Positions 1-64,000 of a stretch of 64,000 nucleotides of DNA are shown here, piece by piece. The notes under the pieces were generated by a model, which searched no databases, had not been told where the DNA came from, and was given only the letters and a program-made list of their open reading frames with translations. The stretch spans positions 2,170,001-2,234,000 of the forward strand of contig NZ_CP113917.1 of NCBI RefSeq assembly GCF_029395475.1. The letters run 5' to 3'. Position numbers and translations under genes: made by a program. Source of the stretch: Bifidobacterium sp. ESL0775 (lineage in GTDB: Bacteria; Actinomycetota; Actinomycetes; Actinomycetales; Bifidobacteriaceae). How positions within the stretch are numbered: the first letter of the stretch is position 1; every line of letters begins with the position of its first letter.

Positions 1-241
1 CCAGATACTTGGCCCCATCGAGGCCTTGTTGCGTCAACGTCCAATCGCTCCATCCCTGCGAGCGATGCATCACGTTGGAAGCGGTCTGGCCATGACGGGC
101 CAGATAAATCGTCACGGTTCCGTTGGCCTTGGGAGCTTCAGCGGTCTTGGCCGACGAGTCGTTGCCGCAAGCGGCCAACCCGGCCAGCATGGCAACGCCA
201 GAGACCATCGCAATGGCCTTTGTGATGAAACTTTTTTTCAC
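1..241 (-). CDS. Histidine-phosphatase family lipoprotein (5' part only)
   Basis: Only the first 80 codons are inside the window; the 3' end lies beyond base 1. A GTG start at 241 follows a strong AAGGAGG box with about 6 nt spacing. The N-terminus has a basic region, a hydrophobic stretch and a lipobox (LAAC, Cys25), so an exported membrane-anchored lipoprotein is predicted. Residues 44-54 hold the phosphoglycerate-mutase-like signature with RHG (His50 would be the phosphorylated residue), followed by the usual N-x-x-x-R-x-Q-G-W and LT-x-x-G context. Such proteins are acid phosphatases or phosphosugar phosphatases; the substrate cannot be told from this fragment. No ATG is available at the right distance, so GTG is preferred. 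Confidence 0.85.
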   Translation of the reverse strand, partial: MKKSFITKAIAMVSGVAMLAGLAACGNDSSAKTAEAPKANGTVTIYLARHGQTASNVMHRSQGWSDWTLTQQGLDGAKYL

Positions 242-284
242 GGTTTACCTCCTTGTATTGTGCGCTTCTGCACGCACTCTCTTG

Positions 285-301
285 TGACAACAATATTGTC
301 A
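285..301. promoter_or_regulatory. Perfect inverted repeat TGACAA-N5-TTGTCA
   Basis: A 6-5-6 perfect palindrome about 45 nt upstream of the histidine-phosphatase start. Its position fits an operator or promoter-proximal site for that gene. The binding protein is unknown. Confidence 0.4.
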
Positions 302-314
302 TCACACGCAAAAT

Positions 315-328
315 AGTAAACGCTTACT
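315..328. promoter_or_regulatory. LacI-type operator candidate (AGTAAACGCTTACT)
   Basis: A near-palindrome with the central CG typical of LacI-family operators, upstream of the histidine-phosphatase gene and 3' of the GH172 gene. No LacI gene is in the window, so the assignment rests on form only. Confidence 0.35.
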
Positions 329-469
329 CAGCAAATGACAAATTTATTTGCGTTTCTAAAATGACGAATCCCCGTTACGTCGATGCAACTTTTTTACATT
401 GCTGGAGAATCCATCCCAAATTCCCAGCAATCATCCCATAACGTCAATAAACATGAACCCCACAGAGAC

Positions 470-1645
470 TCACCGTGGCTGACGGAAGTGGCGGTCTCCG
501 AGGGGCGGGAACGGGGTGTGGGGCTCGTTCTGGTACCAATACGCAACGCTGGCCACGTCGTCGCTACGTTCGAAAAGCCCGGACTCATCCGTGCCGATCT
601 GCTGAATGGTCACGCGCAGGTCGTCCTCAAAGTAAATCGGATCGGGGATGTGCCAGCGGTAAAGGCCACGCGTCACTGGTGTGGCTTGGTCCCAGTAAGC
701 GCTTTCGCGGCCGACAAGGCTCTGCGAGCGGAACGGGAAACCGACGAATGGGGCGCAATAGGTCTGCTCGTGCATGTGATTATTTTCATCGAACGCAGCG
801 AAGCTCCACGCTCCGCCAAAATAATCCTCGGTTCCGGTGCTGGTGACGGTCGGATAATCGGTGTCGCCGTCGAGATAGAACTTGACCTCGCCCTCGCCCC
901 ACCAGCGGCTTTCCAGCGCTGTCAGCGCGAGGTAGGTGCCGACGTAAGTACCCTGGCCACGCACACCATCGAGGATCGTGTAATCCTGGGCCTCTTTGGT
1001 AACCCGTTCGCGGCGCCATTGGGCATGGAAACGCATCGCGTCAGCCGGCAGCGCGTCGTACTCGGTGTAATCGATCTGATAGAAGAACGCCGGAACATCC
1101 TCGTTATGGTCGCTGCGCAGGACGATTTTCGCGTGCTCGAACGGCATGGCGAAGTAGCAGTTGAAACCACGGTTGGGCGCGACCATGATGGGCATGGAAT
1201 TGACGCGGCAATCCTGCGCGTGGCCACAGCAGAAGAAGTCGCCAATCGGGCAGACCACGGACGGGTTCTCCTCGCCATCCCAATAGAATTCGAGGATGAG
1301 GTTACGCAGGACGTTCGGGCCGGTGGGCGAGGTCTTGTCGGTCACAGTCATCCAGATATGGCGGATCACGCCCGGGCCGTCGACATCCATCAGCGTCACG
1401 GATTCGCCGGCCGGCACAGTGCCGAGGCAAGGCGTCCCCTTGCGCGAAGGCCCGAGTTTGCTGGCGGTCTGCGCCGCCACACCCTTGCCGCCGGTCGGGT
1501 TCTCCGCGTTGACGCACCGCGAGCGCCCGCGTGCCCCCGCCGTGGTCAGCCCGTCCATCAAGCCAAAGCCCGTGCCAAAGCCGAAACCGCTGGCCGCCGC
1601 GCCCAATCCTGCTTGCGCCCCATGCCTCGTCGCCATCTCGCTCAT
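470..1645 (-). CDS. GH172 / DUF2961 family glycoside hydrolase
   Basis: A 391-residue protein of the DUF2961 family, now GH172, whose characterised members act on furanosides (alpha-D-fructofuranosidase, difructose dianhydride I synthase/hydrolase, D-arabinofuranosidase). Family hallmarks visible are the glycine-rich N-terminus, DVDGPGVIRHIW near residue 80, WDGEENPSV, the TSTGTEDYFGGAWSF block with a conserved Glu, and the C-terminal F-x-x-D-L-R-V-T-I-Q-Q-IG segment. I start at ATG 1645 because GGGAGG lies 7 nt upstream; a longer ORF reaches 1687 without a ribosome site. There is no signal peptide, so it is probably intracellular. Length is normal for the family. The exact substrate is not readable. 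Confidence 0.9.
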   Translation of the reverse strand: MSEMATRHGAQAGLGAAASGFGFGTGFGLMDGLTTAGARGRSRCVNAENPTGGKGVAAQTASKLGPSRKGTPCLGTVPAGESVTLMDVDGPGVIRHIWMTVTDKTSPTGPNVLRNLILEFYWDGEENPSVVCPIGDFFCCGHAQDCRVNSMPIMVAPNRGFNCYFAMPFEHAKIVLRSDHNEDVPAFFYQIDYTEYDALPADAMRFHAQWRRERVTKEAQDYTILDGVRGQGTYVGTYLALTALESRWWGEGEVKFYLDGDTDYPTVTSTGTEDYFGGAWSFAAFDENNHMHEQTYCAPFVGFPFRSQSLVGRESAYWDQATPVTRGLYRWHIPDPIYFEDDLRVTIQQIGTDESGLFERSDDVASVAYWYQNEPHTPFPPLGDRHFRQPR

Positions 1646-2182
1646 CCGAAAAACCTCCCTTGTTTCTCTTTCATTGCCACCCACCAAATTACCCAGCTTG
1701 TTTGACTAGAAACAAAGTGTCCTACGGCACTCTGTGATATCGCTATTACACGGTAATAACTTATAATTTTCCAGCCTTTGCTGAATGCCGCGGAAATTTG
1801 GATCATAAGATAAAAAAGACCAGACCGTTATCAATTGGGGAATGATTTGCCATTACCATCTCGTCATTTATCACATTCAAGCTCAATATGTCATAACATG
1901 CGACACGCCGTAGCATTCGGTTTTGGAAGGCATTCCCGCGCTCATCCTCACGCCACGTCAAAGATTCCACTAATTTCGTCAAAGCGTTCGCATTACCGAG
2001 TTGCAAACCTTCTAAACAGTTCCATCAAACCATGGCGCGACACTGTTTTCACTCGCCTGTGAAGGGTTGTTTTTGTACCGCAAACCCTATAAGGTGTGGA
2101 TTCATCGGAACGGCGGAACCGTATTACGACAATGTATTACATCGCGGCTTCCGATTTTGAAGAAAAAAGGTTGGTGTTTGCC
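1646..2182. other. Divergent intergenic region, GH172 / LRR protein 1
   Basis: A 537-nt gene-free stretch. The left part holds the GH172 promoter region and the TATTAC palindrome. From about 1862 onward it is homologous to the upstream region of LRR protein 2 (from about 43285). No credible ORF is seen. Confidence 0.7.
1744..1758. promoter_or_regulatory. Operator-like palindrome TATTAC-ACG-GTAATA
   Basis: Perfect 6-3-6 inverted repeat about 100 nt upstream of the GH172 start, in an AT-rich stretch. It is a candidate site for a sugar regulator controlling GH172. Confidence 0.4.
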
Positions 2183-2243
2183 ATGGGTGTTATCCGCGCG
2201 TTGGTCTCGGTGCTGGTTTGTATTGCAACGATGTCAACGCTAA
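1862..2243 (+). repeat. Conserved 5' flank and leader, LRR copy 1
   Basis: About 380 nt clearly homologous to 43285-43667 upstream of the second LRR gene. It includes the shared GGTGTGGATTCATCGGAACG block and the leader codons from the ATG at 2183. Conservation is patchy at first and becomes near-identical across the leader. Confidence 0.8.
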
Positions 2244-5200
2244 CCCCCCCCGCAATTCTGATCTAAACGAAACTTTCCCATCACTTCCGGACACCACCCA
2301 ATCCTCATCCTCACTTTCACCCCACCGCACTTCCCAATCTTCTTCTTTTTCTGAACCTTCCGGTCCTACACTTCTTTCCAGACCATCCCGGCCCACACGC
2401 TCTTCCAGGTCTTCCGCATCCCCCAAGGCAACGTCGCGTCACAGCTCCCCTGCTTCTTCCACAGTCCACTCAGTATCCCACATCGTCGAAGGCCGGAGCC
2501 GAACCTCTTCCGCGGAGCCATCGTCGCCGTTGACGCGCGGGGAGCCGTCCGTGGATCCGCAAGGCTCATGCACCGCGCAGGCCGGCACATGGAACACCGC
2601 CAACTGGACATTTAGCACAGGCTGCACGCTGACTATCGACGGCGGTGCCAGCGGTGACACGGGCAGTGTGACCAGCGCCACCGCGTTCGGCAATTACCGC
2701 AACGCCGGCACGGTCGCCCATGACGCCACCGACATCCTCATTAAAGGCAGCCTCACCATAAGGACCAGCAACGCGTTCAACTGGCCGTCCCTCATCCAGT
2801 TCAGGATGGGTCGGAACGCACAGCTCATCCTCACCGGCAACGCAGGGTACTACATGTTCGCCGAAGCACGCCTGCTCGTCTCGGTGGACACGTCCGGCTG
2901 GGACCTCAGCCACGTTTCGGATATACAAGGCATGTTCTACGGCTGCAACAGCCTGGCCAGCCTCAGCCTGCCCAACCTCCACCTCGCCGACAACGCCAAC
3001 CTCAACGGCATGCTCGGTAACTGCTCGAGCCTCGCCAGACTGGACATCCACGGCTGGCACGTCGGCAACATCATCGGCTTCCCAAAAGCATTCGACACCA
3101 CCAACCTCCCCTACCCCCCCGTCCGTCACTTCACCAATGGTTTCCTGCATGACGTCACCAATCTGAAGTCGATCGACGCGTCCGGCATGACCATCGACAA
3201 CAGCAGCGCTCCGGACTATGGAACCACGGTGTCCCGATGGATCGAGGCATTCCACGACGCGCCCGGCCTGCAGGAGCTGAACCTCGCCAACCTGACCGTC
3301 ACCGGCAGAACAGTCACCGATTTGGACGGCAAAATCTACGACCCAGTCAGGACCTACACATACGTGACCAGCGTCCTGTCGAGCTGGCCGTCGCTCCAGA
3401 GCCTGGACGTGACCGGCTGGGACGTCACCCAACTCAACCTGACCAACCTGTTCCTCAACGACCCGAACCTCACCGCAATCATCGGCCTGAAAGACTGGGA
3501 CACCTCGAATGCCACCAGCATGTGGAGCATGTTCTCCGGGGACGCGAGCCTGGCGAGCGTGGACGTCAGTCATTTCGACACCCGCAAAGTTGCCAATTTC
3601 GGCAAAATGTTCTACGGCTGCCACAAGCTGGTGGGCATCGACGTCACCGGCTTCAACACCAGCCAGGCCACCAACATGTCGGTGATGTTCTACGACTGCC
3701 CGAAGCTCACCGTGCTCGACCCCTCCGGCTTCGACATGCACGGGATCCAGGACATCTCCGGCATGTTCCAAGGCGACACGAACCTCAAGGAACTGGACCT
3801 GAGCGGGTGGGACCTGCGCAACGTCACCAACCATGCGGGCGCGCTCCCCAGCGGCCTGCGAATGCTCGCCCTCGGGGCCAACACCCGCCTCTACAACGCG
3901 CAAGGAACCCCGGCCGGCAACCCCTTCGCCAGCGTCAACCAGAACATCAACTGGGTGCAGATGCAAAGCTTCCAACCCGGAGCCCCCGAGGTCGGCCCGA
4001 TTGGCAACACGGCCGCCCTAACCACGCGCGCCGCCTCCGCGAATCCCGCCGGCTTTTACACGGACAGCACCTATGTGGGCGCGACCCTGGTCGCCGACGC
4101 CAACGGCGGGGCCGGCTCCTACTACACGGACATCGACACCACCAGCGCGGGCGCGGCCCTCACCGCGCCGGCCGCCACCGTGCTCACCGGCCACCGGGCG
4201 GGCAGCGTGTTCACTGGGTGGAACACCGACCGCTACGGGCGCGGCACCCCCTATCGGCCCGGCCAGCAGATCGCCAGCCTCACACGGGGCGAGTACTTCC
4301 CCCACCAGACCATCACCCTCTACGCCCAATGGCGTGACATCAACCCGCCCGGCGGCCTCACCGCCACCTACCACCACACCGGCGACACCATACAGGTAAG
4401 CGGCACGCTCGGCCATGACGACCCCGTCACCGCCTGCCTCAACCCCACCACCTGCCAGACCGCCACCACGGCCGGCGGCACATGGACGGTCAGCTTCCCC
4501 GCCAGCACGTTCACCGGCGCGTACCCGGTGGGCGCGCAGTACTCGGTGGCCGCCAGCAGCTCGGCCACCGACCCCATCACCCACACCACCGTCACCAGCC
4601 CCGAAGCCAAACTCACCGGCACCCTGCCATGGACCACCGTCACCCTCGCCAAAGACGGCGCCAGCACACCCACCGGCACCGTACCCGACATCGACCCCGT
4701 CTACACCGACACCGGCGACGGCAAGGCGTACGTCAGCCTGCCCAGGCTCGCCGCGACGGGCGGCATCAGCGTGGCCGGCGGCTACCTCACCGGATGGAAC
4801 CACTTGGCCAGCCAGTCCACACCGGAGTTCGCCACGCCAGGGGCGACCACCATACCCGCCACGGACGGCACCACCGACAGCAACGGACACACTTCGGTCA
4901 CCCTGCACCCCGTCTGGAACATCCTCAACGCGCCCACCGGCACCGGCCAGCGCTCGCCCGCGGACAACGGCGTCAGGTTCACCGCCACGGGCAAGCCATG
5001 GACCAACAGAGACACCATCACCCTCTGCGTCAAACCACACACCCAAGCCGCCTACACCGACTGCACCGCACCCAAGACCACAAGCGACTGGGACGGTATC
5101 AGCGACTACACCATCAACCACGACTACACCAAGGAACAACTGCCCCAAGGCGGCGACTACGACATCAAAACCACGCTCACCACGCTCGGCGCCACCGACA

Positions 5201-5424
5201 TTTGGCGAGGCGACGGCACCACCCAGACCGGAGCGATCACCAAGACCAGTACAACAACCACCCGCATCAGCGGCATCTACCTCAGCAGCCTGCCACTGAC
5301 CGGCGGCCAGCCCCAACGGCTCGTCACATTCCTCGCCGCCGGGCTCGCCCTGGCGCTCCTCCTGCTCGCCGCCGCGGACCGGCTGCGCCACCAACGCCAA
5401 GCCAACGCCCGCCACAGCAGATAA
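2183..5424 (+). CDS. Phase-variable LPXTG-anchored BspA-type LRR surface protein, copy 1 (out of frame here)
   Basis: ATG 2183 begins a leader with a basic start and a hydrophobic run (ALVSVLVCIATMSTLT), consistent with a signal peptide. Here that frame stops at TAA 2264 because the C tract 2244-2251 has 8 C. The main ORF (open from an unlikely TTG at 2218) is one frame away; 9 or 6 C would fuse them into about 1080 residues. The order is a Ser/Thr/Pro-rich stalk (roughly residues 15-95 of the main ORF), many DUF285/BspA repeats (MFxxCxxLxxLDLSxWDTS style, about 180-590), a Listeria-Bacteroides/InlB B-type repeat (about 640-735), Thr-rich Ig-like modules, LPLTG at about 1025, a membrane span and a basic tail. 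These features predict a sortase-anchored adhesin-like surface protein. Its paralogue lies at 43607-47063. Confidence 0.85.
2244..2251 (+). repeat. Poly-C tract, 8 C (phase-variation switch)
   Basis: Eight consecutive C between the leader and the long LRR ORF. Frame arithmetic gives OFF at 8, ON at 9 or 6. The homologous tract of copy 2 has 7 C. Confidence 0.8.
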
Positions 5425-5650
5425 GACAACCCGCATGGCCCAATCTCAAAATCACGCCACACACAACCAAGCGGAGACATGTTATAAAACCAAGCCAGAC
5501 CAACGGCCGATGACACTGACCAGCCAGACGTCCCAAACAACAACCAGAGGCAAACAAGACCCAAGGCTAGTGACACCGGCCGGCCACATGGTATGGGACG
5601 CCGGATCGCAAAACCGCAGCCCAACGTCCCGCATCCATGAATAATCAAAA

Positions 5651-5760
5651 GACTTCCCGCCAAGCCAACCAACACCCCGGCCCGGCGGGAACCCAACCGG
5701 GTGCCGGCACGGCAACCAACAACCCAAACCAACCACCGCGCCGACACCCACCCCAACCCT
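5651..5760. repeat. 110-bp 3' flank repeat, LRR copy 1
   Basis: Identical over 110 bases, as I read it, to 47104-47213 downstream of LRR copy 2. It is GC-rich with short CCGG/GGGT inverted segments that could act as a terminator. No ORF is supported. Confidence 0.9.
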
Positions 5761-5904
5761 CAGCAAGCACTCCACCAACTCAACGTTGTTTATTGGTGCG
5801 GCAGAAAGGCATCAATAAACAGCAACATTCCTTTATTTTCTAAAGAGCAAAACCTCACAGAAATTCTCGATTCGTGTTCCAATCAAAAATCTGTTATATT
5901 AAAA

Positions 5905-5982
5905 GAGAGCTTTCGGGCTCAACGAAAAGGCGGGAGGGACTCCCGCCAATGTTTCTTCACAGAGGAACGCATAGTTGCGTTC
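5905..5982 (+). ncRNA. Candidate structured RNA: three consecutive hairpins
   Basis: Stems GAGC/GCTC (about 5907-5920), GGCGGGA/TCCCGCC (5929-5947, 5-nt loop) and GAACGCA/TGCGTTC (5965-5982, 4-nt loop) lie back to back. They run directly into a DUF3800-like coding remnant. Candidate RNA motifs upstream of DUF3800 genes have been described in bacteria; I infer, but cannot confirm, membership of such a class. Confidence 0.4.
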
Positions 5983-6021
5983 AACGTTTTCATCGACGAG
6001 TCCGGTGACTTGGACCTATAA
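5974..6021 (+). pseudogene. DUF3800 gene remnant (N-terminal strand only)
   Basis: The frame reads ...FNVFIDESGDLDL and then stops. The FIDESGD core matches the first beta-strand and acidic motif at the N-terminus of DUF3800 (RNase-H-like fold) proteins, which are normally more than 200 residues. No start codon of standard type sits at the motif and nothing downstream continues the family, so this is read as a deletion remnant. Confidence 0.45.
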
Positions 6022-6101
6022 ACCCATCATGTGGAATATAAGGCAACTGTCACTATTGCCTTTGACGATTCTATACATCCGTTCGTCAGGCCTTCACACA
6101 T

Positions 6102-6136
6102 AACTGTCTCACGAGTAGCCTACTCATAAGACAGTT
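6102..6136. terminator. Hairpin downstream of the AAA/DUF4143 gene
   Basis: AACTGTCT (6102-6109) pairs with AGACAGTT (6129-6136), and GAGTAG/CTACTC pair inside. It lies 70 nt past the stop of the minus-strand ATPase gene. There is no clear U tract, so terminator function is tentative. Confidence 0.45.
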
Positions 6137-6206
6137 AATGATGCTAGACTCATTAAATAAGAACAGTTGGCGACATGCCAAAAGTGATGGGTCAAAAGAC
6201 GCCTGC

Positions 6207-7685
6207 TCACGCCTTGGGCTGCGGGCCTGGTTCCATGAACCAGATCCAAGCCGGGACTTGGTGAATGACTTGCTGACCACGGCGATAATCTTTGAGGCCG
6301 CCGTCAAGCACGATGAGCGTGGCCTCGTGCATGTCCTGTTCATCGAGCATTTCCCAGATGGCCCGCAATTCACGCTGGGCCGTTTGCTCATCATCCATCG
6401 AAACCGTGACCTGATAAAGCTCGTACGTCTCGCGGCTCAGCGCATCGCCGACGACGAAATCGACCTCATACCCATGTTTTTGCGTGCGATACGACGAAAT
6501 GCCATCGCGCCGTAAACCGATGTTCCGGCGTCGCAATTCAAGGTAGACGGACTGTTCAAGCCGCTGGCCGACATCGCTCACGCTCGCACGCGAATAGGCG
6601 AGCGCCAGCCCAGGATCGATGGCATAGATCTTGGGGATTGAAGTGGTGTTGACGCTCAGAGACACCGAGAACTCCCTCAAAGCGAACAACAGATAGGCTT
6701 CTTCGCAATACCTCAGCACGTCGCTCAATAGCGCCCGGCTCGAATCCAGACCGGCGCTGCGCAAATCATTCTCTATTTTGCGCAGGGAAACGCTTCTGCC
6801 GTTCGAGCCAAGCACCCTTCTGGCGAAGGCCACCACCACTTGGGGGCGGCTGATGTCGTGGCGTTCCACGACGTCCCTGGCCACCACGCGCTGCACATAA
6901 CTTTGCAACAAGGCGATGGCCTGTGGCGCGGGAAGGCTTTGCGCGGCAGGGAAACCTCCCCGATCGAGGTATTCGCTGAAAGCACGGCGCAAGCGAATTT
7001 GCTCTTCCGTGGAATAGTGGCTGGCGATGGCCTCGAATCGGGAAAACGAGCCAATCCCCTTGGCGCCAGTTTCACCAACTTCACCAACTTCCGTCACTCT
7101 TTTTCTGTCAGAAGTATTGTCCGCTTTGATGGTCTTGCGCGCAGCACCCTTCAGGGTGCCATGTGCACGGACAAACTCATGGAAAGAATAAGGCAACAAC
7201 TCGAAATCCAGCGCGCGCCCACGAAACTCGGTCGACACCTCACTCGAGAGCATCTTCGACGACGAGCCGCTGACATAAATGGTCGCCTTCGTCGTGTCCA
7301 CCACGCGGCGCAGCCACTTGCCCCAGCCGGCCATTTCCTGCAGCTCATCAAGAAACAGATACACTCCCCCATCCTGCGCTTGCGGGTGCAGCAGGAAGAA
7401 GGTCTCCAAGACCTCGTCGCCTGTGGATGCGGTGACGTGGCCAAGTCGATCGTCCTCGAAGTTGAAATAACAGACACGATCCGGCGCGACACCTGAGTCA
7501 AGCAACCGATCCATTTCCTGGAAAAGGCGAAAACTCTTGCCACTGCGCCTCATGCCGATGACGACTTTGACCAGATTGCCCACCTTGGGAGCAAGCGGCT
7601 CACCCAGGTCAAGGTCCCTCGGGACGATGGGACGAAAATCATCCAACGAGAAATCCTGTATCTTCTGCGCAATAACCGTGTTCAT
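6207..7685 (-). CDS. AAA-family ATPase with DUF4143 C-terminal domain
   Basis: About 492 residues. The N-terminal AAA domain has Walker A GMRRSGKS (around residue 45), Walker B VYLFLDELQ (around 110-120) and a sensor-like IYVSGSSSKML. The C-terminal half carries the DUF4143 domain with a nuclease-like EVDFVV stretch near residue 400. Such proteins are common, poorly understood ATPases, some of them mobile or toxin-like; a function should not be assigned. Two consecutive ATGs start the ORF (7688 and 7685). The second is chosen because GGAGG then has 4 nt rather than 1 nt spacing. The gene is monocistronic and its upstream region carries an unusual phased operator array. Confidence 0.85.
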   Translation of the reverse strand: MNTVIAQKIQDFSLDDFRPIVPRDLDLGEPLAPKVGNLVKVVIGMRRSGKSFRLFQEMDRLLDSGVAPDRVCYFNFEDDRLGHVTASTGDEVLETFFLLHPQAQDGGVYLFLDELQEMAGWGKWLRRVVDTTKATIYVSGSSSKMLSSEVSTEFRGRALDFELLPYSFHEFVRAHGTLKGAARKTIKADNTSDRKRVTEVGEVGETGAKGIGSFSRFEAIASHYSTEEQIRLRRAFSEYLDRGGFPAAQSLPAPQAIALLQSYVQRVVARDVVERHDISRPQVVVAFARRVLGSNGRSVSLRKIENDLRSAGLDSSRALLSDVLRYCEEAYLLFALREFSVSLSVNTTSIPKIYAIDPGLALAYSRASVSDVGQRLEQSVYLELRRRNIGLRRDGISSYRTQKHGYEVDFVVGDALSRETYELYQVTVSMDDEQTAQRELRAIWEMLDEQDMHEATLIVLDGGLKDYRRGQQVIHQVPAWIWFMEPGPQPKA

Positions 7686-8096
7686 CATTCCTCCAACTGG
7701 TAAAGTAATCTTACCAGTTTTTCAAATATTGGCAATGTTACTTTACCAGTTTGCCGATAATTGGTAACTTTACTTTGCCAATTTTCGTTTAACTGGTCAC
7801 GTAACCTTACCAGTTTGGGGAATTGGCGACTTTACTTTGACAGCCCAGCTCGGATTTGTGCAGATTCATCAGGGGGTCAGGCAGTTGGCAGACAATCGTA
7901 AGGTGGTTGCTGGTAAAGTGGCAAGTTGGGCAAATGAGATGTTGCTTACGTGCGGAACCCGCTATGGCGTCATTACTTCATAACGCTGGAGGCATGGGAC
8001 GTGCGGCAGAGACTTGAGCACTTTCGGCCAATGACCGCAACGATTTGACCCAACGAATTTACACTTGCAATGGCATAGGACTACAGACGGGACATC
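7686..8096. other. Divergent region between the ATPase and dedA
   Basis: A 411-nt region. The left 160 nt are the operator array. The remainder, up to the DedA start, shows no ORF or clear promoter that I can support. Confidence 0.6.
7695..7845. promoter_or_regulatory. Operator array: 25-bp palindromic units with 32-bp period
   Basis: Four units start at 7695, 7727, 7759 and 7791, exactly 32 bp apart. The best ones read AACTGGTAA-N7-TTACCAGTT (7695-7719) and AACTGGT-N11-ACCAGTT (7791-7815). A fifth degenerate copy begins at 7821, and an isolated GCTGGTAAAGT half-site lies near 7909. The array starts 10 nt upstream of the ATPase ATG, so autoregulation or co-operative repressor binding is likely. 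Confidence 0.7.
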
Positions 8097-8813
8097 ATGG
8101 GTTTTATCCACTTCCTCATTGAGCTGCTGAAGGACCCGCGCACCATCATCGCCGGTTGGATCTCGATGGGGGTGGTGCCGACGCTCGGCTTCATCTTCCT
8201 CATCGTCTTCATCGAGACCGGAGTGGTCTTCTTCCCGTTTCTGCCCGGCGACTCCCTGCTGTTCGCGGCCGGCTTCTTCGCCGCGCCCGACGCCGTGACC
8301 GGCAAATCCGCGCTTCCGCTGATTGCGTTGCTTCCTGTGGTCTGGATCGCGCCGATCGTGGGCGACCAGTGCAACTACTTCATCGGCCACTTCTTCGGCC
8401 GCAAGATCATCGAAAGCGGCAAAGTCAAAGCCATGACCCCCGAGCGTCTCGCCAAGACGGAAGGCATGATCGACAAGTGGGGCCCGCTCGCCGTCTTCCT
8501 TGGCCGCTTCTTCCCCTTCATCCGCACGTTCATGCCATTCATCTCCGGCCTTTCCGGCATGCGTTGGCGCCGCTTCACCCCGTTCTCCGCGCTCGGCGGA
8601 CTGACCTGGTCGACGCTCTTTACCCTGCTCGGCTATTTCTTCGGCGGCATTCCCGTGGTCCAGAACAATTTCGAACTGGTCATCGTCGCCATCCTCGCGA
8701 TCTCCCTACTGCCCACCATCATCGGCCTGTTGAAGGCGAAGTTCGGCAAGAAGGAGACGAAAGTTACCGTTGAGGAAGTCGCAGAAACCGAAGAGAACGC
8801 AACCAATGACTGA
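8097..8813 (+). CDS. DedA family membrane protein (VTT/SNARE-associated domain)
   Basis: A 238-residue polytopic membrane protein. The family signature is visible: an N-terminal re-entrant region with F-IETG-VVFFPFLPGDSLLF (about residues 40-60), then a G-R-FFPFIRTFMPFISG motif (about 140-158) and G-x-x-W-S-x-x-F-x-x-x-G-Y-F-F-G (about 175-190). DedA proteins act in the cytoplasmic membrane and are linked to lipid-carrier recycling and membrane homeostasis. The charged C-terminal tail (KKETKVTVEEVAETEE) is cytosolic. The ATG at 8097 has only a weak upstream ribosome site. It stands alone between the ATPase and lut genes. Confidence 0.9.
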   Translation: MGFIHFLIELLKDPRTIIAGWISMGVVPTLGFIFLIVFIETGVVFFPFLPGDSLLFAAGFFAAPDAVTGKSALPLIALLPVVWIAPIVGDQCNYFIGHFFGRKIIESGKVKAMTPERLAKTEGMIDKWGPLAVFLGRFFPFIRTFMPFISGLSGMRWRRFTPFSALGGLTWSTLFTLLGYFFGGIPVVQNNFELVIVAILAISLLPTIIGLLKAKFGKKETKVTVEEVAETEENATND

Positions 8814-9316
8814 GACAAGCTCGTTTCGTTCAGTTTCTCTGCGCCTCGTCGTTTTCCACACTTCGCCGTTTCCCTACGGCTTTGTCGTCTTCCCGCGCCT
8901 TCATCGTTTTCCACACTTCGCCGTCTTTCAGCGCCTTCATCGTCTTTTCGAACTTGGAAAAACATTGTGCACGGATTTCATCGACCTCACCATATTTCAC
9001 TGATTCTTCTACGCCTCATCGTCCTTCCCTACTCTTCATTGATTTCTCTGATCTCATCACTTCAAACGTTCTAAGTATTTTTGTCTCAATAGCCCGGCAG
9101 CGCAGCTCGTATCATCTTTATAATGTGAGCAACATCACGTTGACAAATCGTAATTGTTGATAAAACGCCACTCGTTTTTCATGTTCTGCCTCTATCGTTA
9201 GATGTTGAAGGCTATAGGAAATGGAACATCGAACGTTATCACACGTGCAATGAAGCCATGTATGGCAGCCGCATGCCGAAAGGCATCAAACATGACGGCC
9301 AACTTAAGGAGTTGAG
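8814..9316. other. 503-nt gene-free region between dedA and lutA
   Basis: Low-complexity pyrimidine-rich DNA with imperfect tandem copies of CGCCTTCATCGT and TTTTCCACACTTCGCCGT units (8826-8945). An AT-rich segment before lutA probably holds its promoter. I see no ORF and no convincing -10/-35 pair. Confidence 0.6.
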
Positions 9317-10141
9317 ATGAAGGTAGTGATTTTCTCCACCTGCCTGGTCGACCTGATATTTCCCAATGTCGGGAAAGCCATGGTCGAGGTCTTGGAAAGG
9401 TTCGGCTGCGAGACCTACGTGCCCATGCAGCAGATCTGCTGCGGACAAATCACGTTCAACAGCGGGTATGTCAAGGAATCCACCAAGGTGATGCACAACG
9501 AGATTGACGCCCTGATGAGCGTCGACGCGGATTACATCGTCGGGCCCGCCGGTTCCTGCGTCAACATGCTCAAGGAGCTGCAGTTCCACCTGCCCAAGGG
9601 CGATGATGAATACAAGGCCAAGGCCCACGCGATGGCCGAGAAGACCTACGAGTTCTCGCAATTCGTCTACCGCGTGCTGGGCGTGCTCGACGCGGGCGCG
9701 GAGCTTGACGCCGTGGCCACCTACCACCGTTCCTGCCACATGACCCGTTTGCTCGGAGAGCGCGAGAGCCCTTATATCCTCATGGACCACGTCAAAGGGC
9801 TTAAGGTGCAGGAGCTGCCGCATATCGAGAACTGCTGCGGTTTCGGCGGCATGTTCTCCATGAAAATGCCTGAGGTCTCGCGGGAAATGGTCAATGAGAA
9901 GGTCGCGGATGTTGAGAGCACCGGCGCGCAGGTCCTGATCTCCTGCGATCCGGGGTGCCTCATGAACATCGGCGGCCGCTTCAACAGGCTGGGCAAGAAA
10001 ATCACCATCATGCACCTGGCCGAAGTGCTCAACAGCAACGTCGACATGAGCCGCGTCAGGTACGTTGATGCCGACGAGCGCAAAGCCATCGACCAAGAGA
10101 CTTTGCAACATTCCAACGCGCACGAGGAGGCCTTGGTATGA
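9317..10141 (+). CDS. lutA: Lactate utilisation protein A, Fe-S oxidoreductase subunit
   Basis: A 274-residue protein with two cysteine-rich CCG (DUF224) domains, seen as QICCGQITFNSG near residue 40 and ENCCGFGGMFSMKMP near residue 175, each with further Cys/His ligands (GPAGSC, HRSCHMTR). This is the LutA/GlcF-type subunit that, with LutB and LutC, oxidises L-lactate to pyruvate in the cytosol. ATG 9317 follows AAGGAG with good spacing. Its stop overlaps the lutB start by 4 nt (ATGA), indicating translational coupling. Confidence 0.92.
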   Translation: MKVVIFSTCLVDLIFPNVGKAMVEVLERFGCETYVPMQQICCGQITFNSGYVKESTKVMHNEIDALMSVDADYIVGPAGSCVNMLKELQFHLPKGDDEYKAKAHAMAEKTYEFSQFVYRVLGVLDAGAELDAVATYHRSCHMTRLLGERESPYILMDHVKGLKVQELPHIENCCGFGGMFSMKMPEVSREMVNEKVADVESTGAQVLISCDPGCLMNIGGRFNRLGKKITIMHLAEVLNSNVDMSRVRYVDADERKAIDQETLQHSNAHEEALV

Positions 10142-12105
10142 GCGACACCCAGATGGACGACACCATGTTCAAGCGCACCGGCCAGAAGACCGGCACGATG
10201 CTGCAATATGGCGACCCAGATTTCGTCAAGCGCGTCGAGACCAATGAGAAGGACAAGTTCGCGCACCGCGCCATCTCCAACGCGCAGGACGCGCAGTGGG
10301 TCAAGCGCGAGACCGCACGCGCGGAGCTTGGCAACTGGGAGGGCTGGCGTGACCTTGGCGAGCAGATTCGCCAACAGGCCATTCGCTACCTCCCCGACTA
10401 TCTTGAGGAGTTCTCCGACAACGTCGAAAAACGCGGCGGGCACGTCTTCTTCGCCCAGACCGACGTCGAGGCGCGCGATTTCATCACCGATCTGGTGAAG
10501 AAGAAGCAGGCGCACAAGATCGTCAAGCCGAAATCCATGGTCACCTCAGAGATCGGGCTCGACAAGGCGCTGCTGAAGATCCCCGATGTCAAAGTCACCG
10601 AAACCGACCTGGCCGAATTCATCCTCGAGCTCGACAACTGGGATGAGCCTTCCCACCTGGTCTTCCCCGCGCTGCACAAGAACCGCGACCAAGTTCAGAA
10701 ACTGTTCGCGGCGATCGGCTACAAGGGCGACAACGACCCGCAGCACGAGGCGCGTTTCTCCCGCAAGGTGCTGCGCGAACGGTTCCTCGAGGCCGACATG
10801 TCCATCACCGGCTGCAACTTCGCCGTGGCCGACCAAGGCATGGTCAACATCGTCACCAACGAAGGCAACGCCGATCTTTCCATGGCCATCGCGCCCACGC
10901 AGGTGGTCGTCATGGGCATGGAACGTATCGTGCCGACGCTACGTGAGGCCGAAACAATGGACAATATGCTCGTCCGTTCCGCCGTCGGTTCCAAACTCAC
11001 TTCGTATTGCAGCTTCGTCTCGCCGAAGCTCCCCGATGAGGCCGATGGACCTGACGATTTCTATGTCGTCATTGTCGACAACGGGCGTTCCAACGCGCTC
11101 GGCACCGAGTTCGAGCCGATCCTGCAATGCATACGTTGCGCCTCCTGCCTCAACGTCTGCCCGATCTATCGCAACATCGGCGGCAAGGGCTACGGCTCCA
11201 TCTATCCAGGGCCAATCGGCGTCGTGCTTTCGCCGTTGCTGCAAGGTGATTACGACGAATTCCATGACCTGCCGTACGCATGCTCGCTTTGCTCGGCCTG
11301 CACCGCGACTTGCCCGGTCAAGATTCCGTTGCACGAACTGATCCTGAAGCACCGCGAAGTCGAGATGAACGACAAGCACATGGGCGATCTCATCGCCGAC
11401 ACCGTCATGAAGGTCGTCGGCATGGGCACCGGCCATTCCTCGCTCTTCCGCACCGCCCTGACCTTCGATCACGTCGCGATGAACACGATCGCCAAGAAGG
11501 GCATCAAGGATCCGTCGACCGGCAAGCGCGTGCCCGACACGGCCAAGAACCTGAACGAAAACGGCAAGCACGAGGAATGGATGCCGTTCGTCTTCGGCGG
11601 ATGGACCAAGGTCCGCGACCTGCCGGAGCCGCCGGCCCATTCCAAGAACTTCCGCACTTGGTATAACAAGCGCAAGACCGCGCAATACAAGGCCGCAGGC
11701 AACGACGTGGAATGGAACAAGGCCCAGGCCGAAATCCTCTCCAAGAACCCGAATGCACCCAAGTCGTTCGGAACGTATGACAACAGCGTCTCGGCACGCA
11801 AAGTCGGCCACAAGCAAGCCACGCCGTTGAGCGATGCGACCGTGCCGGAAGCCCTTGGCTCGATCGAGGAAGCCGGCGTATTGGTCACCGACCATACCTC
11901 GCACGCGAACGCCGCACGGCACAGCATCGCCGTGAACGAGGCGGGCAAGCAATCGACCGAGCAATCGATACCGCCCAAGGCACCGGTGCATTATGCGCCG
12001 ACTGATGCCGGGGATCCGAGGAATGCGGGAAGCTCAGAGGCATCCACATCCTCACCTGCCGGCAACGCGGACCCAGCATCCACCGATAACGGGAAGAAGG
12101 ACTGA
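10138..12105 (+). CDS. lutB: Lactate utilisation protein B with long C-terminal extension
   Basis: A 655-residue protein. The first about 300 residues form a LUD domain (LutB type). Next come two [4Fe-4S] motifs, CIRCASCLNVCP (about 331-342) and CSLCSACTATCP (about 382-393), then a LutB C-terminal domain with W-x-P-x-x-F-GGWTK. LutB proteins are usually about 470-490 residues. Here an extra tail of about 130-150 residues follows, low-complexity and rich in Ala, Ser, Thr and Pro, probably disordered. It overlaps lutA by 4 nt and precedes lutC by 5 nt, so the three form one operon. Confidence 0.92.
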   Translation: MSDTQMDDTMFKRTGQKTGTMLQYGDPDFVKRVETNEKDKFAHRAISNAQDAQWVKRETARAELGNWEGWRDLGEQIRQQAIRYLPDYLEEFSDNVEKRGGHVFFAQTDVEARDFITDLVKKKQAHKIVKPKSMVTSEIGLDKALLKIPDVKVTETDLAEFILELDNWDEPSHLVFPALHKNRDQVQKLFAAIGYKGDNDPQHEARFSRKVLRERFLEADMSITGCNFAVADQGMVNIVTNEGNADLSMAIAPTQVVVMGMERIVPTLREAETMDNMLVRSAVGSKLTSYCSFVSPKLPDEADGPDDFYVVIVDNGRSNALGTEFEPILQCIRCASCLNVCPIYRNIGGKGYGSIYPGPIGVVLSPLLQGDYDEFHDLPYACSLCSACTATCPVKIPLHELILKHREVEMNDKHMGDLIADTVMKVVGMGTGHSSLFRTALTFDHVAMNTIAKKGIKDPSTGKRVPDTAKNLNENGKHEEWMPFVFGGWTKVRDLPEPPAHSKNFRTWYNKRKTAQYKAAGNDVEWNKAQAEILSKNPNAPKSFGTYDNSVSARKVGHKQATPLSDATVPEALGSIEEAGVLVTDHTSHANAARHSIAVNEAGKQSTEQSIPPKAPVHYAPTDAGDPRNAGSSEASTSSPAGNADPASTDNGKKD

Positions 12106-12110
12106 ACATC

Positions 12111-12812
12111 ATGACCGATCGCGAAGTATTTCTCGATTATCTCGCCGAGAAAAGCGGGCGCCCGCGCCATCAGCTCAAGGACCATCCGCTCGAGCCGGTC
12201 AACGACCTGCCGGAGAGCACGCTTTCCGGCCACACGCAGGACGAGCTGCTTGAAATCGCGCGCAAGAACGCCCCGGCGGTGCACGTTGATTTCCAGACGA
12301 CCGACAAGGCCGGACTGCCCGCCGCACTGAACAAGTTCATCGAAGCCAAGGCTGACGGCAAGCTGTTGCTGCCCACTTATGACGAGAACTACCAGGCGTT
12401 CGGACTCGAATCATGGCGAGACGGGCTCGACCCGAAGCCGGCGTTCTGGGTGCCGGGCGCGGGGCGCGAGGCCAACATCCAGGCGGCGAACCACTCGGAA
12501 GCGGCCATCGGTTTCGCCGACTTCCTGTGCGCCGAGTCCTGCACCATCACCGCGCCGACCACGCCGGGCCAAGGCCGTGCGTTCCATTTCCTGCCGGTGC
12601 ACTATCTGAGCATCATCCGCAAGTCCAAGATCGTGGCGCGGACCCGTCAGGCAATGGATTACTATGAGCCCGCCCTGAAGTCCGGCGAGCTGAAGACCTC
12701 GAACCTCAACTTCATCACCGGCACCTCATCGACCGGCGACATCGAGATGGTCCTGGTCGTAGGCGTCCACGGCCCGCTCGACATGACCTATCTGGTCGTT
12801 GAGGATATGTGA
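12111..12812 (+). CDS. lutC: Lactate utilisation protein C (LUD domain)
   Basis: A 233-residue protein with the LUD fold: GFADFLCAESCTITAPTTPG (about 143-162) and the C-terminal ITGTSSTGDIEMVLVVGVHGP segment (about 203-223), which matches the T-G-x-S-x-T-x-D-I-E signature of LutC. It is the third subunit of the LutABC L-lactate oxidation complex. The gene starts 5 nt after lutB and is followed by a clear terminator, so it ends the operon. Confidence 0.92.
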   Translation: MTDREVFLDYLAEKSGRPRHQLKDHPLEPVNDLPESTLSGHTQDELLEIARKNAPAVHVDFQTTDKAGLPAALNKFIEAKADGKLLLPTYDENYQAFGLESWRDGLDPKPAFWVPGAGREANIQAANHSEAAIGFADFLCAESCTITAPTTPGQGRAFHFLPVHYLSIIRKSKIVARTRQAMDYYEPALKSGELKTSNLNFITGTSSTGDIEMVLVVGVHGPLDMTYLVVEDM

Positions 12813-12832
12813 CTTCCAACCAACCCTAAACA

Positions 12833-12870
12833 AAAAGTGGTGCATCCCAATCAAAGGACGCACCACTTTT
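12833..12870. terminator. Bidirectional rho-independent terminator after lutC
   Basis: AAAAGTGGTGC (12833-12843) pairs with GCACCACTTTT (12860-12870), an 11-bp stem flanked by A and T runs. Confidence 0.85.
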
Positions 12871-12913
12871 ATATTGCCTGATGCTTCAACACATCAGCGT
12901 GCACCGACAACCG

Positions 12914-13004
12914 GAAATATGCGTGCGGCATCGTTCAGCCAGAGATGAAGGCGTACTTGAGGTACGTCGAAATCTCTGACTGGGCGATGACGCTCCATAT
13001 TTTC
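12914..13004. repeat. Long imperfect hairpin overlapping the araD stop
   Basis: About 91 nt fold into one stem: GAAATATG with CATATTTTC, CATCGTTCAG with CTGGGCGATG, CAGAGAT with ATCTCTG, and GCGTAC with GTACGT around a TTGAG loop. Its right arm overlaps the AraD stop codon. It may be the terminator of the minus-strand gene or a REP-like or regulatory RNA element. Confidence 0.65.
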
Positions 13005-13695
13005 AGTGCTGGCCGTAAACATTTTGATAACGGTCATTCAACTTGTCGATGTCTTCCTGCGCGATCGGGATGATGTCGCCGATCTGACGGGCGGCCCACA
13101 TCGTGTGCGCCACCTCCTCGGTCATCGCAGCGGCCTTGACCGCGGACTCGCCGTCCTTGCCGATGGTGAACGGGCCATGGTTCTGCATCAGAACAGCCGG
13201 GGAATGAGGATACTTCTTGAGCGTCTCCACCACACCCTCGCCGATGGCTTCCGAACCGATGAGCTTGAACGGACCAACCGGCACCGGGCCACCGAACTCG
13301 TCGCCCATCATCGTCAGGCCGCACGGAATGTTCTGGCCAGTGGCGGCCCAAGCCGTCGCATAGGTGGAATGCGTGTGCACAACACCATAGACGTCAGGCA
13401 TGTGGCGGTAGATATAGGCATGGGACTTGGTGTCAGAGCTCGGCGCGGCCAGGCCGTCCACCGGGTCACCGTTCAGGTCGCAGACGACCATCGATTCCGG
13501 CGTCAGGCTCTCGTAGCGCATGCCGGAAGGCTTGATCACCATCAGGTCGGCGGTGCGCAGGCGCTGCGAGACGTTGCCCGCCGTCCACACCACAAGGTTC
13601 CACTTGATCAGCTGCTCGTGCAGGGTCGCGACGACCTCGCGCACCTGCTTGACCTCGGCGCGGACCTCAGGACCAAAATCATCCAATGTAGTCAT
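13003..13695 (-). CDS. L-ribulose-5-phosphate 4-epimerase family (AraD/UlaF)
   Basis: A 230-residue class II aldolase-fold protein. Zinc ligands are in VVHTHS (His107, His109) and MQNHGPF (His173). The catalytic-region Asp in PSSDTKSH (Asp88), the phosphate-binding GNVSQR and KPSG segments, and the C-terminal YGQH (Tyr near 227) all match AraD/UlaF. It should interconvert L-ribulose 5-phosphate and D-xylulose 5-phosphate, feeding the phosphoketolase shunt. AAGGA precedes the ATG. It is the last gene of a minus-strand sugar cluster, with no arabinose isomerase or kinase nearby, so a UlaF-like role is more likely than arabinose use. Confidence 0.88.
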   Translation of the reverse strand: MTTLDDFGPEVRAEVKQVREVVATLHEQLIKWNLVVWTAGNVSQRLRTADLMVIKPSGMRYESLTPESMVVCDLNGDPVDGLAAPSSDTKSHAYIYRHMPDVYGVVHTHSTYATAWAATGQNIPCGLTMMGDEFGGPVPVGPFKLIGSEAIGEGVVETLKKYPHSPAVLMQNHGPFTIGKDGESAVKAAAMTEEVAHTMWAARQIGDIIPIAQEDIDKLNDRYQNVYGQH

Positions 13696-13944
13696 ATTTT
13701 ATTCCTTTCAAAAAGCCACAATCGACGCAAGACATCATCCGCCGACCGAGTGACAGTAAAACTATCGATTTTCAATATGTCATATCCATGCTATCGCTTA
13801 CATGGAAGCCACAAGCCATATTCCACAGAATTTGAGCCATCAACGACAAATAAAAGCGCGAATCCGACGATAAGAAAAATTCCGCGAGGAGCGCCGCCTA
13901 CACACCAACGTCAAGCGGCTTGCCCCTCACGGAACTTCAGCGAA

Positions 13945-15303
13945 TCACAGGCTCTCGAGGTCCTTGCCACGGGTCTCCTGCGCGAAGAGGTAGGTGATCG
14001 CGCCGATGACCAGGCAGATGCCGAAGAAGGTGAACGCCTTGGTGATCACGGAGATGTCGATGTGCTGAGCGACGAAGCTGCCGCCGACGAGGATGCCCAT
14101 GAGCGCCGGGCCGACGACCTTGGCGATGGCGCCGAGGCCATAGCCCAAGCCGAGGCCAGTGGAGCGCACGTCGTTCGGGAACTGCTCGCCACCGAAGGCG
14201 TTGAGGATGCCGAACGCGCCATCAGCGAAGGTCATGATGATGAGAATCGCGATGTAGAACTGCCAGCCGGAGCTGTGGAAGAACGCGGCGTAGAAGCAGC
14301 CAGCAGCGCCAACGATGCCGAAGAGGAACATCGTCCAGCGACGGCCGATGACGTCAGCGAGCCAAGCGGAGCCGAAGCGGCCGATGCAGTCGGCGACGGA
14401 GACGCCCATGAACAGGTAGGCCACCACCTGCGGGGTGAAGTGGAACGCGTCCTTCAGGAGCGTCTGGCCCCAGGACTGGATGGCGAAGCTGCCCATCATG
14501 AAGCAGAACGAGCCGATGGTGATGATGACCAGCGGACGCATGTGCTTGCTGAAGAGCTCGCCGTAGCCGACCTTCTTCTCGACCTCGACCTTGGGCAGAG
14601 CGCCGACCTGGTCGATCGGGAGCTCCATGGCCCAAGCCAAAGCCTCGCGGGCCTTGTCGTCCTCGCCCTTGGTCTGATAGAAACGAGGGGATTCAGGGAC
14701 ATAGTGCAACCAGACAAGCAGCAGCACCGGCAGGGCGCCGATGGCGATGAGGATACGCCAGTTGTCGCCGACGATGCTCTGCGAGACGGAGCCGAGCAGC
14801 AGGCCGAGCGGGATGAAGACCGACGCGAGGCCGGAGAGCATGCCGCGGTTCTTGCTCGGGACAAATTCCTGGACGTAAGGGATAGAGGTGATGTTGAGGC
14901 CGCCGACGCCGATGCCGACGCCGATACGCAGGATGGCCAGAAGCAGCCAGGCGCGGTCGGGCAGGAACACCGAAAGCACGGTGAAGACCACGAAGCAGAT
15001 CACGCACCATTGGAAGGCGTGCTTGCGGCCGAACTTATCGGCCAGACGGCCCCACATGATGGAGCCGATGACCGTGCCCAAGCCGGAGCAGGCCAGGATG
15101 ACGCCGGCCTCGAAGCCCGTGAGCTTCCACGCGGTGGTCAGCAGTGAGACCACGAAGCCGATGAGGAACATGTCGAAGAACTCGGAGACGTTGCCCAGGA
15201 TGACCAACGAGATGATGCTCTTCTGATGACCGGTCAGCGGCCGGGTATCCATTTGTTCATACGCCGAAGCCGTTGGGGCCGGAGCGCTTGTTGTATTACT
15301 CAT
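13945..15303 (-). CDS. MFS sugar/organic acid transporter
   Basis: About 452 residues and 12 predicted membrane spans. MFS signatures are visible: G-x-x-x-D-x-x-x-I-G-F in span 1, GRLADKFGRKHAF after span 2 (near residue 100), R-x-x-x-G-x-G-x-G in span 4, and YVPESPRFYQTKGEDDKA before the central loop, which resembles the PESPR motif of the sugar-porter/metabolite-symporter branch. The start is placed at 15303 because AAGGAA lies upstream; ORF codons further 5' lack a ribosome site. It lies between the PfkB kinase and AraD genes and is the likely importer of the cluster substrate. As MFS porters do not phosphorylate, the PfkB kinase would supply the phosphate. Confidence 0.85.
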   Translation of the reverse strand: MSNTTSAPAPTASAYEQMDTRPLTGHQKSIISLVILGNVSEFFDMFLIGFVVSLLTTAWKLTGFEAGVILACSGLGTVIGSIMWGRLADKFGRKHAFQWCVICFVVFTVLSVFLPDRAWLLLAILRIGVGIGVGGLNITSIPYVQEFVPSKNRGMLSGLASVFIPLGLLLGSVSQSIVGDNWRILIAIGALPVLLLVWLHYVPESPRFYQTKGEDDKAREALAWAMELPIDQVGALPKVEVEKKVGYGELFSKHMRPLVIITIGSFCFMMGSFAIQSWGQTLLKDAFHFTPQVVAYLFMGVSVADCIGRFGSAWLADVIGRRWTMFLFGIVGAAGCFYAAFFHSSGWQFYIAILIIMTFADGAFGILNAFGGEQFPNDVRSTGLGLGYGLGAIAKVVGPALMGILVGGSFVAQHIDISVITKAFTFFGICLVIGAITYLFAQETRGKDLESL

Positions 15304-15366
15304 ATTTCTTTTCCTTGTTTCTCTGTTTTTCACTGACTGATGTTTTTATGTCTTGAGAAACCTTGA

Positions 15367-16317
15367 CTACCGGTCGATGTCGGTGCCGAGCGGGATGTCC
15401 AGCTCGTCGGGGCGGATGCGGGTCAGGTCGCCCTTGTGGGTGATGGCGAACTTGGAGGCGCGCTGGCCCCACTTGACACCTTCGGCGATGTCGCCGGAAA
15501 GGTAGCCGTGCAAGGTGGCGGCGACGAACGAATCACCAGCGCCCGGGCGGTCGATGACCGGAACGGCGGTGGTGTGGTATTCGGTGAAGCCCTCGGGAGT
15601 GCGCAGGTACGGGCCCTCCATGTGGTTCGTGGAGACGACGTACTCGGGGTCGAAGCGGTTCATCAGCTCGGCGGTCACCTCTTCGGGCGTGCCGGTGATG
15701 CCGAAGACCTTCTCGGCGTCCGAAATCGAGCAGAAGATGACATTGGCCTCCTCGGCGATCGGGGTGAGCACCTCGCGCGCACGATCGCCATCCCACAGCT
15801 TGTGGCGGTAATTGACGTCGAGCGCGAGCTTGGCGCCACGCTCAACCGCGTGGTCGGCGGCGTAACGCACGACTTCGGCGGTGGTGTCGGTCAGCGCGGC
15901 GGTGATGCCCGTCAGGAACATGAGCCTTGTGTCGAGCATCGAGTCCCAGTCGTAATCGTTGATGCCGGTGGCGCGGAACGGTGTCCAGTCACGGTCATAG
16001 ATGACGTTCGCCGGCATCGGGCCCGCTCCCGGCTCCATGAAGTAGAGGGCCGTGCGGCCGCCGGGCTTGCGCACCATGGTCTTCATGTCGACGCCCACGG
16101 AACGGTATTCCGTCAAAATGTAATCGCCGAGGTCGCCTTCCGGCAGCGAGCTGGTCCACAGCGTCTTGCGTCCGAGCTGCGCCAGAAGACCGGCGACGTT
16201 CGCTTCGGAGCACGCGGGGTTCATGGATACGGAACGGGTGAACAGAAGGCGTTCCCCGCTGTTGACGGTGAAACGAATCTGGCCCTCACCGATGGTGGAA
16301 AGATCATAAGTTGCCAT
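15367..16317 (-). CDS. PfkB-family carbohydrate kinase (KDG kinase-like)
   Basis: A 316-residue ribokinase-fold kinase. The N-terminal substrate region has GEGQIRF and NVAGLLAQLG. The C-terminal PfkB signature DRPGAGDSFVAATLHGYL (about 255-272) contains the catalytic Asp and anion-hole glycines, and DVNYRHKLW is typical of 2-keto-3-deoxygluconate kinase-like members. It transfers phosphate from ATP to a sugar or sugar acid in the cytosol. It is 63 nt upstream of the MFS gene on the same strand, so the two are probably cotranscribed. The substrate is unproven; the context suggests a lactone, aldonate or ketogulonate-type acid. Confidence 0.85.
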   Translation of the reverse strand: MATYDLSTIGEGQIRFTVNSGERLLFTRSVSMNPACSEANVAGLLAQLGRKTLWTSSLPEGDLGDYILTEYRSVGVDMKTMVRKPGGRTALYFMEPGAGPMPANVIYDRDWTPFRATGINDYDWDSMLDTRLMFLTGITAALTDTTAEVVRYAADHAVERGAKLALDVNYRHKLWDGDRAREVLTPIAEEANVIFCSISDAEKVFGITGTPEEVTAELMNRFDPEYVVSTNHMEGPYLRTPEGFTEYHTTAVPVIDRPGAGDSFVAATLHGYLSGDIAEGVKWGQRASKFAITHKGDLTRIRPDELDIPLGTDIDR

Positions 16318-16817
16318 AGCTGCACTTCCTTGTAACTATTTGCTTTACGCTGCGCGCGCCTTTGGGGCGTTGCGCTTTTGTTTCCTGCCGAGTTCCGGCA
16401 GGCTGAGATCACAGGATTCGGCGCTTCCAGCCTCCGCGTTTTTACGCGGAAAAAGGAGTCATACGTTCCGAACCATCATTCCGATCCGCAACCGCGTTGC
16501 GTAGCCGCGACATGGTCGGAAAGACCGTTACCTATATCCTTCAGTTGACACAGACGACGGTGAAGTCGCATCCGATGGGCCGGATGCGAAACCGTGAATT
16601 TATTTATTTCGCAGAATGGCTTGGTACCAGTGTTGGTACCGCTACCAAACCATCCGTCGAATGATGTCCAATATGGCACGAATATGCACTCACCGAATAC
16701 ACATCTACAGATTCGCGCCACAATGGTTTTTGATTCAATTATGTGGTTTGCGCGCCCCGAATGTTGCACGAGGCGCACAAACCGGAAATATCAGCGCGAG
16801 GCTAATCGCCGCAGGTA
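16318..16817. other. 500-nt gap between PfkB and UlaD-like genes
   Basis: No ORF is supported. It holds a CCTGCCG/CGGCAGG hairpin near 16387, a TCCGCGT/ACGCGGA hairpin near 16435, two GGTACC palindromes 12 bp apart (16623 and 16635) next to a TACCAAAC segment, and a strong stem-loop at 16745-16783. It presumably carries the promoter of the kinase-porter-epimerase unit. Confidence 0.6.
16745..16783. terminator. Stem-loop downstream of the UlaD-like gene
   Basis: GGTTTGCGCGCC (16745-16756) pairs with GGCGCACAAACC (16772-16783) with one C-A mismatch. It lies 35 nt past the stop of the minus-strand UlaD-like gene. The following sequence is AT-rich rather than a pure U run. Confidence 0.6.
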
Positions 16818-17486
16818 TTATTGCGGCCACACCTCGCTGATGGTGTCCTGCAGGTGCTTCGCGGCGGCCAGCGGGTCGTCGGCCTTCACGATGCCACGTC
16901 CGGAGATGATGACCCCGACCGGAGCGCCCTTGAAGAACGGCAGATCGTCGGCCTTCACGCCGCCGGTGACGGTGACCATGAAGCCCATGTCGTGCAGCTC
17001 CTTGATGCGTTGGATGTCGTTGGGGCCCCAAGTGAGCTTGCCGGCGACTTCCGCGTCACGGGAACGGTGGACGATGACCTGCGTGGCACCGAGACGACGC
17101 CATTCGCGGGCCTGATCCGGATCATACTTCTCACCGAGCTCGATCTGCACCTCGCCGCCGAACTCGTTGGCGACCTTGACAACCTGCTCGACGGTGGTCA
17201 TCGAGGCACCGGCCACCACGGAGACCCAGTTCGCACCGGCCTCGAAGCAGTTGCGGGCGATCAGGGCGCCGGCCTCGGCGATGCGCACGTCGGCCAGGAT
17301 CGTCTTGTTCGGGTAGAGGGCACGCACCTCGCGCACGGCCTTCAGGCCCTCCGCGATGATGAGGATGGTGCCGCACTCAATGACGTCGACCTGGCTGACC
17401 GCCTGGTTCAACGGACGTAGGGCGCTCGGCATATCGGTGGTGTCCAGCGCGATTTGCAGCATTGGACGTTGCAACTTCTCTGCCAT
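16818..17486 (-). CDS. 3-keto-L-gulonate-6-phosphate decarboxylase-like (UlaD/HPS family)
   Basis: A 222-residue TIM barrel of the orotidine-phosphate-decarboxylase suprafamily. The HRSRDA block (residues 140-145), WGPNDIQRIKEL and the phosphate-binding TVTGGVKADDLPFFKG and ISGRGI segments are of the UlaD/SgbH type rather than hexulose-phosphate synthase. The conserved D-x-K-x-x-D catalytic motif reads D66-x-R68-x-x-E71, so the Lys and second Asp are substituted. Either the reaction or the mechanism may differ. It starts 5 nt after the lactonase gene and follows it in one operon. In the Ula pathway this step makes L-xylulose 5-phosphate. Confidence 0.82.
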   Translation of the reverse strand: MAEKLQRPMLQIALDTTDMPSALRPLNQAVSQVDVIECGTILIIAEGLKAVREVRALYPNKTILADVRIAEAGALIARNCFEAGANWVSVVAGASMTTVEQVVKVANEFGGEVQIELGEKYDPDQAREWRRLGATQVIVHRSRDAEVAGKLTWGPNDIQRIKELHDMGFMVTVTGGVKADDLPFFKGAPVGVIISGRGIVKADDPLAAAKHLQDTISEVWPQ

Positions 17487-17491
17487 TGAAA

Positions 17492-18481
17492 TCAGCCTTC
17501 CTTCTTGAAGGTGAAGAACTTGGCGGCGTTCTTGATCAGGAGCTTGTCGACGTACTCGGGGTCGAAGCCCTCGTCGATCATGCGCGGGCCGTCGACGGCG
17601 GGGTTGTAATCCACGCCGGAGACGGAGCCGTAGGCCTTCTGGTAGGAGCGCTTGCCGGAATCGGTGCCGAGCAGGATGCGGTCTTCGAAGCCGTCCTTCT
17701 TGAACGCCCTGAGCTCCATCATGCGGTTGGAATCAGGCTGGTACTTGATGCGGTTGGTGCCGTCGATCTCGAGGTAGACGCCCAGGTCGAGGATCTTCTC
17801 GAGGTAATAGACATCGGCGTTGCGCTGGATGTGGCCGATGGCGATCTGGTCGGCGGGCACGCCCTGCTTTAAGAGCTCCTGGGCCTGCTCGAGACCGCAG
17901 GTGCCGTAGGTGGTGTGCGTGTTGACCGGGGCGCCGGTCTCGATGGCGGCGGCTGCGGCGGCCTCGAGGCACTTGTGCTCGAACGGGGTGATCTCGCCGT
18001 AGGCGGTGCCGACCTTGATGACGCCGGCCTTGTAGGGAGAACGGTTGACGAACGGGCCGGTGTAATCGTTCTGGTCGACGCCCTCGCGGATGTCGGCGAT
18101 GACCAGCTCGGTGATCTGGTCGACTGAATAGCGGTTGACCCAATGGGACTGGGTCTCCAGATAGACATGCTCACGGTGGAAGCCGGTGGCGCCGATGACC
18201 TTCAGGTCCTTGACGTTCTTGGCGACCTCGGCGAGCTTGGCCGGGTCACGGCCGCAGTTGATGGGGCACATATCGACGATGGTGCCGCCATATTTGCTCC
18301 ACTTCTTCGAGGCTTGGGCGAAGCGCGTGGCTTCCTCTTCGGCCTTCTCGACGGAATCAAGCTGATGGTCGCCATCGATGTAGACCTCACCGGCGCCAAC
18401 GCGGATGAGATGGTCGTGGGCGTCGACCACGCCGAGGGTGCTCGGGTCGACATCGCCCAGAATTGTACGTGCAAACGACAT
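17492..18481 (-). CDS. Phosphotriesterase-fold hydrolase, probable phosphorylated-lactonase
   Basis: A 329-residue amidohydrolase of the PTE family. All binuclear metal ligands are present: H22-x-H24 (DAHDHL), bridging Lys156 (VIKVGT), His189 (NTHTTYG), His217 (IGHIQRN) and Asp274 (LLGTDSG). PTE homologues in Ula-like clusters hydrolyse phosphorylated furanose lactones, which fits the decarboxylase next door. GGAG lies 5 nt before ATG 18481. It is the first gene of its operon and is divergent from the SorC regulator. The precise lactone is an inference; an aldolase-like or other hydrolase role is possible. Confidence 0.82.
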   Translation of the reverse strand: MSFARTILGDVDPSTLGVVDAHDHLIRVGAGEVYIDGDHQLDSVEKAEEEATRFAQASKKWSKYGGTIVDMCPINCGRDPAKLAEVAKNVKDLKVIGATGFHREHVYLETQSHWVNRYSVDQITELVIADIREGVDQNDYTGPFVNRSPYKAGVIKVGTAYGEITPFEHKCLEAAAAAAIETGAPVNTHTTYGTCGLEQAQELLKQGVPADQIAIGHIQRNADVYYLEKILDLGVYLEIDGTNRIKYQPDSNRMMELRAFKKDGFEDRILLGTDSGKRSYQKAYGSVSGVDYNPAVDGPRMIDEGFDPEYVDKLLIKNAAKFFTFKKEG

Positions 18482-18803
18482 TGCTGCTCCTTATTTGATT
18501 CACAACTGTTAATTTGTGGCGTGCCTTCCGCCAGTCGCCAATCATGGAGGCCGGCCGTCGGTACTCGCAAACCCTTCACGTAATGAACTTGTCCGGATCA
18601 CAGATTTCGCGCGCCGAAATCAATTCACGCACTTTGTAATCTCGTCCACTGCGTTTCAATTGCTACAGTATGCGATTGCGGAGGGAATGACCCGTATGAC
18701 GATGAACAGATGTTCACCATAATGTATTACATATATTTCGCTGTGTATTGAAATTCTTATATATAACAGGATAAAATCTCTCGAATCGAGTTAAGATGAA
18801 CAC
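18482..18803. promoter_or_regulatory. Divergent control region, lactonase / SorC regulator
   Basis: A 322-nt intergenic region with two identical-type palindromes (18703-18716 and 18797-18810) and a regulator promoter (-35 TTGAAA at 18748, -10 TAAAAT at 18772, 18-nt spacer). Confidence 0.6.
18703..18716. promoter_or_regulatory. SorC operator candidate 1, TGAACA-GA-TGTTCA
   Basis: A perfect 6-2-6 palindrome upstream of the regulator promoter. The same motif recurs 94 bp away. Confidence 0.6.
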
Positions 18804-18810
18804 ATGTTCA
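18797..18810. promoter_or_regulatory. SorC operator candidate 2, TGAACA-CA-TGTTCA, over the start codon
   Basis: The second perfect copy contains the ATG (18804) of the SorC gene itself, about 20 nt downstream of the -10. That position suits autorepression. Confidence 0.6.
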
Positions 18811-19772
18811 GCGACGATTCATTGGCGACAAGCTCATCGCGGCATCATATCGAGCTGATGCTGCATGTGGCGCGCTCCTACTATCTCGACGACAAGACGC
18901 AGGCCCAGATCGCCCGCGACATCGGCTATTCGCGGCCCACGGTCTCCCGGCTGCTCAAGGAATCCAGGGATTCGGGCATGGTCCATATCTCCATCGGCCA
19001 TGAATTGGAGCGCATCCGCGAGCTCGAGCAGCAACTGGAGCGCAAATACGGCCTCAAGCACGTACGCGTGGCGGCGGTGCACGACAACGAAAGCTCCGTG
19101 CAAGTCGTGCCGAGATACGCGGCAGCGCTGTTCAGCGAGCTGTGCAAGCCGGATTCGCTGATCACCGTCTCCAACGGACGGGCCGTCGCGGCGACGGTGC
19201 ACGAGATGCCGATCTGCGAATGGCCGAAAACCAACGTCGCGCAGATGATCGGCGCGCTGAGCCCGGACAACCCGATGATCGACTCCCCCGACATCTGCCG
19301 CATGCTCGCCAGCAGGCTCGGTGGCACCTTCACCTCCCTACCCGCGCCGATGATCCTCTCGAACGCGAAGATCGCGAACAGCATGCGCAAGGAGCCGCAG
19401 ATCGCCACGGCGCTGGCGCTGGGAGGCGGGGCCGATATCGCCATCGTGGGCGTCGGTGCCGCGACCGATGACAGACTGGGACACATCTTCGATGAATACG
19501 TGGACCCGGCGACCGCGCGCACCCTGCATCAGCGCGGGGTCATCGGCCACATCTGCGGCCATCTCATCGACGCGGAGGGCAACCTCGTCCACTCCGATCT
19601 TTACGAGCGCACGATCTCCATCGACCTTGAGCGGCTCAGGAAAATCCCCATGGTCATCGGGGTGGCGTGGGGGCCGGTGAAGGTCAATGCCATCCACGCC
19701 TGCCTGGTCGGGCACCTCATCTCCGCGCTCGTCACCGACCAGAAAACCGCCGAGGCGTTGCTGGCAATATGA
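18804..19772 (+). CDS. SorC-family sugar-binding transcriptional regulator
   Basis: A 322-residue protein. The N-terminal helix-turn-helix reads TQAQIARDIGYSRPTVSRLLKESRDSG (about 31-57), followed by the SorC/DeoR-like effector domain with SNGRAVAATV, LGGTFTSLPAP, ALGGGADIAIVGVG and G-H-I-C-G-H-L-I-D segments. SorC regulators bind phosphorylated sugars. It is divergent from the lactonase-decarboxylase operon, and a palindrome pair sits in the shared region, one over its own start codon. It probably controls the 13.0-18.5 kb cluster. Confidence 0.9.
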   Translation: MFSDDSLATSSSRHHIELMLHVARSYYLDDKTQAQIARDIGYSRPTVSRLLKESRDSGMVHISIGHELERIRELEQQLERKYGLKHVRVAAVHDNESSVQVVPRYAAALFSELCKPDSLITVSNGRAVAATVHEMPICEWPKTNVAQMIGALSPDNPMIDSPDICRMLASRLGGTFTSLPAPMILSNAKIANSMRKEPQIATALALGGGADIAIVGVGAATDDRLGHIFDEYVDPATARTLHQRGVIGHICGHLIDAEGNLVHSDLYERTISIDLERLRKIPMVIGVAWGPVKVNAIHACLVGHLISALVTDQKTAEALLAI

Positions 19773-19864
19773 AATCCATTTATCGTCCAACCCGCCGAAT
19801 TGTGCTTGGGATTGGGTTGTACTAGAATATGTAACGTTGTCTTGAGCGATGAACTCAAGGACAT

Positions 19865-19937
19865 GGGGCTGTAGCTCAGTTGGTAGAGCGCTTCGTTCGC
19901 ATCGAAGAGGTCGTGGTTTCGATTACCATCAGCTCCA
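19865..19937 (+). tRNA. tRNA-Ala (CGC)
   Basis: Cloverleaf: acceptor GGGGCTG/CAGCTCC with the G3-U70 pair diagnostic for alanine, D arm GCTCAGTTGGTAGAGC, anticodon stem CTTCG/CGAAG with loop TTCGCAT (anticodon CGC), and T arm GTGGT-TTCGATT-ACCAT. CCA is not encoded. The normally near-invariant G53-C61 pair is U53-A61 here. Its 3' part is the integration site of the adjacent element. Confidence 0.9.
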
Positions 19938-19941
19938 CTTC
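19919..19941 (+). other. attL (23-bp core, within tRNA-Ala)
   Basis: The core begins TCGATTACCATCAG and ends at CTCCACTTC. It is identical to 25086-25108; identity stops on both sides. Confidence 0.85.
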
Positions 19942-19943
19942 TA

Positions 19944-19986
19944 GGCCGGAAACGTTGAAATCTCAACATTCCCGGCCACTTTTTTT
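19944..19986 (+). terminator. Terminator after tRNA-Ala (element-supplied)
   Basis: GGCCGG (19944-19949) pairs with CCGGCC (19972-19977), with an inner AACGTTGA/TCAACATT pairing, followed by a run of seven T. It lies inside the integrated element, just past attL. Confidence 0.85.
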
Positions 19987-19992
19987 ACCCGA

Positions 19993-20017
19993 AAAAGGGT
20001 GTAGAAAGGGTGTAGTT
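19993..20017 (+). other. Integrase arm-type repeats, left
   Basis: Tandem GGGTGTAGAAA and GGGTGTAGTT, about 52 nt from the attL core. A matching tandem pair lies near attR at 24995-25020. Confidence 0.6.
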
Positions 20018-20046
20018 CCGGCGGGCGTGCGTGCTATGATGGCGGC

Positions 20047-21417
20047 ATGACGGACGACATGACGAAGGCGCTTTACGGGGGCGACGGCGGGAGCATCTTT
20101 TGGTCTCCCACATACCACACATACGTCGCGCGATGGCCGAAAGGTCAATACAAGCACCGCATCGAAGGACGCGGCAACACGCCAAAGAAGGCTCTCCAAA
20201 ACCGTGCGAAACACCTCGCCGCGTATCTCGCCGACCCCGACAGCAAGGAACGGGACATGACGGTGAGGACGGCACTTGAACGCTACCTCGCCGAAAAACG
20301 GGAGGGCAACGCAAGGGCGAACACCATCACGCGCAAGACCGAACGGCTCGGACGGTACCTCGCCCCGTACATGGGCATGAAGCTCACGGACGTCAACCGT
20401 GGCACGTGCATGGCCGTCATCACGACGGCGAAACATAACGCGAAGACCGATAACAGCCGCATCGGCCAACAGATGTACTCCGAACTCAACCAATGGTTGG
20501 AATGGTGTCTTTCCAACGATTACATCACCGACAACCCGGTGAAACGCATAAAACTCGATGACCGGCCACGATACGTGTCGAAGGCGCGTGAGGCGACGGA
20601 GGAATACATCGAGCAACGTATCACGATGGGCAAGTGGCTATTACGACATACGGTCGAGCACATGGCCGACTACGGCACGACCTACGGCATGGTCCTCGCC
20701 GCGTCCATGGGTCTACGAGCGGGCGAGATACGCGGGCTATGTTGGGACGTCTTCGACCATCTTTTCGATGATGATTTCGACCACACTCGGATACATGTCC
20801 GACGTCAATATGACCGTGATGCGCAGACCGGCGAATGGATTCTCCGAGACTATACGAAAGGCCGGAAGCGCACCATACCGGTTCCGAAGACATGGGCGGA
20901 GGATTGGATATCATACTACACTTGGCAATGCGAGAGGTACCATCTCACGAACTACCAAGGGTATTGCTTCATCGACGAAAAACAGCGACCGCTCACCGGC
21001 GGCAAACAGCAAAAGCTATGGAACGAGGTCAAGGAGGCGTACATACGAGACGGCGGCGGAGACCCCAAAATCGACGGGTCGATGAGGCTCCATGATATGC
21101 GGCACGTGTCGGCGTCGTTGATGGTGATGGGAGGCGCGACCGTCGAACAAGTACAAGTCATCCTCGGGCACATGTCCCCGAACATGACGGAGTATTACAC
21201 GCACCTCTCCGAATCCTTCGAACGGAGCGCCATCAACCATCTCCCCGAACTCATGGAGCACGGCGACGAATACGATGCCATCATGTCCGAATCCATCGCG
21301 GCGGACGTCAACACGAACCCGCACACCGAACCGTCATACGCCGATACGACGGCCGACGAAAAGGAAATCCGAGAGGAGAACGGACGGTTCGGACTCCCCC
21401 CGGAGTTCTTCAAATGA
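20047..21417 (+). CDS. int: Tyrosine recombinase / integrase
   Basis: A 456-residue phage-type integrase. The N-terminal about 60 residues resemble an arm-binding domain (WSPTYHTYVARWPKGQYKHRIEGRG), followed by a SAM-like core-binding region (about 75-165). The catalytic domain shows Arg in LRAGEIRGL (about 225), H-D-M-R in RLHDMRHVSASLM (about 355) and the nucleophile Tyr in HMSPNMTEYYTHL (about 390). It catalyses site-specific recombination at the tRNA-Ala 3' end. The gene starts about 105 nt inside attL, the usual arrangement. The ribosome site before 20047 is weak, and ATG 20059 is an alternative. It is convergent with the rest of the element. Confidence 0.92.
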   Translation: MTDDMTKALYGGDGGSIFWSPTYHTYVARWPKGQYKHRIEGRGNTPKKALQNRAKHLAAYLADPDSKERDMTVRTALERYLAEKREGNARANTITRKTERLGRYLAPYMGMKLTDVNRGTCMAVITTAKHNAKTDNSRIGQQMYSELNQWLEWCLSNDYITDNPVKRIKLDDRPRYVSKAREATEEYIEQRITMGKWLLRHTVEHMADYGTTYGMVLAASMGLRAGEIRGLCWDVFDHLFDDDFDHTRIHVRRQYDRDAQTGEWILRDYTKGRKRTIPVPKTWAEDWISYYTWQCERYHLTNYQGYCFIDEKQRPLTGGKQQKLWNEVKEAYIRDGGGDPKIDGSMRLHDMRHVSASLMVMGGATVEQVQVILGHMSPNMTEYYTHLSESFERSAINHLPELMEHGDEYDAIMSESIAADVNTNPHTEPSYADTTADEKEIREENGRFGLPPEFFK

Positions 21418-21420
21418 CCG

Positions 21421-21999
21421 TCATCCCTTCGGATTCGTAATATGGACGAACCCTTCCGGCACGTCGCCCATGCGGGCGTATTGGCGGTCATAATACGCTT
21501 CCTCAGCGGCGTAGTACGCTTCCTCGGCGGCTTCCGCGTCGGCCTTCTCCTTCGCGGCGGCGTTCGCCTCGGCTTCCGCACGGCGACACGTTTCGGACCA
21601 TTCGTCGTATGACTTCCAGCCCCTATCACGCCACCAATCCCGAGGATGCCGACGCAACGTGTCATCGTCCTCGTCATCGCCGATGATGTAGTGGTCGGTG
21701 TCGGGCGGTTGCACCCGTTCCAACCATTCATCATGCGTCTCGTTGTTCCGGCGCGAACCCGCATCGTCCGTATCGTCGGCGGACGTGAAGGCGTCCTTGC
21801 CGTCGAACAAGCACGCGATGACGTCAGCCACGAGGTCAAGCGAGATACGCCACGTCTCGGGCGGACCGGGGCGACCGTCGTCATTGTGCCACGCCACGTA
21901 TTCGCAAGCATCGACCACATCATCGAGCGGCACCCCCAGATTCTCGGCAAGGTTGCCGAGGGTTTCGGCGGGCATTCCATCACGCATACGACACTCCAT
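21421..21999 (-). CDS. Hypothetical acidic protein of the integrated element
   Basis: 192 residues from an ATG preceded by AAGGAGAA. It is strongly acidic (TDDAGSRRNNETHDEW, GDDEDDD) with an Ala/Glu-rich segment near the C-terminus carrying a tandem EEAYYAAEEAYY, then YARMGDVPEGFVHITNPKG. No family is recognised. An N-terminal AETLGNLAENLGVPLDDVVDACEY region may be a small helical domain. It lies directly after rep on the same strand and its stop faces the int stop 4 nt away. A replication or copy-control accessory role is possible but not shown. Confidence 0.65.
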   Translation of the reverse strand: MECRMRDGMPAETLGNLAENLGVPLDDVVDACEYVAWHNDDGRPGPPETWRISLDLVADVIACLFDGKDAFTSADDTDDAGSRRNNETHDEWLERVQPPDTDHYIIGDDEDDDTLRRHPRDWWRDRGWKSYDEWSETCRRAEAEANAAAKEKADAEAAEEAYYAAEEAYYDRQYARMGDVPEGFVHITNPKG

Positions 22000-22060
22000 A
22001 ATGATTCTCCTTCTCTTAACCGCCGGCACCTTGTCGGCGGAAACGTCTACATGTGTGGAC

Positions 22061-23101
22061 TCACGAGGTGAGTTCGAAATCCGAGGGCGACGGTTCGTCG
22101 AACGTGATGGCCGCGAGGTCCTCACGCGTTTCGACGTGAATCGTATGGGCACGGACACGGCGCATCCACGTCTCGTGTTCGGTTTCATCACCGCAATAGA
22201 AGCCGTCCGGCGGCCAGTTCGAAATGATGATGACGCGCGTATACGCCGCACGTGCGTCGTGGTACCTTGCGGGCAAGGACAGCGGGTACGGGTCGGTCCA
22301 TTGATTGAGGTCGGTGAGGTTGATGCCCGCCCGAAACTCGTCTATCACGACGGTGGATTGGTCGGTATAACCGTCCCATTTCACACGGCCGGATACGGGT
22401 CTCGGCAACACGTAGAGGTCATCGGCGGCGACGATATGGTGGACCCACCACGATTTGCCGATGCCGGACGGACCCCACACGTAATACACCTTTAGAGGGC
22501 GGTCGGATTCCGTGAGTTCTTTAAGTTTTTCGCGGCGTACGGTGGCCTCCAGGTCGCGCGCCCATACCATGACGTGCGCGAGTTTCGGCCCGAGTTCGGG
22601 GTCAAGAAGAATGTCATCGACCGTCCGACCGCCTCGGATTTCGTCGGAGATGTCGCGAAGGTCGTTGCGTTTCCCGGATTGGTCGGCGACGTCGAGCGCC
22701 GTCAACCCGTGCGTGTCGGGGATGGATTCGACGCGCGTCTCCGGCTTGTGCACGTATTGCCACGTTTGCCTTTTGTCTTTCGGAGTGGCGGGTATCGCTT
22801 CGAAGAACACGTCGTTGCCGCCATGCTTCTTCAGACGGTTCTTCATCGTCGTCCATGCGAGGGGTGAATCGGTGTGGACGAACACTTGGTAATGCGGGTA
22901 TCCGGTCGGATTCTTCGCCGTTGACTTCGACCCCTTCTCGCGTTGCCCGGCCCACTTCATGTCCTCCAACATCGCTTCAAGGTCGGCGACCGTCCGTTCA
23001 TGCCCATCACCATCGGTGAGCGGAACGGTGAGCAACCACCACCGGCTTTTCTCGTTCTTCTTCATCTTCATCGTTTTCGTCTTCCCGTTCCCATCGTTCA
23101 T
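22061..23101 (-). CDS. rep: CRESS/circovirus-like replication initiator (HUH endonuclease + SF3 helicase)
   Basis: 346 residues. Motif I is WWLLTVPL (21-28). Motif II is PHYQV with H70-x-Q72, the HxQ variant of the HUH site typical of CRESS-DNA virus Reps. Motif III is the nucleophile Y116-x-x-K119. The helicase part has Walker A GPSGIGKS (210-217), Walker B VVIDEF (251-256), motif C IIISN (291-295) and an Arg-finger-like WMRRV (312-316). It would nick an origin and drive rolling-circle replication. Related Reps are known on bifidobacterial plasmids such as p4M. ATG 23101 lacks a strong ribosome site; ATGs at codons 11 and 13 are alternatives. The origin region lies just upstream. Confidence 0.88.
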   Translation of the reverse strand: MNDGNGKTKTMKMKKNEKSRWWLLTVPLTDGDGHERTVADLEAMLEDMKWAGQREKGSKSTAKNPTGYPHYQVFVHTDSPLAWTTMKNRLKKHGGNDVFFEAIPATPKDKRQTWQYVHKPETRVESIPDTHGLTALDVADQSGKRNDLRDISDEIRGGRTVDDILLDPELGPKLAHVMVWARDLEATVRREKLKELTESDRPLKVYYVWGPSGIGKSWWVHHIVAADDLYVLPRPVSGRVKWDGYTDQSTVVIDEFRAGINLTDLNQWTDPYPLSLPARYHDARAAYTRVIIISNWPPDGFYCGDETEHETWMRRVRAHTIHVETREDLAAITFDEPSPSDFELTS

Positions 23102-23125
23102 GCGGTCATGGTAGCCGCGCAAACA

Positions 23126-23190
23126 CGAATCCCCGCGAATCCCCGCGAATCCCCGATTTGCACAGAGGTGGATTGGTTGCACAGAGGTGG
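23126..23190. repeat. Iterons: CGAATCCCCG x3 and TTGCACAGAGGTGG x2
   Basis: CGAATCCCCG starts at 23126, 23136 and 23146 (10-bp period). TTGCACAGAGGTGG starts at 23158 and 23177. A third near-copy, TTGCACGGAGGTGG, at 23253 enters the origin stem. They are typical Rep-binding direct repeats next to rep. Confidence 0.75.
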
Positions 23191-23260
23191 GGTGTGCAAA
23201 ATCGACCCCTCGAAAACGGCGGAATACCAACGTTTTCGGGACATGTTGCACATTGCACGG

Positions 23261-23303
23261 AGGTGGCTAATAACATTAAGGCCGCTTCGCGGCCTAGCCA
23301 CCT
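23261..23303 (-). other. Rolling-circle origin stem-loop
   Basis: AGGTGGCTA (23261-23269) pairs with TAGCCACCT (23295-23303). The loop exposes ATAACATTA (minus strand TAATGTTAT) and an inner hairpin AGGCCGC/GCGGCCT. The exposed 9-mer resembles the CRESS nonanucleotide class (TAATATTAC-like). The location beside iterons and a CRESS Rep supports a double-strand origin. Confidence 0.65.
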
Positions 23304-23563
23304 CCCGGGCGCCTCCGGCGCCCCGGTACCGGCGCCGAGGTCATCGTACGAGGCGGCACCCTCCGCACCATGGCACCGGCGCCTCTCCGGTCGGGTCGGC
23401 TTACGCGCCTCGCCTCGTCGCCTCCGCTCACGCGTCGGCTCCTTGGGTCGGTGCGGCGCCTCCCCGCCGTCGGGCACCCGAACCACGGCACTTGCGGGCA
23501 CCGGCACGCACTACACCCCGACACCGGTACCGATAGGGCACCGCGACACCCGTACGGTCGGCA

Positions 23564-24391
23564 TCACGCCAAATGGTCGAAATCCATCCGGTAATGCAAG
23601 TAGTCCTCCAACGATTCGTCATCCCGGCGGTCGCGAGGGACGCGCATCTCGCCCCGGCGTTCGTGCCACTCGGCGCGGTGCGTCGGGTCAATCAGGCCGT
23701 CGGGCGACCACGGCTCCTTGCCGGGTTTCGCCCCGATGTCGCGGTAATCTTCGATATCCGAGGCGTCGGTGTCGGGGGTGGGGTCGGTCAGATGACGAGT
23801 TCGCGCGTCGGTTTCCCGGGCTTCGGCGACCGGGGTTTCGCGGATTCCGGCGTCGCGGGTTCCGGGGTGCGCTTGGGATGTTGATAGCCGCCCGTCGCCC
23901 TCGGACCGCAATGGTCCTCCATCTTGTCGAGCGCCGCCATCGCCTCCGAGGTCATGTCCAGCCGCGACGCGCCCGACGAATCCAGCTCGGCCGGATGGAC
24001 GAACGTCAACACGTAATCGCACATTATCACCTCCGCTACATGGGACATCGTTTCGTCCCTCAGCACCGCGAGTTCCTTCAGCGCGGCCTTGGTTCTCCGG
24101 TCGATGTAGATTTTCGTCGGCACGAACCTTTCCCTTGTCATCGTTCTCTCCTTCTCCTTCTTCGTCGTCATACAAGACGGCTATCTTGTCCAACATTTCC
24201 AACGCGAGGTTGCCTTGCGAGACCGCATGGGCGTACATGTGCTCCGCCGTGTCGTATGACGGCTCCAGCACGCGCACCCATGTTGGTACATGGTCAACTC
24301 CTTCGACATACCACCCGTTGATGGCCGTGTGGCCGTGGCCGGTAGGGTCAGGCCACACGCGGTGCGGATGTTTGTAATCCGGCCACGTCAT
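23564..24391 (-). CDS. Hypothetical protein of the element, overlapped by the RHH gene
   Basis: An open frame of 275 residues. The first about 90 (MTWPDYKHPHRVWPDPTGH...) and last about 70 residues (IEDYRDIGAKPGKEPW..., DDESLEDYLHYRMDF) look like real protein. The middle about 115 residues coincide with the better-coding RHH gene in another frame and look like a shadow. It may be one long overlapping gene, or two genes flanking the RHH gene, or a frame-disrupted gene. The ATG overlaps the previous stop (TGATG), so it is translationally coupled. No known domain is recognised. Confidence 0.5.
   Translation of the reverse strand: MTWPDYKHPHRVWPDPTGHGHTAINGWYVEGVDHVPTWVRVLEPSYDTAEHMYAHAVSQGNLALEMLDKIAVLYDDEEGEGENDDKGKVRADENLHRPENQGRAEGTRGAEGRNDVPCSGGDNVRLRVDVRPSGRAGFVGRVAAGHDLGGDGGARQDGGPLRSEGDGRLSTSQAHPGTRDAGIRETPVAEARETDARTRHLTDPTPDTDASDIEDYRDIGAKPGKEPWSPDGLIDPTHRAEWHERRGEMRVPRDRRDDESLEDYLHYRMDFDHLA
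23788..24141 (-). CDS. Ribbon-helix-helix-like DNA-binding protein
   Basis: 117 residues from an ATG preceded by AAGGAGAAGGAG. The N-terminus VPTKIYIDRRTKAALKELAVLRDETMSHVAEVIMCDYV has the short beta-strand plus two helices of CopG/Arc or relaxosome-type RHH proteins. The C-terminus is Pro/Lys/Thr-rich and disordered. It is likely a copy-number or partition regulator, or transcription factor, of the element. It lies entirely within the longer frame 23564-24391. Confidence 0.65.
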   Translation of the reverse strand: MTRERFVPTKIYIDRRTKAALKELAVLRDETMSHVAEVIMCDYVLTFVHPAELDSSGASRLDMTSEAMAALDKMEDHCGPRATGGYQHPKRTPEPATPESAKPRSPKPGKPTRELVI

Positions 24392-24753
24392 CACTTCGCC
24401 GCCTTCTCGCCGTCATCCACGGCATGAACCGAATCCGCGACCACGCTATAGGCGATGCGGTGGTTGTTCGCGACGAACACCGTAGCCACGGGGTTGACGA
24501 GTTCGATGCGCTTCGGGGCGAACGGCGTCGCGATGATGGGCGCCGTCGGCTTGTTGCGGAGCTTCACGTACACGTTCACGGCGTATCCCTTTTCATCAGC
24601 GGCGAACACGCCACGGACGGGGAACACGGGCTTCCCGTCCACGAGCTTGGTTTCGTCCGAGCCGTAAACCTTCGCGGGCTCCATCTTTCCGGGGTCCAAG
24701 GTGTCCGTGATGCCGAGTTCGACAACGGTTTCAATCTTCAACGTGGTAGCCAT
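24391..24753 (-). CDS. Small beta-rich hypothetical protein of the element
   Basis: 120 residues from an ATG with GGAAGGA upstream. The sequence alternates short hydrophobic strands (ATTLKIETVVELGI, VFPVRGVFAADEKGYAVNVYVKL, RIELVNPVATVFVANNHRIAYSVVADSV) and lacks signal peptide or membrane spans. First gene of the minus-strand operon leading toward rep. I do not recognise a family; a single-strand DNA-binding or plasmid accessory role would fit but is speculation. Confidence 0.7.
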   Translation of the reverse strand: MATTLKIETVVELGITDTLDPGKMEPAKVYGSDETKLVDGKPVFPVRGVFAADEKGYAVNVYVKLRNKPTAPIIATPFAPKRIELVNPVATVFVANNHRIAYSVVADSVHAVDDGEKAAK

Positions 24754-24846
24754 GATGTCATTCCTTCCATCGATGCGATGCCTTTCATCGCAATCACCCG
24801 TCATCTAACAAGTCCCGGGCCCGGTTCCGGGCCTATAGACCCGTAA

Positions 24847-24862
24847 TGTGATGCAGCTCACA
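24847..24862. promoter_or_regulatory. CRP/GlxR-type palindrome TGTGA-N6-TCACA
   Basis: A perfect match to the CRP-family consensus form, about 95 nt upstream of the first minus-strand element gene. On the plus strand it is followed by T5, so it could alternatively be a weak terminator. Confidence 0.5.
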
Positions 24863-24994
24863 TTTTTATTACGCCGGGCGACCCAGCGCCCGGCTACCGG
24901 CGGAACATCACGGCGGAGAGGTTTTAGCAATGAGGGGATGGTAAAGCGTGCGTCCCGAGGCACCGAGACCGACATCAACCCCGTGGTCGCATCC

Positions 24995-25020
24995 GAAAAG
25001 GGTGTAGAAAAGGTGTAGTT
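24995..25020 (+). other. Integrase arm-type repeats, right
   Basis: Tandem GGGTGTAGAAA and AGGTGTAGTT, in the same orientation as the pair at 19993-20017, about 66 nt from the attR core. Confidence 0.6.
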
Positions 25021-25085
25021 TCAAGGACGAAAAGCATGGAAACCGGCAGAATCACGGGTATATCAACGATTCACAACGATGGGAA

Positions 25086-25108
25086 TCGATTACCATCAGC
25101 TCCACTTC
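25086..25108 (+). other. attR of the element
   Basis: Identical 23-bp copy of the attL core, followed at once by a CGTGG/CCACG hairpin (25108-25130) resembling a tRNA terminator. Confidence 0.85.
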
Positions 25109-25252
25109 GTGGGTTTGGAAATTTTCCACGTTCTAGGGTGATTCAAACATTAATGAAGATGTGTCACTTTTATTTTCCTTGCGCTCAATTGGAACACAAG
25201 AGTGATAGCTTAGATTATAACGATTAGGCAACGGGTAACTGATGGAGGCGGA

Positions 25253-25570
25253 ATGAGCACCGAAACATACGATCCCATGATTTACGACGCCATGCGTGAA
25301 ACCGCAAACCGACTCGTCGGAAAGTACTCACGCAGACTCAAGCAATCTTCTGATGCGACTCAGCGCGAAGCCTTACTCAAAAACATCAGCGGGGTACGCC
25401 GCTGGGTCTCCAGCATCGACGCGAACGACAAACAGTCCGTACTCGACGCGACCAGTCAATTACGACAGTGGTGCGACGATCAATCTGTGTTGTTGCAGGT
25501 TGAGGAACTGGCGATGCGCCTTACTGGAAAGCACGATGATAAATCTGACCGACAAGCGGTATATGCCTGA
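25253..25570 (+). CDS. Epsilon-like antitoxin partner of the zeta toxin
   Basis: A 105-residue helical, charged protein starting after TGGAGGCGG. Its stop overlaps the zeta ATG (TGATG), the standard coupled TA layout. It has no DNA-binding motif I recognise. By position and size it should neutralise the downstream kinase toxin; sequence resemblance to known epsilon proteins is not evident by eye. It lies between attR and a third att copy. Confidence 0.65.
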   Translation: MSTETYDPMIYDAMRETANRLVGKYSRRLKQSSDATQREALLKNISGVRRWVSSIDANDKQSVLDATSQLRQWCDDQSVLLQVEELAMRLTGKHDDKSDRQAVYA

Positions 25571-26448
25571 TGGCCAGGATTCTCTCTGGCGCAATCTTAC
25601 AAGCTATTTTCAATACAGAAATAGCGCCCATTCTTGATGCTGAAATTGCAGGCAAAACCAGAACCGAACAACCTGTTTTGTTTATGGTCGGAGCCCAGCC
25701 CGGAGCCGGAAAAACCAAAGCCATCGCGAACATAGCCTCTCAGAACAACGCGATAGAGATAAACGGCGATGATCTAAGGACCCATCATCCCGATTACGAC
25801 CAGCTAATGGATACCAATCCTTTGCTGATGCCCTCGGTCACGAGTCAGGCTTCAGGCGCTTGGGTTGGCATGTCCCTTGATTATCTCAGACACCGGCGCG
25901 TAAGCACCATTATCGAGACGACTTTCAACCATCCGGATTCCAACGTCAAGACACTGCGTGACTTTCATCAGGCAGGATTCCAGACTCGGCTCATCGCCCT
26001 TGCGGTTCCTCCGATGCTCTCCCTCACCAGTATCATCACACGTTATATACGGCAGGTTGAAACCAACGGAAGTGGGCGTTGGACCAATCCCGAGTACCAC
26101 GACGAAGCCATGCAGCAGATTCCCCAAACCTTACGTCTGCTTTTGAAAACCGGTAACGTTGACATGGCAAGCATTGCGAATCGCGACGGCGACATACTCG
26201 AAACCATTGAAGCCAACACAGCCGAAGTGGACGACCAACTCATTGAAAAGTTACTGAACACATTCGCTAACTCCACGAGTACCGACACCATAAATTCTGG
26301 CCAAAAACAAATCTTCAAGGACAACCTTGAAGAGATTCAGACATTCCTTGAATCACATCCCGATGAATCCGCGTTGATTCAACCTGTATTTGAACGACTT
26401 CAACATATTGCCGATAAACCATCAAAAGAGCCGGAAAATACATTCTAG
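25570..26448 (+). CDS. Zeta-family toxin (UDP-sugar kinase type)
   Basis: A 292-residue P-loop kinase. Walker A is GAQPGAGKT (41-49), followed by EINGDDLRTHHPDY (64-76) with the conserved Asp and Arg, then GMSLDYLRHRRVSTIIETTF (about 100-118), the substrate helix and strand seen in zeta toxins. Zeta toxins phosphorylate UDP-N-acetylglucosamine and so block cell-wall synthesis. It is translationally coupled to its upstream partner. The pair sits outside attR but inside a further tRNA 3'-end copy, so it may stabilise a mobile element. Confidence 0.85.
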   Translation: MARILSGAILQAIFNTEIAPILDAEIAGKTRTEQPVLFMVGAQPGAGKTKAIANIASQNNAIEINGDDLRTHHPDYDQLMDTNPLLMPSVTSQASGAWVGMSLDYLRHRRVSTIIETTFNHPDSNVKTLRDFHQAGFQTRLIALAVPPMLSLTSIITRYIRQVETNGSGRWTNPEYHDEAMQQIPQTLRLLLKTGNVDMASIANRDGDILETIEANTAEVDDQLIEKLLNTFANSTSTDTINSGQKQIFKDNLEEIQTFLESHPDESALIQPVFERLQHIADKPSKEPENTF

Positions 26449-26449
26449 G

Positions 26450-26469
26450 TACACACACAGGTACACAAA
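26450..26469 (+). repeat. Tandem GGTACAC repeats (arm-site-like)
   Basis: Two GGTACACA units about 12 nt apart, about 45 nt before a third att-like copy. The layout parallels the GGTGTAG arm repeats of the main element. Confidence 0.45.
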
Positions 26470-26512
26470 AACCCAGTAAGGCCAGTAATCGTTGAAATAT
26501 CAATAGATTATG

Positions 26513-26530
26513 CGATTACCTCAGCTCCAC
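26513..26530 (+). other. Third att-like copy of the tRNA-Ala 3' end
   Basis: CGATTACCTCAGCTCCAC matches the att core except for one deleted base. A separate terminator follows. It marks the right edge of a second or older integration. Confidence 0.7.
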
Positions 26531-26534
26531 AAGC

Positions 26535-26566
26535 AAGGTTTCCAGCGTTTGCCGGAAACCTTTTCT
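26535..26566 (+). terminator. Rho-independent terminator, probable ancestral tRNA terminator
   Basis: AAGGTTTCC (26535-26543) pairs with GGAAACCTT (26554-26562), followed by TTCT. It sits just after the third att copy. Confidence 0.75.
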
Positions 26567-26587
26567 ATTCCCCGAACTTGCGCTGGC

Positions 26588-27421
26588 TCACGACTTCATT
26601 GTGGACAAGCGCTGTTCGGCGTAGCGCTCCAAGACCTCGGCGGTCAGGCCATCGTAGTTGTTGATCGAGGCGAACTGGGGGCCGGCGGAGGTGTCGGTTT
26701 TGATGAAACCGGTCTGGGCGATGGTCGTCGCGCCGGAGCCGACCGCGGACTGGATGCCGGTCATGGAGTCTTCAAGAGCGACGCACCTGGCCATCTCATG
26801 ATAGAAACGGGCATGCGCCGAAGCGATATCCTCGTCATCGGGGGAAACATTTTTATCTGCTTGATCACCGTCATCTTGGCGATTTAACTGACCGAACGGC
26901 GAATCCGCCATGCCGTTGGCCACGGCGATGTCGTGCGGCAGCTCGACGCCGACGACTTCCGCGGCCGCGATGTACGGCGCGGGGTTGGGCTTCTTGGGCA
27001 AGTCATCCTCGCCACAAACGTAACCGACGAACGCGCCTTCGGGCGCCTGGCGCACCAGGTTCTCGGCCATGCGCCGCGGCGACGCCGTCACCAGAACCGA
27101 CGGAATACCAGCGGAAACCAACGAACGCAAGACGTCCTCGACGCCGGCGATCCATGGCATGTGCTCGGCCTCCATGCGCGCGACGCCTTCGATCAAACGG
27201 CGCTGCACCTCCTGAGCCGGCAGTTTCGTGCCCTTCTCGATCATGAGTTCCGCGACTTTCGGCACGGGCTTGCCGGAACAAGTCCAGCCGATATCCTCGC
27301 TCCAATAGCCGCCGTGCTCGCGCGCGAGATTGACCTCAACCGTGTGCCAATAAGGCTCCGAATCAATCAACGTGCCGTCCATGTCCCAGAGCACAGCCCT
27401 CAACGTCCGGCCTTCATTCAT
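26588..27421 (-). CDS. HAD-superfamily phosphatase (beta-PGM/sugar phosphatase type)
   Basis: 277 residues. Motif I is DMDGTLIDSEP (about residues 13-23), motif II is VLVTASPRR, motif III Lys is in KKPNPAPY, and motif IV is VALEDSMTGIQSAV. This is the phosphoglucomutase/phosphatase branch acting on sugar phosphates. An unusual acidic insert of about 40 residues (GQLNRQDDGDQADKN...) separates motif III from motif IV. I start at ATG 27421, where MNEGRTLRAVLWDMDGT gives the expected N-terminus. It is monocistronic on the minus strand. Confidence 0.88.
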   Translation of the reverse strand: MNEGRTLRAVLWDMDGTLIDSEPYWHTVEVNLAREHGGYWSEDIGWTCSGKPVPKVAELMIEKGTKLPAQEVQRRLIEGVARMEAEHMPWIAGVEDVLRSLVSAGIPSVLVTASPRRMAENLVRQAPEGAFVGYVCGEDDLPKKPNPAPYIAAAEVVGVELPHDIAVANGMADSPFGQLNRQDDGDQADKNVSPDDEDIASAHARFYHEMARCVALEDSMTGIQSAVGSGATTIAQTGFIKTDTSAGPQFASINNYDGLTAEVLERYAEQRLSTMKS

Positions 27422-27886
27422 TCCACTATCCTGCCGCTGCAAAACCAAAAAGAATCCCACCTCGCCATATTCTTCATGCCAGCTATTCGTATAATCGCTA
27501 TGACACATTACGCCGGCATTGTTTCATATTCCCTACATCTCTATCATGCCATAAGCACCCGCTTAATGACTTTGACCAATATACAACCACGTAACCCGAG
27601 ATGTAATACAATTTGTTATAAAGAACCGAACTTGCATATTTTTCTAGCATCAGCGAAAATTATGCGAGCAAATGACCGCTGCCCGCAACGTAACGAACCG
27701 CTTCCAGCATTCACCTTCGAATACGCCGGAAGCGGTCACTGAAGAATCTGCCGGCCTTGAACGAGCGAACTCTCTACCATATTCGTCCTGGCCGCGCCAA
27801 ATGGACGAATGGCAAGATTCACCTACCGATCTCCAACCGATAAGACAGAAAGCTCTGACAAACGCGATTGCAGCCAGCGAGCGCCA
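27422..27886. other. 465-nt gap between the HAD gene and the FGGY kinase gene
   Basis: No convincing gene. AT-rich near the HAD start. A 9-bp stem ACCGCTTCC/GGAAGCGGT (27697-27736) may terminate the minus-strand sugar operon. Confidence 0.55.
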
Positions 27887-29461
27887 CTACATATCGCCCC
27901 TGACTTTCGCATAGTTCTCGTAGACTTCCGGGGTCGGAGTCCCCGTTTGGACGGCCTCGATCTTGAGCTTCCATTGCGGCGGTTCCTCTTCGCCGCTCAA
28001 CACCCAAGCGGCCTGGCGCGCGGCCCCGATGGCAACATACTCGTCTTCGACCGGAATACTGACAGGCATCTCCAAAATCGCCGGCGCCAAAATCCGCACC
28101 GCCTTCGATTTAGCCCCTCCACCAATCAGAAGGATTCTGGTGATCCCGCCATCGAACTGCTTGATGAGCTCCAAACAATCGCGAACCGAACAGAGCAATG
28201 CCTCGACGAACGCCCTCGCCACGTTTTCAGGCGTCGTGTTGGAAAGGGTCATACCCGACAAAGCGGCGTTGGCATTGGGCCGAATCGGAATGTACTCGCC
28301 ATCGAAATAGGGCAAAAGCGTCAAACCTTCCGCCCCCGGCACGCTGGAGAGCGCCAACGACGACAATTCCTCATAGCCAACCGACAACAGCTTGCAGCCA
28401 GCGTCAAGGACGCGAGAGCCGTTCAGCGTCCCGGCTTCGGGCAGATAATGCCCGGTGCACTCAGCGTATCCGGCAAGCATTCCAGTGGGATCATACACAG
28501 GTTCCGGAGCTATCGCCTCGGCGACGGCGGAAGTTCCCAGCGAAATGCTCGCGTCACCCGCCACCATGTTCAGGCCGAATGCGGCGATCTCGTTGTCCCC
28601 GCCTCCCGGGCCGATGAGGCAACCACCGTCGATGGCGGAGCCAGCCACCTCTGCCGATGCCTTGAACGGTGAGGCCTCCCTGGGCCCCAGCACCTTGGGC
28701 AGGATGACGTCATGCCTTCCCAGCGCCATATCGATAAAGTCATACAAATATTCATTATTCGCGGCATCGAAATATCCCGTGCCGGAAGCCTCGGAACGAT
28801 CGGTGCACAGAGCGTCGAGATGCGCGTCCTCGCCGTCATCCACGGGGCCAAATCCCGCGATTCTCCAGCTGAGCCAATCGTGCGGCAAGCAGATGGCCGC
28901 GATGCGTTTGGCGTTCTCCGGCTCGTGCTCGGCCACCCAGGCAAGCTTCGGGATGGTGAAACAAGTAACGGGCGCCGACCCAATGGCATGGACCCAGCGC
29001 TGCTTGCCCCGTTTCATGATTTCGGAATCCTCAGGATTCCCGGAATCCTCGCTCGCGCCCATCGGAGTGCGCCAAGGACCTTTCGGAAGATGATTCAAGT
29101 CGTCGACGGCGCCAAAAAGCCGGATCATCTCATCCGATTGCGGCGTGCAACGTGTGTCATCCCATAGAATGGCGTCACGGATAACCCGTCCGTTCCGGTC
29201 AAGTAGCACAAGGCCATGTTGCTGGCCGCCAACGGAAATCGCCGAGACGTCATCAAGCCCGCCGGCTTCCTTGCAAGCCTTCAAAAACGCCTGCCACCAG
29301 TATTCCGGGTCGACGCTGGTGCCAACAGGGTGTTTCGCCTTGCCAAATCGGACAAGTTCACCGGTGGCGGCGTCAGTCACGCGCACTTTTGTCGATTGCG
29401 TCGAAGTATCGACTCCGGCGACCAGTTTCCTGCCTTGGCTGTCGGTTGAATTTCCTACCAT
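27887..29461 (-). CDS. FGGY-family pentulose/hexulose kinase (xylulokinase-like)
   Basis: 524 residues. The N-terminal FGGY motif VAGVDTSTQSTKVRV binds phosphate, SVGGQQHGLVLLD (about 80) and ILWDDTR are substrate-site motifs of XylB, and the C-terminal LLIGGGAKSKAVRILAPAI signature binds ATP. A GDASISLGTSAVAE block is typical of xylulokinases. It phosphorylates a ketose with ATP. The gene ends the minus-strand operon containing PHI, HPS, an RPE-like enzyme and an ABC importer, so its substrate could be another ketose or polyol-derived sugar rather than xylulose. There is an internal acidic/Gly insertion around residue 130 (GASEDSGNPEDSE). Confidence 0.85.
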   Translation of the reverse strand: MVGNSTDSQGRKLVAGVDTSTQSTKVRVTDAATGELVRFGKAKHPVGTSVDPEYWWQAFLKACKEAGGLDDVSAISVGGQQHGLVLLDRNGRVIRDAILWDDTRCTPQSDEMIRLFGAVDDLNHLPKGPWRTPMGASEDSGNPEDSEIMKRGKQRWVHAIGSAPVTCFTIPKLAWVAEHEPENAKRIAAICLPHDWLSWRIAGFGPVDDGEDAHLDALCTDRSEASGTGYFDAANNEYLYDFIDMALGRHDVILPKVLGPREASPFKASAEVAGSAIDGGCLIGPGGGDNEIAAFGLNMVAGDASISLGTSAVAEAIAPEPVYDPTGMLAGYAECTGHYLPEAGTLNGSRVLDAGCKLLSVGYEELSSLALSSVPGAEGLTLLPYFDGEYIPIRPNANAALSGMTLSNTTPENVARAFVEALLCSVRDCLELIKQFDGGITRILLIGGGAKSKAVRILAPAILEMPVSIPVEDEYVAIGAARQAAWVLSGEEEPPQWKLKIEAVQTGTPTPEVYENYAKVRGDM

Positions 29462-29554
29462 GCTTCCTCGATTCCTGACTACGCCATCAGTTTCTGACTA
29501 CGCCATCGTTGCGGCGATTTTCGCTTCCGCCTTCCAGCAAAACCGCCAACTCAA

Positions 29555-30112
29555 TTATTCCAGATTCGCATGCCTGGCAAACATCGTTTCTGTCGTCTCC
29601 CCAAGCTGGGACATAAGGATGAGGACCAGGGCGTCAAAAGTAAGCCAGCAAAGCTGCTCAAAAAGCGTGCCCATGGGCTGCCGCGAATCTACTGTTCCAT
29701 CACGAGAATCCGGGCGCTTGGCGCTTCCGGGGATCTTCACGACGATATCGGACAATTCGCCGATGGGCGCTTGCGGCGCCATCGTAAGAGTCGCCACCTC
29801 AACTCCAAGCTGCTTGCATTTCTGCGCCATCGCCAACGAAACCGTTGTCGTGCCGGAGCCTGAACAGATTATCAGCAAATCATTTTTTTGTATAGAGGGG
29901 GTAGTTGGCTCCCCGACAAAATACGCGATTTTCCCAAGGTGCATCAAGCGATTTGAAAACGCCTGGGCCGCAAACCCCGAACGCCCCGATCCCGCGACGA
30001 ATACCCGCTTGGCGGCTACAATCGCGCGCGCCAAAGCCTTCAGGCTTTCGTCGTCTATCTGGACGTAGTACCTATTGATTTCTCCGACAATGAGTTCAAG
30101 TTCTTTGTTCAT
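29555..30112 (-). CDS. hxlB: 6-phospho-3-hexuloisomerase (SIS domain)
   Basis: A 185-residue SIS-domain isomerase. GSGRSGFAAQAFSNRLMHLG (41-60) and CSGSGTTTVSLAMA (84-97) carry the phosphosugar-binding serines. The C-terminal PMGTLFEQLCWLTFDALV contains the catalytic Glu, as in PHI. It interconverts D-arabino-hex-3-ulose 6-phosphate and fructose 6-phosphate. It begins 2 nt after the HPS stop, so the two are coupled as in the ribulose monophosphate pathway. Confidence 0.88.
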   Translation of the reverse strand: MNKELELIVGEINRYYVQIDDESLKALARAIVAAKRVFVAGSGRSGFAAQAFSNRLMHLGKIAYFVGEPTTPSIQKNDLLIICSGSGTTTVSLAMAQKCKQLGVEVATLTMAPQAPIGELSDIVVKIPGSAKRPDSRDGTVDSRQPMGTLFEQLCWLTFDALVLILMSQLGETTETMFARHANLE

Positions 30113-30114
30113 GG

Positions 30115-30762
30115 CTAGACTGCTTTCGGCCGATTCTGGTGAATCCGGTTGGCGAGCAATTCGGCTTCCACCGCCGGATCCTGCGCGTGGGCTATGCCAC
30201 CTCCGACGATGATGACATCCGCTCCAGCGTCAATATAATCGTCGACGGTATGCAGGTTGATTCCTCCGGCCACCGCTATTTTGGAAGACCGGGAAATCGA
30301 CTTCATCAATTTCAGATCATCAAGCGGGGTACGGCCCTGGGCCTGCAAATCCACGCCGGTATGAACCGCGATATTGCGCACGCCTATCTGCTCCAATTGC
30401 GGGATGCGGACAGCCGCATCGGGGACGCAAATCATGTCCACGACCACTTCGCCGCCATATTTTTCCGCGGCCTGAAGGCAACCCTTGATCGTACCCAGAT
30501 CGGAAACGCCAAGCACGGTCACGTAGCGGGCTCCCGCACGAAACGCCAGTTCCGCCTCGTACTCACCCGCATCCATGATTTTGGTATCGGCGAGTATATC
30601 GATATCGTCGAATTTTTTCTTGAAGGTTTCGACCGGGTGCACCCCTTCAGCCATGACAAAAGGAGTGCCGATTTCAACGATGTCGACGTATTGATGCACT
30701 TTCGAGATGAGATCGACTCCCTGTTCGATATTCATCTCATCAAGAGCAATCTGTAATTTCAT
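30115..30762 (-). CDS. hxlA: 3-hexulose-6-phosphate synthase
   Basis: A 215-residue OMPDC-suprafamily barrel with the intact D-x-K-x-x-D motif (ILADTKIMDAG, about 56-66). HTGVDLQAQGRTPLDDL (about 138-154) is HPS-type rather than UlaD-type, and the phosphate site is VAGGI and IVGGGIA. HPS condenses formaldehyde with ribulose 5-phosphate, or runs in reverse to release it. It is coupled to the PHI gene. It differs from the UlaD-like paralogue at 16818-17486, whose motif is altered. Confidence 0.88.
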   Translation of the reverse strand: MKLQIALDEMNIEQGVDLISKVHQYVDIVEIGTPFVMAEGVHPVETFKKKFDDIDILADTKIMDAGEYEAELAFRAGARYVTVLGVSDLGTIKGCLQAAEKYGGEVVVDMICVPDAAVRIPQLEQIGVRNIAVHTGVDLQAQGRTPLDDLKLMKSISRSSKIAVAGGINLHTVDDYIDAGADVIIVGGGIAHAQDPAVEAELLANRIHQNRPKAV

Positions 30763-30804
30763 AACAACATTTCTTTCTGGATTAAATGAGGCAGGGACTG
30801 ATAC

Positions 30805-31461
30805 TCACGAATCCATATACTGGTTGACGTACCGCCATAAATCTCTTCCGATGATGGCTTCGCCGATTCCCACCTGCGCAATTTCCTGCAGCGATGAAAG
30901 CTTCACACCGCCATCAACCGTCCTCGGCTTTTCGATGGGAGCGATTCTCTTCAAAAGCCCGAAATCAGCGACGGTCCCCGCAGTGCCCGGATTACTCAGC
31001 ATTTGCAGGACTCCATCAGCTTTGCCGACTAGCTCGGAGGCAGCAGCCGGCAAAGTCTGAGGAGCGAAACCAATCCACAGATCGACATTATTCGCATGCG
31101 CCAATTCCTGTGCCTTCTCAAATTCCGAAATCGACGCATCCAATGTAGGCGACAAATCCTCCACTTGGACAACAATCCGGCGAGGCCGATATTTCATCAG
31201 CTTCTCCACCCAGGCAAGCGGATTGCGAACCATGAGGTGGATCTCAACCTTGTCGTGTTCATTGTTCAGGTGGTCCAATATTTGCGGGGACACCGCTTTC
31301 CCTATCGGGTAGCTTTCGTCGACGATGTCGACGTGTATCCATGCCCCACATTGGTATAGAACCGTTGCGTAGGTCAAACGTTGGCTTTCCGGCGCAGCAA
31401 GAATGCTGCCGGATAGATTCAACGGAGCGTCGGATACCAGCGACGTTATGCGATCACTCAT
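30805..31461 (-). CDS. Ribulose-phosphate 3-epimerase family protein (divergent)
   Basis: About 218 residues of the RPE fold. HVDIVDESYPIG replaces the usual H-x-D-V-M-D-G-x-F-V-P, while EIHLMVRNP (metal His), MSNPGTAG and RTVDGGVK (catalytic Asp) are kept. This divergence makes a non-canonical substrate such as a hexulose 6-phosphate (AlsE-like) plausible. ATG 31461 is preferred because GGAG precedes it at suitable distance. The gene lies between HPS and the ABC ATPase in the same operon. Confidence 0.78.
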   Translation of the reverse strand: MSDRITSLVSDAPLNLSGSILAAPESQRLTYATVLYQCGAWIHVDIVDESYPIGKAVSPQILDHLNNEHDKVEIHLMVRNPLAWVEKLMKYRPRRIVVQVEDLSPTLDASISEFEKAQELAHANNVDLWIGFAPQTLPAAASELVGKADGVLQMLSNPGTAGTVADFGLLKRIAPIEKPRTVDGGVKLSSLQEIAQVGIGEAIIGRDLWRYVNQYMDS

Positions 31462-31520
31462 TTCTTTCCACTCCATGGCCTACGCAGCCGTCCATTGGTC
31501 ATAATGCCGACCATCAATCA

Positions 31521-33086
31521 TCATGCATTATCCTCGCTTTGACTCCATGCGAGCTTCCTCAGCTGTGATTGTGACGTCTTTCCCGCGGGGAACGGGCCGG
31601 CGAGGACCTTGCCTTCGCCGAGGACCAGAACCTCATCGGAAATGTCAAGGATCTCCTCCTCCTCGGAAGAAACCATGACGATGGTCATATCATTTTTCTG
31701 GGCTAGAGAACGGAGGATTACATGAATTTCCTCTTTGGCTCCGATATCGACACCCTTGCTCGGCTCGTCAAGCAGGAGTATATGCGGCCGCTGCGCAAGC
31801 GTGCGGGCCAGCAAAACCTTCTGCTGATTGCCTCCGGAAAGGGATTGGACCGGGTTTTCCGGCGCTCCTTTCAGCCCAAGCTGCTTCAGGATGTCTCCGG
31901 TATCCTGACGCATCGTGGACTTGTTGAGGAACCCCGACTTGGAATACCGTTTAAGCTCCGGGAGCCCGACGTTCTGGTAGCTGGACATCAGCGGGACGAT
32001 ACCGTCTTTTTTCCGTTCCTCAGTGAGGAACGCGATTCCACGCTGCATGGCGTCTTTGGGCACCTTGGGCGTAAACGGTTTCCCGTCGACCTCGATTGTC
32101 CCGCCCGTGGCTGGCGCGATACCCGCGATGGCGCGAAGCGTCTCGCTTTTACCAGCGCCACCCAAGCCGTAGATTCCGAGAATCTGGCCGGATTTCGCGG
32201 TGAAACTGATATCTTGCAGGATTCCTCCGTTAAGATGTTCCACCCGAAGCGTTGTCTTCCCATCACTATGCTTCTCCTGCTGGGTTTCGACGTCCAGATC
32301 CTGGGAAGCCTTCGCGTAATCGACACCGGCGATGGCGGTGACCACGGCGTTGCGATCAACGGTCGCGGTAGGCGCGTCAATGACAACCTCGCCGTTCATC
32401 AAGGCGACGATACGATCCGCCACCTGATAAAGTTCGTCGAGTTTGTGGTTGACGATGAGAATGCCAATGTTCTTGGTCGTCGCCAGCTGCTTCAGATAAT
32501 CCATAAGGGAGGTTACCTGATCGCCCTCGAGCGAAGTCGTCGGCTCATCCAGCAGCAAGTAACGGGTGTTCTTGCTGCAGGCGATGGCGATTTCCAAAAG
32601 CTGACGGGTCGCAACCGAATACGAGCCCACCTGCTTTTCCACATCGACATCAAGACCGAAATCGCCAATCACTTTCTTGGCCTTCTCGATCATGTCCTTT
32701 TTGTCGAGCATGCGGCCGTGGTTACGTTCCTCACGGCCAAGCCACATGTTCTGGGCGACGGTCAGATTCGGCATGAGCGACAATTCCTGATACACAGTCG
32801 AGATACCTTGCGATATCGCTTCTGAAGGATCAGAGAATGAGACTTCCTCACCATCCAATCGCAGACTTCCACCGCTTTGTCGATGGGCCCCCGAAAGAAC
32901 CCTCAATAAAGTCGATTTGCCTGCGCCGTTATGGCCGACGAGACCGACAATCTCACCAGGGTGAATTGTCAGTGAAACGCCTTTGAGCACAGGCACGCCG
33001 ACATAGTCTTTTTCGATGGAAATCGCCTGATAGCACTTCTTACTGTTCATATCGTTCTTCCGTGCTTCAATCGAATTCTCTGTCAT
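31521..33086 (-). CDS. Sugar ABC transporter ATP-binding protein (RbsA type)
   Basis: 521 residues with two ABC domains. The first has Walker A GHNGAGKST, the second GLGGAGKSE (degenerate), with signature LSGGNQQKVLLARTL in domain 2 and LLLDEPTTSLEGD and LLLDEPSKGVDIG Walker B regions. In domain 1 the signature is YSVATRQLLEIA. This is the usual RbsA/XylG arrangement. ATG 33086 is 4 nt after the binding-protein stop; ATG 33050 has a better GGAAG box and is an alternative. It energises the permease 34161-35183. Confidence 0.9.
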   Translation of the reverse strand: MTENSIEARKNDMNSKKCYQAISIEKDYVGVPVLKGVSLTIHPGEIVGLVGHNGAGKSTLLRVLSGAHRQSGGSLRLDGEEVSFSDPSEAISQGISTVYQELSLMPNLTVAQNMWLGREERNHGRMLDKKDMIEKAKKVIGDFGLDVDVEKQVGSYSVATRQLLEIAIACSKNTRYLLLDEPTTSLEGDQVTSLMDYLKQLATTKNIGILIVNHKLDELYQVADRIVALMNGEVVIDAPTATVDRNAVVTAIAGVDYAKASQDLDVETQQEKHSDGKTTLRVEHLNGGILQDISFTAKSGQILGIYGLGGAGKSETLRAIAGIAPATGGTIEVDGKPFTPKVPKDAMQRGIAFLTEERKKDGIVPLMSSYQNVGLPELKRYSKSGFLNKSTMRQDTGDILKQLGLKGAPENPVQSLSGGNQQKVLLARTLAQRPHILLLDEPSKGVDIGAKEEIHVILRSLAQKNDMTIVMVSSEEEEILDISDEVLVLGEGKVLAGPFPAGKTSQSQLRKLAWSQSEDNA

Positions 33087-33090
33087 CGTC

Positions 33091-34098
33091 TCAGCCTACT
33101 TGTCCCTGACCAGGCTTCTGACCGGAAACAAATTCCTTAAGAGGACGCAGAATATTCGGCTTGACTTTTTGACCCTTGACGTACTTGACGATCTCTCGGA
33201 CCACACGACGGCCATAGTCCTCAGGTTCCTGGGCGACGCAACCCATGTACTTGCCGCTGAGCGCGATGTCCGCAGCGCAGAAGCCGTACACCTTGACGTC
33301 CTTGCCGGAAGCGTTGACCGCTTCCAACGCGCCCTGGAGGTTAGGACCGGAGGAAGCGAAGATGGCGTTCAAATTGGGGTTGCCCTGAAGCATATCAGTG
33401 GTCACATCGAGAGCATCGGTAATCTTGACGTTTCCATCGACGCGGGCCGCGACCTTGGAATTCTTATCAGAGGCGATCTTGGCCTTGAAACCTTCATCAC
33501 GAGCCATAGCGGCCGCTTCGTCAGGCTCGGTGACCAAACCGATATTGAGTTTGGCGTCCTTGCCCATGTCCTTCATCATCTGCGCGGCGCTCTGTGCGCC
33601 ACCAGCCTCGTTATCAGCTCCGAGATACTGTTGCACGAACGCGCCCTGCGCCTTCATGGCCTTGGAGTCAACCATGATGTTGACGGTGAAGACAGGAATC
33701 TTCGCGTCATTGAATGTACGAACCGTCGCGGCGGCGGGCTCGGACTTCACAGGGTTGAGAGCGACCGCGCAAGGCTTGTTCTGCACCGCGGCCTCAGCCT
33801 GGGAAAGCTGCTTCGCATCGTCGTCTTCGGCGATCAGCACTTCCGCCTTCATGCCGTGGGCCTTGGCCTCGTCTTCAAAGCCATGCTTCATCGCGACGTA
33901 ATACGGATTGGTCTGGTTAGGCAGCAGTACGGAGATCAGCGGGGTTCCGGATTTGCAGGATGCGGGGATCTGGAGTGCGGCACTGTCCTTCTTTGCATCC
34001 GCAACGCCACTATTGACGCCGGAGCAAGCCGTCAGGGAAAGACCGAGCACAGGGGCCAGGCAGATGGCGGCGACTTTCATCATTTTCTGTCGTTTCAT
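33091..34098 (-). CDS. Sugar ABC transporter substrate-binding lipoprotein
   Basis: About 335 residues, periplasmic-binding-protein type I (ribose/galactose cluster). The N-terminus MKRQKMMKVAAICLAP has a hydrophobic core and lipobox LTAC. The mature part starts with LISVLLPNQTNPYYVAMKHGFEDEA, typical of RbsB-like proteins. C-terminal P/Q-rich tail. I prefer ATG 34098 for a normal lipoprotein signal; ATG 34122 is an alternative. It should capture the sugar outside the membrane for the RbsA/RbsC-type partners. Confidence 0.9.
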   Translation of the reverse strand: MKRQKMMKVAAICLAPVLGLSLTACSGVNSGVADAKKDSAALQIPASCKSGTPLISVLLPNQTNPYYVAMKHGFEDEAKAHGMKAEVLIAEDDDAKQLSQAEAAVQNKPCAVALNPVKSEPAAATVRTFNDAKIPVFTVNIMVDSKAMKAQGAFVQQYLGADNEAGGAQSAAQMMKDMGKDAKLNIGLVTEPDEAAAMARDEGFKAKIASDKNSKVAARVDGNVKITDALDVTTDMLQGNPNLNAIFASSGPNLQGALEAVNASGKDVKVYGFCAADIALSGKYMGCVAQEPEDYGRRVVREIVKYVKGQKVKPNILRPLKEFVSGQKPGQGQVG

Positions 34099-34160
34099 AA
34101 TTTTCACTTTCTTCTTAAACATCTATGTTTAACTACTAAATTTTTTAATAGGACGAAACT

Positions 34161-35183
34161 TTACTTTTTGGGCTCTTTACCTCCATCAGTTTCCGCGGCC
34201 TTTGTCACCAAATCAGCCGTCGCATCAATGTGCTTTTTCTTACCAAACGAGATACGGGACTTATTGGTGTCGAACAGAACGCCAACCAGAATGATGACGC
34301 CAATCACCAACGGCTGCCAATAGCTGTCAACGCCGATAACGTTCATACCATTGGAGACCTCGGCGATGAGGAGCGAACCGATGAACGCTCCGAGGATGGT
34401 GCCGACGCCACCGAACAGGCTGACGCCGCCGACGACGGCCGACGCGATGGAATAGAACTGTTCGTTGCCGGAGCCTGCTGTCGGGTAGCCCACCATGAGC
34501 CTGGAGGCCGTGATCACGCCAGCGAAGCCAGCGCAGATGCCCGAAACGACGTACACGAAAATAGTTGTCCGCGCGATATTGATACCGGCGAGGCGGGCAG
34601 TGTCCGCGTTGCCGCCAACGGCGTAGACGTGAACACCGGTGGCCGTATTGCTAAGCACCACACCGATGATGACCGCGGCGATAACCACCATGATGATCGG
34701 CATGGGGATGCCGAAAATGGCACCGCGTCCAAAGAACGCGAACATCGGATCCGAAACGGTGACAGACTTGGCCTGGGTCAGGATCTTAGGAATTGACGCG
34801 GAAATACCGAACGTTGCGAAGGTGACAATGAACGGCGGCATGTGGCCATAGTGAATGACCGCACCGTTGAACAAGCCCACCAGAATACCGGTGAAGACCG
34901 CAAGAAGCGCGGCCAGCCACCACGATATACCAGAGCGCATCGCCAACGCGGCAATCATGCCCGTCAATGCGATATTCGAACCCACGGAAAGATCGATACC
35001 GCCGGTCAGCAGCACGCAAGCTTGCCCGAGGGCCAAGAAAGTAACCACCGAGCCGTTGAGCAGCAGCACCTGAAGGTTGCTTGCCGTGCGGAACTCCGGC
35101 GAGAGGATTCCCATAAGAACTGCGACGAGCAACACCACTATCAGCACGCCGAGCTCTTGTGGCATCTTAAATTTTGACTTCAT
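34161..35183 (-). CDS. Sugar ABC transporter permease (RbsC type)
   Basis: 340 residues with 8-10 hydrophobic spans. Signatures of the BPD_transp_2 family are ALGQACVLLTGGIDLSVGSNIALTG (about 50-74) and the EAA-like region GGNADTARLAGINI (about 190-203), followed by VGGVSLFGGVGTILGAFIGSLLI. ATG 35183 follows GGAGTTTAC; upstream in-frame ATGs lack a ribosome site. It is the first gene of the minus-strand importer-catabolic operon, divergent from the second SorC regulator. Confidence 0.9.
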   Translation of the reverse strand: MKSKFKMPQELGVLIVVLLVAVLMGILSPEFRTASNLQVLLLNGSVVTFLALGQACVLLTGGIDLSVGSNIALTGMIAALAMRSGISWWLAALLAVFTGILVGLFNGAVIHYGHMPPFIVTFATFGISASIPKILTQAKSVTVSDPMFAFFGRGAIFGIPMPIIMVVIAAVIIGVVLSNTATGVHVYAVGGNADTARLAGINIARTTIFVYVVSGICAGFAGVITASRLMVGYPTAGSGNEQFYSIASAVVGGVSLFGGVGTILGAFIGSLLIAEVSNGMNVIGVDSYWQPLVIGVIILVGVLFDTNKSRISFGKKKHIDATADLVTKAAETDGGKEPKK

Positions 35184-35394
35184 GTAAACTCCTTCGTTCA
35201 TTCGCCAATATCTATGGTGTCTAGGCAATGGCCATTTTAAATGCACGCAATTGAGAATACAAGTCGTTTTTTACGCTCACTTGAGCAAAATTTATATAAT
35301 TTCCCTTGTATTATGCGGAAAAGTACAGTGTATTATAAAGAAAATTATCAAATGAGCGTTATGATTAATGCACTGCATAAAACAAGGGTGGAAT
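35184..35394. promoter_or_regulatory. Divergent control region, RbsC-type permease / SorC regulator 2
   Basis: AT-rich. GCTCA-CT-TGAGC palindrome at 35275-35286 adjacent to TATAAT (35295-35300), and a TGTATTAT direct repeat (35309 and 35330). It probably carries both promoters and the operator. Confidence 0.5.
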
Positions 35395-36339
35395 ATGAAA
35401 AAACAAGACGATAACAGACAATTGGGTGAAATAGCCAGACGTTTTTATATTCTGAACGAAAGCAAGTCGGAAATCGCCACCTCGTTGAACATTTCCCGTT
35501 TCAAAGTCGCTCGAATGCTCACGGAAGCCAGGGAAAAAGGCGTCGTCACCATCGAAATACACGACTCCGCGCCAGTCTCCCCCGCCCTGACACAAAAGCT
35601 GCAGAAATTCCTCGGCGTCGCGGAAGTCATCATCGTGCCCAGCTCACGCGACATTTCGGTCGAGCGGGATCTGCTCGGCGAAGCCGGCGGAAAATATTTG
35701 ATGAGCCATATCAGACACGGATCCATCGTAGGGTTTTCATCCGGCAGGACGCTTCTGCCCATTGCCCACCACGTTTCCGGACTTCCCAGCGCGACATACG
35801 TGCAACTGACCGGCGTGGTCGGCAACGACCCGACCATTTCCCCCATCACCCTTCTCAGCCAGATAAGCAGCGGGTCCGATTCAACCGCAAAAGCCCTGTT
35901 CTCGCCCCTCTTTTCCGCGACCACGACATCGGCGATGGTGGCCAGGATGGAGCCGGCCGCAGCGGAAACCCTTTCCTATTATTCCAAGCTGGACATGGCT
36001 TTTCTTTCCGTGGGCTCTTGGAACCCACGACTCTCGCGGCTGACTTCGTTGGTGCCGATTGAGGAGGCGCAAAACCTCGATAAGATAGGCGCCGTGGCGG
36101 AATGCGGCGGAATGTTTTTTGACAAAGACGGAAATTACGTTCACTCGCCCATCAACGAACGACGAATTTCCATCAATCTCGATGAACTCAGGAATACTCC
36201 GACCGTCGTATTCGTGGCCGGAGGCAAAGAAAAAGCCAAGGCGATTCAGGCCGTGTGCAAATCCGGATTGGCGACATGCCTCATCACCACGGATGAAGTC
36301 GCCGAGATTCTTCTCAATTCGCGCACCGATGCAGGCTGA
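35395..36339 (+). CDS. SorC-family transcriptional regulator 2
   Basis: 314 residues from an ATG with GGTGGAA upstream. The helix-turn-helix SKSEIATSLNISRFKVARMLTEAREKG (about 22-48) is followed by a SorC effector domain (VGFSSGRTLLP, LTGVVGNDP, AFLSVGSW, ECGGMFFDKDGNYV). Divergent from the ABC/HPS operon and presumably its regulator, responding to a phosphorylated sugar. It is only distantly like the first SorC protein and lacks that operator motif nearby. Its stop is 12 nt from the convergent hspR stop. Confidence 0.88.
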   Translation: MKKQDDNRQLGEIARRFYILNESKSEIATSLNISRFKVARMLTEAREKGVVTIEIHDSAPVSPALTQKLQKFLGVAEVIIVPSSRDISVERDLLGEAGGKYLMSHIRHGSIVGFSSGRTLLPIAHHVSGLPSATYVQLTGVVGNDPTISPITLLSQISSGSDSTAKALFSPLFSATTTSAMVARMEPAAAETLSYYSKLDMAFLSVGSWNPRLSRLTSLVPIEEAQNLDKIGAVAECGGMFFDKDGNYVHSPINERRISINLDELRNTPTVVFVAGGKEKAKAIQAVCKSGLATCLITTDEVAEILLNSRTDAG

Positions 36340-36351
36340 ACCCGACGTACG

Positions 36352-37029
36352 TCAGTCGAAATAGTGGCCCCAGACGACCAGCGAACGGGGGTCGACGAAC
36401 GGGTCGGATTGGTTGTCGCCACTGGGTTTCGCCGCGTGACGAGGCTTGTGAGCGTTTTCTTGGGACGAGTCGCCTCCGTCCGCTTTCGTTTTCGATGCGT
36501 ACGGATTGGCGGCATCGTTGGCGTAGTACGGGCGTCCAGGAAGCTCACGGGTATGGGCCTGAACGTCGTGCCGCCAGCGACGGGCCTGACGCGAGCGCTG
36601 GATCTCGGTGATGTCTCCGTCGGAATCGGCCGCGAAAACACTGGAGCCACGCGGGCGTTCGAGACGCCTCACCTCACGCCGCAACTGGCGGTTCTCCTCC
36701 TGCAGGTCGAGGATGCGCGAGATGCCGGCAAGATTGATGCCGTCCTCCTGGCTCATCTGCTGGGCCTCGGCGAGTTTGCGCACGTCACGAAGGGAGTAGC
36801 GGCGGGCACCACCTTCCGTGCGCTGCGGGACGATAAGCCCCTGACGGTCATATTGACGAAGGGTCTGAGGATGGATGTTGGCCAGCTGCGCGGCACGGCC
36901 GACGCTGAACACCGGCAGGTCGATATCGAAACCGACGTCGTCGGCACCGTCCAAATCGGCGCGTTGCTCGACCAACGCGACGGCGCACAATCCATATAGC
37001 GCCTGCACTTCACGAGAAATCCGAGCCAT
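36352..37029 (-). CDS. hspR: Heat-shock repressor HspR (MerR family)
   Basis: 225 residues. The MerR helix-turn-helix is FSVGRAAQLANIHPQTLRQYDRQGLIVPQRTEGGARRYSLRDV (about 41-83), then a coiled coil (LQEENRQLRREVRRLER). The C-terminal extension of about 90 residues is polar and disordered. HspR with DnaK represses the dnaK operon at HAIR boxes, two of which are upstream of dnaK here. GGAGG precedes tandem ATGs; the second (37029) has better spacing. Last gene of the chaperone operon. Confidence 0.92.
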   Translation of the reverse strand: MARISREVQALYGLCAVALVEQRADLDGADDVGFDIDLPVFSVGRAAQLANIHPQTLRQYDRQGLIVPQRTEGGARRYSLRDVRKLAEAQQMSQEDGINLAGISRILDLQEENRQLRREVRRLERPRGSSVFAADSDGDITEIQRSRQARRWRHDVQAHTRELPGRPYYANDAANPYASKTKADGGDSSQENAHKPRHAAKPSGDNQSDPFVDPRSLVVWGHYFD

Positions 37030-37191
37030 CATTCACCTCCGCTCGTCATTGCCTGTCACTTCATTCATAACGTATGACGTTGATCTCTTTATCCACCAAT
37101 GTCATACAAACTGCCTAGCTGACCTACAACCGGTTGATTGGTCCATCCATAATCTTTCCCGACTACAGATAGACCAATCAGACCACGCGAA

Positions 37192-38244
37192 TCACTCGCG
37201 CTCTTTGGCCACCTCGTCGACGAACTCGCTGGAGTTCTTGTCGAATTCCTTGGCATCGTGCTTCTGCGCCATGCTGGGCCTGCTCGGCACGCGAATCTCA
37301 ACGCGTCCGACCAAATCACCATCACGGCCAGGAACACCCTTGCCGCCGACACGGACCTCGGTGCCGCTCGACGTGCCGGCCGGCACGCGGAACGTGACCT
37401 CGTTGCCGTCGAAGTCGAGCGCCTTCACGCGGGCACCCGCCACCGCCTCGCCGATAGTGACCGGCAACGGCATCACGATGTTGTTGCCGTCGAGGCTGAA
37501 CTTCGTGTCGTTCTTGACGTGGATCTGCAGGTACATGTCGCCTGCGCGCCCGCCATTGGAACCGAGCTTGCCCTTGCCGGGAAGTCGGATCTTCTGCCCG
37601 TCCTTCACGCCGGCCGGGATGTGGGTCTTGAACTTGCGTCCGCCCGCCTTCAGGGAGACGGTCGCGCCCTTCACGGCCTGGCGGAACGTCAGCGTGATCT
37701 TCGAGTTACGGTCCTCGCCGCGCACCGGTTCCTGCGGTTCGCGGTAAGTACTCGACCCGCCGCCGAAACCGGAACCGTAAGGCGAGCCAGCGCCCGCACC
37801 CGCGTAGCCACCGGCGCCCTGGCCAGCCGCGTTGCCAAACATCGAGAAGATGTCGTTCAAGTTGGTCGGACCGCCGCCGGAGGTCGAGAAGTGGATGTTG
37901 CCAGGGCCACCCGCGCCTCCGCCGAACATCGAACCGAAGATGTCGGAGAAGTCGGAAGCGCCGTAGCCGGAGCCGCCCTGTCCGGAGCCGCCGGCGAACC
38001 TTGCGCCACCGCCCGCGAACTGGCGGATCGCGTCGTACTTGCGGCGCTGCTCCTCGTTGTTCAGCACATCGTAGGCTTCCGAGATGTCCTTGAACTTCTC
38101 CTCGGCCTCTTTGGTCTTGTTGAGATCCGGATGATACTTACGCGCGAGTTTGCGGTAAGCCTTGGTGATCTCCGCGCTCGTCGCGTCCTTGGAGACGCCG
38201 AGCACCTTGTAAAAATCTTTATCTAGCCATTCATTCTCAGCCAT
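37192..38244 (-). CDS. dnaJ: DnaJ-type co-chaperone without zinc finger
   Basis: 350 residues. J domain with HPD (KYHPDLNKT, about 36-44) and DFYKVLGV at the start. A Gly/Phe-rich region (about 75-165) follows, then two C-terminal substrate-binding domains ([15 protein letters not shown] onward). The CxxCxGxG repeats of classical DnaJ are absent, so it is the CbpA-like architecture. It stimulates DnaK ATPase activity. Third gene of the dnaK-grpE-dnaJ-hspR operon. Confidence 0.92.
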
Positions 38245-38369
38245 ATCACTGCCCTCCTTCTCGGGCCCTAAGCCGGTACATTTCCTGCAACGACTCTACA
38301 AACGATAAGTGCGACCCTCCGGCCACGCGGGGAATCGCACTTTACGTATTACGTCATTGCGGATACCCG

Positions 38370-39266
38370 CTAGGCCTTGGGGGAAGCCACCACCACACGG
38401 GCGGCCCGGATTACCCGGTCGCCGATGCGATAGCCCGCCTCTACGACGGTGTCCACAGTTTCTTCGGTCGCGTTGGGATCCGGCTTGTGAAGTATCGCCT
38501 CGTGCTTCGTCGGGTCGAAGACTTCACCCTTCTTGCCGAACTTCTCCACGCCGAACTTCTCGAACGCCTTGTCGATCTTGTTGGCCACAGCGGCGAACGA
38601 ATCGTCCAGATCACTGTGCTCACGGATACGATCGATGTCGTCAAGAGCCGGGAGCAACGCGGTCAGCACATCGATGATGCCGTGCTGGCGGAACGTCTCC
38701 TGCTCTTTCTTGGAGCGGTTGCGGAAGTTGACGAACTCGGCACGCTCGCGTTGGAGCGCATCGAGATAGTCCGCGGCTTCTTTTTTCGCCTGCCCGAGCG
38801 GTGTCAGCGTGTTCTCGCCGTCCTTGCCATCGGCAGCACCGGCAGCATCCGCCTTGCTTGCGTCGCCCGTTGCCTTGTCACCGCTAGCATTAGCGGCGGC
38901 TGCGGCACCGGCAGCATTGGCTTGACTATCGCCAGCCTGGCTGTCGTTGGCACCCGCTTGTGCGGAACCGTTGTCTGCGTTCACGTTCGTTTTGTCGTTA
39001 TTGTTGGCAGCTGAAGCGGCGGCACCCTGTGGGTTCTGCTTCGCTTCGTCGTCGGCCTTGTCATTCGACTGTTCGGAGCTCATTGTTTCACCCGCCTTTT
39101 CGCCGGTTGCGCCGGCGCTAGTCTGCTCGGGTTCTGCGGAACCGGCTCCATCCTGGGACCCGCCGAATCCCGCACCCGGCGCATTGAACCCAGCCATCGA
39201 GTTGAGCCATGCGTCGTCGGGATCCGGCAGATCCTTCAGATAGTCGTCCTTATCGAACCCGGACAT
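38370..39266 (-). CDS. grpE: GrpE nucleotide-exchange factor with long N-terminus
   Basis: 298 residues, longer than the usual 180-220. The C-terminal about 130 residues form the GrpE domain (YLDALQRERAEFVNFRNRSKKEQE, FGVEKFGKKGEVFDPTKHEAIL, VVEAGYRIGDRVIRAARVVVA). The N-terminal about 150 residues are low-complexity, rich in Ala, Gly, Asn and Asp. It exchanges ADP on DnaK. The start codon lies 2 nt after the dnaK stop, so translation is coupled. Confidence 0.93.
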   Translation of the reverse strand: MSGFDKDDYLKDLPDPDDAWLNSMAGFNAPGAGFGGSQDGAGSAEPEQTSAGATGEKAGETMSSEQSNDKADDEAKQNPQGAAASAANNNDKTNVNADNGSAQAGANDSQAGDSQANAAGAAAAANASGDKATGDASKADAAGAADGKDGENTLTPLGQAKKEAADYLDALQRERAEFVNFRNRSKKEQETFRQHGIIDVLTALLPALDDIDRIREHSDLDDSFAAVANKIDKAFEKFGVEKFGKKGEVFDPTKHEAILHKPDPNATEETVDTVVEAGYRIGDRVIRAARVVVASPKA

Positions 39267-39268
39267 GA

Positions 39269-41161
39269 TTACTTGTTGTCCTTCTTGTCATCGTCGTCGT
39301 CAACGACCTCGGCGTCAACCACGTCGTCGTCATCGGACGAGGACGAGCTGGAGCCTGCCGCGCCGGCAGCACCGGCACCCGCGGCGCCAGCGGCACCTTC
39401 GGCACCCTGCTGCGCATAGAGCGCCTGACCGATCTTCTGCGAGGAAGTGGTCAGCTTCTCCTGGGCGGACTTGATCTTGTCGATGTCGTCGCCCTTCAGG
39501 GCTTCCTTCAGGTCGTTGACATCGGCCGTGACTTCCTTGACGACATCATCGGAGAGCTTGTCCTTGTTGTCGTTGACCATCTTCTCCATCTGATAGGCGA
39601 AGGATTCAGCGGTGTTGCGGGTCTCGGCGTCTTCCTTGCGCTTCTTGTCGTCGGCCTCGTGGGCTTCGGCTTCCTTGACCATGCGGTCGATCTCGTCCTT
39701 TGGCAGGGCGGATCCGCCGGTGATGGTCATGGACTGTTCCTTGCCGGTGCCCTTGTCCTTGGCGGAGACGTGCACGATGCCGTTCGCGTCGATGTCGAAT
39801 GTGACCTCGATCTGCGGGACGCCACGAGGAGCCGGAGCGATGCCGGTCAGCTCGAAGGTACCCAAAGGCTTGTTGTCGCGGGCGAACTCGCGCTCACCCT
39901 GATAGACCTGAATCAGCACGGAGGGCTGGTTGTCCTCAGCGGTCGAGAAGACCTCGCTGCGCTTGGTCGGAATCGCGGTGTTGCGGTCGATGAGCTTGGT
40001 CATGATGCCGCCCTTGGTCTCGATGCCGAGGGAAAGCGGGGTGACGTCGATCAGCAGGACATCCTTGCGGTCGCCCTTGATGACGCCGGACTGCACCGCG
40101 GCGCCGATCGCCACGACCTCATCCGGGTTGACAGACTGGTTCGCGGCCTTGCCGCCGGTGAGTTCCTTGACGAGCTCCTTGACGGCAGGCATACGGGTCG
40201 AGCCGCCGACGAGGACCACGTGGTCAATCTCGGAGACCGAGATGTTCGCGTCGTGCAGCACGTTGTTGAACGGCGTGCGGCAACGGCCGAGCAGGTCGGA
40301 AGTCATTTCCTCGAAGTGTGCGCGGGTCAGCGTCTCGTCGAGGTGGACAGGCGTTCCGTCGGGAGTCATGGCCAGATACTGCATCGAGATGTTGGTCTCA
40401 GTGGAGCTGGAGAGCTCCTTCTTGGCCTGTTCCGCGGCTTCCTTCAAGCGCTGCAGAGCGATCTTGTCCTTGGACAGATCGACGCCGTACTTGTTCTTGA
40501 CCTCGCTGACGAGCCAATCGATGATCTTCTGATCCCAATCGTCGCCGCCGAGCTTGTTGTCGCCGTTCGTGGCCTGCACCTGAATGGTGGCGAAGCCGTC
40601 GTCGTCCTTGCCGATCTCCAGCAGGGACACATCGAAGGTGCCGCCGCCGAGGTCGAAGACCAGGATGCGTTCGTCTTCCTTGCCCTTTTCAAGGCCATAA
40701 GCCAGTGCCGCAGCCGTCGGCTCGTTGATGATACGCAGCACGTTGAGGCCTGCGATCTTGCCGGCGTCCTTGGTCGCCTGACGCTGTGCGTCGTTGAAGT
40801 ATGCAGGGCAGGTGATGACCGCGTCGGTCACCGGCTCGCCCAGGTACGCCTCGGCGTCCCTCTTCAACTTCATAAGAATCTGTGCGGAAATCTCCTGCGG
40901 AGTCCACTTCTTGCCGTCGATGTCCACCGACCAGTCAGTGCCCATGTGGCGCTTGACCGAGCTGATGGTGCGGTCGACGTTGGTCACGGCCTGACGCTTG
41001 GCGACCTCGCCGACGAGAATCTCGCCGGACTTGCTGAACGCGACCACCGACGGGGTGGTGCGAGCGCCCTCGGCGTTCACGATGACCGTGGGTTCGCCGC
41101 CTTCGAGCGTTGCGATGCAAGAGTTTGTGGTACCCAAATCAATACCTACTGCACGTCCCAT
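39269..41161 (-). CDS. dnaK: Chaperone DnaK (Hsp70)
   Basis: 630 residues. [10 protein letters not shown] (N-terminal phosphate loop), [21 protein letters not shown] and the substrate-domain linker [15 protein letters not shown] are all present. The C-terminus is Ala/Gly/Ser-rich and ends in an acidic DDDDKKDNK tail. First gene of the chaperone operon, preceded by two HAIR motifs and a sigma-70-like promoter. Confidence 0.97.
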
Positions 41162-41281
41162 ATTCGTTTCTCCTTATTCGTTACGTTTCACATCTGTTCG
41201 CTCGGGTCCGGAAGCTGCGCCGAGGCTTTGTTTCTCGTTCGCGGCCCGCATCCAGGTTCGCACCTGATTGATGTTCCAAAA

Positions 41282-41302
41282 CCTGAGCCTACTTCACTCA
41301 AC
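41282..41302. promoter_or_regulatory. HAIR box 2 (degenerate), in the dnaK core promoter
   Basis: CCTGAGC-N7-ACTCAAC, close to the HspR consensus CTTGAGT-N7-ACTCAAG. On the minus strand it falls in the spacer just after a TTGACA -35 (about 41309-41314), so HspR binding would block RNA polymerase. Confidence 0.75.
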
Positions 41303-41340
41303 TTTGTATTGTCAAATTATATTCCCGAATTTGCGAAAAA

Positions 41341-41363
41341 ACTTGAGTCTTTTTGGCTCAAGT
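41341..41363. promoter_or_regulatory. HAIR box 1 (HspR operator)
   Basis: ACTTGAGT-N7-GCTCAAGT matches the HspR-associated inverted repeat almost exactly. It lies 61 bp upstream of HAIR box 2 relative to dnaK. Confidence 0.9.
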
Positions 41364-41682
41364 TTTTGAAAAAAGGGATTTTTCGGCCAAGAAACGTTGA
41401 AATTCAAAGGATTCAACATACAAATTAGAAAATTCAAATAATGACAGAAATCCGAAACCCGCATTCAAACCGTAACTCTAAACACTATTCGCCGCACAAG
41501 TACCGTATACTTTATACTTGTATCCGCAAGGCCCCGTGAAAGTCACTCATGCGAAACATCATGAAACTCCGGGGTCAATTCATTGAAAAAGTACGAGATT
41601 CCCCAAATCGAACATCGGTAATGTTATGTTTGGAAACGAAGAAACCAAAATACGTTTGAATTTAGCGAGTATCACTAAAACG

Positions 41683-41803
41683 TTGCAATACATACTATCC
41701 GATTCTCGAACTATACAATTTTCATAAAAGCTACTGATCAATTTGCATAAGTTCAATTAGTCAATCTGCATAACTTTTCCTGTTAGATATAACAAATCAG
41801 ATT
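41683..41803 (+). repeat. 120-bp direct repeat A
   Basis: Closely matches 43007-43125, with about 12-15 differences by eye. Shared text includes CGAACTATACAATT, CATAAAAGCTA, GCATAAGTTCAATTAGTC and ATATAACAAATCAGA. The pair brackets the XRE gene and the 42.4-43.0 kb gap. Confidence 0.8.
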
Positions 41804-41866
41804 GTTCAATGAAAGTTTCCCAGCCATGATGAACCCAAATACAGTGATTACATGACAGTCGCCTTT

Positions 41867-42436
41867 TCACCAGCTCAGCCAGATATAGACTCCGATGAAA
41901 AGTACGACTATCAACACACCTGCAACGATGGACACAATATTGTTGCGATGGGTACGATCCACCGGTTTGCCGGAAACGTAGGCCAACAACTCCCTGAACG
42001 TTATGACATCGAGCTTTTTCTGCAATTTGTCGCAATGAACGGCCGAACCGACAGCGGCGAAAGCCATGGGAATAACGATAAGGCTCCACCAATTGTTCCA
42101 ATATCGTCCGCGCGTATAAGCATCAACAAAGGCGTACACGACGCAAAATGTGAACAAGACCCACATCACAATCGTCCAGAATAGGATTTTCCGCCTGTTG
42201 CGCTTGATTTCCTCGTTCATTTTCTCGACGTCTCCTTTGACCAGTTCGTCCAGGGTGATGCCGAAAAGATTGCCCAGCAGCAGGAGGTTCTGCACATCGG
42301 GATAGGTGCGGCCGGTCTCCCAGTTCGAGACCGTCTGGCGCGAGACGAAGATCTTGCCCGCGAGGCCATCCTGAGACAAACCCATTGCCTCGCGATGGTC
42401 ACGGATCTGACCACCCAACTGCATCTCGACCGCCAT
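41867..42436 (-). CDS. XRE-family regulator with C-terminal membrane segments
   Basis: 189 residues. The Cro/C1 helix-turn-helix is LGGQIRDHREAMGLSQDGLAGKIFVSRQTVSNWETGRTYPDVQNLLLLG (about 7-55). Three hydrophobic spans follow (FWTIVMWVLFTFCVVYAFV, WWSLIVIPMAFAAVG, IVSIVAGVLIVVLFIGVYIWLSW). It is therefore a membrane-tethered transcription factor; such proteins often regulate adjacent transporters or envelope genes. ATG 42436 has GGAAAGG upstream. It lies alone between two long direct repeats and upstream of the second LRR gene, so this segment may have moved as a unit. Confidence 0.85.
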   Translation of the reverse strand: MAVEMQLGGQIRDHREAMGLSQDGLAGKIFVSRQTVSNWETGRTYPDVQNLLLLGNLFGITLDELVKGDVEKMNEEIKRNRRKILFWTIVMWVLFTFCVVYAFVDAYTRGRYWNNWWSLIVIPMAFAAVGSAVHCDKLQKKLDVITFRELLAYVSGKPVDRTHRNNIVSIVAGVLIVVLFIGVYIWLSW

Positions 42437-42837
42437 CGTCGTACCTTTCCGTCTCTCCCGTTCAACAACCGCCTCGCTGCCATCCGCTTGTTCAAGGGTA
42501 CTTCAAATCAGTGCCGCTTTCGCAATCCCGAACGAACACCCTTTCACAATCCATCAGCAACCGTTCCGACAATCCCAACGTAACCCAACACGCCCGGACA
42601 CTCCAAGCCAGAACGCGAAAATCCCCTGCCAAAAGTCTTTGACATGGCGGAATTCCAACGATTTCGAGCATTATGCCCTCTATGTTTTATCTGGCATGAG
42701 TCATCCCATCAAGCTCTAGCAACCACGCTAATTGCTTATTCCCCCAGTGCAGGAACCATTACATCCACGAAGTACTATATTGTTTTACATATAAGTCAAA
42801 AAGGAATATGGGATATACGCTAATATTTCGGTTCCTA

Positions 42838-42876
42838 CTTGTGGGGCAGCGTCATTCGTGGCGGATGCCCCACAAG
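42838..42876. ncRNA. Orphan strong hairpin
   Basis: CTTGTGGGGC (42838-42847) pairs perfectly with GCCCCACAAG (42867-42876) around a 19-nt loop, with no adjacent gene. A small RNA or terminator of an unrecognised transcript is possible. Confidence 0.4.
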
Positions 42877-43006
42877 TTTATCCGCGGAGAAAACGGAGGC
42901 AACGATGTCTTTAGAGTTATAGGCCCTAAAGCGAACAACAGCGATGTTATGTTTTTATAGACACAAAGTCGAGGATTCTGCGAATGCGGCGATAATTGCT
43001 GAACCC

Positions 43007-43125
43007 TTGCAATATATGTTATCCGGCCTCCGAACTATACAATTGTCATAAAAGCTATTGATCAAATTGCATAAGTTCAATTAGTCAATCTGCATAAATT
43101 TCCTTGTTACATATAACAAATCAGA
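43007..43125 (+). repeat. 120-bp direct repeat B
   Basis: Partner of 41683-41803, same orientation, 1.32 kb apart. Confidence 0.8.
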
Positions 43126-43284
43126 CGAGCTGAGAATCATCATGGCCATAGACGGTTTTAACTCTGACATTGCATGACGGGTTGCCCTAGCAACCAAGCA
43201 AAATATGAAACCACGAAAAGCGCGGTCACCGGCTCACCCGCGAGAACGACTCGGCCATCAGCTCGTCTTCAACAACGCCGAACG

Positions 43285-43667
43285 CGTCATTTATTACATC
43301 CAAACTCAATATGTTACAAAATGCGACACGCCGTAGCACTCGGTTTTGGGACGCATTTCAGACGGTCGTCTCTTTCAACATCAAAACTTCCACGAACCTT
43401 GTCAAAAGAGTTGGCATTGTTGGGTTGCAAACCTTTTAAGCTTATCCACCATATTGTCGCGTGACGCGGTTTCCACGCGACCGTGGACGGTTGTTTTTGT
43501 ACCGGAAAGCCGTTAAGGTGTGGATTCATCGGAACGGCGGAACCGTATACGATAATGTATTACACCGCCGGAATTCGATTTAGTCCTAAAAAGGTCGGTG
43601 TTCAATATGGGTGTCATCCGCACGTTGGTCTCGGTGCTGGTTTGTATTGCAACGATGTCAACGCTAA
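43285..43667 (+). repeat. Conserved 5' flank and leader, LRR copy 2
   Basis: Homologue of 1862-2243. It contains the same GGTGTGGATTCATCGG block and the ATG leader at 43607. Confidence 0.8.
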
Positions 43668-46600
43668 CCCCCCCGCAATTCTGATCTAAACGAAACTTTC
43701 CCATCACTTCCGGATACCACCCAATCCCAATCCTCATCCTCGCCCCACGATATTTCCCGATCATCTTTTCCTTCTGAGCTTTCTGATTCCGCACGTCTTT
43801 CCAACCCATCGCGGCCCGTACACTCTTCCAAGTCCCCCGAATCCCATGAAGCAGAACTGCTTCATGGCTACTCCGTTTCTCCTACTATTCGCTCCGTCTC
43901 GCATATTGTCGAGGGCCGGGCCCCATCTTCTTCCACCTCGTCGTTGATGCGTGGCGAGCCGGCCGTGGGCCCACAGTCCAGTTGCTCTACACGGCACGGC
44001 ACATGGAACACAGCCACCTGGGACTTCGACGCGGACTGCGTGCTGGCCATCCACGGCGGTGACACCGGCTCCACCCCGAGCACCACGCCCTTCGGCTCCG
44101 GCTCGACTGCCGGCACGATCGCCAACACCGCGGCCAGCGTGACCATCGACGGCAGTGTGATCATCAGCACCGGCAACGCGTTCGCCGGCTGGACCTCTCT
44201 GCAACTTTTCACCATGGGCAACGGCGCGAGCCTCACCCTCAGCGGCCAAGGCGCCTATCGCCTCTTCGCCAGCGACACCGCCCTGGCCACCGTGGACACG
44301 ACCGGCTGGGACACCAGCCAAGCCACCACCATGTACAGCATGTTCTATCAATGCCGGACCCTCTTCAACCTCAACCTGTCTGGCTTCGATACCGCTCGAG
44401 CAGCCACCATGCAATACATGCTCGGCGGCTGCGCCCAACTGACAAGCCTGGACCTGTCCGGCTGGAACCTCACCGGCCTCAACGCCACCACCAACATGGA
44501 CAACATATTCGACGGTGACACAGGTCTCACCACGATCGACGCACACGGCTGGCACGTCAACAACACCGTCGCCACCGCCCTTGCCGATTCCACGAGCGGC
44601 ACCAGCAAGTTCGCCGACGCAACTAACCTAAAGACACTGAACGTTTCTGATTGGATTCTCACTGGCGCCACTAAGACCACCTATTTGTTCGCCCATTGCG
44701 CACATTTGACCGACATAAATGTGTCCGGCTGGACTGGCATGAGCAATGTCGCCGCAATGAACGGTACATTCGCTTCCAATACCAAACTCACAGCCATTAC
44801 CGGCCTACCCGACTGGGATAGCAGCCACGTCACCGATATGCGAGAGATGTTTGCGAACGACCGGAATTTGATGGAACTCGATCTGTCCGGCTGGGACGTT
44901 AGCCATATTGACATCAACGGCATGTCTAAAATATTCTTTTTAAACACCTCCTTGCCCGTCATTAACACGTCGCGCTGGCGCATCGGAAACACCAGCGTTG
45001 CGCTGGATATCGCGTTCAAGCAAGGTCCATCCACAATTATCGTAAATGATTGGGATCTGTCCGCCACTACCAGTCTGTCCGGCTTGTTCAAGGACTGCAC
45101 GAATCTGACCGGTATCATCGGCATGGGCACCTGGGACACTAGCACCATCACCAACATGAGCAACATGTTCTACAAATGTGGCAAGCTCGCCAGCGCCGAC
45201 GTTTCCCACTTCGACACCAGCCACGTGTCCACCATCGACTACATGTTCTACAACTGCTCGAGCCTGGTGGTCCTCGACGTCACCGGCTGGCGCACCCCAC
45301 AACTCACCAGCATGATCGGCGCGTTCCACGGCTGCGCCAAGCTCACCGTGTTCGACCCGTCCCGCTTCGACACCAGCCACATCACCGGCTTCAATAGCCT
45401 GTTCACGGACGATGCGGGTCTGAAGCTGCTGGACCTGCGTGGCTGGGACACCAGCGCCGGCACCGGCGCCTGGGGCGTGTTCGACGGCATGCTTCCCAGC
45501 GGCCTGCGCATGCTCGCCCTCGGGCCCAACACCAGGCTCAAGGACAGCGCCTATGGCAAGCCCTTCGACAGCGTCAACCAGAACATCAACTGGATGCAGA
45601 TGCAAAGCTTCGACGCGGGCGCCGCGCCGACGGGCTGGACCGGACGCACGCCCGCCCTGGACGCCAAGGCCAACACCAACCCCGCCGGCTTCTACGTCGA
45701 CAGCACGTACGTGGGCGCGACCTTGGTCGTCGACGCCAACGGCGGGGCCGGCTCCTACTACACGGACACCGACACCACCACCGCGGGCGCGGCCATCGAC
45801 GCGCCAGCAGCCACCGTGCTCAACGGCCACCGGCCCCACGCCGTGTTCGACGGGTGGAACACCAAACGCGACGGCACCGGCCACGCCTACCAGCCCGGCC
45901 AGAGGATCGCCAGCCTGGCCAGGGGCGAGTACTTCCCCCACCAGACCATCATCCTCTACGCCCAATGGCGCGCCGTCAACGCGCCCGGCAGCCTCACCAC
46001 CACCTACCACCACACCGGCGACAAGGTGCGAGTCGCCGGCACCGTCGGCCACGCCGGCACCGTCCAGGCCTGCCTCGCCCCCGGCCAATGCCAGACGACA
46101 CAGACCACGGGCGGCGCGTGGACGATCGACCTCGCCGCCGCCACGTTCACCGCCGCCTACCCCATGGGCGCGCAGTACACGCTCACCACCAGCATCACCG
46201 ACAGCGTCGCCGACGCGGTCACCGGCCAACCCGTCACCAGCCCCGAGACCAAACTCACCGGCACCCTGCCATGGACAAGCGTCACCCTCACCAAAGACGG
46301 CGCGGACACACCCGTCGGCACCGTGCCCACCGTCGCCCCCGTGTACACCGACACCAGCGACAACAAGGCGTATGCCAGCCTGCCCAGGCTCGCCGCTTCC
46401 GGCGGCATCAGCGTGGCCGGCGGCTACCTCACCGGATGGAACCACCAAGCCAGCCAGCCCACACCGGAATACGCCACACCTGGGGCGACCACGATACCCA
46501 CCACGGACGGCACCACCGACGGCAACGGACACACCACCGTCACCCTGCACCCCGTATGGAACATCCTCAACGCCCCCACCGGCACCGGCCAGCGCTCACC

Positions 46601-47063
46601 CACCGGCAACGGCGTCAGGTTCACCGCCACCGGCAAGCCATGGACCAACACCGACACCATCACCCTGTGCGTCAAACCACACACCCAACCCGCCTACACC
46701 GACTGCACCACACCAACCACCACCAGCGGCTGGACCAACGGCGACTACACCATCAACAAGGACTACACCCGAACACAAATGCCCCAAGGCGGCCAATACG
46801 ACATCAAGACCACCCTGACCACACCCGGCACCACCGACACCTGGCGCGGCGACGGCACCACCCCAACCGGGCCTCTCACCAAAACCAACGAGACGACAGT
46901 ACGCATCAGCAACACCTACCAGGGCAGCCTGCCCCTCACCGGCGGGCGGCCGCAACGGCTCGCCGCGCTCCTCGCCGCCGGACTCGCCCTGGCGCTCCTA
47001 CTGCTCGCCGCCGCGGATTGGCTGCGCCACCAACGCCAGGCCAATGCCCGCCACAGCAAGTGA
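43607..47063 (+). CDS. Phase-variable LPXTG-anchored BspA-type LRR surface protein, copy 2 (out of frame here)
   Basis: The leader from ATG 43607 (MGVIRTLVSVLVCIATMSTLTPP) stops at TGA 43682 because the tract 43668-43674 has 7 C. The long frame is open from just after a TAA at 43665 through to 47063. With 6 or 9 C it would give about 1150 residues. The order is a Ser-rich stalk, about 15 DUF285/BspA repeats (MFYxCxxLxxLDVTGW), an InlB-type repeat (FDGWNTKRDGTGHAY... LYAQWR), Thr-rich Ig-like modules, LPLTGG, a membrane span and a basic tail. The C-terminal third is very close to copy 1, while the repeat region has diverged. TTG 43944 is not a credible start. Confidence 0.85.
43668..43674 (+). 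repeat. Poly-C tract, 7 C (phase-variation switch)
   Basis: At the same leader position as the 8-C tract of copy 1. Frame arithmetic gives OFF at 7, ON at 6 or 9. Confidence 0.8.
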
Positions 47064-47103
47064 GGTAGCCACACGGGCGATGAGGCCCACACGACGAATC
47101 AAA

Positions 47104-47213
47104 GACTTCCCGCCAAGCCAACCAACACCCCGGCCCGGCGGGAACCCAACCGGGTGCCGGCACGGCAACCAACAACCCAAACCAACCACCGCGCCGACAC
47201 CCACCCCAACCCT
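47104..47213. repeat. 110-bp 3' flank repeat, LRR copy 2
   Basis: Identical to 5651-5760. Lies between the convergent LRR and permease genes. Confidence 0.9.
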
Positions 47214-47267
47214 TTAATCACAAACCAACATCAATTTGTGAACTCAAAACATCTGTAGCGCCCAGCC

Positions 47268-48389
47268 CTATCGCCGATTCTTGAAGAAGGCGAAAAGCTG
47301 GGTGCTACGGATGGAGGTCAGGCCGACTGCGATGCCCAGTTGCGCGGTCAGAAGGGCAGCGATTAGCGGCGGGAGCTGGACGAGCGTGAAGGTGACGGCT
47401 TTGGCCCGGCCGGACATGGCGGTTGCGGCGAACATGGACGCAGCAACGCATAGCAGCACCGCCGGAACGCTCCACGCAAGGATTTCCAGGGCGAAAATGG
47501 CATGGAGACCACGCCGCGGCAAGCCCATGTGCAAGTCGTCGGCAATTTCGACCTTGCGCATACGTATGGCGAAAAGCGCGATGACGAACGCCAACAACGG
47601 AGTGAGGGCCAGCATGAAACGGCTCGACCGCGCATTGTATTGCGCATTGAGATCAGCGGAAGTGCCCTGCGAGACGTTAGCCTGACGAATCTGCGAGCTG
47701 GGTATACCGCCGGGATAGGCGAACCACGCGGTGTTGATCAGGTCTTTGGCGCTGGGATTGCTGGGGCTGACGCTCGCCCAGCACTCGTCCCACGGTTCGT
47801 CCCAGCTTGTGGAAGTCGGGGTGATGATGGAGTAAGCGATGCGTTGGTCGCGGCCGTCCTCGGGCCACGGGAATATTCCGGCAATATGCACGACACCTTG
47901 GTCGCTGGGCAGGCTGTCGCCCTGGCGGACTTTGAGCGTATTGGCCAGCTGGTCGGATATCCACACGCCGGACGAAGCCGAAGTATTTTTCGAAAGTCTG
48001 ACACCGAGCACATCCGCCATCGACGGCGTTACGTCCCATTGGTCAAGCGGCGCGCTTGGCATGGCGTCGAGCGTGACATCCTCGTCTTCGCGCAGGGCAC
48101 CGGCCGACTGGATGGGATGGGTGCGTTTGCTGTTCGCACCTTTGCCCGTCGCTTTGGTAAGCGCACCACAGGAAACGGGGTTAATCTCCTGTTCCTGCGC
48201 GAGGATGTGAATGGACGAGCCACTCGAAACCCATTGTCGGGCCTGATGCTGCAGGCCAACCACGGTGTTGAGGTCGAACATGGTCACCACGATGGCGAGC
48301 ACGGCCAGAATCGCAAGGCAACTGATGGTGCGCGAGGTACCGGAGGTGATGTCGCGCCAGGCCTCCGAGAAAATGCTGGAACGTTTCAT
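47268..48389 (-). CDS. FtsX-like ABC permease
   Basis: 373 residues. One N-terminal span (ISCLAILAVLAIVVTMFDL, about 23-41), a large extracytoplasmic domain (about 45-265) and three C-terminal spans (FMLALTPLLAFVIALFAI, ALEILAWSVPAVLLCVAAS, LPPLIAALLTAQLGIAVGL) form the MacB/FtsX layout. It works with the ATPase whose stop overlaps its start by 4 nt. This type exports peptides or lipoproteins or acts as a mechanotransmission complex. Confidence 0.8.
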   Translation of the reverse strand: MKRSSIFSEAWRDITSGTSRTISCLAILAVLAIVVTMFDLNTVVGLQHQARQWVSSGSSIHILAQEQEINPVSCGALTKATGKGANSKRTHPIQSAGALREDEDVTLDAMPSAPLDQWDVTPSMADVLGVRLSKNTSASSGVWISDQLANTLKVRQGDSLPSDQGVVHIAGIFPWPEDGRDQRIAYSIITPTSTSWDEPWDECWASVSPSNPSAKDLINTAWFAYPGGIPSSQIRQANVSQGTSADLNAQYNARSSRFMLALTPLLAFVIALFAIRMRKVEIADDLHMGLPRRGLHAIFALEILAWSVPAVLLCVAASMFAATAMSGRAKAVTFTLVQLPPLIAALLTAQLGIAVGLTSIRSTQLFAFFKNRR

Positions 48390-49165
48390 GCCTGCTCCTC
48401 AGGTTCCTCGCGGTTCTCATGCCACGCGAGGTCGATGACCCTGCTGCAGGCCGCGCGGGTATTGGGATCGTGGGTGGCGATGACGACGATGGTATCGCCG
48501 GTCGCCAAGCCGGTCAGCGTCGCGTCGACGTCGCTGGCGGTGCGCTGGTCAAGTTGGGCGGTGGGTTCGTCGACCAGCAGCAGCCCAGGTTTGCTGGCGA
48601 CGGCACGGGCAAGCATAAGACGTTGGGCCTCGCCTCCGGAGAGTTCGCGGAATTGGCGGTCGGCCAAGTCGGCAAGATGGAACGTGGTCATGATGTCCAT
48701 CGCCTCATCGACGGCCTGCTCACGTTCGTATCCCCGCCCAAGCAATGGTTGAACAACGTGATCGAGCGCGGTTCGGCGAGGCATGCCGTGCGGGTTCTGG
48801 AACACCCATCGAACGCTGCTGATATTGCGGCGTTCGACCTGCCCTTCGGCCGGTTTCGCGAATCCAGCGACAATCGAAAGCAACGTGGATTTTCCAGAGC
48901 CGGAAGGTCCGCACAACCCGACCGCCTCCCCCGGTTTCAGCGTGAAATCAAGGTCTCTGAACAGCCAAGGCCCGTCGCCGAAGCGATGTCCCAAATGCTC
49001 CCCGACAACCGCAAGCTCATCGGCATCATGGGCAACATCAGCGTCCAAAGAAGAATTCGCGATTCCATCAATGTCACCAATCACGCCTGTAACTTCACCG
49101 AAGTTCTCAGTATCGTTTGCAATCACAGACTCATCGGACAATGACCGCGCGGAATCGCCGGCCAT
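48386..49165 (-). CDS. ABC transporter ATP-binding protein
   Basis: 259 residues. Walker A GPSGSGKST (about 88-96), signature LSGGEAQRLMLARAVA (about 175-190), Walker B GLLLVDEPTAQLD, and H-loop ATHDPN. An N-terminal extension of about 60 acidic residues precedes the domain, which is unusual for LolD/MacB-type ATPases. The ATG overlaps the upstream stop (TAATG). Partner of the permease 47268-48389. Confidence 0.88.
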   Translation of the reverse strand: MAGDSARSLSDESVIANDTENFGEVTGVIGDIDGIANSSLDADVAHDADELAVVGEHLGHRFGDGPWLFRDLDFTLKPGEAVGLCGPSGSGKSTLLSIVAGFAKPAEGQVERRNISSVRWVFQNPHGMPRRTALDHVVQPLLGRGYEREQAVDEAMDIMTTFHLADLADRQFRELSGGEAQRLMLARAVASKPGLLLVDEPTAQLDQRTASDVDATLTGLATGDTIVVIATHDPNTRAACSRVIDLAWHENREEPEEQA

Positions 49166-50379
49166 TATTCCGTATCCTTTTGCTCACCCTGCACGTCGGT
49201 TTTCCCGCCTTGCAGGCCGGCCGAAGCGGAGCCGTCCTTCAAATCGCTCATATCACCCTGCTTGTCGACACCGTTGCCGCTACCGCCGGACTTGGCGCCT
49301 TTATCCGCTTTGCCAGCGGTGCATTTCACGCCATCAAGGCGATGGCCGAGCACAACCTTGCCGATCGGCGTCTTGCCGTCGAAAGGCTGGACGAGTGTGG
49401 CTCCCAGCGCGGAACCGATGACATTGACCGGAACGGCTTTCTTGCCATCGGGCGAGACGCAAGCGGTTTCGCCGTCCTGGCCGGTGATGGCCGACGGCGG
49501 CACTTTCATGGTCTCGATGGGTTTTTCAAGGGCCAGCAGACCGTTCGGTTTCTTGTCCTTGTTGCCCAAGCTGTCTTGGTATTCTTGGCTGGCAGAGATT
49601 TTCTTGAGGAAGGCCGCATCCGTAATACGTCCGTTCACTTTGTCAAGTGCTATCGTGACGTCAAACAACGAGAACGTACGCCGCCCTGGTCGCAGTCCGG
49701 TCGGGGGCCGGAAGGTAACGGCGGTCAGCTGGCCACCGACTTTCATGACTTCGGTGTCCGGCGAAAGCGCTGTGTTCAAATCCGCGGAACATTGCGTGGG
49801 AACGACCGTGGATTCGGGGATCCACACCACATCCTCAGGCCCGATCGATCCGCTGGCATTGGAAATTCCGGCATGTTTGAGCAGCTGGGAAACGCCCTTG
49901 GCGGTCGATTTGCCGTAGACGCCATTGCCGTCCGCCGGATAGCCCAGCGACGAAAGCTCGCGCTGCAACGCGGCGACATCCGTACCGGAGACGCCCGCCG
50001 AAACCGACCTGTACAGCGGCGTATCAGTATGCAACGCGATAATCGGCTTGCCGTCGACCGACATCAGTTTGTCGCCGGAATGAACCGCCTGGCCGGGCTT
50101 GCACGATGATTCGCTGACTGTTCCTGAGGTTTTCGTGGTGATCGCGCGCACGGGGCTGGTCTCAAACGTTACTGCGGGCACCGTGATCTTGTCTTCATAC
50201 GTCTGCCGCGTGGCTTTGACCATATCCGGCGCGGCGGCAACGTCGAGGCCTTGCGGCGTGGGCGTGGGGACGAGCAGCGAGCCGACGATCACACCGACGG
50301 CCAGCGCCGCCAGTCCGGTAATCACCAGAGGAATCCCCATCTTACGCAGGGATGCGTGCTTTTCCGATTGTTCCATCAT
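49165..50379 (-). CDS. Membrane-fusion-like protein with peptidoglycan-binding domain
   Basis: About 404 residues. One N-terminal membrane anchor (IPLVITGLAALAVGVIVGSLLV), a biotinyl-lipoyl/HlyD-like hairpin region (SGTVSESSCKPGQAVHSGDKLMSVDGKPI), then a PG_binding_1-like segment (SGTDVAALQRELSSLGYPADGNGVYGKSTAKGVSQL, about 133-168). The C-terminal tail is Gly/Lys/Asp-rich. It resembles the periplasmic adaptor of Gram-positive MacAB-like exporters, linking the ABC pair to the cell wall. Tandem start codons; ATG 50379 suits the AAGGAA box. Confidence 0.8.
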   Translation of the reverse strand: MMEQSEKHASLRKMGIPLVITGLAALAVGVIVGSLLVPTPTPQGLDVAAAPDMVKATRQTYEDKITVPAVTFETSPVRAITTKTSGTVSESSCKPGQAVHSGDKLMSVDGKPIIALHTDTPLYRSVSAGVSGTDVAALQRELSSLGYPADGNGVYGKSTAKGVSQLLKHAGISNASGSIGPEDVVWIPESTVVPTQCSADLNTALSPDTEVMKVGGQLTAVTFRPPTGLRPGRRTFSLFDVTIALDKVNGRITDAAFLKKISASQEYQDSLGNKDKKPNGLLALEKPIETMKVPPSAITGQDGETACVSPDGKKAVPVNVIGSALGATLVQPFDGKTPIGKVVLGHRLDGVKCTAGKADKGAKSGGSGNGVDKQGDMSDLKDGSASAGLQGGKTDVQGEQKDTE

Positions 50380-50410
50380 CAAAGTTCCTTGATATTCGAT
50401 TCGGGATCAC

Positions 50411-51190
50411 TCATATATCTATGCCCATACCGTTGCCGACCAAGCAGTTCTGCGCGGCATCCGTGGACGTATCAAAAGGAAGCTTCTTTCTCAGCTCACC
50501 GCCGCCTTCCAACGCATCCTTGAGCTTTTTGGCGGTATAGCTCTTATCGACGACCTTGCTTCTTTGCAGGCAGGTGACAGCGGCTTCATACGTGTCAGAG
50601 AACAGATCCGGATTGGTCTGCTGAGTTTCATACAGTATCTCGATATCCGAGGAATCCACCGAGCAAGCCTTGTTGGCATTTGCCATCTTATCCACCTCGG
50701 CCTCACTGTGCGGAACCGGATCGGTGCCATTGTTCGCGTAAATGCCGCTCGGCAGTTTCTTTTCGAGCATTTTCCAGCCCTTGCTGGCCATGCACGAGAC
50801 CTCTTTGGCGTGCGCGGCCTCGTAATCCTCCGCACTGACCTTGCCGTTCTTCTTGGATCGCGTGATCACCTCGCGCTCATAACTGCTCAGCTTCTTTTTC
50901 GCCAGATATTGGTCGAACAGGGCATCCATGCTTGACGCTAGCTTCGCACCTTTCTTCGTCTCACTCGAACCGGAACCGGAGCCCGAACCCGATGGCTCTT
51001 GCGCTTCGTGTTTCCATGGGGCGGAGCACGCGGTCAGCGAGGCGAGCAGGCCGACGCACGACAGAGCGGCGAGCAGACGACAGGATGCATCCTTGCGATG
51101 CACGTTCTTGTTTCTACCATTACGTTTGTTGGATTCGTTTTTCCTTGACGGATTTCGATGCAGGTTATCAAACAGCATTGTTGTCCACAT
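50411..51190 (-). CDS. Secreted lipoprotein of the ABC cassette
   Basis: 259 residues. A long basic N-terminal region precedes a hydrophobic core and lipobox LTAC (about residue 55), then a Ser/Gly-rich spacer. The mature domain is helical with four or five Cys, likely disulphide-bonded (SCMASKGW, KACSVDSSD, VTCLQRSK, QNCLVG). I do not recognise the fold. ATG 51190 follows GAGGAGG. First gene of a four-gene unit with the adaptor, ATPase and permease. Confidence 0.75.
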   Translation of the reverse strand: MWTTMLFDNLHRNPSRKNESNKRNGRNKNVHRKDASCRLLAALSCVGLLASLTACSAPWKHEAQEPSGSGSGSGSSETKKGAKLASSMDALFDQYLAKKKLSSYEREVITRSKKNGKVSAEDYEAAHAKEVSCMASKGWKMLEKKLPSGIYANNGTDPVPHSEAEVDKMANANKACSVDSSDIEILYETQQTNPDLFSDTYEAAVTCLQRSKVVDKSYTAKKLKDALEGGGELRKKLPFDTSTDAAQNCLVGNGMGIDI

Positions 51191-51450
51191 CAGCAATCGC
51201 CTCCTCAGTGAGCCATTAACTAGTGACGAATACCACATTACTTGGCCGATTTTGATATACCTGAGAGCAATGTCCGATAACGCTGTGAAAAATATTAGAC
51301 AAACCTTAAAGTTCTTTGAAAACCGTCTGGACAACATGGACAGCGCACGAGGACATGAAAAAGCCCCGCCAAAAGTCTCTGGCAGGGCGTGATTTCAACG
51401 ATTACAAGATTTCAATGATTACAGGATTGAAATATTCATCAAACGCGAAG

Positions 51451-53259
51451 TCATTCGACCTCGTCGCGCTTGGCGGCGCGGGCGACCCAAATCGAGGCGA
51501 TGAGGCCGACGGCGAGCATCACGATCGCGACGACCAGCGTCCACTGGCTGGCGCGGGTGAAGGCGGAGGACATGGCGTCGACCACCTGCGGGCCGAGGGC
51601 ACCGAGCTTGCCGTGGGTGCCTTGGGCGCGGATGCCGACGATGACCGAGCCGGCCGAAGCGTCAAGTGACTTGGTGAGGCCACTTACCAGTTGCGAGGGC
51701 AGTCCCTTCACGCCCCCAAGCGCGGAAGGCGCGATATTGGCGACCATGACCGAAAGCACCAGGCCGGCCACAGCCGCGCCGACGCCGGTGCCGAGCTGAC
51801 GGATGGTGGATTGCGTCGCGGAGCCTTCTCCGGACTGGGCCACCGGCACCTCGGAAAGCACGAGGCTGGTGAGCTGGGCGGCGGCGAAACCGAGGCCGAA
51901 GCCGTAAAGCACGAACGGAATCAACATCCAGGCGACCGGCAGCTTGGGGCGCATCATCACCATCAGAATGACGACGCTCAGCATCTCGACGATCAGGCCG
52001 AACTGGACGGTGTGCGGGGCGCCGATTTTCGCGGTGACCGGGCGGGCCAGGCCGCCGGAAACGATGGCGCCGAGGCCCATGGTCGCCAAAAGCGCGCCCG
52101 TGGGAATCATGTTGAGGCCACGCACATTAATAAGGTAAAGCGGCAGGACGAACATGATGACGAATTCGCCGGCCTGGATGGCTCCGGCGGCGATGTTGCC
52201 CATCGCGAAGGTCGGGATGCGGAACAGCGTCAGGTCGAGCATCACCGGACGCGCTCGGCGGGCGCGGCTGTTTTCGGCGTGGATGAACAGCGCGAAGAAG
52301 ACGATGCCAAGCACGATGCAGATCGGGATGACCGAAATCGGCCAGCTCGCGCCCCACTTGAAGCCACCGATGCCGAAGTCGCCCTTGGGCTTGAGCCAGC
52401 CGTAGGTCTGGCCCTCGATCAGCCCGAAGATAAGGAACGCCGAGCCGAGCGCGGAGAGGACAATACCGAGCGGATCGAAGCCCTCCGGCTTGGCCGCGGA
52501 TTTGGCGGAATTGGCAGAGGCCAATTGCTGCGCGGCGGCACCCATTGCGGACGCCCCGGCTTTGCCGCCGGTTTTCGGCACAAAGAATATGGATGAAATA
52601 AAGACGATGACGCCCAACGGCACGTTGACCAGGAAAATCCAGCGCCAGCCGATGGTCTGGGTGAAGAGGCCACCGAGGAATGGGCCGATGGCCGCGGCCG
52701 CGCTCATCACCGAGCCCCAGACGCCGAACGCGATGGCACGGTTCTTGCCACGGAACGAAGCGGAGACGATGGAAAGCGTCGACGGCATCACCAGCGCGCC
52801 ACCGATGGCCTGCACCGCGCGGGCGCTGAGCAACAACGTGGCACCGTTGGAGGAAGCGGCGAGAATCGAACCGGCGACGAAGACGACCACACCAACTTGC
52901 AGTGTCATCTTGCGGCCCTTGAGGTCGCCGAGCTTGCCGAACGGCAACAGCAGCGCCGCGAGGATGATGTTGTATAGCGAAGTGACCCACTGCGCGTCGG
53001 TCAGGTTCAGGCCGATCTCGCGGATCATCACCGGAATCGAGACGTTGACGATGGAACCGTCGAGCACGATCATCGCGAGCGCCAGCGCCAAAACCCACAG
53101 CGCGTTCCACGGCGGCTTCACAGCCGACCCGGGAGCGGAACCTGGGTTCACATCCGCTTTGGGCGCCACGTTGGCAGCAGATGAGGTCGCTGCCATGGAG
53201 TCGGCCGAGACCGCGGCTCCATCACGCCGACGAACCTGTCCATTCTGTTGTTGGTTCAT
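51451..53259 (-). CDS. DHA2-family MFS multidrug efflux transporter
   Basis: About 602 residues, 14 predicted spans. The motif A region is GKLGDLKGRKMTLQ (about 105-118). Motif B/C-like segments are RAVQAIGGALVMP and GPFLGGLFTQTIGWRWIFLVNVPLG, the latter being the drug/H+ antiporter-2 signature. It would expel cationic or amphipathic drugs using proton force. ATG 53259 is chosen for the MNQQQNG start; the 12 upstream residues lack a ribosome site. Divergent from a TetR gene with an operator between. Confidence 0.9.
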   Translation of the reverse strand: MNQQQNGQVRRRDGAAVSADSMAATSSAANVAPKADVNPGSAPGSAVKPPWNALWVLALALAMIVLDGSIVNVSIPVMIREIGLNLTDAQWVTSLYNIILAALLLPFGKLGDLKGRKMTLQVGVVVFVAGSILAASSNGATLLLSARAVQAIGGALVMPSTLSIVSASFRGKNRAIAFGVWGSVMSAAAAIGPFLGGLFTQTIGWRWIFLVNVPLGVIVFISSIFFVPKTGGKAGASAMGAAAQQLASANSAKSAAKPEGFDPLGIVLSALGSAFLIFGLIEGQTYGWLKPKGDFGIGGFKWGASWPISVIPICIVLGIVFFALFIHAENSRARRARPVMLDLTLFRIPTFAMGNIAAGAIQAGEFVIMFVLPLYLINVRGLNMIPTGALLATMGLGAIVSGGLARPVTAKIGAPHTVQFGLIVEMLSVVILMVMMRPKLPVAWMLIPFVLYGFGLGFAAAQLTSLVLSEVPVAQSGEGSATQSTIRQLGTGVGAAVAGLVLSVMVANIAPSALGGVKGLPSQLVSGLTKSLDASAGSVIVGIRAQGTHGKLGALGPQVVDAMSSAFTRASQWTLVVAIVMLAVGLIASIWVARAAKRDEVE

Positions 53260-53339
53260 AAGTGTTCTTTCTTGATCTGATAGCGATAACCACAAACCGC
53301 GGAAACCTTAATGAGGCAAGGCGGCAACAAGTGTATATT

Positions 53340-53360
53340 TTTGCGACATCGAGTCGCAAA
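53340..53360. promoter_or_regulatory. TetR operator TTTGCGAC-N5-GTCGCAAA
   Basis: A perfect 8-5-8 inverted repeat in the 256-nt divergent region between efflux pump and TetR genes. This is the expected place for a TetR operator, and a GCGAC half-site follows at 53366. Confidence 0.75.
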
Positions 53361-53515
53361 CCTCGAGCGACTATACGCCGTTACCGTACAGCGCGCAAAC
53401 CTGTGGCCCGCTTTAGCCAGAAGCACAGAAGGCGCGGCAACAGGACACAGACAAGACGAACGGATACCATGGAAGGCAGCGGCCGCCAGCAACCACGCCA
53501 GAAACAGAGGACGAT

Positions 53516-54205
53516 ATGCCACGCATCAATGAGGCCAATCTCGAGGAACATCGCCGTCACACGATGAACGCGCTGCTCGATTCGGCGGAGAAAATCATGC
53601 GTGAGCAGGGCGGCGACGCGCTCACCCCGGCCAACGTCAGCAAGGGCGCCGGCATCGCACGCAACTCGATCTACCGCTATGTCAAGGATATGAAGGACCT
53701 GCGGCGGCAACTCATGGCGCGGCACATGCCCAAGTGGATCGACGCGCTCGAGGAAGGGCTTGGCGGCGTCACCGATCCGGCGGAAATCGTGGTGCAGTGG
53801 GTGAGAATCAACCTCGAGCAATCCGTATTGCAGGGCCACGATTGGATGACGCAGATACCGCTGAGCGACGCCCAGACCTACAGGGACGACAAAGTCCTTT
53901 GGCCGAAACCTGAAAACACGGCGAGCGACGGCGACAAAGCCGATGACACTTCACCAAACGACCAGCCGCTCGAACCGACCCAACCTAGCCTGCACGAACG
54001 GGTCAACGCGCCCATCGTGGCGGCCTGGGGCAAATTGTGCCCCGAAAATCCGCAAGTCGGCATCGCATTGACCGAAGGCCTCGTCTCCAGCGGCATGCGC
54101 CTGCTGAGCGGCAAGGAGCAGACCGAGGGAACCCGGACCGTGGCCATCAATGACATCGAACGCGCGAGCCGCGCCATCGTCGGTGAACTACGCGAAGACG
54201 AGTGA
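53516..54205 (+). CDS. TetR-family transcriptional regulator
   Basis: 229 residues. The helix-turn-helix is ALTPANVSKGAGIARNSIYRYVKDMKDLRRQL (about 37-68), preceded by NALLDSAEKIMREQGG. The C-terminal ligand domain includes a polar loop (NTASDGDKADDTSPNDQ). Divergent from the DHA2 pump and likely to repress it via the 53340-53360 palindrome, as is usual for such pairs. Confidence 0.9.
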   Translation: MPRINEANLEEHRRHTMNALLDSAEKIMREQGGDALTPANVSKGAGIARNSIYRYVKDMKDLRRQLMARHMPKWIDALEEGLGGVTDPAEIVVQWVRINLEQSVLQGHDWMTQIPLSDAQTYRDDKVLWPKPENTASDGDKADDTSPNDQPLEPTQPSLHERVNAPIVAAWGKLCPENPQVGIALTEGLVSSGMRLLSGKEQTEGTRTVAINDIERASRAIVGELREDE

Positions 54206-54509
54206 CATCGGCCTTTCGAATCCATATTGAGAGCCTGACCATCCACCACAGCTTCCACGTTCATCCACATCAGTCCACTTGTCTATTTTCCCAAACCGGG
54301 TTCTTTTGTGAGATAAAACACAACCGTCATTTCGACTGTATTACAGTGCGTATCCGGCACCCCTTGAGCCGTCTGCCTTTACAAGGCATAAGCACTATAT
54401 CTAGTGGTTGGAAAGCCGACACGCTACTAGAAGTTGGGGTTTAGTTTGGAACTACAACCATGTAGTCTGAATTTCTGAAAGCTCATAAGACATCAATTCG
54501 GAGGTTACG
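54206..54509. promoter_or_regulatory. nrd promoter region
   Basis: 304 nt. It holds an NrdR-box candidate at 54392-54407 (GCACTATATCTAGTGG, close to ACACWATATATWGTGT) and a weaker candidate at 54419-54434. Nothing else is recognised. Confidence 0.6.
54392..54407. promoter_or_regulatory. NrdR box candidate
   Basis: The near-palindrome CACTATAT-CTAGTG matches about 13 of 16 positions of the NrdR consensus, 103 nt before nrdH. Confidence 0.65.
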
Positions 54510-54806
54510 ATGACCGTTACTGTTTTCACCAAGCAGCATTGCCCGCAATGCATGGCAACAGAACGCCAGCTCAAGCGCCAGAACGTCACGTTCGAGACGG
54601 TGGACCTGACCGATAACCCCTCCACCGTGCAGCAGCTGATCGACGCCGGATTCAAGCAGACGCCGGTGGTCATCACGCCGGATTCCTCGTGGAGCGGCTA
54701 CCGTCCCGACCTCATCAAGGCGCTGGGCACAGGCGAGGTCGCGAAAGCCGCGGAGACCACGGCGGCCGCGGCATCGGCTCCAGCGAACAGCCACGTGGCG
54801 GCGTGA
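54510..54806 (+). CDS. nrdH: NrdH-redoxin
   Basis: 98 residues, glutaredoxin-like with thioredoxin-type activity. Redox motif C11-P-Q-C14, followed by QTPVVITPDSSWSGYRPD (cis-Pro loop and the WSGFRPD-like NrdH signature). An Ala-rich tail of about 20 residues is extra. It reduces NrdE. GGAGG precedes the ATG. Confidence 0.95.
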   Translation: MTVTVFTKQHCPQCMATERQLKRQNVTFETVDLTDNPSTVQQLIDAGFKQTPVVITPDSSWSGYRPDLIKALGTGEVAKAAETTAAAASAPANSHVAA

Positions 54807-54910
54807 CCCGCCCACCTCATTTCGCGGAATCAGCGACACACGGAACGATACATACCCGGCAGTTCACTCAAAGAGACACGAACCGTTACGAACACACGAA
54901 CAAGAGATAC

Positions 54911-55591
54911 ATGAAGTCAACAACGACAAGCGATTCATTGAATCCGGACGGGGCCCCCGAACCGGCGGCGGGGCAGGATGAAACAACCATTCAGCGCGCG
55001 GAAGCCACATCCCCGACAGCCAGCGCAGGGCAGAATGGGGTTGACGGCCAAGGCGCGACGGCCGCCCAAACCACCTCGCAGCCGGTGGACGAGCAGGATC
55101 TGCTCGCTGCCAGCGAACCGGAAGCCAAGGCCAACGGCGAACACATCGGGGCCGTGGTCTATTTCTCTTCGGTCTCCAACAACACCGCACGCTTCATCGA
55201 AAGCTGCGGCTTCCCAGACGAGGGCATCAACGTCTACCGCATTCCGCTACGCCCGAAAGACACGCCTCTTGAGGTACGCGAACCTTACGTCCTCATCGTG
55301 CCAACCTACGGCGGCGGCAATGTCGCGAAAGCGCTGCTGCCACAGATCCGCAAATTCCTGAACGGGCACAAGAACCGCAGCTTCATCCGCGGGGTCATTT
55401 CCTCGGGCAACAGGAACTTCGCCACGGCCTTCTGCGCCGCAGGCGACATCATCTCCAAGAAATGCCACGTCCCGTTCATGTACAATTTCGAGCTCCTCGG
55501 CACCCCGGACGACCAACGTCAGGTGCGCGAAGGCGTCCGCGACTTCTTCCTCGACGCCCGCCAGAATGATGCGAAACATCTTTCGTCATAA
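54911..55591 (+). CDS. nrdI: NrdI flavodoxin-like protein with N-terminal extension
   Basis: 226 residues. The last about 150 form NrdI: VVYFSSVSNNTARFIES (FMN phosphate loop), VLIVPTYGGGN, and ISSGNRNFATAFCAAGDIISKKCHVPFMYNFELLGT. It activates the dimanganese NrdF cofactor. The first about 75 residues are low-complexity Ala/Thr/Glu/Gln-rich and not part of the family, so a start further downstream is possible, but no Met lies near residue 75. Between nrdH and nrdE. Confidence 0.9.
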   Translation: MKSTTTSDSLNPDGAPEPAAGQDETTIQRAEATSPTASAGQNGVDGQGATAAQTTSQPVDEQDLLAASEPEAKANGEHIGAVVYFSSVSNNTARFIESCGFPDEGINVYRIPLRPKDTPLEVREPYVLIVPTYGGGNVAKALLPQIRKFLNGHKNRSFIRGVISSGNRNFATAFCAAGDIISKKCHVPFMYNFELLGTPDDQRQVREGVRDFFLDARQNDAKHLSS

Positions 55592-55629
55592 ATTTTACGC
55601 ACGCCCAAAAGGGGGTATTTAAAAACCGT

Positions 55630-55652
55630 TCGGCGGAATTCCGCCCTTTTTA
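55630..55652 (+). terminator. Terminator or attenuator between nrdI and nrdE
   Basis: GGCGGAA/TTCCGCC followed by CTTTTTA. It sits 70 nt before nrdE, so it may set the nrdHI to nrdE ratio. Confidence 0.7.
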
Positions 55653-55720
55653 TTTTAAATGCCCCGCTTTGGGTGTGTGGCTTTTAATCATCACAAGCAA
55701 TTCCTGAAAGGAACCAACAA

Positions 55721-57907
55721 ATGGCTCTCAACGATACAGCGCTGAGCATGGACAACACCGTCGAAGACACCGGCTTCGACCCGGAGCACGACTATCATTC
55801 GCTCAACGCGATGCTCAATCTCTACGACGAGAACGGCGACATCCAGTTCGACGCCGACAAGGAGGCCGAGCGCGCCTACATGACCACACACGTGGCCCGC
55901 AACACCAAGAAGTTCGCCTCCACCGCCGAGAGGCTCAAGTACCTGGAAGATAACCTGTATTACGATAAGGCCGTTTTCGACCAGTACACCCCCGAGTTCC
56001 TCGATTCCTTCTACCAGCACGTCGAGGACTTCGGCTTCGAGTTCGAGACCTTCCTCGGCGCTTTCAAGTTCTACCGTTCCTACGCGCTGAAGACTTTCGA
56101 CGGCAAGGAATATCTCGAGGACTTCCCGCAGCGTTGCGCTGCCGTGGCACTCGAGCTGGCCGCCGGGGACGAGAAGCTCGCCGTCAAGTACGTCGACGAA
56201 ATCCTTTCTGGACGCTTCCAGCCCGCCACCCCGACCTTCCTGAACCTGGGCAAGGCCCAGCGCGGCGAGCCTGTCTCCTGCTTCCTTGTGCGCATCGAGG
56301 ACAACATGGAGTCCATCGCCCGCGGCATCAACTCCGCCCTGCAGCTTTCCAAGCGCGGCGGTGGTGTGGCCCTGCTGCTCACCAACCTGCGTGAGCAGGG
56401 CGCTCCAATCAAGCACATCGAGCACCAGTCCAGCGGCGTCGTGCCAGTGATGAAGCTTCTCGAGGACTCCTTCTCCTACGCCAACCAGCTCGGTGCACGT
56501 CAGGGCGCGGGCGCGGTCTACCTGAACGCGCACCACCCCGACATCCTGCGCTTCCTCGATACCAAGCGCGAGAACGCCGACGAAAAGACGCGAATCAAGT
56601 CGCTGTCGCTCGGCGTGGTTATCCCCGACATCACCTTCGAGCTCGCCAAGCGCAAGGAGAAGATGGCCCTCTTCTCCCCCTACGACGTCGAGCGCGTCTA
56701 CGGCAAGCCGTTCGCGGATATTTCCGTCACCGAAAAGTATGACGAAATGCTTAACGACGACCGCATCCACAAGACCTACATCGATGCCCGCGAGTTCTTC
56801 ATGACCTTGGGCGAGGTGCAGTTCGAGTCCGGCTACCCCTACATCCTCTTCGAGGACACCGTCAACAAGGCCAACCCGATCGACGGCCGCGTCACGATGT
56901 CGAACCTCTGCTCCGAAATCCTGCAAGTGCAGGAAGCGTCCACCTATAACGACGACCTGAGCTACAAGCACGTCGGCAAGGACATCTCCTGCAACCTCGG
57001 CTCGCTCAACATCGCCAAGGCGATGGACGGCGGCCTGGCCGACCCGGTGGAGACCGCGATTCGCGCGCTCACTTCCGTTTCCGAGCAAACCCACATCGAC
57101 TCGGTGCCGTCCATCAAGCGCGGCAACGAAGAGGGCCACTCCATCGGCCTAGGACAGATGAACCTGCACGGCTTCCTCGCCCGCGAGCACATGTATTACG
57201 GTTCCGAAGAGGCGCTGGACTTCACCGACATGTACTTCATGACCGTGGCCTACCACGCCTACAAGGCCTCCCACAAGCTGGCCGTCGAGCGCGGCCATGC
57301 CTTCGCGACCTTCGACAAGTCCGATTACGCCAAACCGGCGGGCCAAGGCAACTACTTCGACAAGTACACCGACGGCCGCCGCTCGCTGGAGCCCAAGACC
57401 CATACGGTCAAGGACCTCTTCGAGCGCTTCGGCATCCACATCCCCACCGTCTCCGACTGGGAGGCGCTGCGCGACGAAATCCTGAAGGACGGCATTTACA
57501 ACGAGTACCTGCAGGCCGTGCCGCCGACCGGCTCGATCTCCTACATCAACCACTCCACCTCCTCGATCCACCCGATCGCCTCGAAGATCGAGATCCGCAA
57601 GGAAGGCAAGGTCGGCCGCGTCTACTACCCGGCGCCGTACATGACCAACGACAACCTCGAGTACTTCGAGGACGCCTACGAAATCGGCTGGAAGAAGATT
57701 GTGGACACCTACGCCGAGGCCACCCAGCACGTCGATCAGGGCCTTTCGCTGACCCTCTTCTTCCCCGCTGGCGTCACCACGCGTGAGCTCAACAAGGCGC
57801 AGATCTATGCCTGGCGCAAGGGCATCAAGACCCTCTACTACATCCGCATCCGCCAGCAGGCGCTTGAGGGCACCGAAGTCGAGGGCTGCGTCAGCTGCAT
57901 GCTCTAA
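55721..57907 (+). CDS. nrdE: Ribonucleotide reductase class Ib, alpha subunit
   Basis: 728 residues, typical NrdE length. [23 protein letters not shown] contains the first redox Cys, [13 protein letters not shown] the active-site N-x-x-x-x region, [17 protein letters not shown] the substrate loop, and the C-terminus ends in GCVSCML with the redox-shuttle Cys pair served by NrdH. It converts NDPs to dNDPs with NrdF. AAAGGAA precedes the ATG. No nrdF follows within the window. Confidence 0.97.
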
Positions 57908-57947
57908 ATAACCTTGCCTCTTGAATGAGGCAAATCAACGATCAATG

Positions 57948-57981
57948 GCGTCGGGCCCCCGTTTACTCGGGGGCCCGACGC
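57948..57981 (+). terminator. Strong terminator after nrdE
   Basis: GCGTCGGGCCCCC pairs with GGGGGCCCGACGC (13 bp, 8-nt loop). A smaller TTGCCTC/GAGGCAA hairpin precedes it at 57914-57933. Confidence 0.8.
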
Positions 57982-58124
57982 TAACCGACGCTATGATTTA
58001 AGAAAGGATTGGCCATATTCCCAAGAAGATGCGGTGATGGCTGAACAGCTCGATATTGACGATCGGCCACGATTGGGATTCCTGATTCTTCATGCCAAAA
58101 TGTGCGGTAGTTAATCGCAGCAAA

Positions 58125-58190
58125 ACTTTTCATAGTATAAGTTGAACAGTCATCAATTCAATGGACTTTTCTAGTTATACTATGAAAAGT
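58125..58190. terminator. 16-bp perfect inverted repeat 3' of the type-IV permease gene
   Basis: ACTTTTCATAGTATAA (58125-58140) and TTATACTATGAAAAGT (58175-58190) with a 34-nt loop. On the minus strand it ends in TTTT, which suits a terminator for the gene ending at 58214. The large loop is unusual. Confidence 0.5.
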
Positions 58191-58213
58191 CGAGGTTCCA
58201 AAACCCAGCACCT

Positions 58214-59560
58214 TTACCCGCGGCCGGACCACTTGGGGTTGATGCTCATCGTCTGGAAACGCTGCTGCATCACGGCGTTGCCGAAATGCTCGCCGAAGAA
58301 ACGGGCGACCGGCGATGTCTGCGGCAGGCCGGCGATGCGGCCGTACCAGCAATCGAACGCCATCAGAGTGACCACGATGTCAATCAGCATCAGCACCAAC
58401 GCGACGGCGGTCAAGGCGTAGCGCCACTTCCACGGGATGAGGTTGATGAATTTCAGGATGCGCGGCAACAGTTCACGCAGCCAGATGAGCCCCGCCAAGC
58501 CCCAGAAAACCATGTACTTGCCGCTGGTCTTTCCGCCGAAAAGCGGCAGCCAATCGTTGGAATAATTCCAAGCGATGATGCCGAACGCCACCTGCATGAA
58601 CCACGCGACAAAGGCCTCGAAACAGCCGCCGATAATCGCGCTGGCGAAGAAGACCAGAATCGCGTTGGCGTGCCACAGCCGGTTCAGGCACATCGTGAGC
58701 ACCACGACGCCGAACCCATAAATCGGCGAGAACGGACCCCAGATGAGCCCCGCACGGTCCTGCCATTCGTTGAAGAAGATGAGATGGTAGATCTCCTCGA
58801 CAATCAGCCCGCCGACGCAGCCGATGACGAAAAGCCAGAACACGTTGAAAACATTGAGCTCGACGTAACCTTTGCCGCTTGGATCGCGGCCGAGCATGCC
58901 CGCGCCCTTCGCCTCGATGTACTCGTCATGCTCATCCATCCGCTTCAGCTTGCGCTGCACGGCACGTTCGCCAATGAGCGCCGGGTCGAGGGCGATGGCG
59001 AGCGCCACCAGAATCGCGATCTGGATCACGGAAAGCCCGACACCCGGCCCAAGCCCTTGCAATGCCAGCGAAAGCATGCCCTGGGCCACCGTCACCGCCA
59101 TCAGTCCGTATGACCACCGGGCCGCGTGCTTGCGCATGTCACGCAACAGCATCACGCCGAACACGATCAAAGACACCGCATTGACGAACGCGACCAAGGT
59201 CTGCGCGCAAGTCAGCAGGAACGTCAGGTCGAGCGGATCGACGCGCAGGCGGCCGATGAAGAATTCATGGATGCCATTGACGATCGAGTAACCGACATAC
59301 GGCACACCCACCAGCCCAACCAGCAAAACCAGCACGCCATACACTCGGCCGATGACGGTCAGGTTCCGGGCGGCGTGGTCGGCGAGGTTTCGTGAGGCGT
59401 CAGTGACTCCAACGGCGGCACGGACGGCCGAATGCACGACCGCGTCGGCGGCGGAGCTCGCGGCCTTGCCTAGAGCGCTCGTCGACGGTTTCGCGGTTGT
59501 TTCCGTATCGCCTGTAGCGAACGACCCCGTCTGGTCTTCCGTATCGGGAGCAGTCCCCAT
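58214..59560 (-). CDS. Putative type-IV ABC transporter permease (PF06541-like)
   Basis: 448 residues, about 9 membrane spans. After an acidic/Thr-rich N-terminus (about 50 residues) come four spans, a charged cytosolic loop (VQRKLKRMDEHDEYIEAKG), then the hallmark region with E-x-x-Y-H, RAGLIWGPFSPIYGFG and the C-terminal AWNYSNDW. This family is called CmpB/putative ABC-transporter type IV; the function is not established. ATG 59560 follows AGGAG at 8 nt; upstream codons are not supported. It stands alone. Confidence 0.8.
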   Translation of the reverse strand: MGTAPDTEDQTGSFATGDTETTAKPSTSALGKAASSAADAVVHSAVRAAVGVTDASRNLADHAARNLTVIGRVYGVLVLLVGLVGVPYVGYSIVNGIHEFFIGRLRVDPLDLTFLLTCAQTLVAFVNAVSLIVFGVMLLRDMRKHAARWSYGLMAVTVAQGMLSLALQGLGPGVGLSVIQIAILVALAIALDPALIGERAVQRKLKRMDEHDEYIEAKGAGMLGRDPSGKGYVELNVFNVFWLFVIGCVGGLIVEEIYHLIFFNEWQDRAGLIWGPFSPIYGFGVVVLTMCLNRLWHANAILVFFASAIIGGCFEAFVAWFMQVAFGIIAWNYSNDWLPLFGGKTSGKYMVFWGLAGLIWLRELLPRILKFINLIPWKWRYALTAVALVLMLIDIVVTLMAFDCWYGRIAGLPQTSPVARFFGEHFGNAVMQQRFQTMSINPKWSGRG

Positions 59561-59872
59561 AGCCTCACTCCTCTTCACTTCGGCCCCGCAATTCCACACA
59601 TTCCTTCAAGGCTACCCGCCACGATGGCCGTCATCAAATTCGGTTTCAAGCAAAGGAATATAATTCAGCATTTTCATAAATCTTGTCCCATAAAACCGAT
59701 ACGTTTGAATTGGGGATATTTCATATATCACACCAAAGATGGCGTGACGTCATCGCGCATAACCAAAAACCGCGATCGTCGGGATCGCAGCCTACGCGAA
59801 CAAATGAAAACCAAAATTAGACAACTACATAGGAACAACCACTGTCCGACTAACGAACAATCAGGAAAATCA
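59561..59872. other. 312-nt divergent gap
   Basis: AT-rich upstream region of the third LRR gene. An in-frame extension exists from 59624 but has no signal-peptide logic, so it is left as untranslated. No clear operator seen. Confidence 0.5.
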
Positions 59873-61417
59873 ATGAAGACACGAAACGTAATAGCCACTG
59901 TGGCCGCCTCTCTGGCCGCTCTCGCCCTTGCCATAGTGCCGCAAACCGCGATGGCCGGCGAGCATCAGCCATTATTAGACACCGAGCAGATGCCAACCGC
60001 CCAGGTCTACTGTGACGCGAGCAAACGCTCATTCGGCACCGACGCCTACTGGCAGTTGAGTTCGGACTGCTCGCAACTGCATCTTGGAAGCAGATACGAA
60101 GGGCGTATCGGCACCTTGCCCAACACGCGCCCGTGGTATTCCGTGAGATACTCGATCAAACAGGTAACGGTGGATACGCCGCTCAAAGCCCATGCCGACT
60201 CGACCAAGATGTTCTTCGACATGCCCTATCTGACCAGCATCGACCTCACCGGTTTAGACACCAGCGATGCGACCAACATGAATCAGATGTTCTATAAGAA
60301 CCCGTCACTTGGCAGCATCGTTCTTGGCGATCAATTCGACACCAGCAACGTCACCGACATGAGCTATATGTTCGCTTCGGACTCCACACTCCAGAATCTT
60401 GATTTGGGGCAAAAATTCAACACCTCGAACGTCACGAACATGAACCACATGTTCGGAGGAATGAAAAGCTTGGCATCAATCAACATGGGTCCCTCGTTCA
60501 CAACGGGCAACGCGTTCACGATGGCCTCCATGTTCCAAGGCGACTCCGCATTGAAACGACTCGACCTTTCCGGCTTCGATACAGGCAAAATCACCAGCGA
60601 CGACAGAATAGACAATATGTTTGAAGGGTGCACCAATCTGCGCTTCGTCCGAGTCGGAGCCAACGCGGCATTCAGAAGCGCGGCCAACACGCCTTCCGCA
60701 AACTGGAAAAGCCAGGACGGTAATTGGACAGGTGATCCAGCCCTTGGTTTCGGGCAGGATTCGCCCAGCACCACTTGGTACGGCAAGGCTGGGGTTTCCG
60801 TGAGTTTCAGCGCCAATGGGGCGCAGGGCAACGTCCCTGCGACGATGACACGCGACGCTTGGCCGGGCACCTCCGCAGAATTCGAGATGCCGGGCCAGGG
60901 TGAAATGACCAAGGAAAACCATACCTGGGCGGGTTGGGCACACGACGAGGGCGCCAACGAACCGCATTATCTCGCCGGTTCCATACTCTCCCTGGACGAT
61001 GATGACGACTCCAACAACGACACGACGATGCACGCGATCTGGCAACGTACAGGCGGTGAGAATGGGACCACCGAACCTGGCGAAGGCGGGACGGAGCCGG
61101 GCGAGGGAGAAACCGAAGGTGGCGAAGGCGAAACCGACACGGATGAGGACGCACTTGAACCGGAGGATGAGGAATTGGAACCGATCGTCGCCGAGGGACT
61201 ACGGCCCGGAACCCCTGGTCTGCCCGCATCCGCGGTCTTTCTGCAAGAGCGCGGGGCAACAGCCGCTGCTGGCCAGCAACAAGCGGAAGACGCGCAGCGA
61301 CAAGGCGACTTGGCTCGCACTGGCTCGTCTGCTCTGAACCTAGCCATCGTCGCGGCCACTATGGCTCTTGCCGGCTTGGCTATATTCCTGCGTCGATCCT
61401 CAATTCGCATCAAATGA
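59873..61417 (+). CDS. BspA-type LRR surface protein with LARTG sorting signal
   Basis: 514 residues. Signal peptide MKTRNVIATVAASLAALALA ending AMA before Gly-Glu. DUF285/BspA repeats span about 100-260 (MFYKNPSLGSIVL, MFASDSTLQNLDL, MFGGMKSLASINM, MFQGDSALKRLDLSGFDTG). An InlB-like domain follows, then a Gly/Glu/Thr-rich acidic spacer (about 390-440), LARTG (about 482), a membrane span and RRSSIRIK tail. Sortase anchoring via an LAXTG variant is likely. ATG 59873 has AGGAAAA upstream. No homopolymer tract is present, unlike the two larger paralogues. Confidence 0.88.
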   Translation: MKTRNVIATVAASLAALALAIVPQTAMAGEHQPLLDTEQMPTAQVYCDASKRSFGTDAYWQLSSDCSQLHLGSRYEGRIGTLPNTRPWYSVRYSIKQVTVDTPLKAHADSTKMFFDMPYLTSIDLTGLDTSDATNMNQMFYKNPSLGSIVLGDQFDTSNVTDMSYMFASDSTLQNLDLGQKFNTSNVTNMNHMFGGMKSLASINMGPSFTTGNAFTMASMFQGDSALKRLDLSGFDTGKITSDDRIDNMFEGCTNLRFVRVGANAAFRSAANTPSANWKSQDGNWTGDPALGFGQDSPSTTWYGKAGVSVSFSANGAQGNVPATMTRDAWPGTSAEFEMPGQGEMTKENHTWAGWAHDEGANEPHYLAGSILSLDDDDDSNNDTTMHAIWQRTGGENGTTEPGEGGTEPGEGETEGGEGETDTDEDALEPEDEELEPIVAEGLRPGTPGLPASAVFLQERGATAAAGQQQAEDAQRQGDLARTGSSALNLAIVAATMALAGLAIFLRRSSIRIK

Positions 61418-61448
61418 TCTAAGAAGCCATCACATTAAAAATGCGCGC

Positions 61449-61489
61449 GACACGGCGGGATACGGCAATGACCGTATTCCGCCGTGTTC
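61449..61489 (+). terminator. Terminator after the third LRR gene
   Basis: An 18-bp GC-rich stem with two imperfect positions (GACACGGCGGGATACGG with CCGTATTCCGCCGTGTTC), 32 nt past the stop. Confidence 0.75.
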
Positions 61490-61686
61490 ATATTCCACGG
61501 ACGCCTCGCGCCCGCCACGAAATGATCCAATCCGTTAAACCATCAAATATATTCGCTTTGAACAGAACATTTAAGGCATCAAATATGGTGTTACAGCGGG
61601 GATAATAATGAATGCAAGCGGAAAAACCACAGGCCGGTCGGACGTTTTGGTTTTCATCCGACAACACAAGCTTTAAGGAGCCCATT

Positions 61687-64000
61687 ATGAGCAATGTGAT
61701 GGCCATCGTGCGACGCGACATCGTGCGGCTGTTGCGCGTGCCCGCGGCCTGGGTCGTCCTGTTCGGGCTCGTGTTCATCCCGCCGCTTTACGCGTGGTTC
61801 AACATCGCGGGTTTCTGGAACCCGTACGGCAACACGAACGGCATCGAAGTAATCGTGGTCAACAACGACCGCGGCACCGATTCCAAAACCATCGGCAAGA
61901 TGAACATGGGCGAGCAGATTGTGCGCCAGCTCAAAGGCAACGACAAGCTTGGCTGGAAATTCGCTGACCAGGACGCGGCCATGCAACGCGTCGAATCCGG
62001 AGCAAGCTACGCCTCCATCATCATTCCAAAGGATTTCAGCGACCGTGTGGCGGGAGTGATCGAGGGGCATAGCAAACGCCCGACGCTCGAGTATTACGTC
62101 AATGAAAAGGCGAACGCGCTGGCCAGCCGCATGACGGACACCGGCGCCTCGACGGTCGACAGCCAGGTCAACGAGACCTTCGTCTCCACGGTGAGCAAGG
62201 TCGTTTCCGGCATCGTCAACAAAACCGACGACGACATCAACACCAAAGCCGACACCGCCACGGCCGACACCCTCGCCGACCTTAACAAAGCAGAGCAGTC
62301 CGTCGCCGATATCCGCGGCGACATCGCGGACCTGACGGCGACGCTCAACGGTGTTCCCGACAAAACCAAAGCCGCACGGGGCACGCTTGACAAAACGCAA
62401 AAAGCCGGAGCGCGGGCATACAAGCAGCTAAACGACGCCTCAACGGCGATCACGAACACACAAAGCACCCTCAACGACTTCACCAACAACGCCAGCGGTA
62501 CGCTCGACCAAATCGCGAACCTGCTCTCGCAGGCAAGCTCGCAATCCAATGTCGCCATCAACTCCATCGCCGCCGGACTGACCAAAGCCAACGGAGACGT
62601 GGGCTCGGGACTTTCAACAGCCCAGCAGATCAACACGGACACCAGCAGCCTCATCAGCCGCCTGGAGGCGGCGGGCATCCCCGGCAGTTCCGGCGCCATC
62701 AATGACCTCAAAACGCAGAACCAGCGTCTTGGCGACTCGATCACGGCCCTGAATGACCTCAATTCCAGCAAGAACCTTGGTTCGACGGTTTCCAGCACCG
62801 TTTCGGCGGCCAACGGCATCAACACTTCCACGCAAACCGCGCTCGGCAACGCCGCGAGCGCGCGGAAATCCATCACCACAGGCGCGCTTCCGCAACTCAA
62901 CAACGGTTTGAACGGCCTTTCAACGGTGGCCGCGACATCCTCGGCCAACCTCGTCTCGCAAGGCTCGCTGGTCACGCAATCCACCCTCGTCTTGAACCAG
63001 CTGGACCAGGCTTCCGCCACCGCCGCCAAAGCGCTCGTAGGCACCGACAAAGGCCTGGCGAATCTGCAAAACCATCTGGCGACGCTCACCACCGACATCA
63101 CCGCGCTTTCCAGCTCATCGGCTCTCGGCAGCTCAGGCATACTGGCGAAATCCGTGGGTGGCAACGGCAAGCTTGATGCGGCGAAAATCGCGGATTTCAT
63201 GCTCTCGCCCACCGTCCTCGACACGAAAGTCGTCTATCCGGTGAGCACCTACGGCTCCGGCATGGCGCCACTGTTCACCAACCTGACGCTCTGGGTCGGC
63301 GCGTTCATGCTGGTCGTCCTGATGAAGCTGGAGGTGGACGACGAGGGGCTGGAAACCGAGCCGACACCCGGGCAGCGTTACTGGGGACGATGGATCGTTT
63401 TCGCGCTGATCGCCTCTCTGCAGGCCATCGTCACTGTGCTGGGCGAGCTGGTTATCGGCGTGCAATGTCACAATGTGCCAATTTTCATCATTACCACAAT
63501 ACTGGCCTCAATGGTCTACGTGAGCATCACCTACGCGCTGTCGGCCTCGTTCCTGCACGTCGGCAAGGCGCTGTGCGTCGCGCTGGTCATCATCCAAATC
63601 CCGGGCTCGTCTGGCCTCTACCCCATCGAGATGATGCCGAAATTCTTCCGTGACATGTACCCCTTCTTCCCGTTCACCTACTCCATCAACGCGTTGCGCG
63701 AGACCATCGCCGGCTTCTACCATGCGGATTGGTTCGTCAACATGGGCAGGCTCATGGTTTTCGCGGTCCTGTTCTTTATCCTGGGGTTGGTGGTCAAACC
63801 GCGCATGGGCAACCTGCAGCGCTTGGTCGACCGCCAGCTCAAGGCCAGCGACATCATCTCCAGCGAACCGGCGCTGCACAAAACCCGCGAATACCCGATC
63901 TCGCAAGCTTTGAACATGCTGGCCGACAAAGAGGAATACCGTGCCGGCATCGAGGAACGCGCACGGAGATTCGCCCTGCTCTATCCGAAACTGATGCGCG
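61687..64000 (+). CDS. YhgE/Pip domain membrane protein (3' end outside window)
   Basis: At least 771 codons, no stop before the window edge. The N-terminal IVRRDIVRLLRVPAAWVVLFGLVFIPPLYAWFNIAGFWNPYGNT (about 7-50) and VVNNDRGT are the YhgE/Pip signature. A long extracytoplasmic coiled coil of Ser/Thr/Ala-rich helices follows (about 160-500), then a C-terminal ABC-2-like membrane domain (TLWVGAFMLVVLMKLEVDDE, WIVFALIASLQAIVTVLGELV, PIEMMPKFFRDMYPFFPFTYSINALRETIAGFY). Family members include phage-infection proteins and type VII secretion-linked or ESX-like accessory proteins. AAGGAG precedes the ATG. Confidence 0.9.
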   Translation, partial: MSNVMAIVRRDIVRLLRVPAAWVVLFGLVFIPPLYAWFNIAGFWNPYGNTNGIEVIVVNNDRGTDSKTIGKMNMGEQIVRQLKGNDKLGWKFADQDAAMQRVESGASYASIIIPKDFSDRVAGVIEGHSKRPTLEYYVNEKANALASRMTDTGASTVDSQVNETFVSTVSKVVSGIVNKTDDDINTKADTATADTLADLNKAEQSVADIRGDIADLTATLNGVPDKTKAARGTLDKTQKAGARAYKQLNDASTAITNTQSTLNDFTNNASGTLDQIANLLSQASSQSNVAINSIAAGLTKANGDVGSGLSTAQQINTDTSSLISRLEAAGIPGSSGAINDLKTQNQRLGDSITALNDLNSSKNLGSTVSSTVSAANGINTSTQTALGNAASARKSITTGALPQLNNGLNGLSTVAATSSANLVSQGSLVTQSTLVLNQLDQASATAAKALVGTDKGLANLQNHLATLTTDITALSSSSALGSSGILAKSVGGNGKLDAAKIADFMLSPTVLDTKVVYPVSTYGSGMAPLFTNLTLWVGAFMLVVLMKLEVDDEGLETEPTPGQRYWGRWIVFALIASLQAIVTVLGELVIGVQCHNVPIFIITTILASMVYVSITYALSASFLHVGKALCVALVIIQIPGSSGLYPIEMMPKFFRDMYPFFPFTYSINALRETIAGFYHADWFVNMGRLMVFAVLFFILGLVVKPRMGNLQRLVDRQLKASDIISSEPALHKTREYPISQALNMLADKEEYRAGIEERARRFALLYPKLMR

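What the first reader, a model, noticed from the sequence alone, without database searches (positions are those of the whole stretch)
2183..2266. C-tract phase-variation switch joins or cuts the signal peptide of LRR surface protein 1
The leader ORF (ATG 2183) and the 3.2-kb LPXTG ORF are in different frames, separated by 8 C at 2244-2251. Counting frames, 8 C ends the leader at TAA 2264, while 9 or 6 C gives one 1080-residue secreted and anchored protein. The long ORF itself has no start with a signal sequence. Homopolymer-tract switching, or slippage during transcription, is known for bifidobacterial pili; I do not know it for BspA-type LRR proteins.
Basis: partly seen in the sequence, partly recalled or inferred. 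Interest (0 to 1): 0.85.

Follow-up and report, generated by a model that had tools for sequence, protein, structure and literature searches.

The report
Family-wide on/off switch for surface proteins
A run of identical DNA letters sits exactly between the export signal and the rest of a large surface protein in a Bifidobacterium, and the same slippery run recurs in a whole family of such proteins, so that copying slips could switch each one on or off.

Summary
The leader (ATG 2183) and the 1068-codon BspA/PARCEL-type LPXTG ORF lie in different frames around 8 C at 2244-2251, and the long ORF has no secreted start of its own.

One C8 in 64 kb is not unusual. But this gene is one of 14 paralogues here with a 7-9 C run at the identical place. 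The genome has 14 runs of 8 or more C: 12 at these junctions, 2 with no open frame of 150 codons across them. All 14 leaders are out of frame.

With relatives from four other Bifidobacterium genomes there are 30 tract genes: 27 OFF, 3 fused ON. In 30 of 30, both wrong frames meet a stop within 36 nt after the tract, against 3% of body positions and 1 of 41 tract-free signal-peptide-like ORFs. A palindrome upstream of 10 of the 14 occurs nowhere else in the genome.

Best reading: replication-slippage phase variation of a surface-protein family. The same architecture is shown for B. breve pili (PMC9187656), so this is a new variant of a known kind. Within-population variation could not be tested; assembly length error and RNA-level slippage remain rivals.

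The parts
2129..2145 (.). near-palindrome ACAATGTATTACATCGC (consensus GCGATGTAWTACATCGC), 37 nt before the leader ATG; candidate operator
   Evidence: 10 places with at most 2 mismatches in the whole genome, all 10 upstream of tract-bearing paralogues (10 of 14); reversed-pattern control 0
2163..2170 (+). purine-rich stretch AAAAAAGG before the leader ATG, possible weak ribosome-binding site
   Evidence: AAGG before the start codon is present in all 14 upstream stretches printed; function inferred, not tested
2183..2243 (+). leader: MGVIRALVSVLVCIATMSTL, signal-peptide-like (best 12-residue Kyte-Doolittle mean 2.7)
   Evidence: the leader frame is the most hydrophobic of the three frames in all 24 distinct leaders listed
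2244..2251 (+). C8 tract (slippage site)
2259..2261 (+). TGA in one wrong frame (stop trap 1)
2264..2266 (+). TAA that ends the leader in the present state (stop trap 2)
2218..5424 (+). long ORF: Ser/Thr/Pro-rich N-terminus, BspA/PARCEL (DUF285) repeats, LPLTGG and membrane tail
   Evidence: PF03382 108 bits, cut-off 25; TIGR02167 116 bits, cut-off 30
3397..3705 (+). best DUF285 stretch of the body
5290..5307 (+). LPLTGG sortase motif followed by hydrophobic segment and basic tail
43607..43667 (+). leader of the second window paralogue (MGVIRTLVSVLVCIATMSTL)
   Evidence: genome 2213668 = window 43668
43668..43674 (+). C7 tract of the second window paralogue, other wrong frame
43675..47063 (+). 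body ORF of the second paralogue (DUF285, LPLTGG)

Best explanation
Each tract is a simple-sequence contingency locus. DNA-polymerase slippage changes the number of C at the border between signal peptide and mature protein. In one of three length classes the leader runs on into the LPXTG body and the protein is exported and anchored. In the other two, translation stops within about a dozen codons after the tract. With 14 such loci, one clone can make many combinations of LRR surface proteins. In the assembled sequence all 14 are OFF. Shown: anatomy, recurrence, frame states, ON and OFF examples, stop traps, length differences between sister genes. Inferred: the slippage itself, export, anchoring, function in adhesion or evasion, and regulation by the palindrome.
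For: 14 of 14 tract paralogues in this genome have the run at the same place with the leader out of frame. 12 of the genome's 14 C8+ runs are at these junctions. Sister genes with identical 15-nt flanks differ by one C: C8 at 2172244 and C7 at 2213668; C8 at 858198 and C7 at 1131056. Three tract genes of a relative (G086, C8, C8, C11) have the leader fused to the body. Tract-free paralogues have leader and body fused, one of them (160699) with the same mature start (V/AGHQNP) as C9 genes. In 30 of 30 tract genes both wrong frames stop within 36 nt, against 820 of 27280 body positions and 1 of 41 tract-free ORFs. 13 of 14 bodies here are unbroken, and dN/dS is 0.49-0.63 in the 7 paralogue pairs compared. 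The same leader/LPXTG split by a G-tract is an experimentally supported switch in B. breve, mostly OFF in vitro.
Against: Frame classes are not random: 24 of 30 share one wrong class, 3 the other, 3 ON. Tract lengths agree in 5 of the 6 G085/G089 gene pairs that I matched by position and flank, and the sixth differs by 3. Free slippage would scatter them more, although duplication makes the genes non-independent. Of the three ON genes, only L069 was seen to run to LPLTGG; L064 meets a stop without the motif and L150 runs off the fetched piece. Outside junctions, G085 and G089 have other long C runs too: 7 of 13 and 5 of 10 C8+ runs. No reads, no second strain of the species and no transcript or protein data were available.
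Confidence: 0.74

Rival explanations
1. Programmed slippage at RNA level: RNA polymerase or the ribosome slips on the C run, so a fixed wrong frame still yields a small constant share of exported protein.
For: 24 of 27 OFF genes share one offset. A C10 and a C7 version in matched genes of two genomes keep that offset. Runs of 8-10 are long enough for RNA polymerase slippage (recalled).
Against: Stops are set in both wrong frames, which a single fixed offset does not need. Three tract genes are ON and three have the other offset. Sister genes differ by one base.
Confidence: 0.13
2. Assembly error: tracts are called one base short, and most genes are really ON.
For: The deviation is one-sided within genomes. 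G086, whose bodies contain several frame breaks, shows that such assemblies can be indel-rich or their genes decayed.
Against: In 434 kb of this genome 637 of 651 conserved G085 frames are unbroken. The two C7 runs found inside bodies are in frame. Genes that are always ON give no reason for stop traps in both wrong frames. The ESL stingless-bee genomes sequenced with Nanopore were polished with Illumina reads (PMC10128065, passages), but I could not show that this genome is among them.
Confidence: 0.08
3. Permanently silent genes or a reservoir of silent cassettes for recombination into an expressed copy.
For: All 14 are OFF here. Leader DNA is 80-96% alike in the 6 other paralogues hit, while body stretches are mostly 30-72% alike. 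One body (2007274) is broken, not at a homopolymer.
Against: 13 of 14 bodies are intact. dN/dS is below 1 in 10 of 11 pairs compared. Fused versions exist in G086.
Confidence: 0.05

Closest known systems
G-tract ON/OFF switch of sortase-dependent pili, B. breve UCC2003 bbr_0113 and bbr_1889 (PMC9187656)
   Same: Same genus; Sec-signal ORF and LPXTG ORF split by a homopolymer of the same base pair; mostly OFF in vitro; no usable start in the second ORF.
   Different: There mostly one or two tract-bearing pilus clusters per genome (its Table 1), G on the coding strand, followed by pilus genes and a sortase. Here 14 LRR genes in one genome, C on the coding strand, runs of 7-11 across genomes, a shared private palindrome and stop traps (not examined for B. 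breve).
BspA-like surface proteins of Ca. Mycoplasma girerdii with variable dinucleotide repeats (PMC5476646)
   Same: A large BspA-like family (at least 28 copies); eight members with length-variable repeats; wild-type state OFF for a number of genes.
   Different: Dinucleotide repeats, unrelated bacterium.
PARCEL/DUF285 lipoproteins of Mycoplasma agalactiae with poly-A or poly-G tracts (PMC2824730, PMC2996958)
   Same: Same repeat family (DUF285); homopolymer length differences or an N-terminal poly-G tract proposed to cause frameshifts.
   Different: Lipoproteins of a wall-less bacterium; no sortase anchor. PMC2824730 itself calls phase variation of its DUF285 family as a whole unlikely.
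Homopolymer tracts at surface-protein genes of Gardnerella (PMC11287997)
   Same: Same bacterial family (recalled); long homopolymers, partly at proteins with LPXTG motifs; length variation shown by Sanger sequencing for one tract.
   Different: About 70% of G/C tracts lie upstream of genes; no leader/body architecture described in the passages that I read.

Membership tests
Simple-sequence contingency locus (slipped-strand phase variation) | Homopolymer inside a coding region, its length deciding the frame of an intact downstream ORF | tested here: met
Simple-sequence contingency locus (slipped-strand phase variation) | Length differs among homologous loci, with ON and OFF states | tested here: met
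   C7/C8 with identical flanks; 3 ON, 27 OFF of 30
Simple-sequence contingency locus (slipped-strand phase variation) | Reversible length change within one clone | not testable with these tools
   no reads, no second strain
Bifidobacterial tract-switched pilus cluster | Signal ORF and LPXTG ORF split by a G/C homopolymer | tested here: met
Bifidobacterial tract-switched pilus cluster | First gene of a pilin operon with its own sortase downstream | tested here: not met
   this locus only: the next long ORF, 6207-7688, is on the other strand and is an AAA_14/DUF4143 ATPase; body is DUF285 repeats. No sortase search was run and the other 13 loci were not checked
BspA/PARCEL (DUF285) surface proteins | PF03382 / TIGR02167 repeats above curated cut-off | tested here: met
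   (the two window paralogues)
BspA/PARCEL (DUF285) surface proteins | Export and surface location | not testable with these tools
   LPLTGG and hydrophobic tail by sequence only
Programmed frameshift or transcriptional slippage gene | One conserved offset between the two ORFs | tested here: inconclusive
   24 of 30 share it, 6 do not
Programmed frameshift or transcriptional slippage gene | RNA or protein product of the slip at fixed DNA length | not testable with these tools
   no expression data

The most novel reading that the evidence does not exclude
A genome-wide stochastic coat switch in a gut symbiont: 14 LRR surface proteins, each behind its own C-tract with stop traps in both wrong frames and most behind one private operator. 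The operator would set when the family is transcribed while the tracts set which members are displayed. The bias to one offset would add a low, RNA-slippage-made basal level from OFF genes.
Probability: 0.3. Interest if true: 0.78.

Novelty: new variant of a known kind. Interest (0 to 1): 0.62.

Why it matters
Tract switching is established in bifidobacteria for mostly one or two pilus loci per genome. Here it appears to govern a surface-protein repertoire of a size seen in phase-variable mycoplasmas, in what is probably a bee symbiont (inferred). That makes combinatorial surface variation in a commensal directly countable from reads. The paired stop traps give a sequence signature that could separate real frame switches from assembly errors and be searched for elsewhere. 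Six predicted proteins of this family start inside the body, so their export signal is hidden in databases (P0001-P0006).

Tried and rejected
The scan of genome contigs found only two distant relatives. The two protein searches showed no second strain of this species or of ESL0690/ESL0769 (90% clusters, capped candidates), so strain-level tract lengths could not be compared. G086 was looked at for genes with C6 runs, but several of its bodies have other frame breaks, so its C6 genes are left out of the count of 30. Codon-position bias of the leaders is weak (8, 8 and 12 variable columns at positions 1, 2 and 3). Two RNA folds of leader regions are no better than shuffles, and no sigma-70-like site was found on the + strand of 1700-5800. 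An origin of the stop traps from amino-acid content was checked by synonymous resampling: 0.02 to 0.38 per junction peptide, 26 distinct peptides that I group by eye into about 11 families, so single genes are not significant and only the recurrence is. Some of the 41 control ORFs are not LRR genes, and their signal end was placed by rule. dN/dS used 4 matched G085/G089 gene pairs (0.46-0.86, and one pair at 1.5-1.7; one filtered value rests on 68 codons) and 7 of the 21 possible pairs among seven genes here. A weak LRR match at window 60185-60865 was not analysed. Ecoli, plasmid and phage collections and structure prediction were not used.

Full report
What is there. The window lies in a 2,255,024-base single-contig genome. 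The genus is Bifidobacterium by its relatives: genomes G085, G086, G088 and G089, given as the same genus, have the contig lengths of Bifidobacterium sp. ESL0690, ESL0682, ESL0790 and ESL0769. At 2183 an ATG opens a 20-codon leader with a strongly hydrophobic core. Eight C follow at 2244-2251, and in the present frame translation ends at TAA 2264-2266. Another frame is open from 2161 to 5424 and carries DUF285/PARCEL repeats and LPLTGG with a membrane tail. A C8 run alone is not unusual (2.6 expected per 64 kb).

It is a family. The long ORF finds 52 matching stretches in its own genome. Fourteen genes carry a run of C followed by GCA at the leader/body border: C8 at 2172244 (this gene), 2007274, 1623748, 858198, 356553 and 544977; C7 at 2213668 (window 43668) and 1131056; C9 at 241897, 167125, 173479, 181694, 189107 and 197486. 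In all 14 the leader is out of frame with the body: 12 in one wrong class, the two C7 genes in the other. Tract-free members (two in L018, one at 160699) have leader and body fused. Sister genes with identical flanks differ by one C. Thirteen of the 14 bodies are unbroken; 2007274 is not.

Genome-wide placement. The genome has 14 runs of eight or more C on either strand. Twelve are at these junctions; the other two, 391254 and 1004022, have no open frame of 150 codons across them. The window has four C/G runs of six or more, two of them the family's tracts. Scaling the shuffle to the genome would give about 90 runs of eight (my extrapolation), so long C runs are otherwise rare here.

Relatives. 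A DNA search with this gene's leader found nothing outside its own genome among 112 genus genomes. With a C9 leader, short weaker matches appeared in five other genomes, four of which (G025, G085, G086, G089) carry the tract genes below. The body has relatives in 21 of 61 genus genomes searched, its own included. I fetched gene regions from 11 of the 20 others: G012, G013, G025, G085, G086, G087, G088, G089, G090, G091 and G093. Tracts of C7 or more at this border were found in four of them: six genes in G085 (C10), six in G089 (five C10, one C7), three in G086 (C8, C8, C11) and one in G025 (C11). The three in G086 are in frame with the leader. One of these (L069) runs to LPLTGG; one (L064) meets a stop without the motif and one (L150) runs off the fetched piece. 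Together with this genome that is 30 genes: 3 ON, 24 in one wrong class, 3 in the other. Coverage of the relatives is not exhaustive. In the regions fetched from the other seven genomes no C run of 7 or more stood before a long frame, many LRR ORFs printed there begin with a fused signal-like N-terminus, and one G088 region has a G9 run before a long frame.

Stop traps. Right after the tract both wrong frames hit a stop within 36 nt in 30 of 30 genes, the ON genes included. In the bodies this holds for 820 of 27280 codon positions (3.0%) and for 67 of 2523 in the early part of the bodies. In 41 tract-free signal-peptide-like ORFs of the same and related genomes it holds once. Synonymous recoding of the same peptides gives both stops in 2-38% of samples per peptide. 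The 30 genes are not independent: 26 distinct peptides, which I group by eye into about 11 families. Even so the pattern points to selection for clean termination in either wrong frame. That fits DNA length variation through all three classes better than one fixed programmed offset or genes that are always ON.

Shared palindrome. GCGATGTAWTACATCGC with at most two mismatches occurs at 10 places in the genome, all 10 upstream of tract genes (10 of 14), with none elsewhere and none for the reversed control. In this gene it ends 37 nt before the ATG. It looks like an operator private to the family. Schlafen/AlbA_2-HATPase-HTH and other ATPase genes lie next to four members and are candidates only.

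Is it an assembly artefact? The one-sided offset would fit runs called one base short. Against this, 637 of 651 conserved G085 frames are unbroken in 434 kb of this genome, and 662 of 682 in the reverse test (several of the exceptions look like rRNA-region or antisense ORFs, not tested). The two C7 runs found inside bodies are in frame, and the stop traps would be pointless in genes that are always ON. The ESL stingless-bee genomes of PMC10128065 sequenced with Nanopore were polished with Illumina reads (passages). Three of the four strain numbers above were searched and found only in another paper, so the origin of this genome and its bee host are inferred.

Comparison with the literature. 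PMC9187656 (Results parts 1 and 3 of 3, Discussion and one Methods section read) shows for B. breve that a G-tract splits a Sec-signal ORF from an LPXTG pilin ORF, that cultures are mostly OFF, and that ON lengths are enriched in mice. Its Table 1 lists mostly one or two tract-bearing pilus clusters per genome. 'Leucine' and 'BspA' do not occur in its main text. BspA-like proteins with frameshifting dinucleotide repeats are on record in Ca. M. girerdii (PMC5476646, passages). DUF285 lipoproteins of M. agalactiae have poly-A or poly-G tracts (PMC2824730, PMC2996958, passages), though PMC2824730 calls phase variation of that family unlikely. Gardnerella has many tracts at surface genes (PMC11287997, passages). 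I found no report of tract switching of LRR proteins in bifidobacteria in searches; only open-licence papers are held.

Verdict. A known mechanism in a new place and on a new scale, with a stop-trap signature that I did not find described (one narrow search). The step from anatomy to live switching is inference.

Noticed in passing
G012, L153, L154, L157: This genus member has 207 overlapping C8 matches, a far larger stock of C8-C11 runs than the window's genome; the 12 looked at have no long open frame across them on the C strand.
   Followed up: partly
L138, L139, L140 (G085) and L145, L146, L147 (G089): A repeated element with a C10 run (C11 in one copy) before GCGAT occurs three times in each of two related genomes, with no long frame on the C strand.
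   Followed up: no
G000:C1:2008006-2008027 (L010): The body of paralogue 2007274 is broken by a change at a short repeat (ACCAACATGTACGG / ACCAACATTACAG), not at a homopolymer.
   Followed up: partly
L020:16561-18243, L016:6160-7716, L020:1027-2523, window 6207-7688: Schlafen/AlbA_2-HATPase-HTH, ATPase_2/DUF234 and AAA_14/DUF4143 genes sit beside four tract genes; possible regulators of the palindrome.
   Followed up: partly
L073 and L078 (G085 1395916, G089 1284098): This matched gene pair has dN/dS of 1.5-1.7, unlike the other pairs; possible diversifying selection.
   Followed up: no
L156, run at G025:C4:300878: A C13 run with no long frame on the C strand in G025.
   Followed up: no
L061, L067, L068 (G086): Leader/body frames are also out of register around C6 runs in ESL0682, and several bodies there have further frame breaks: poor assembly or decay.
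   Followed up: partly
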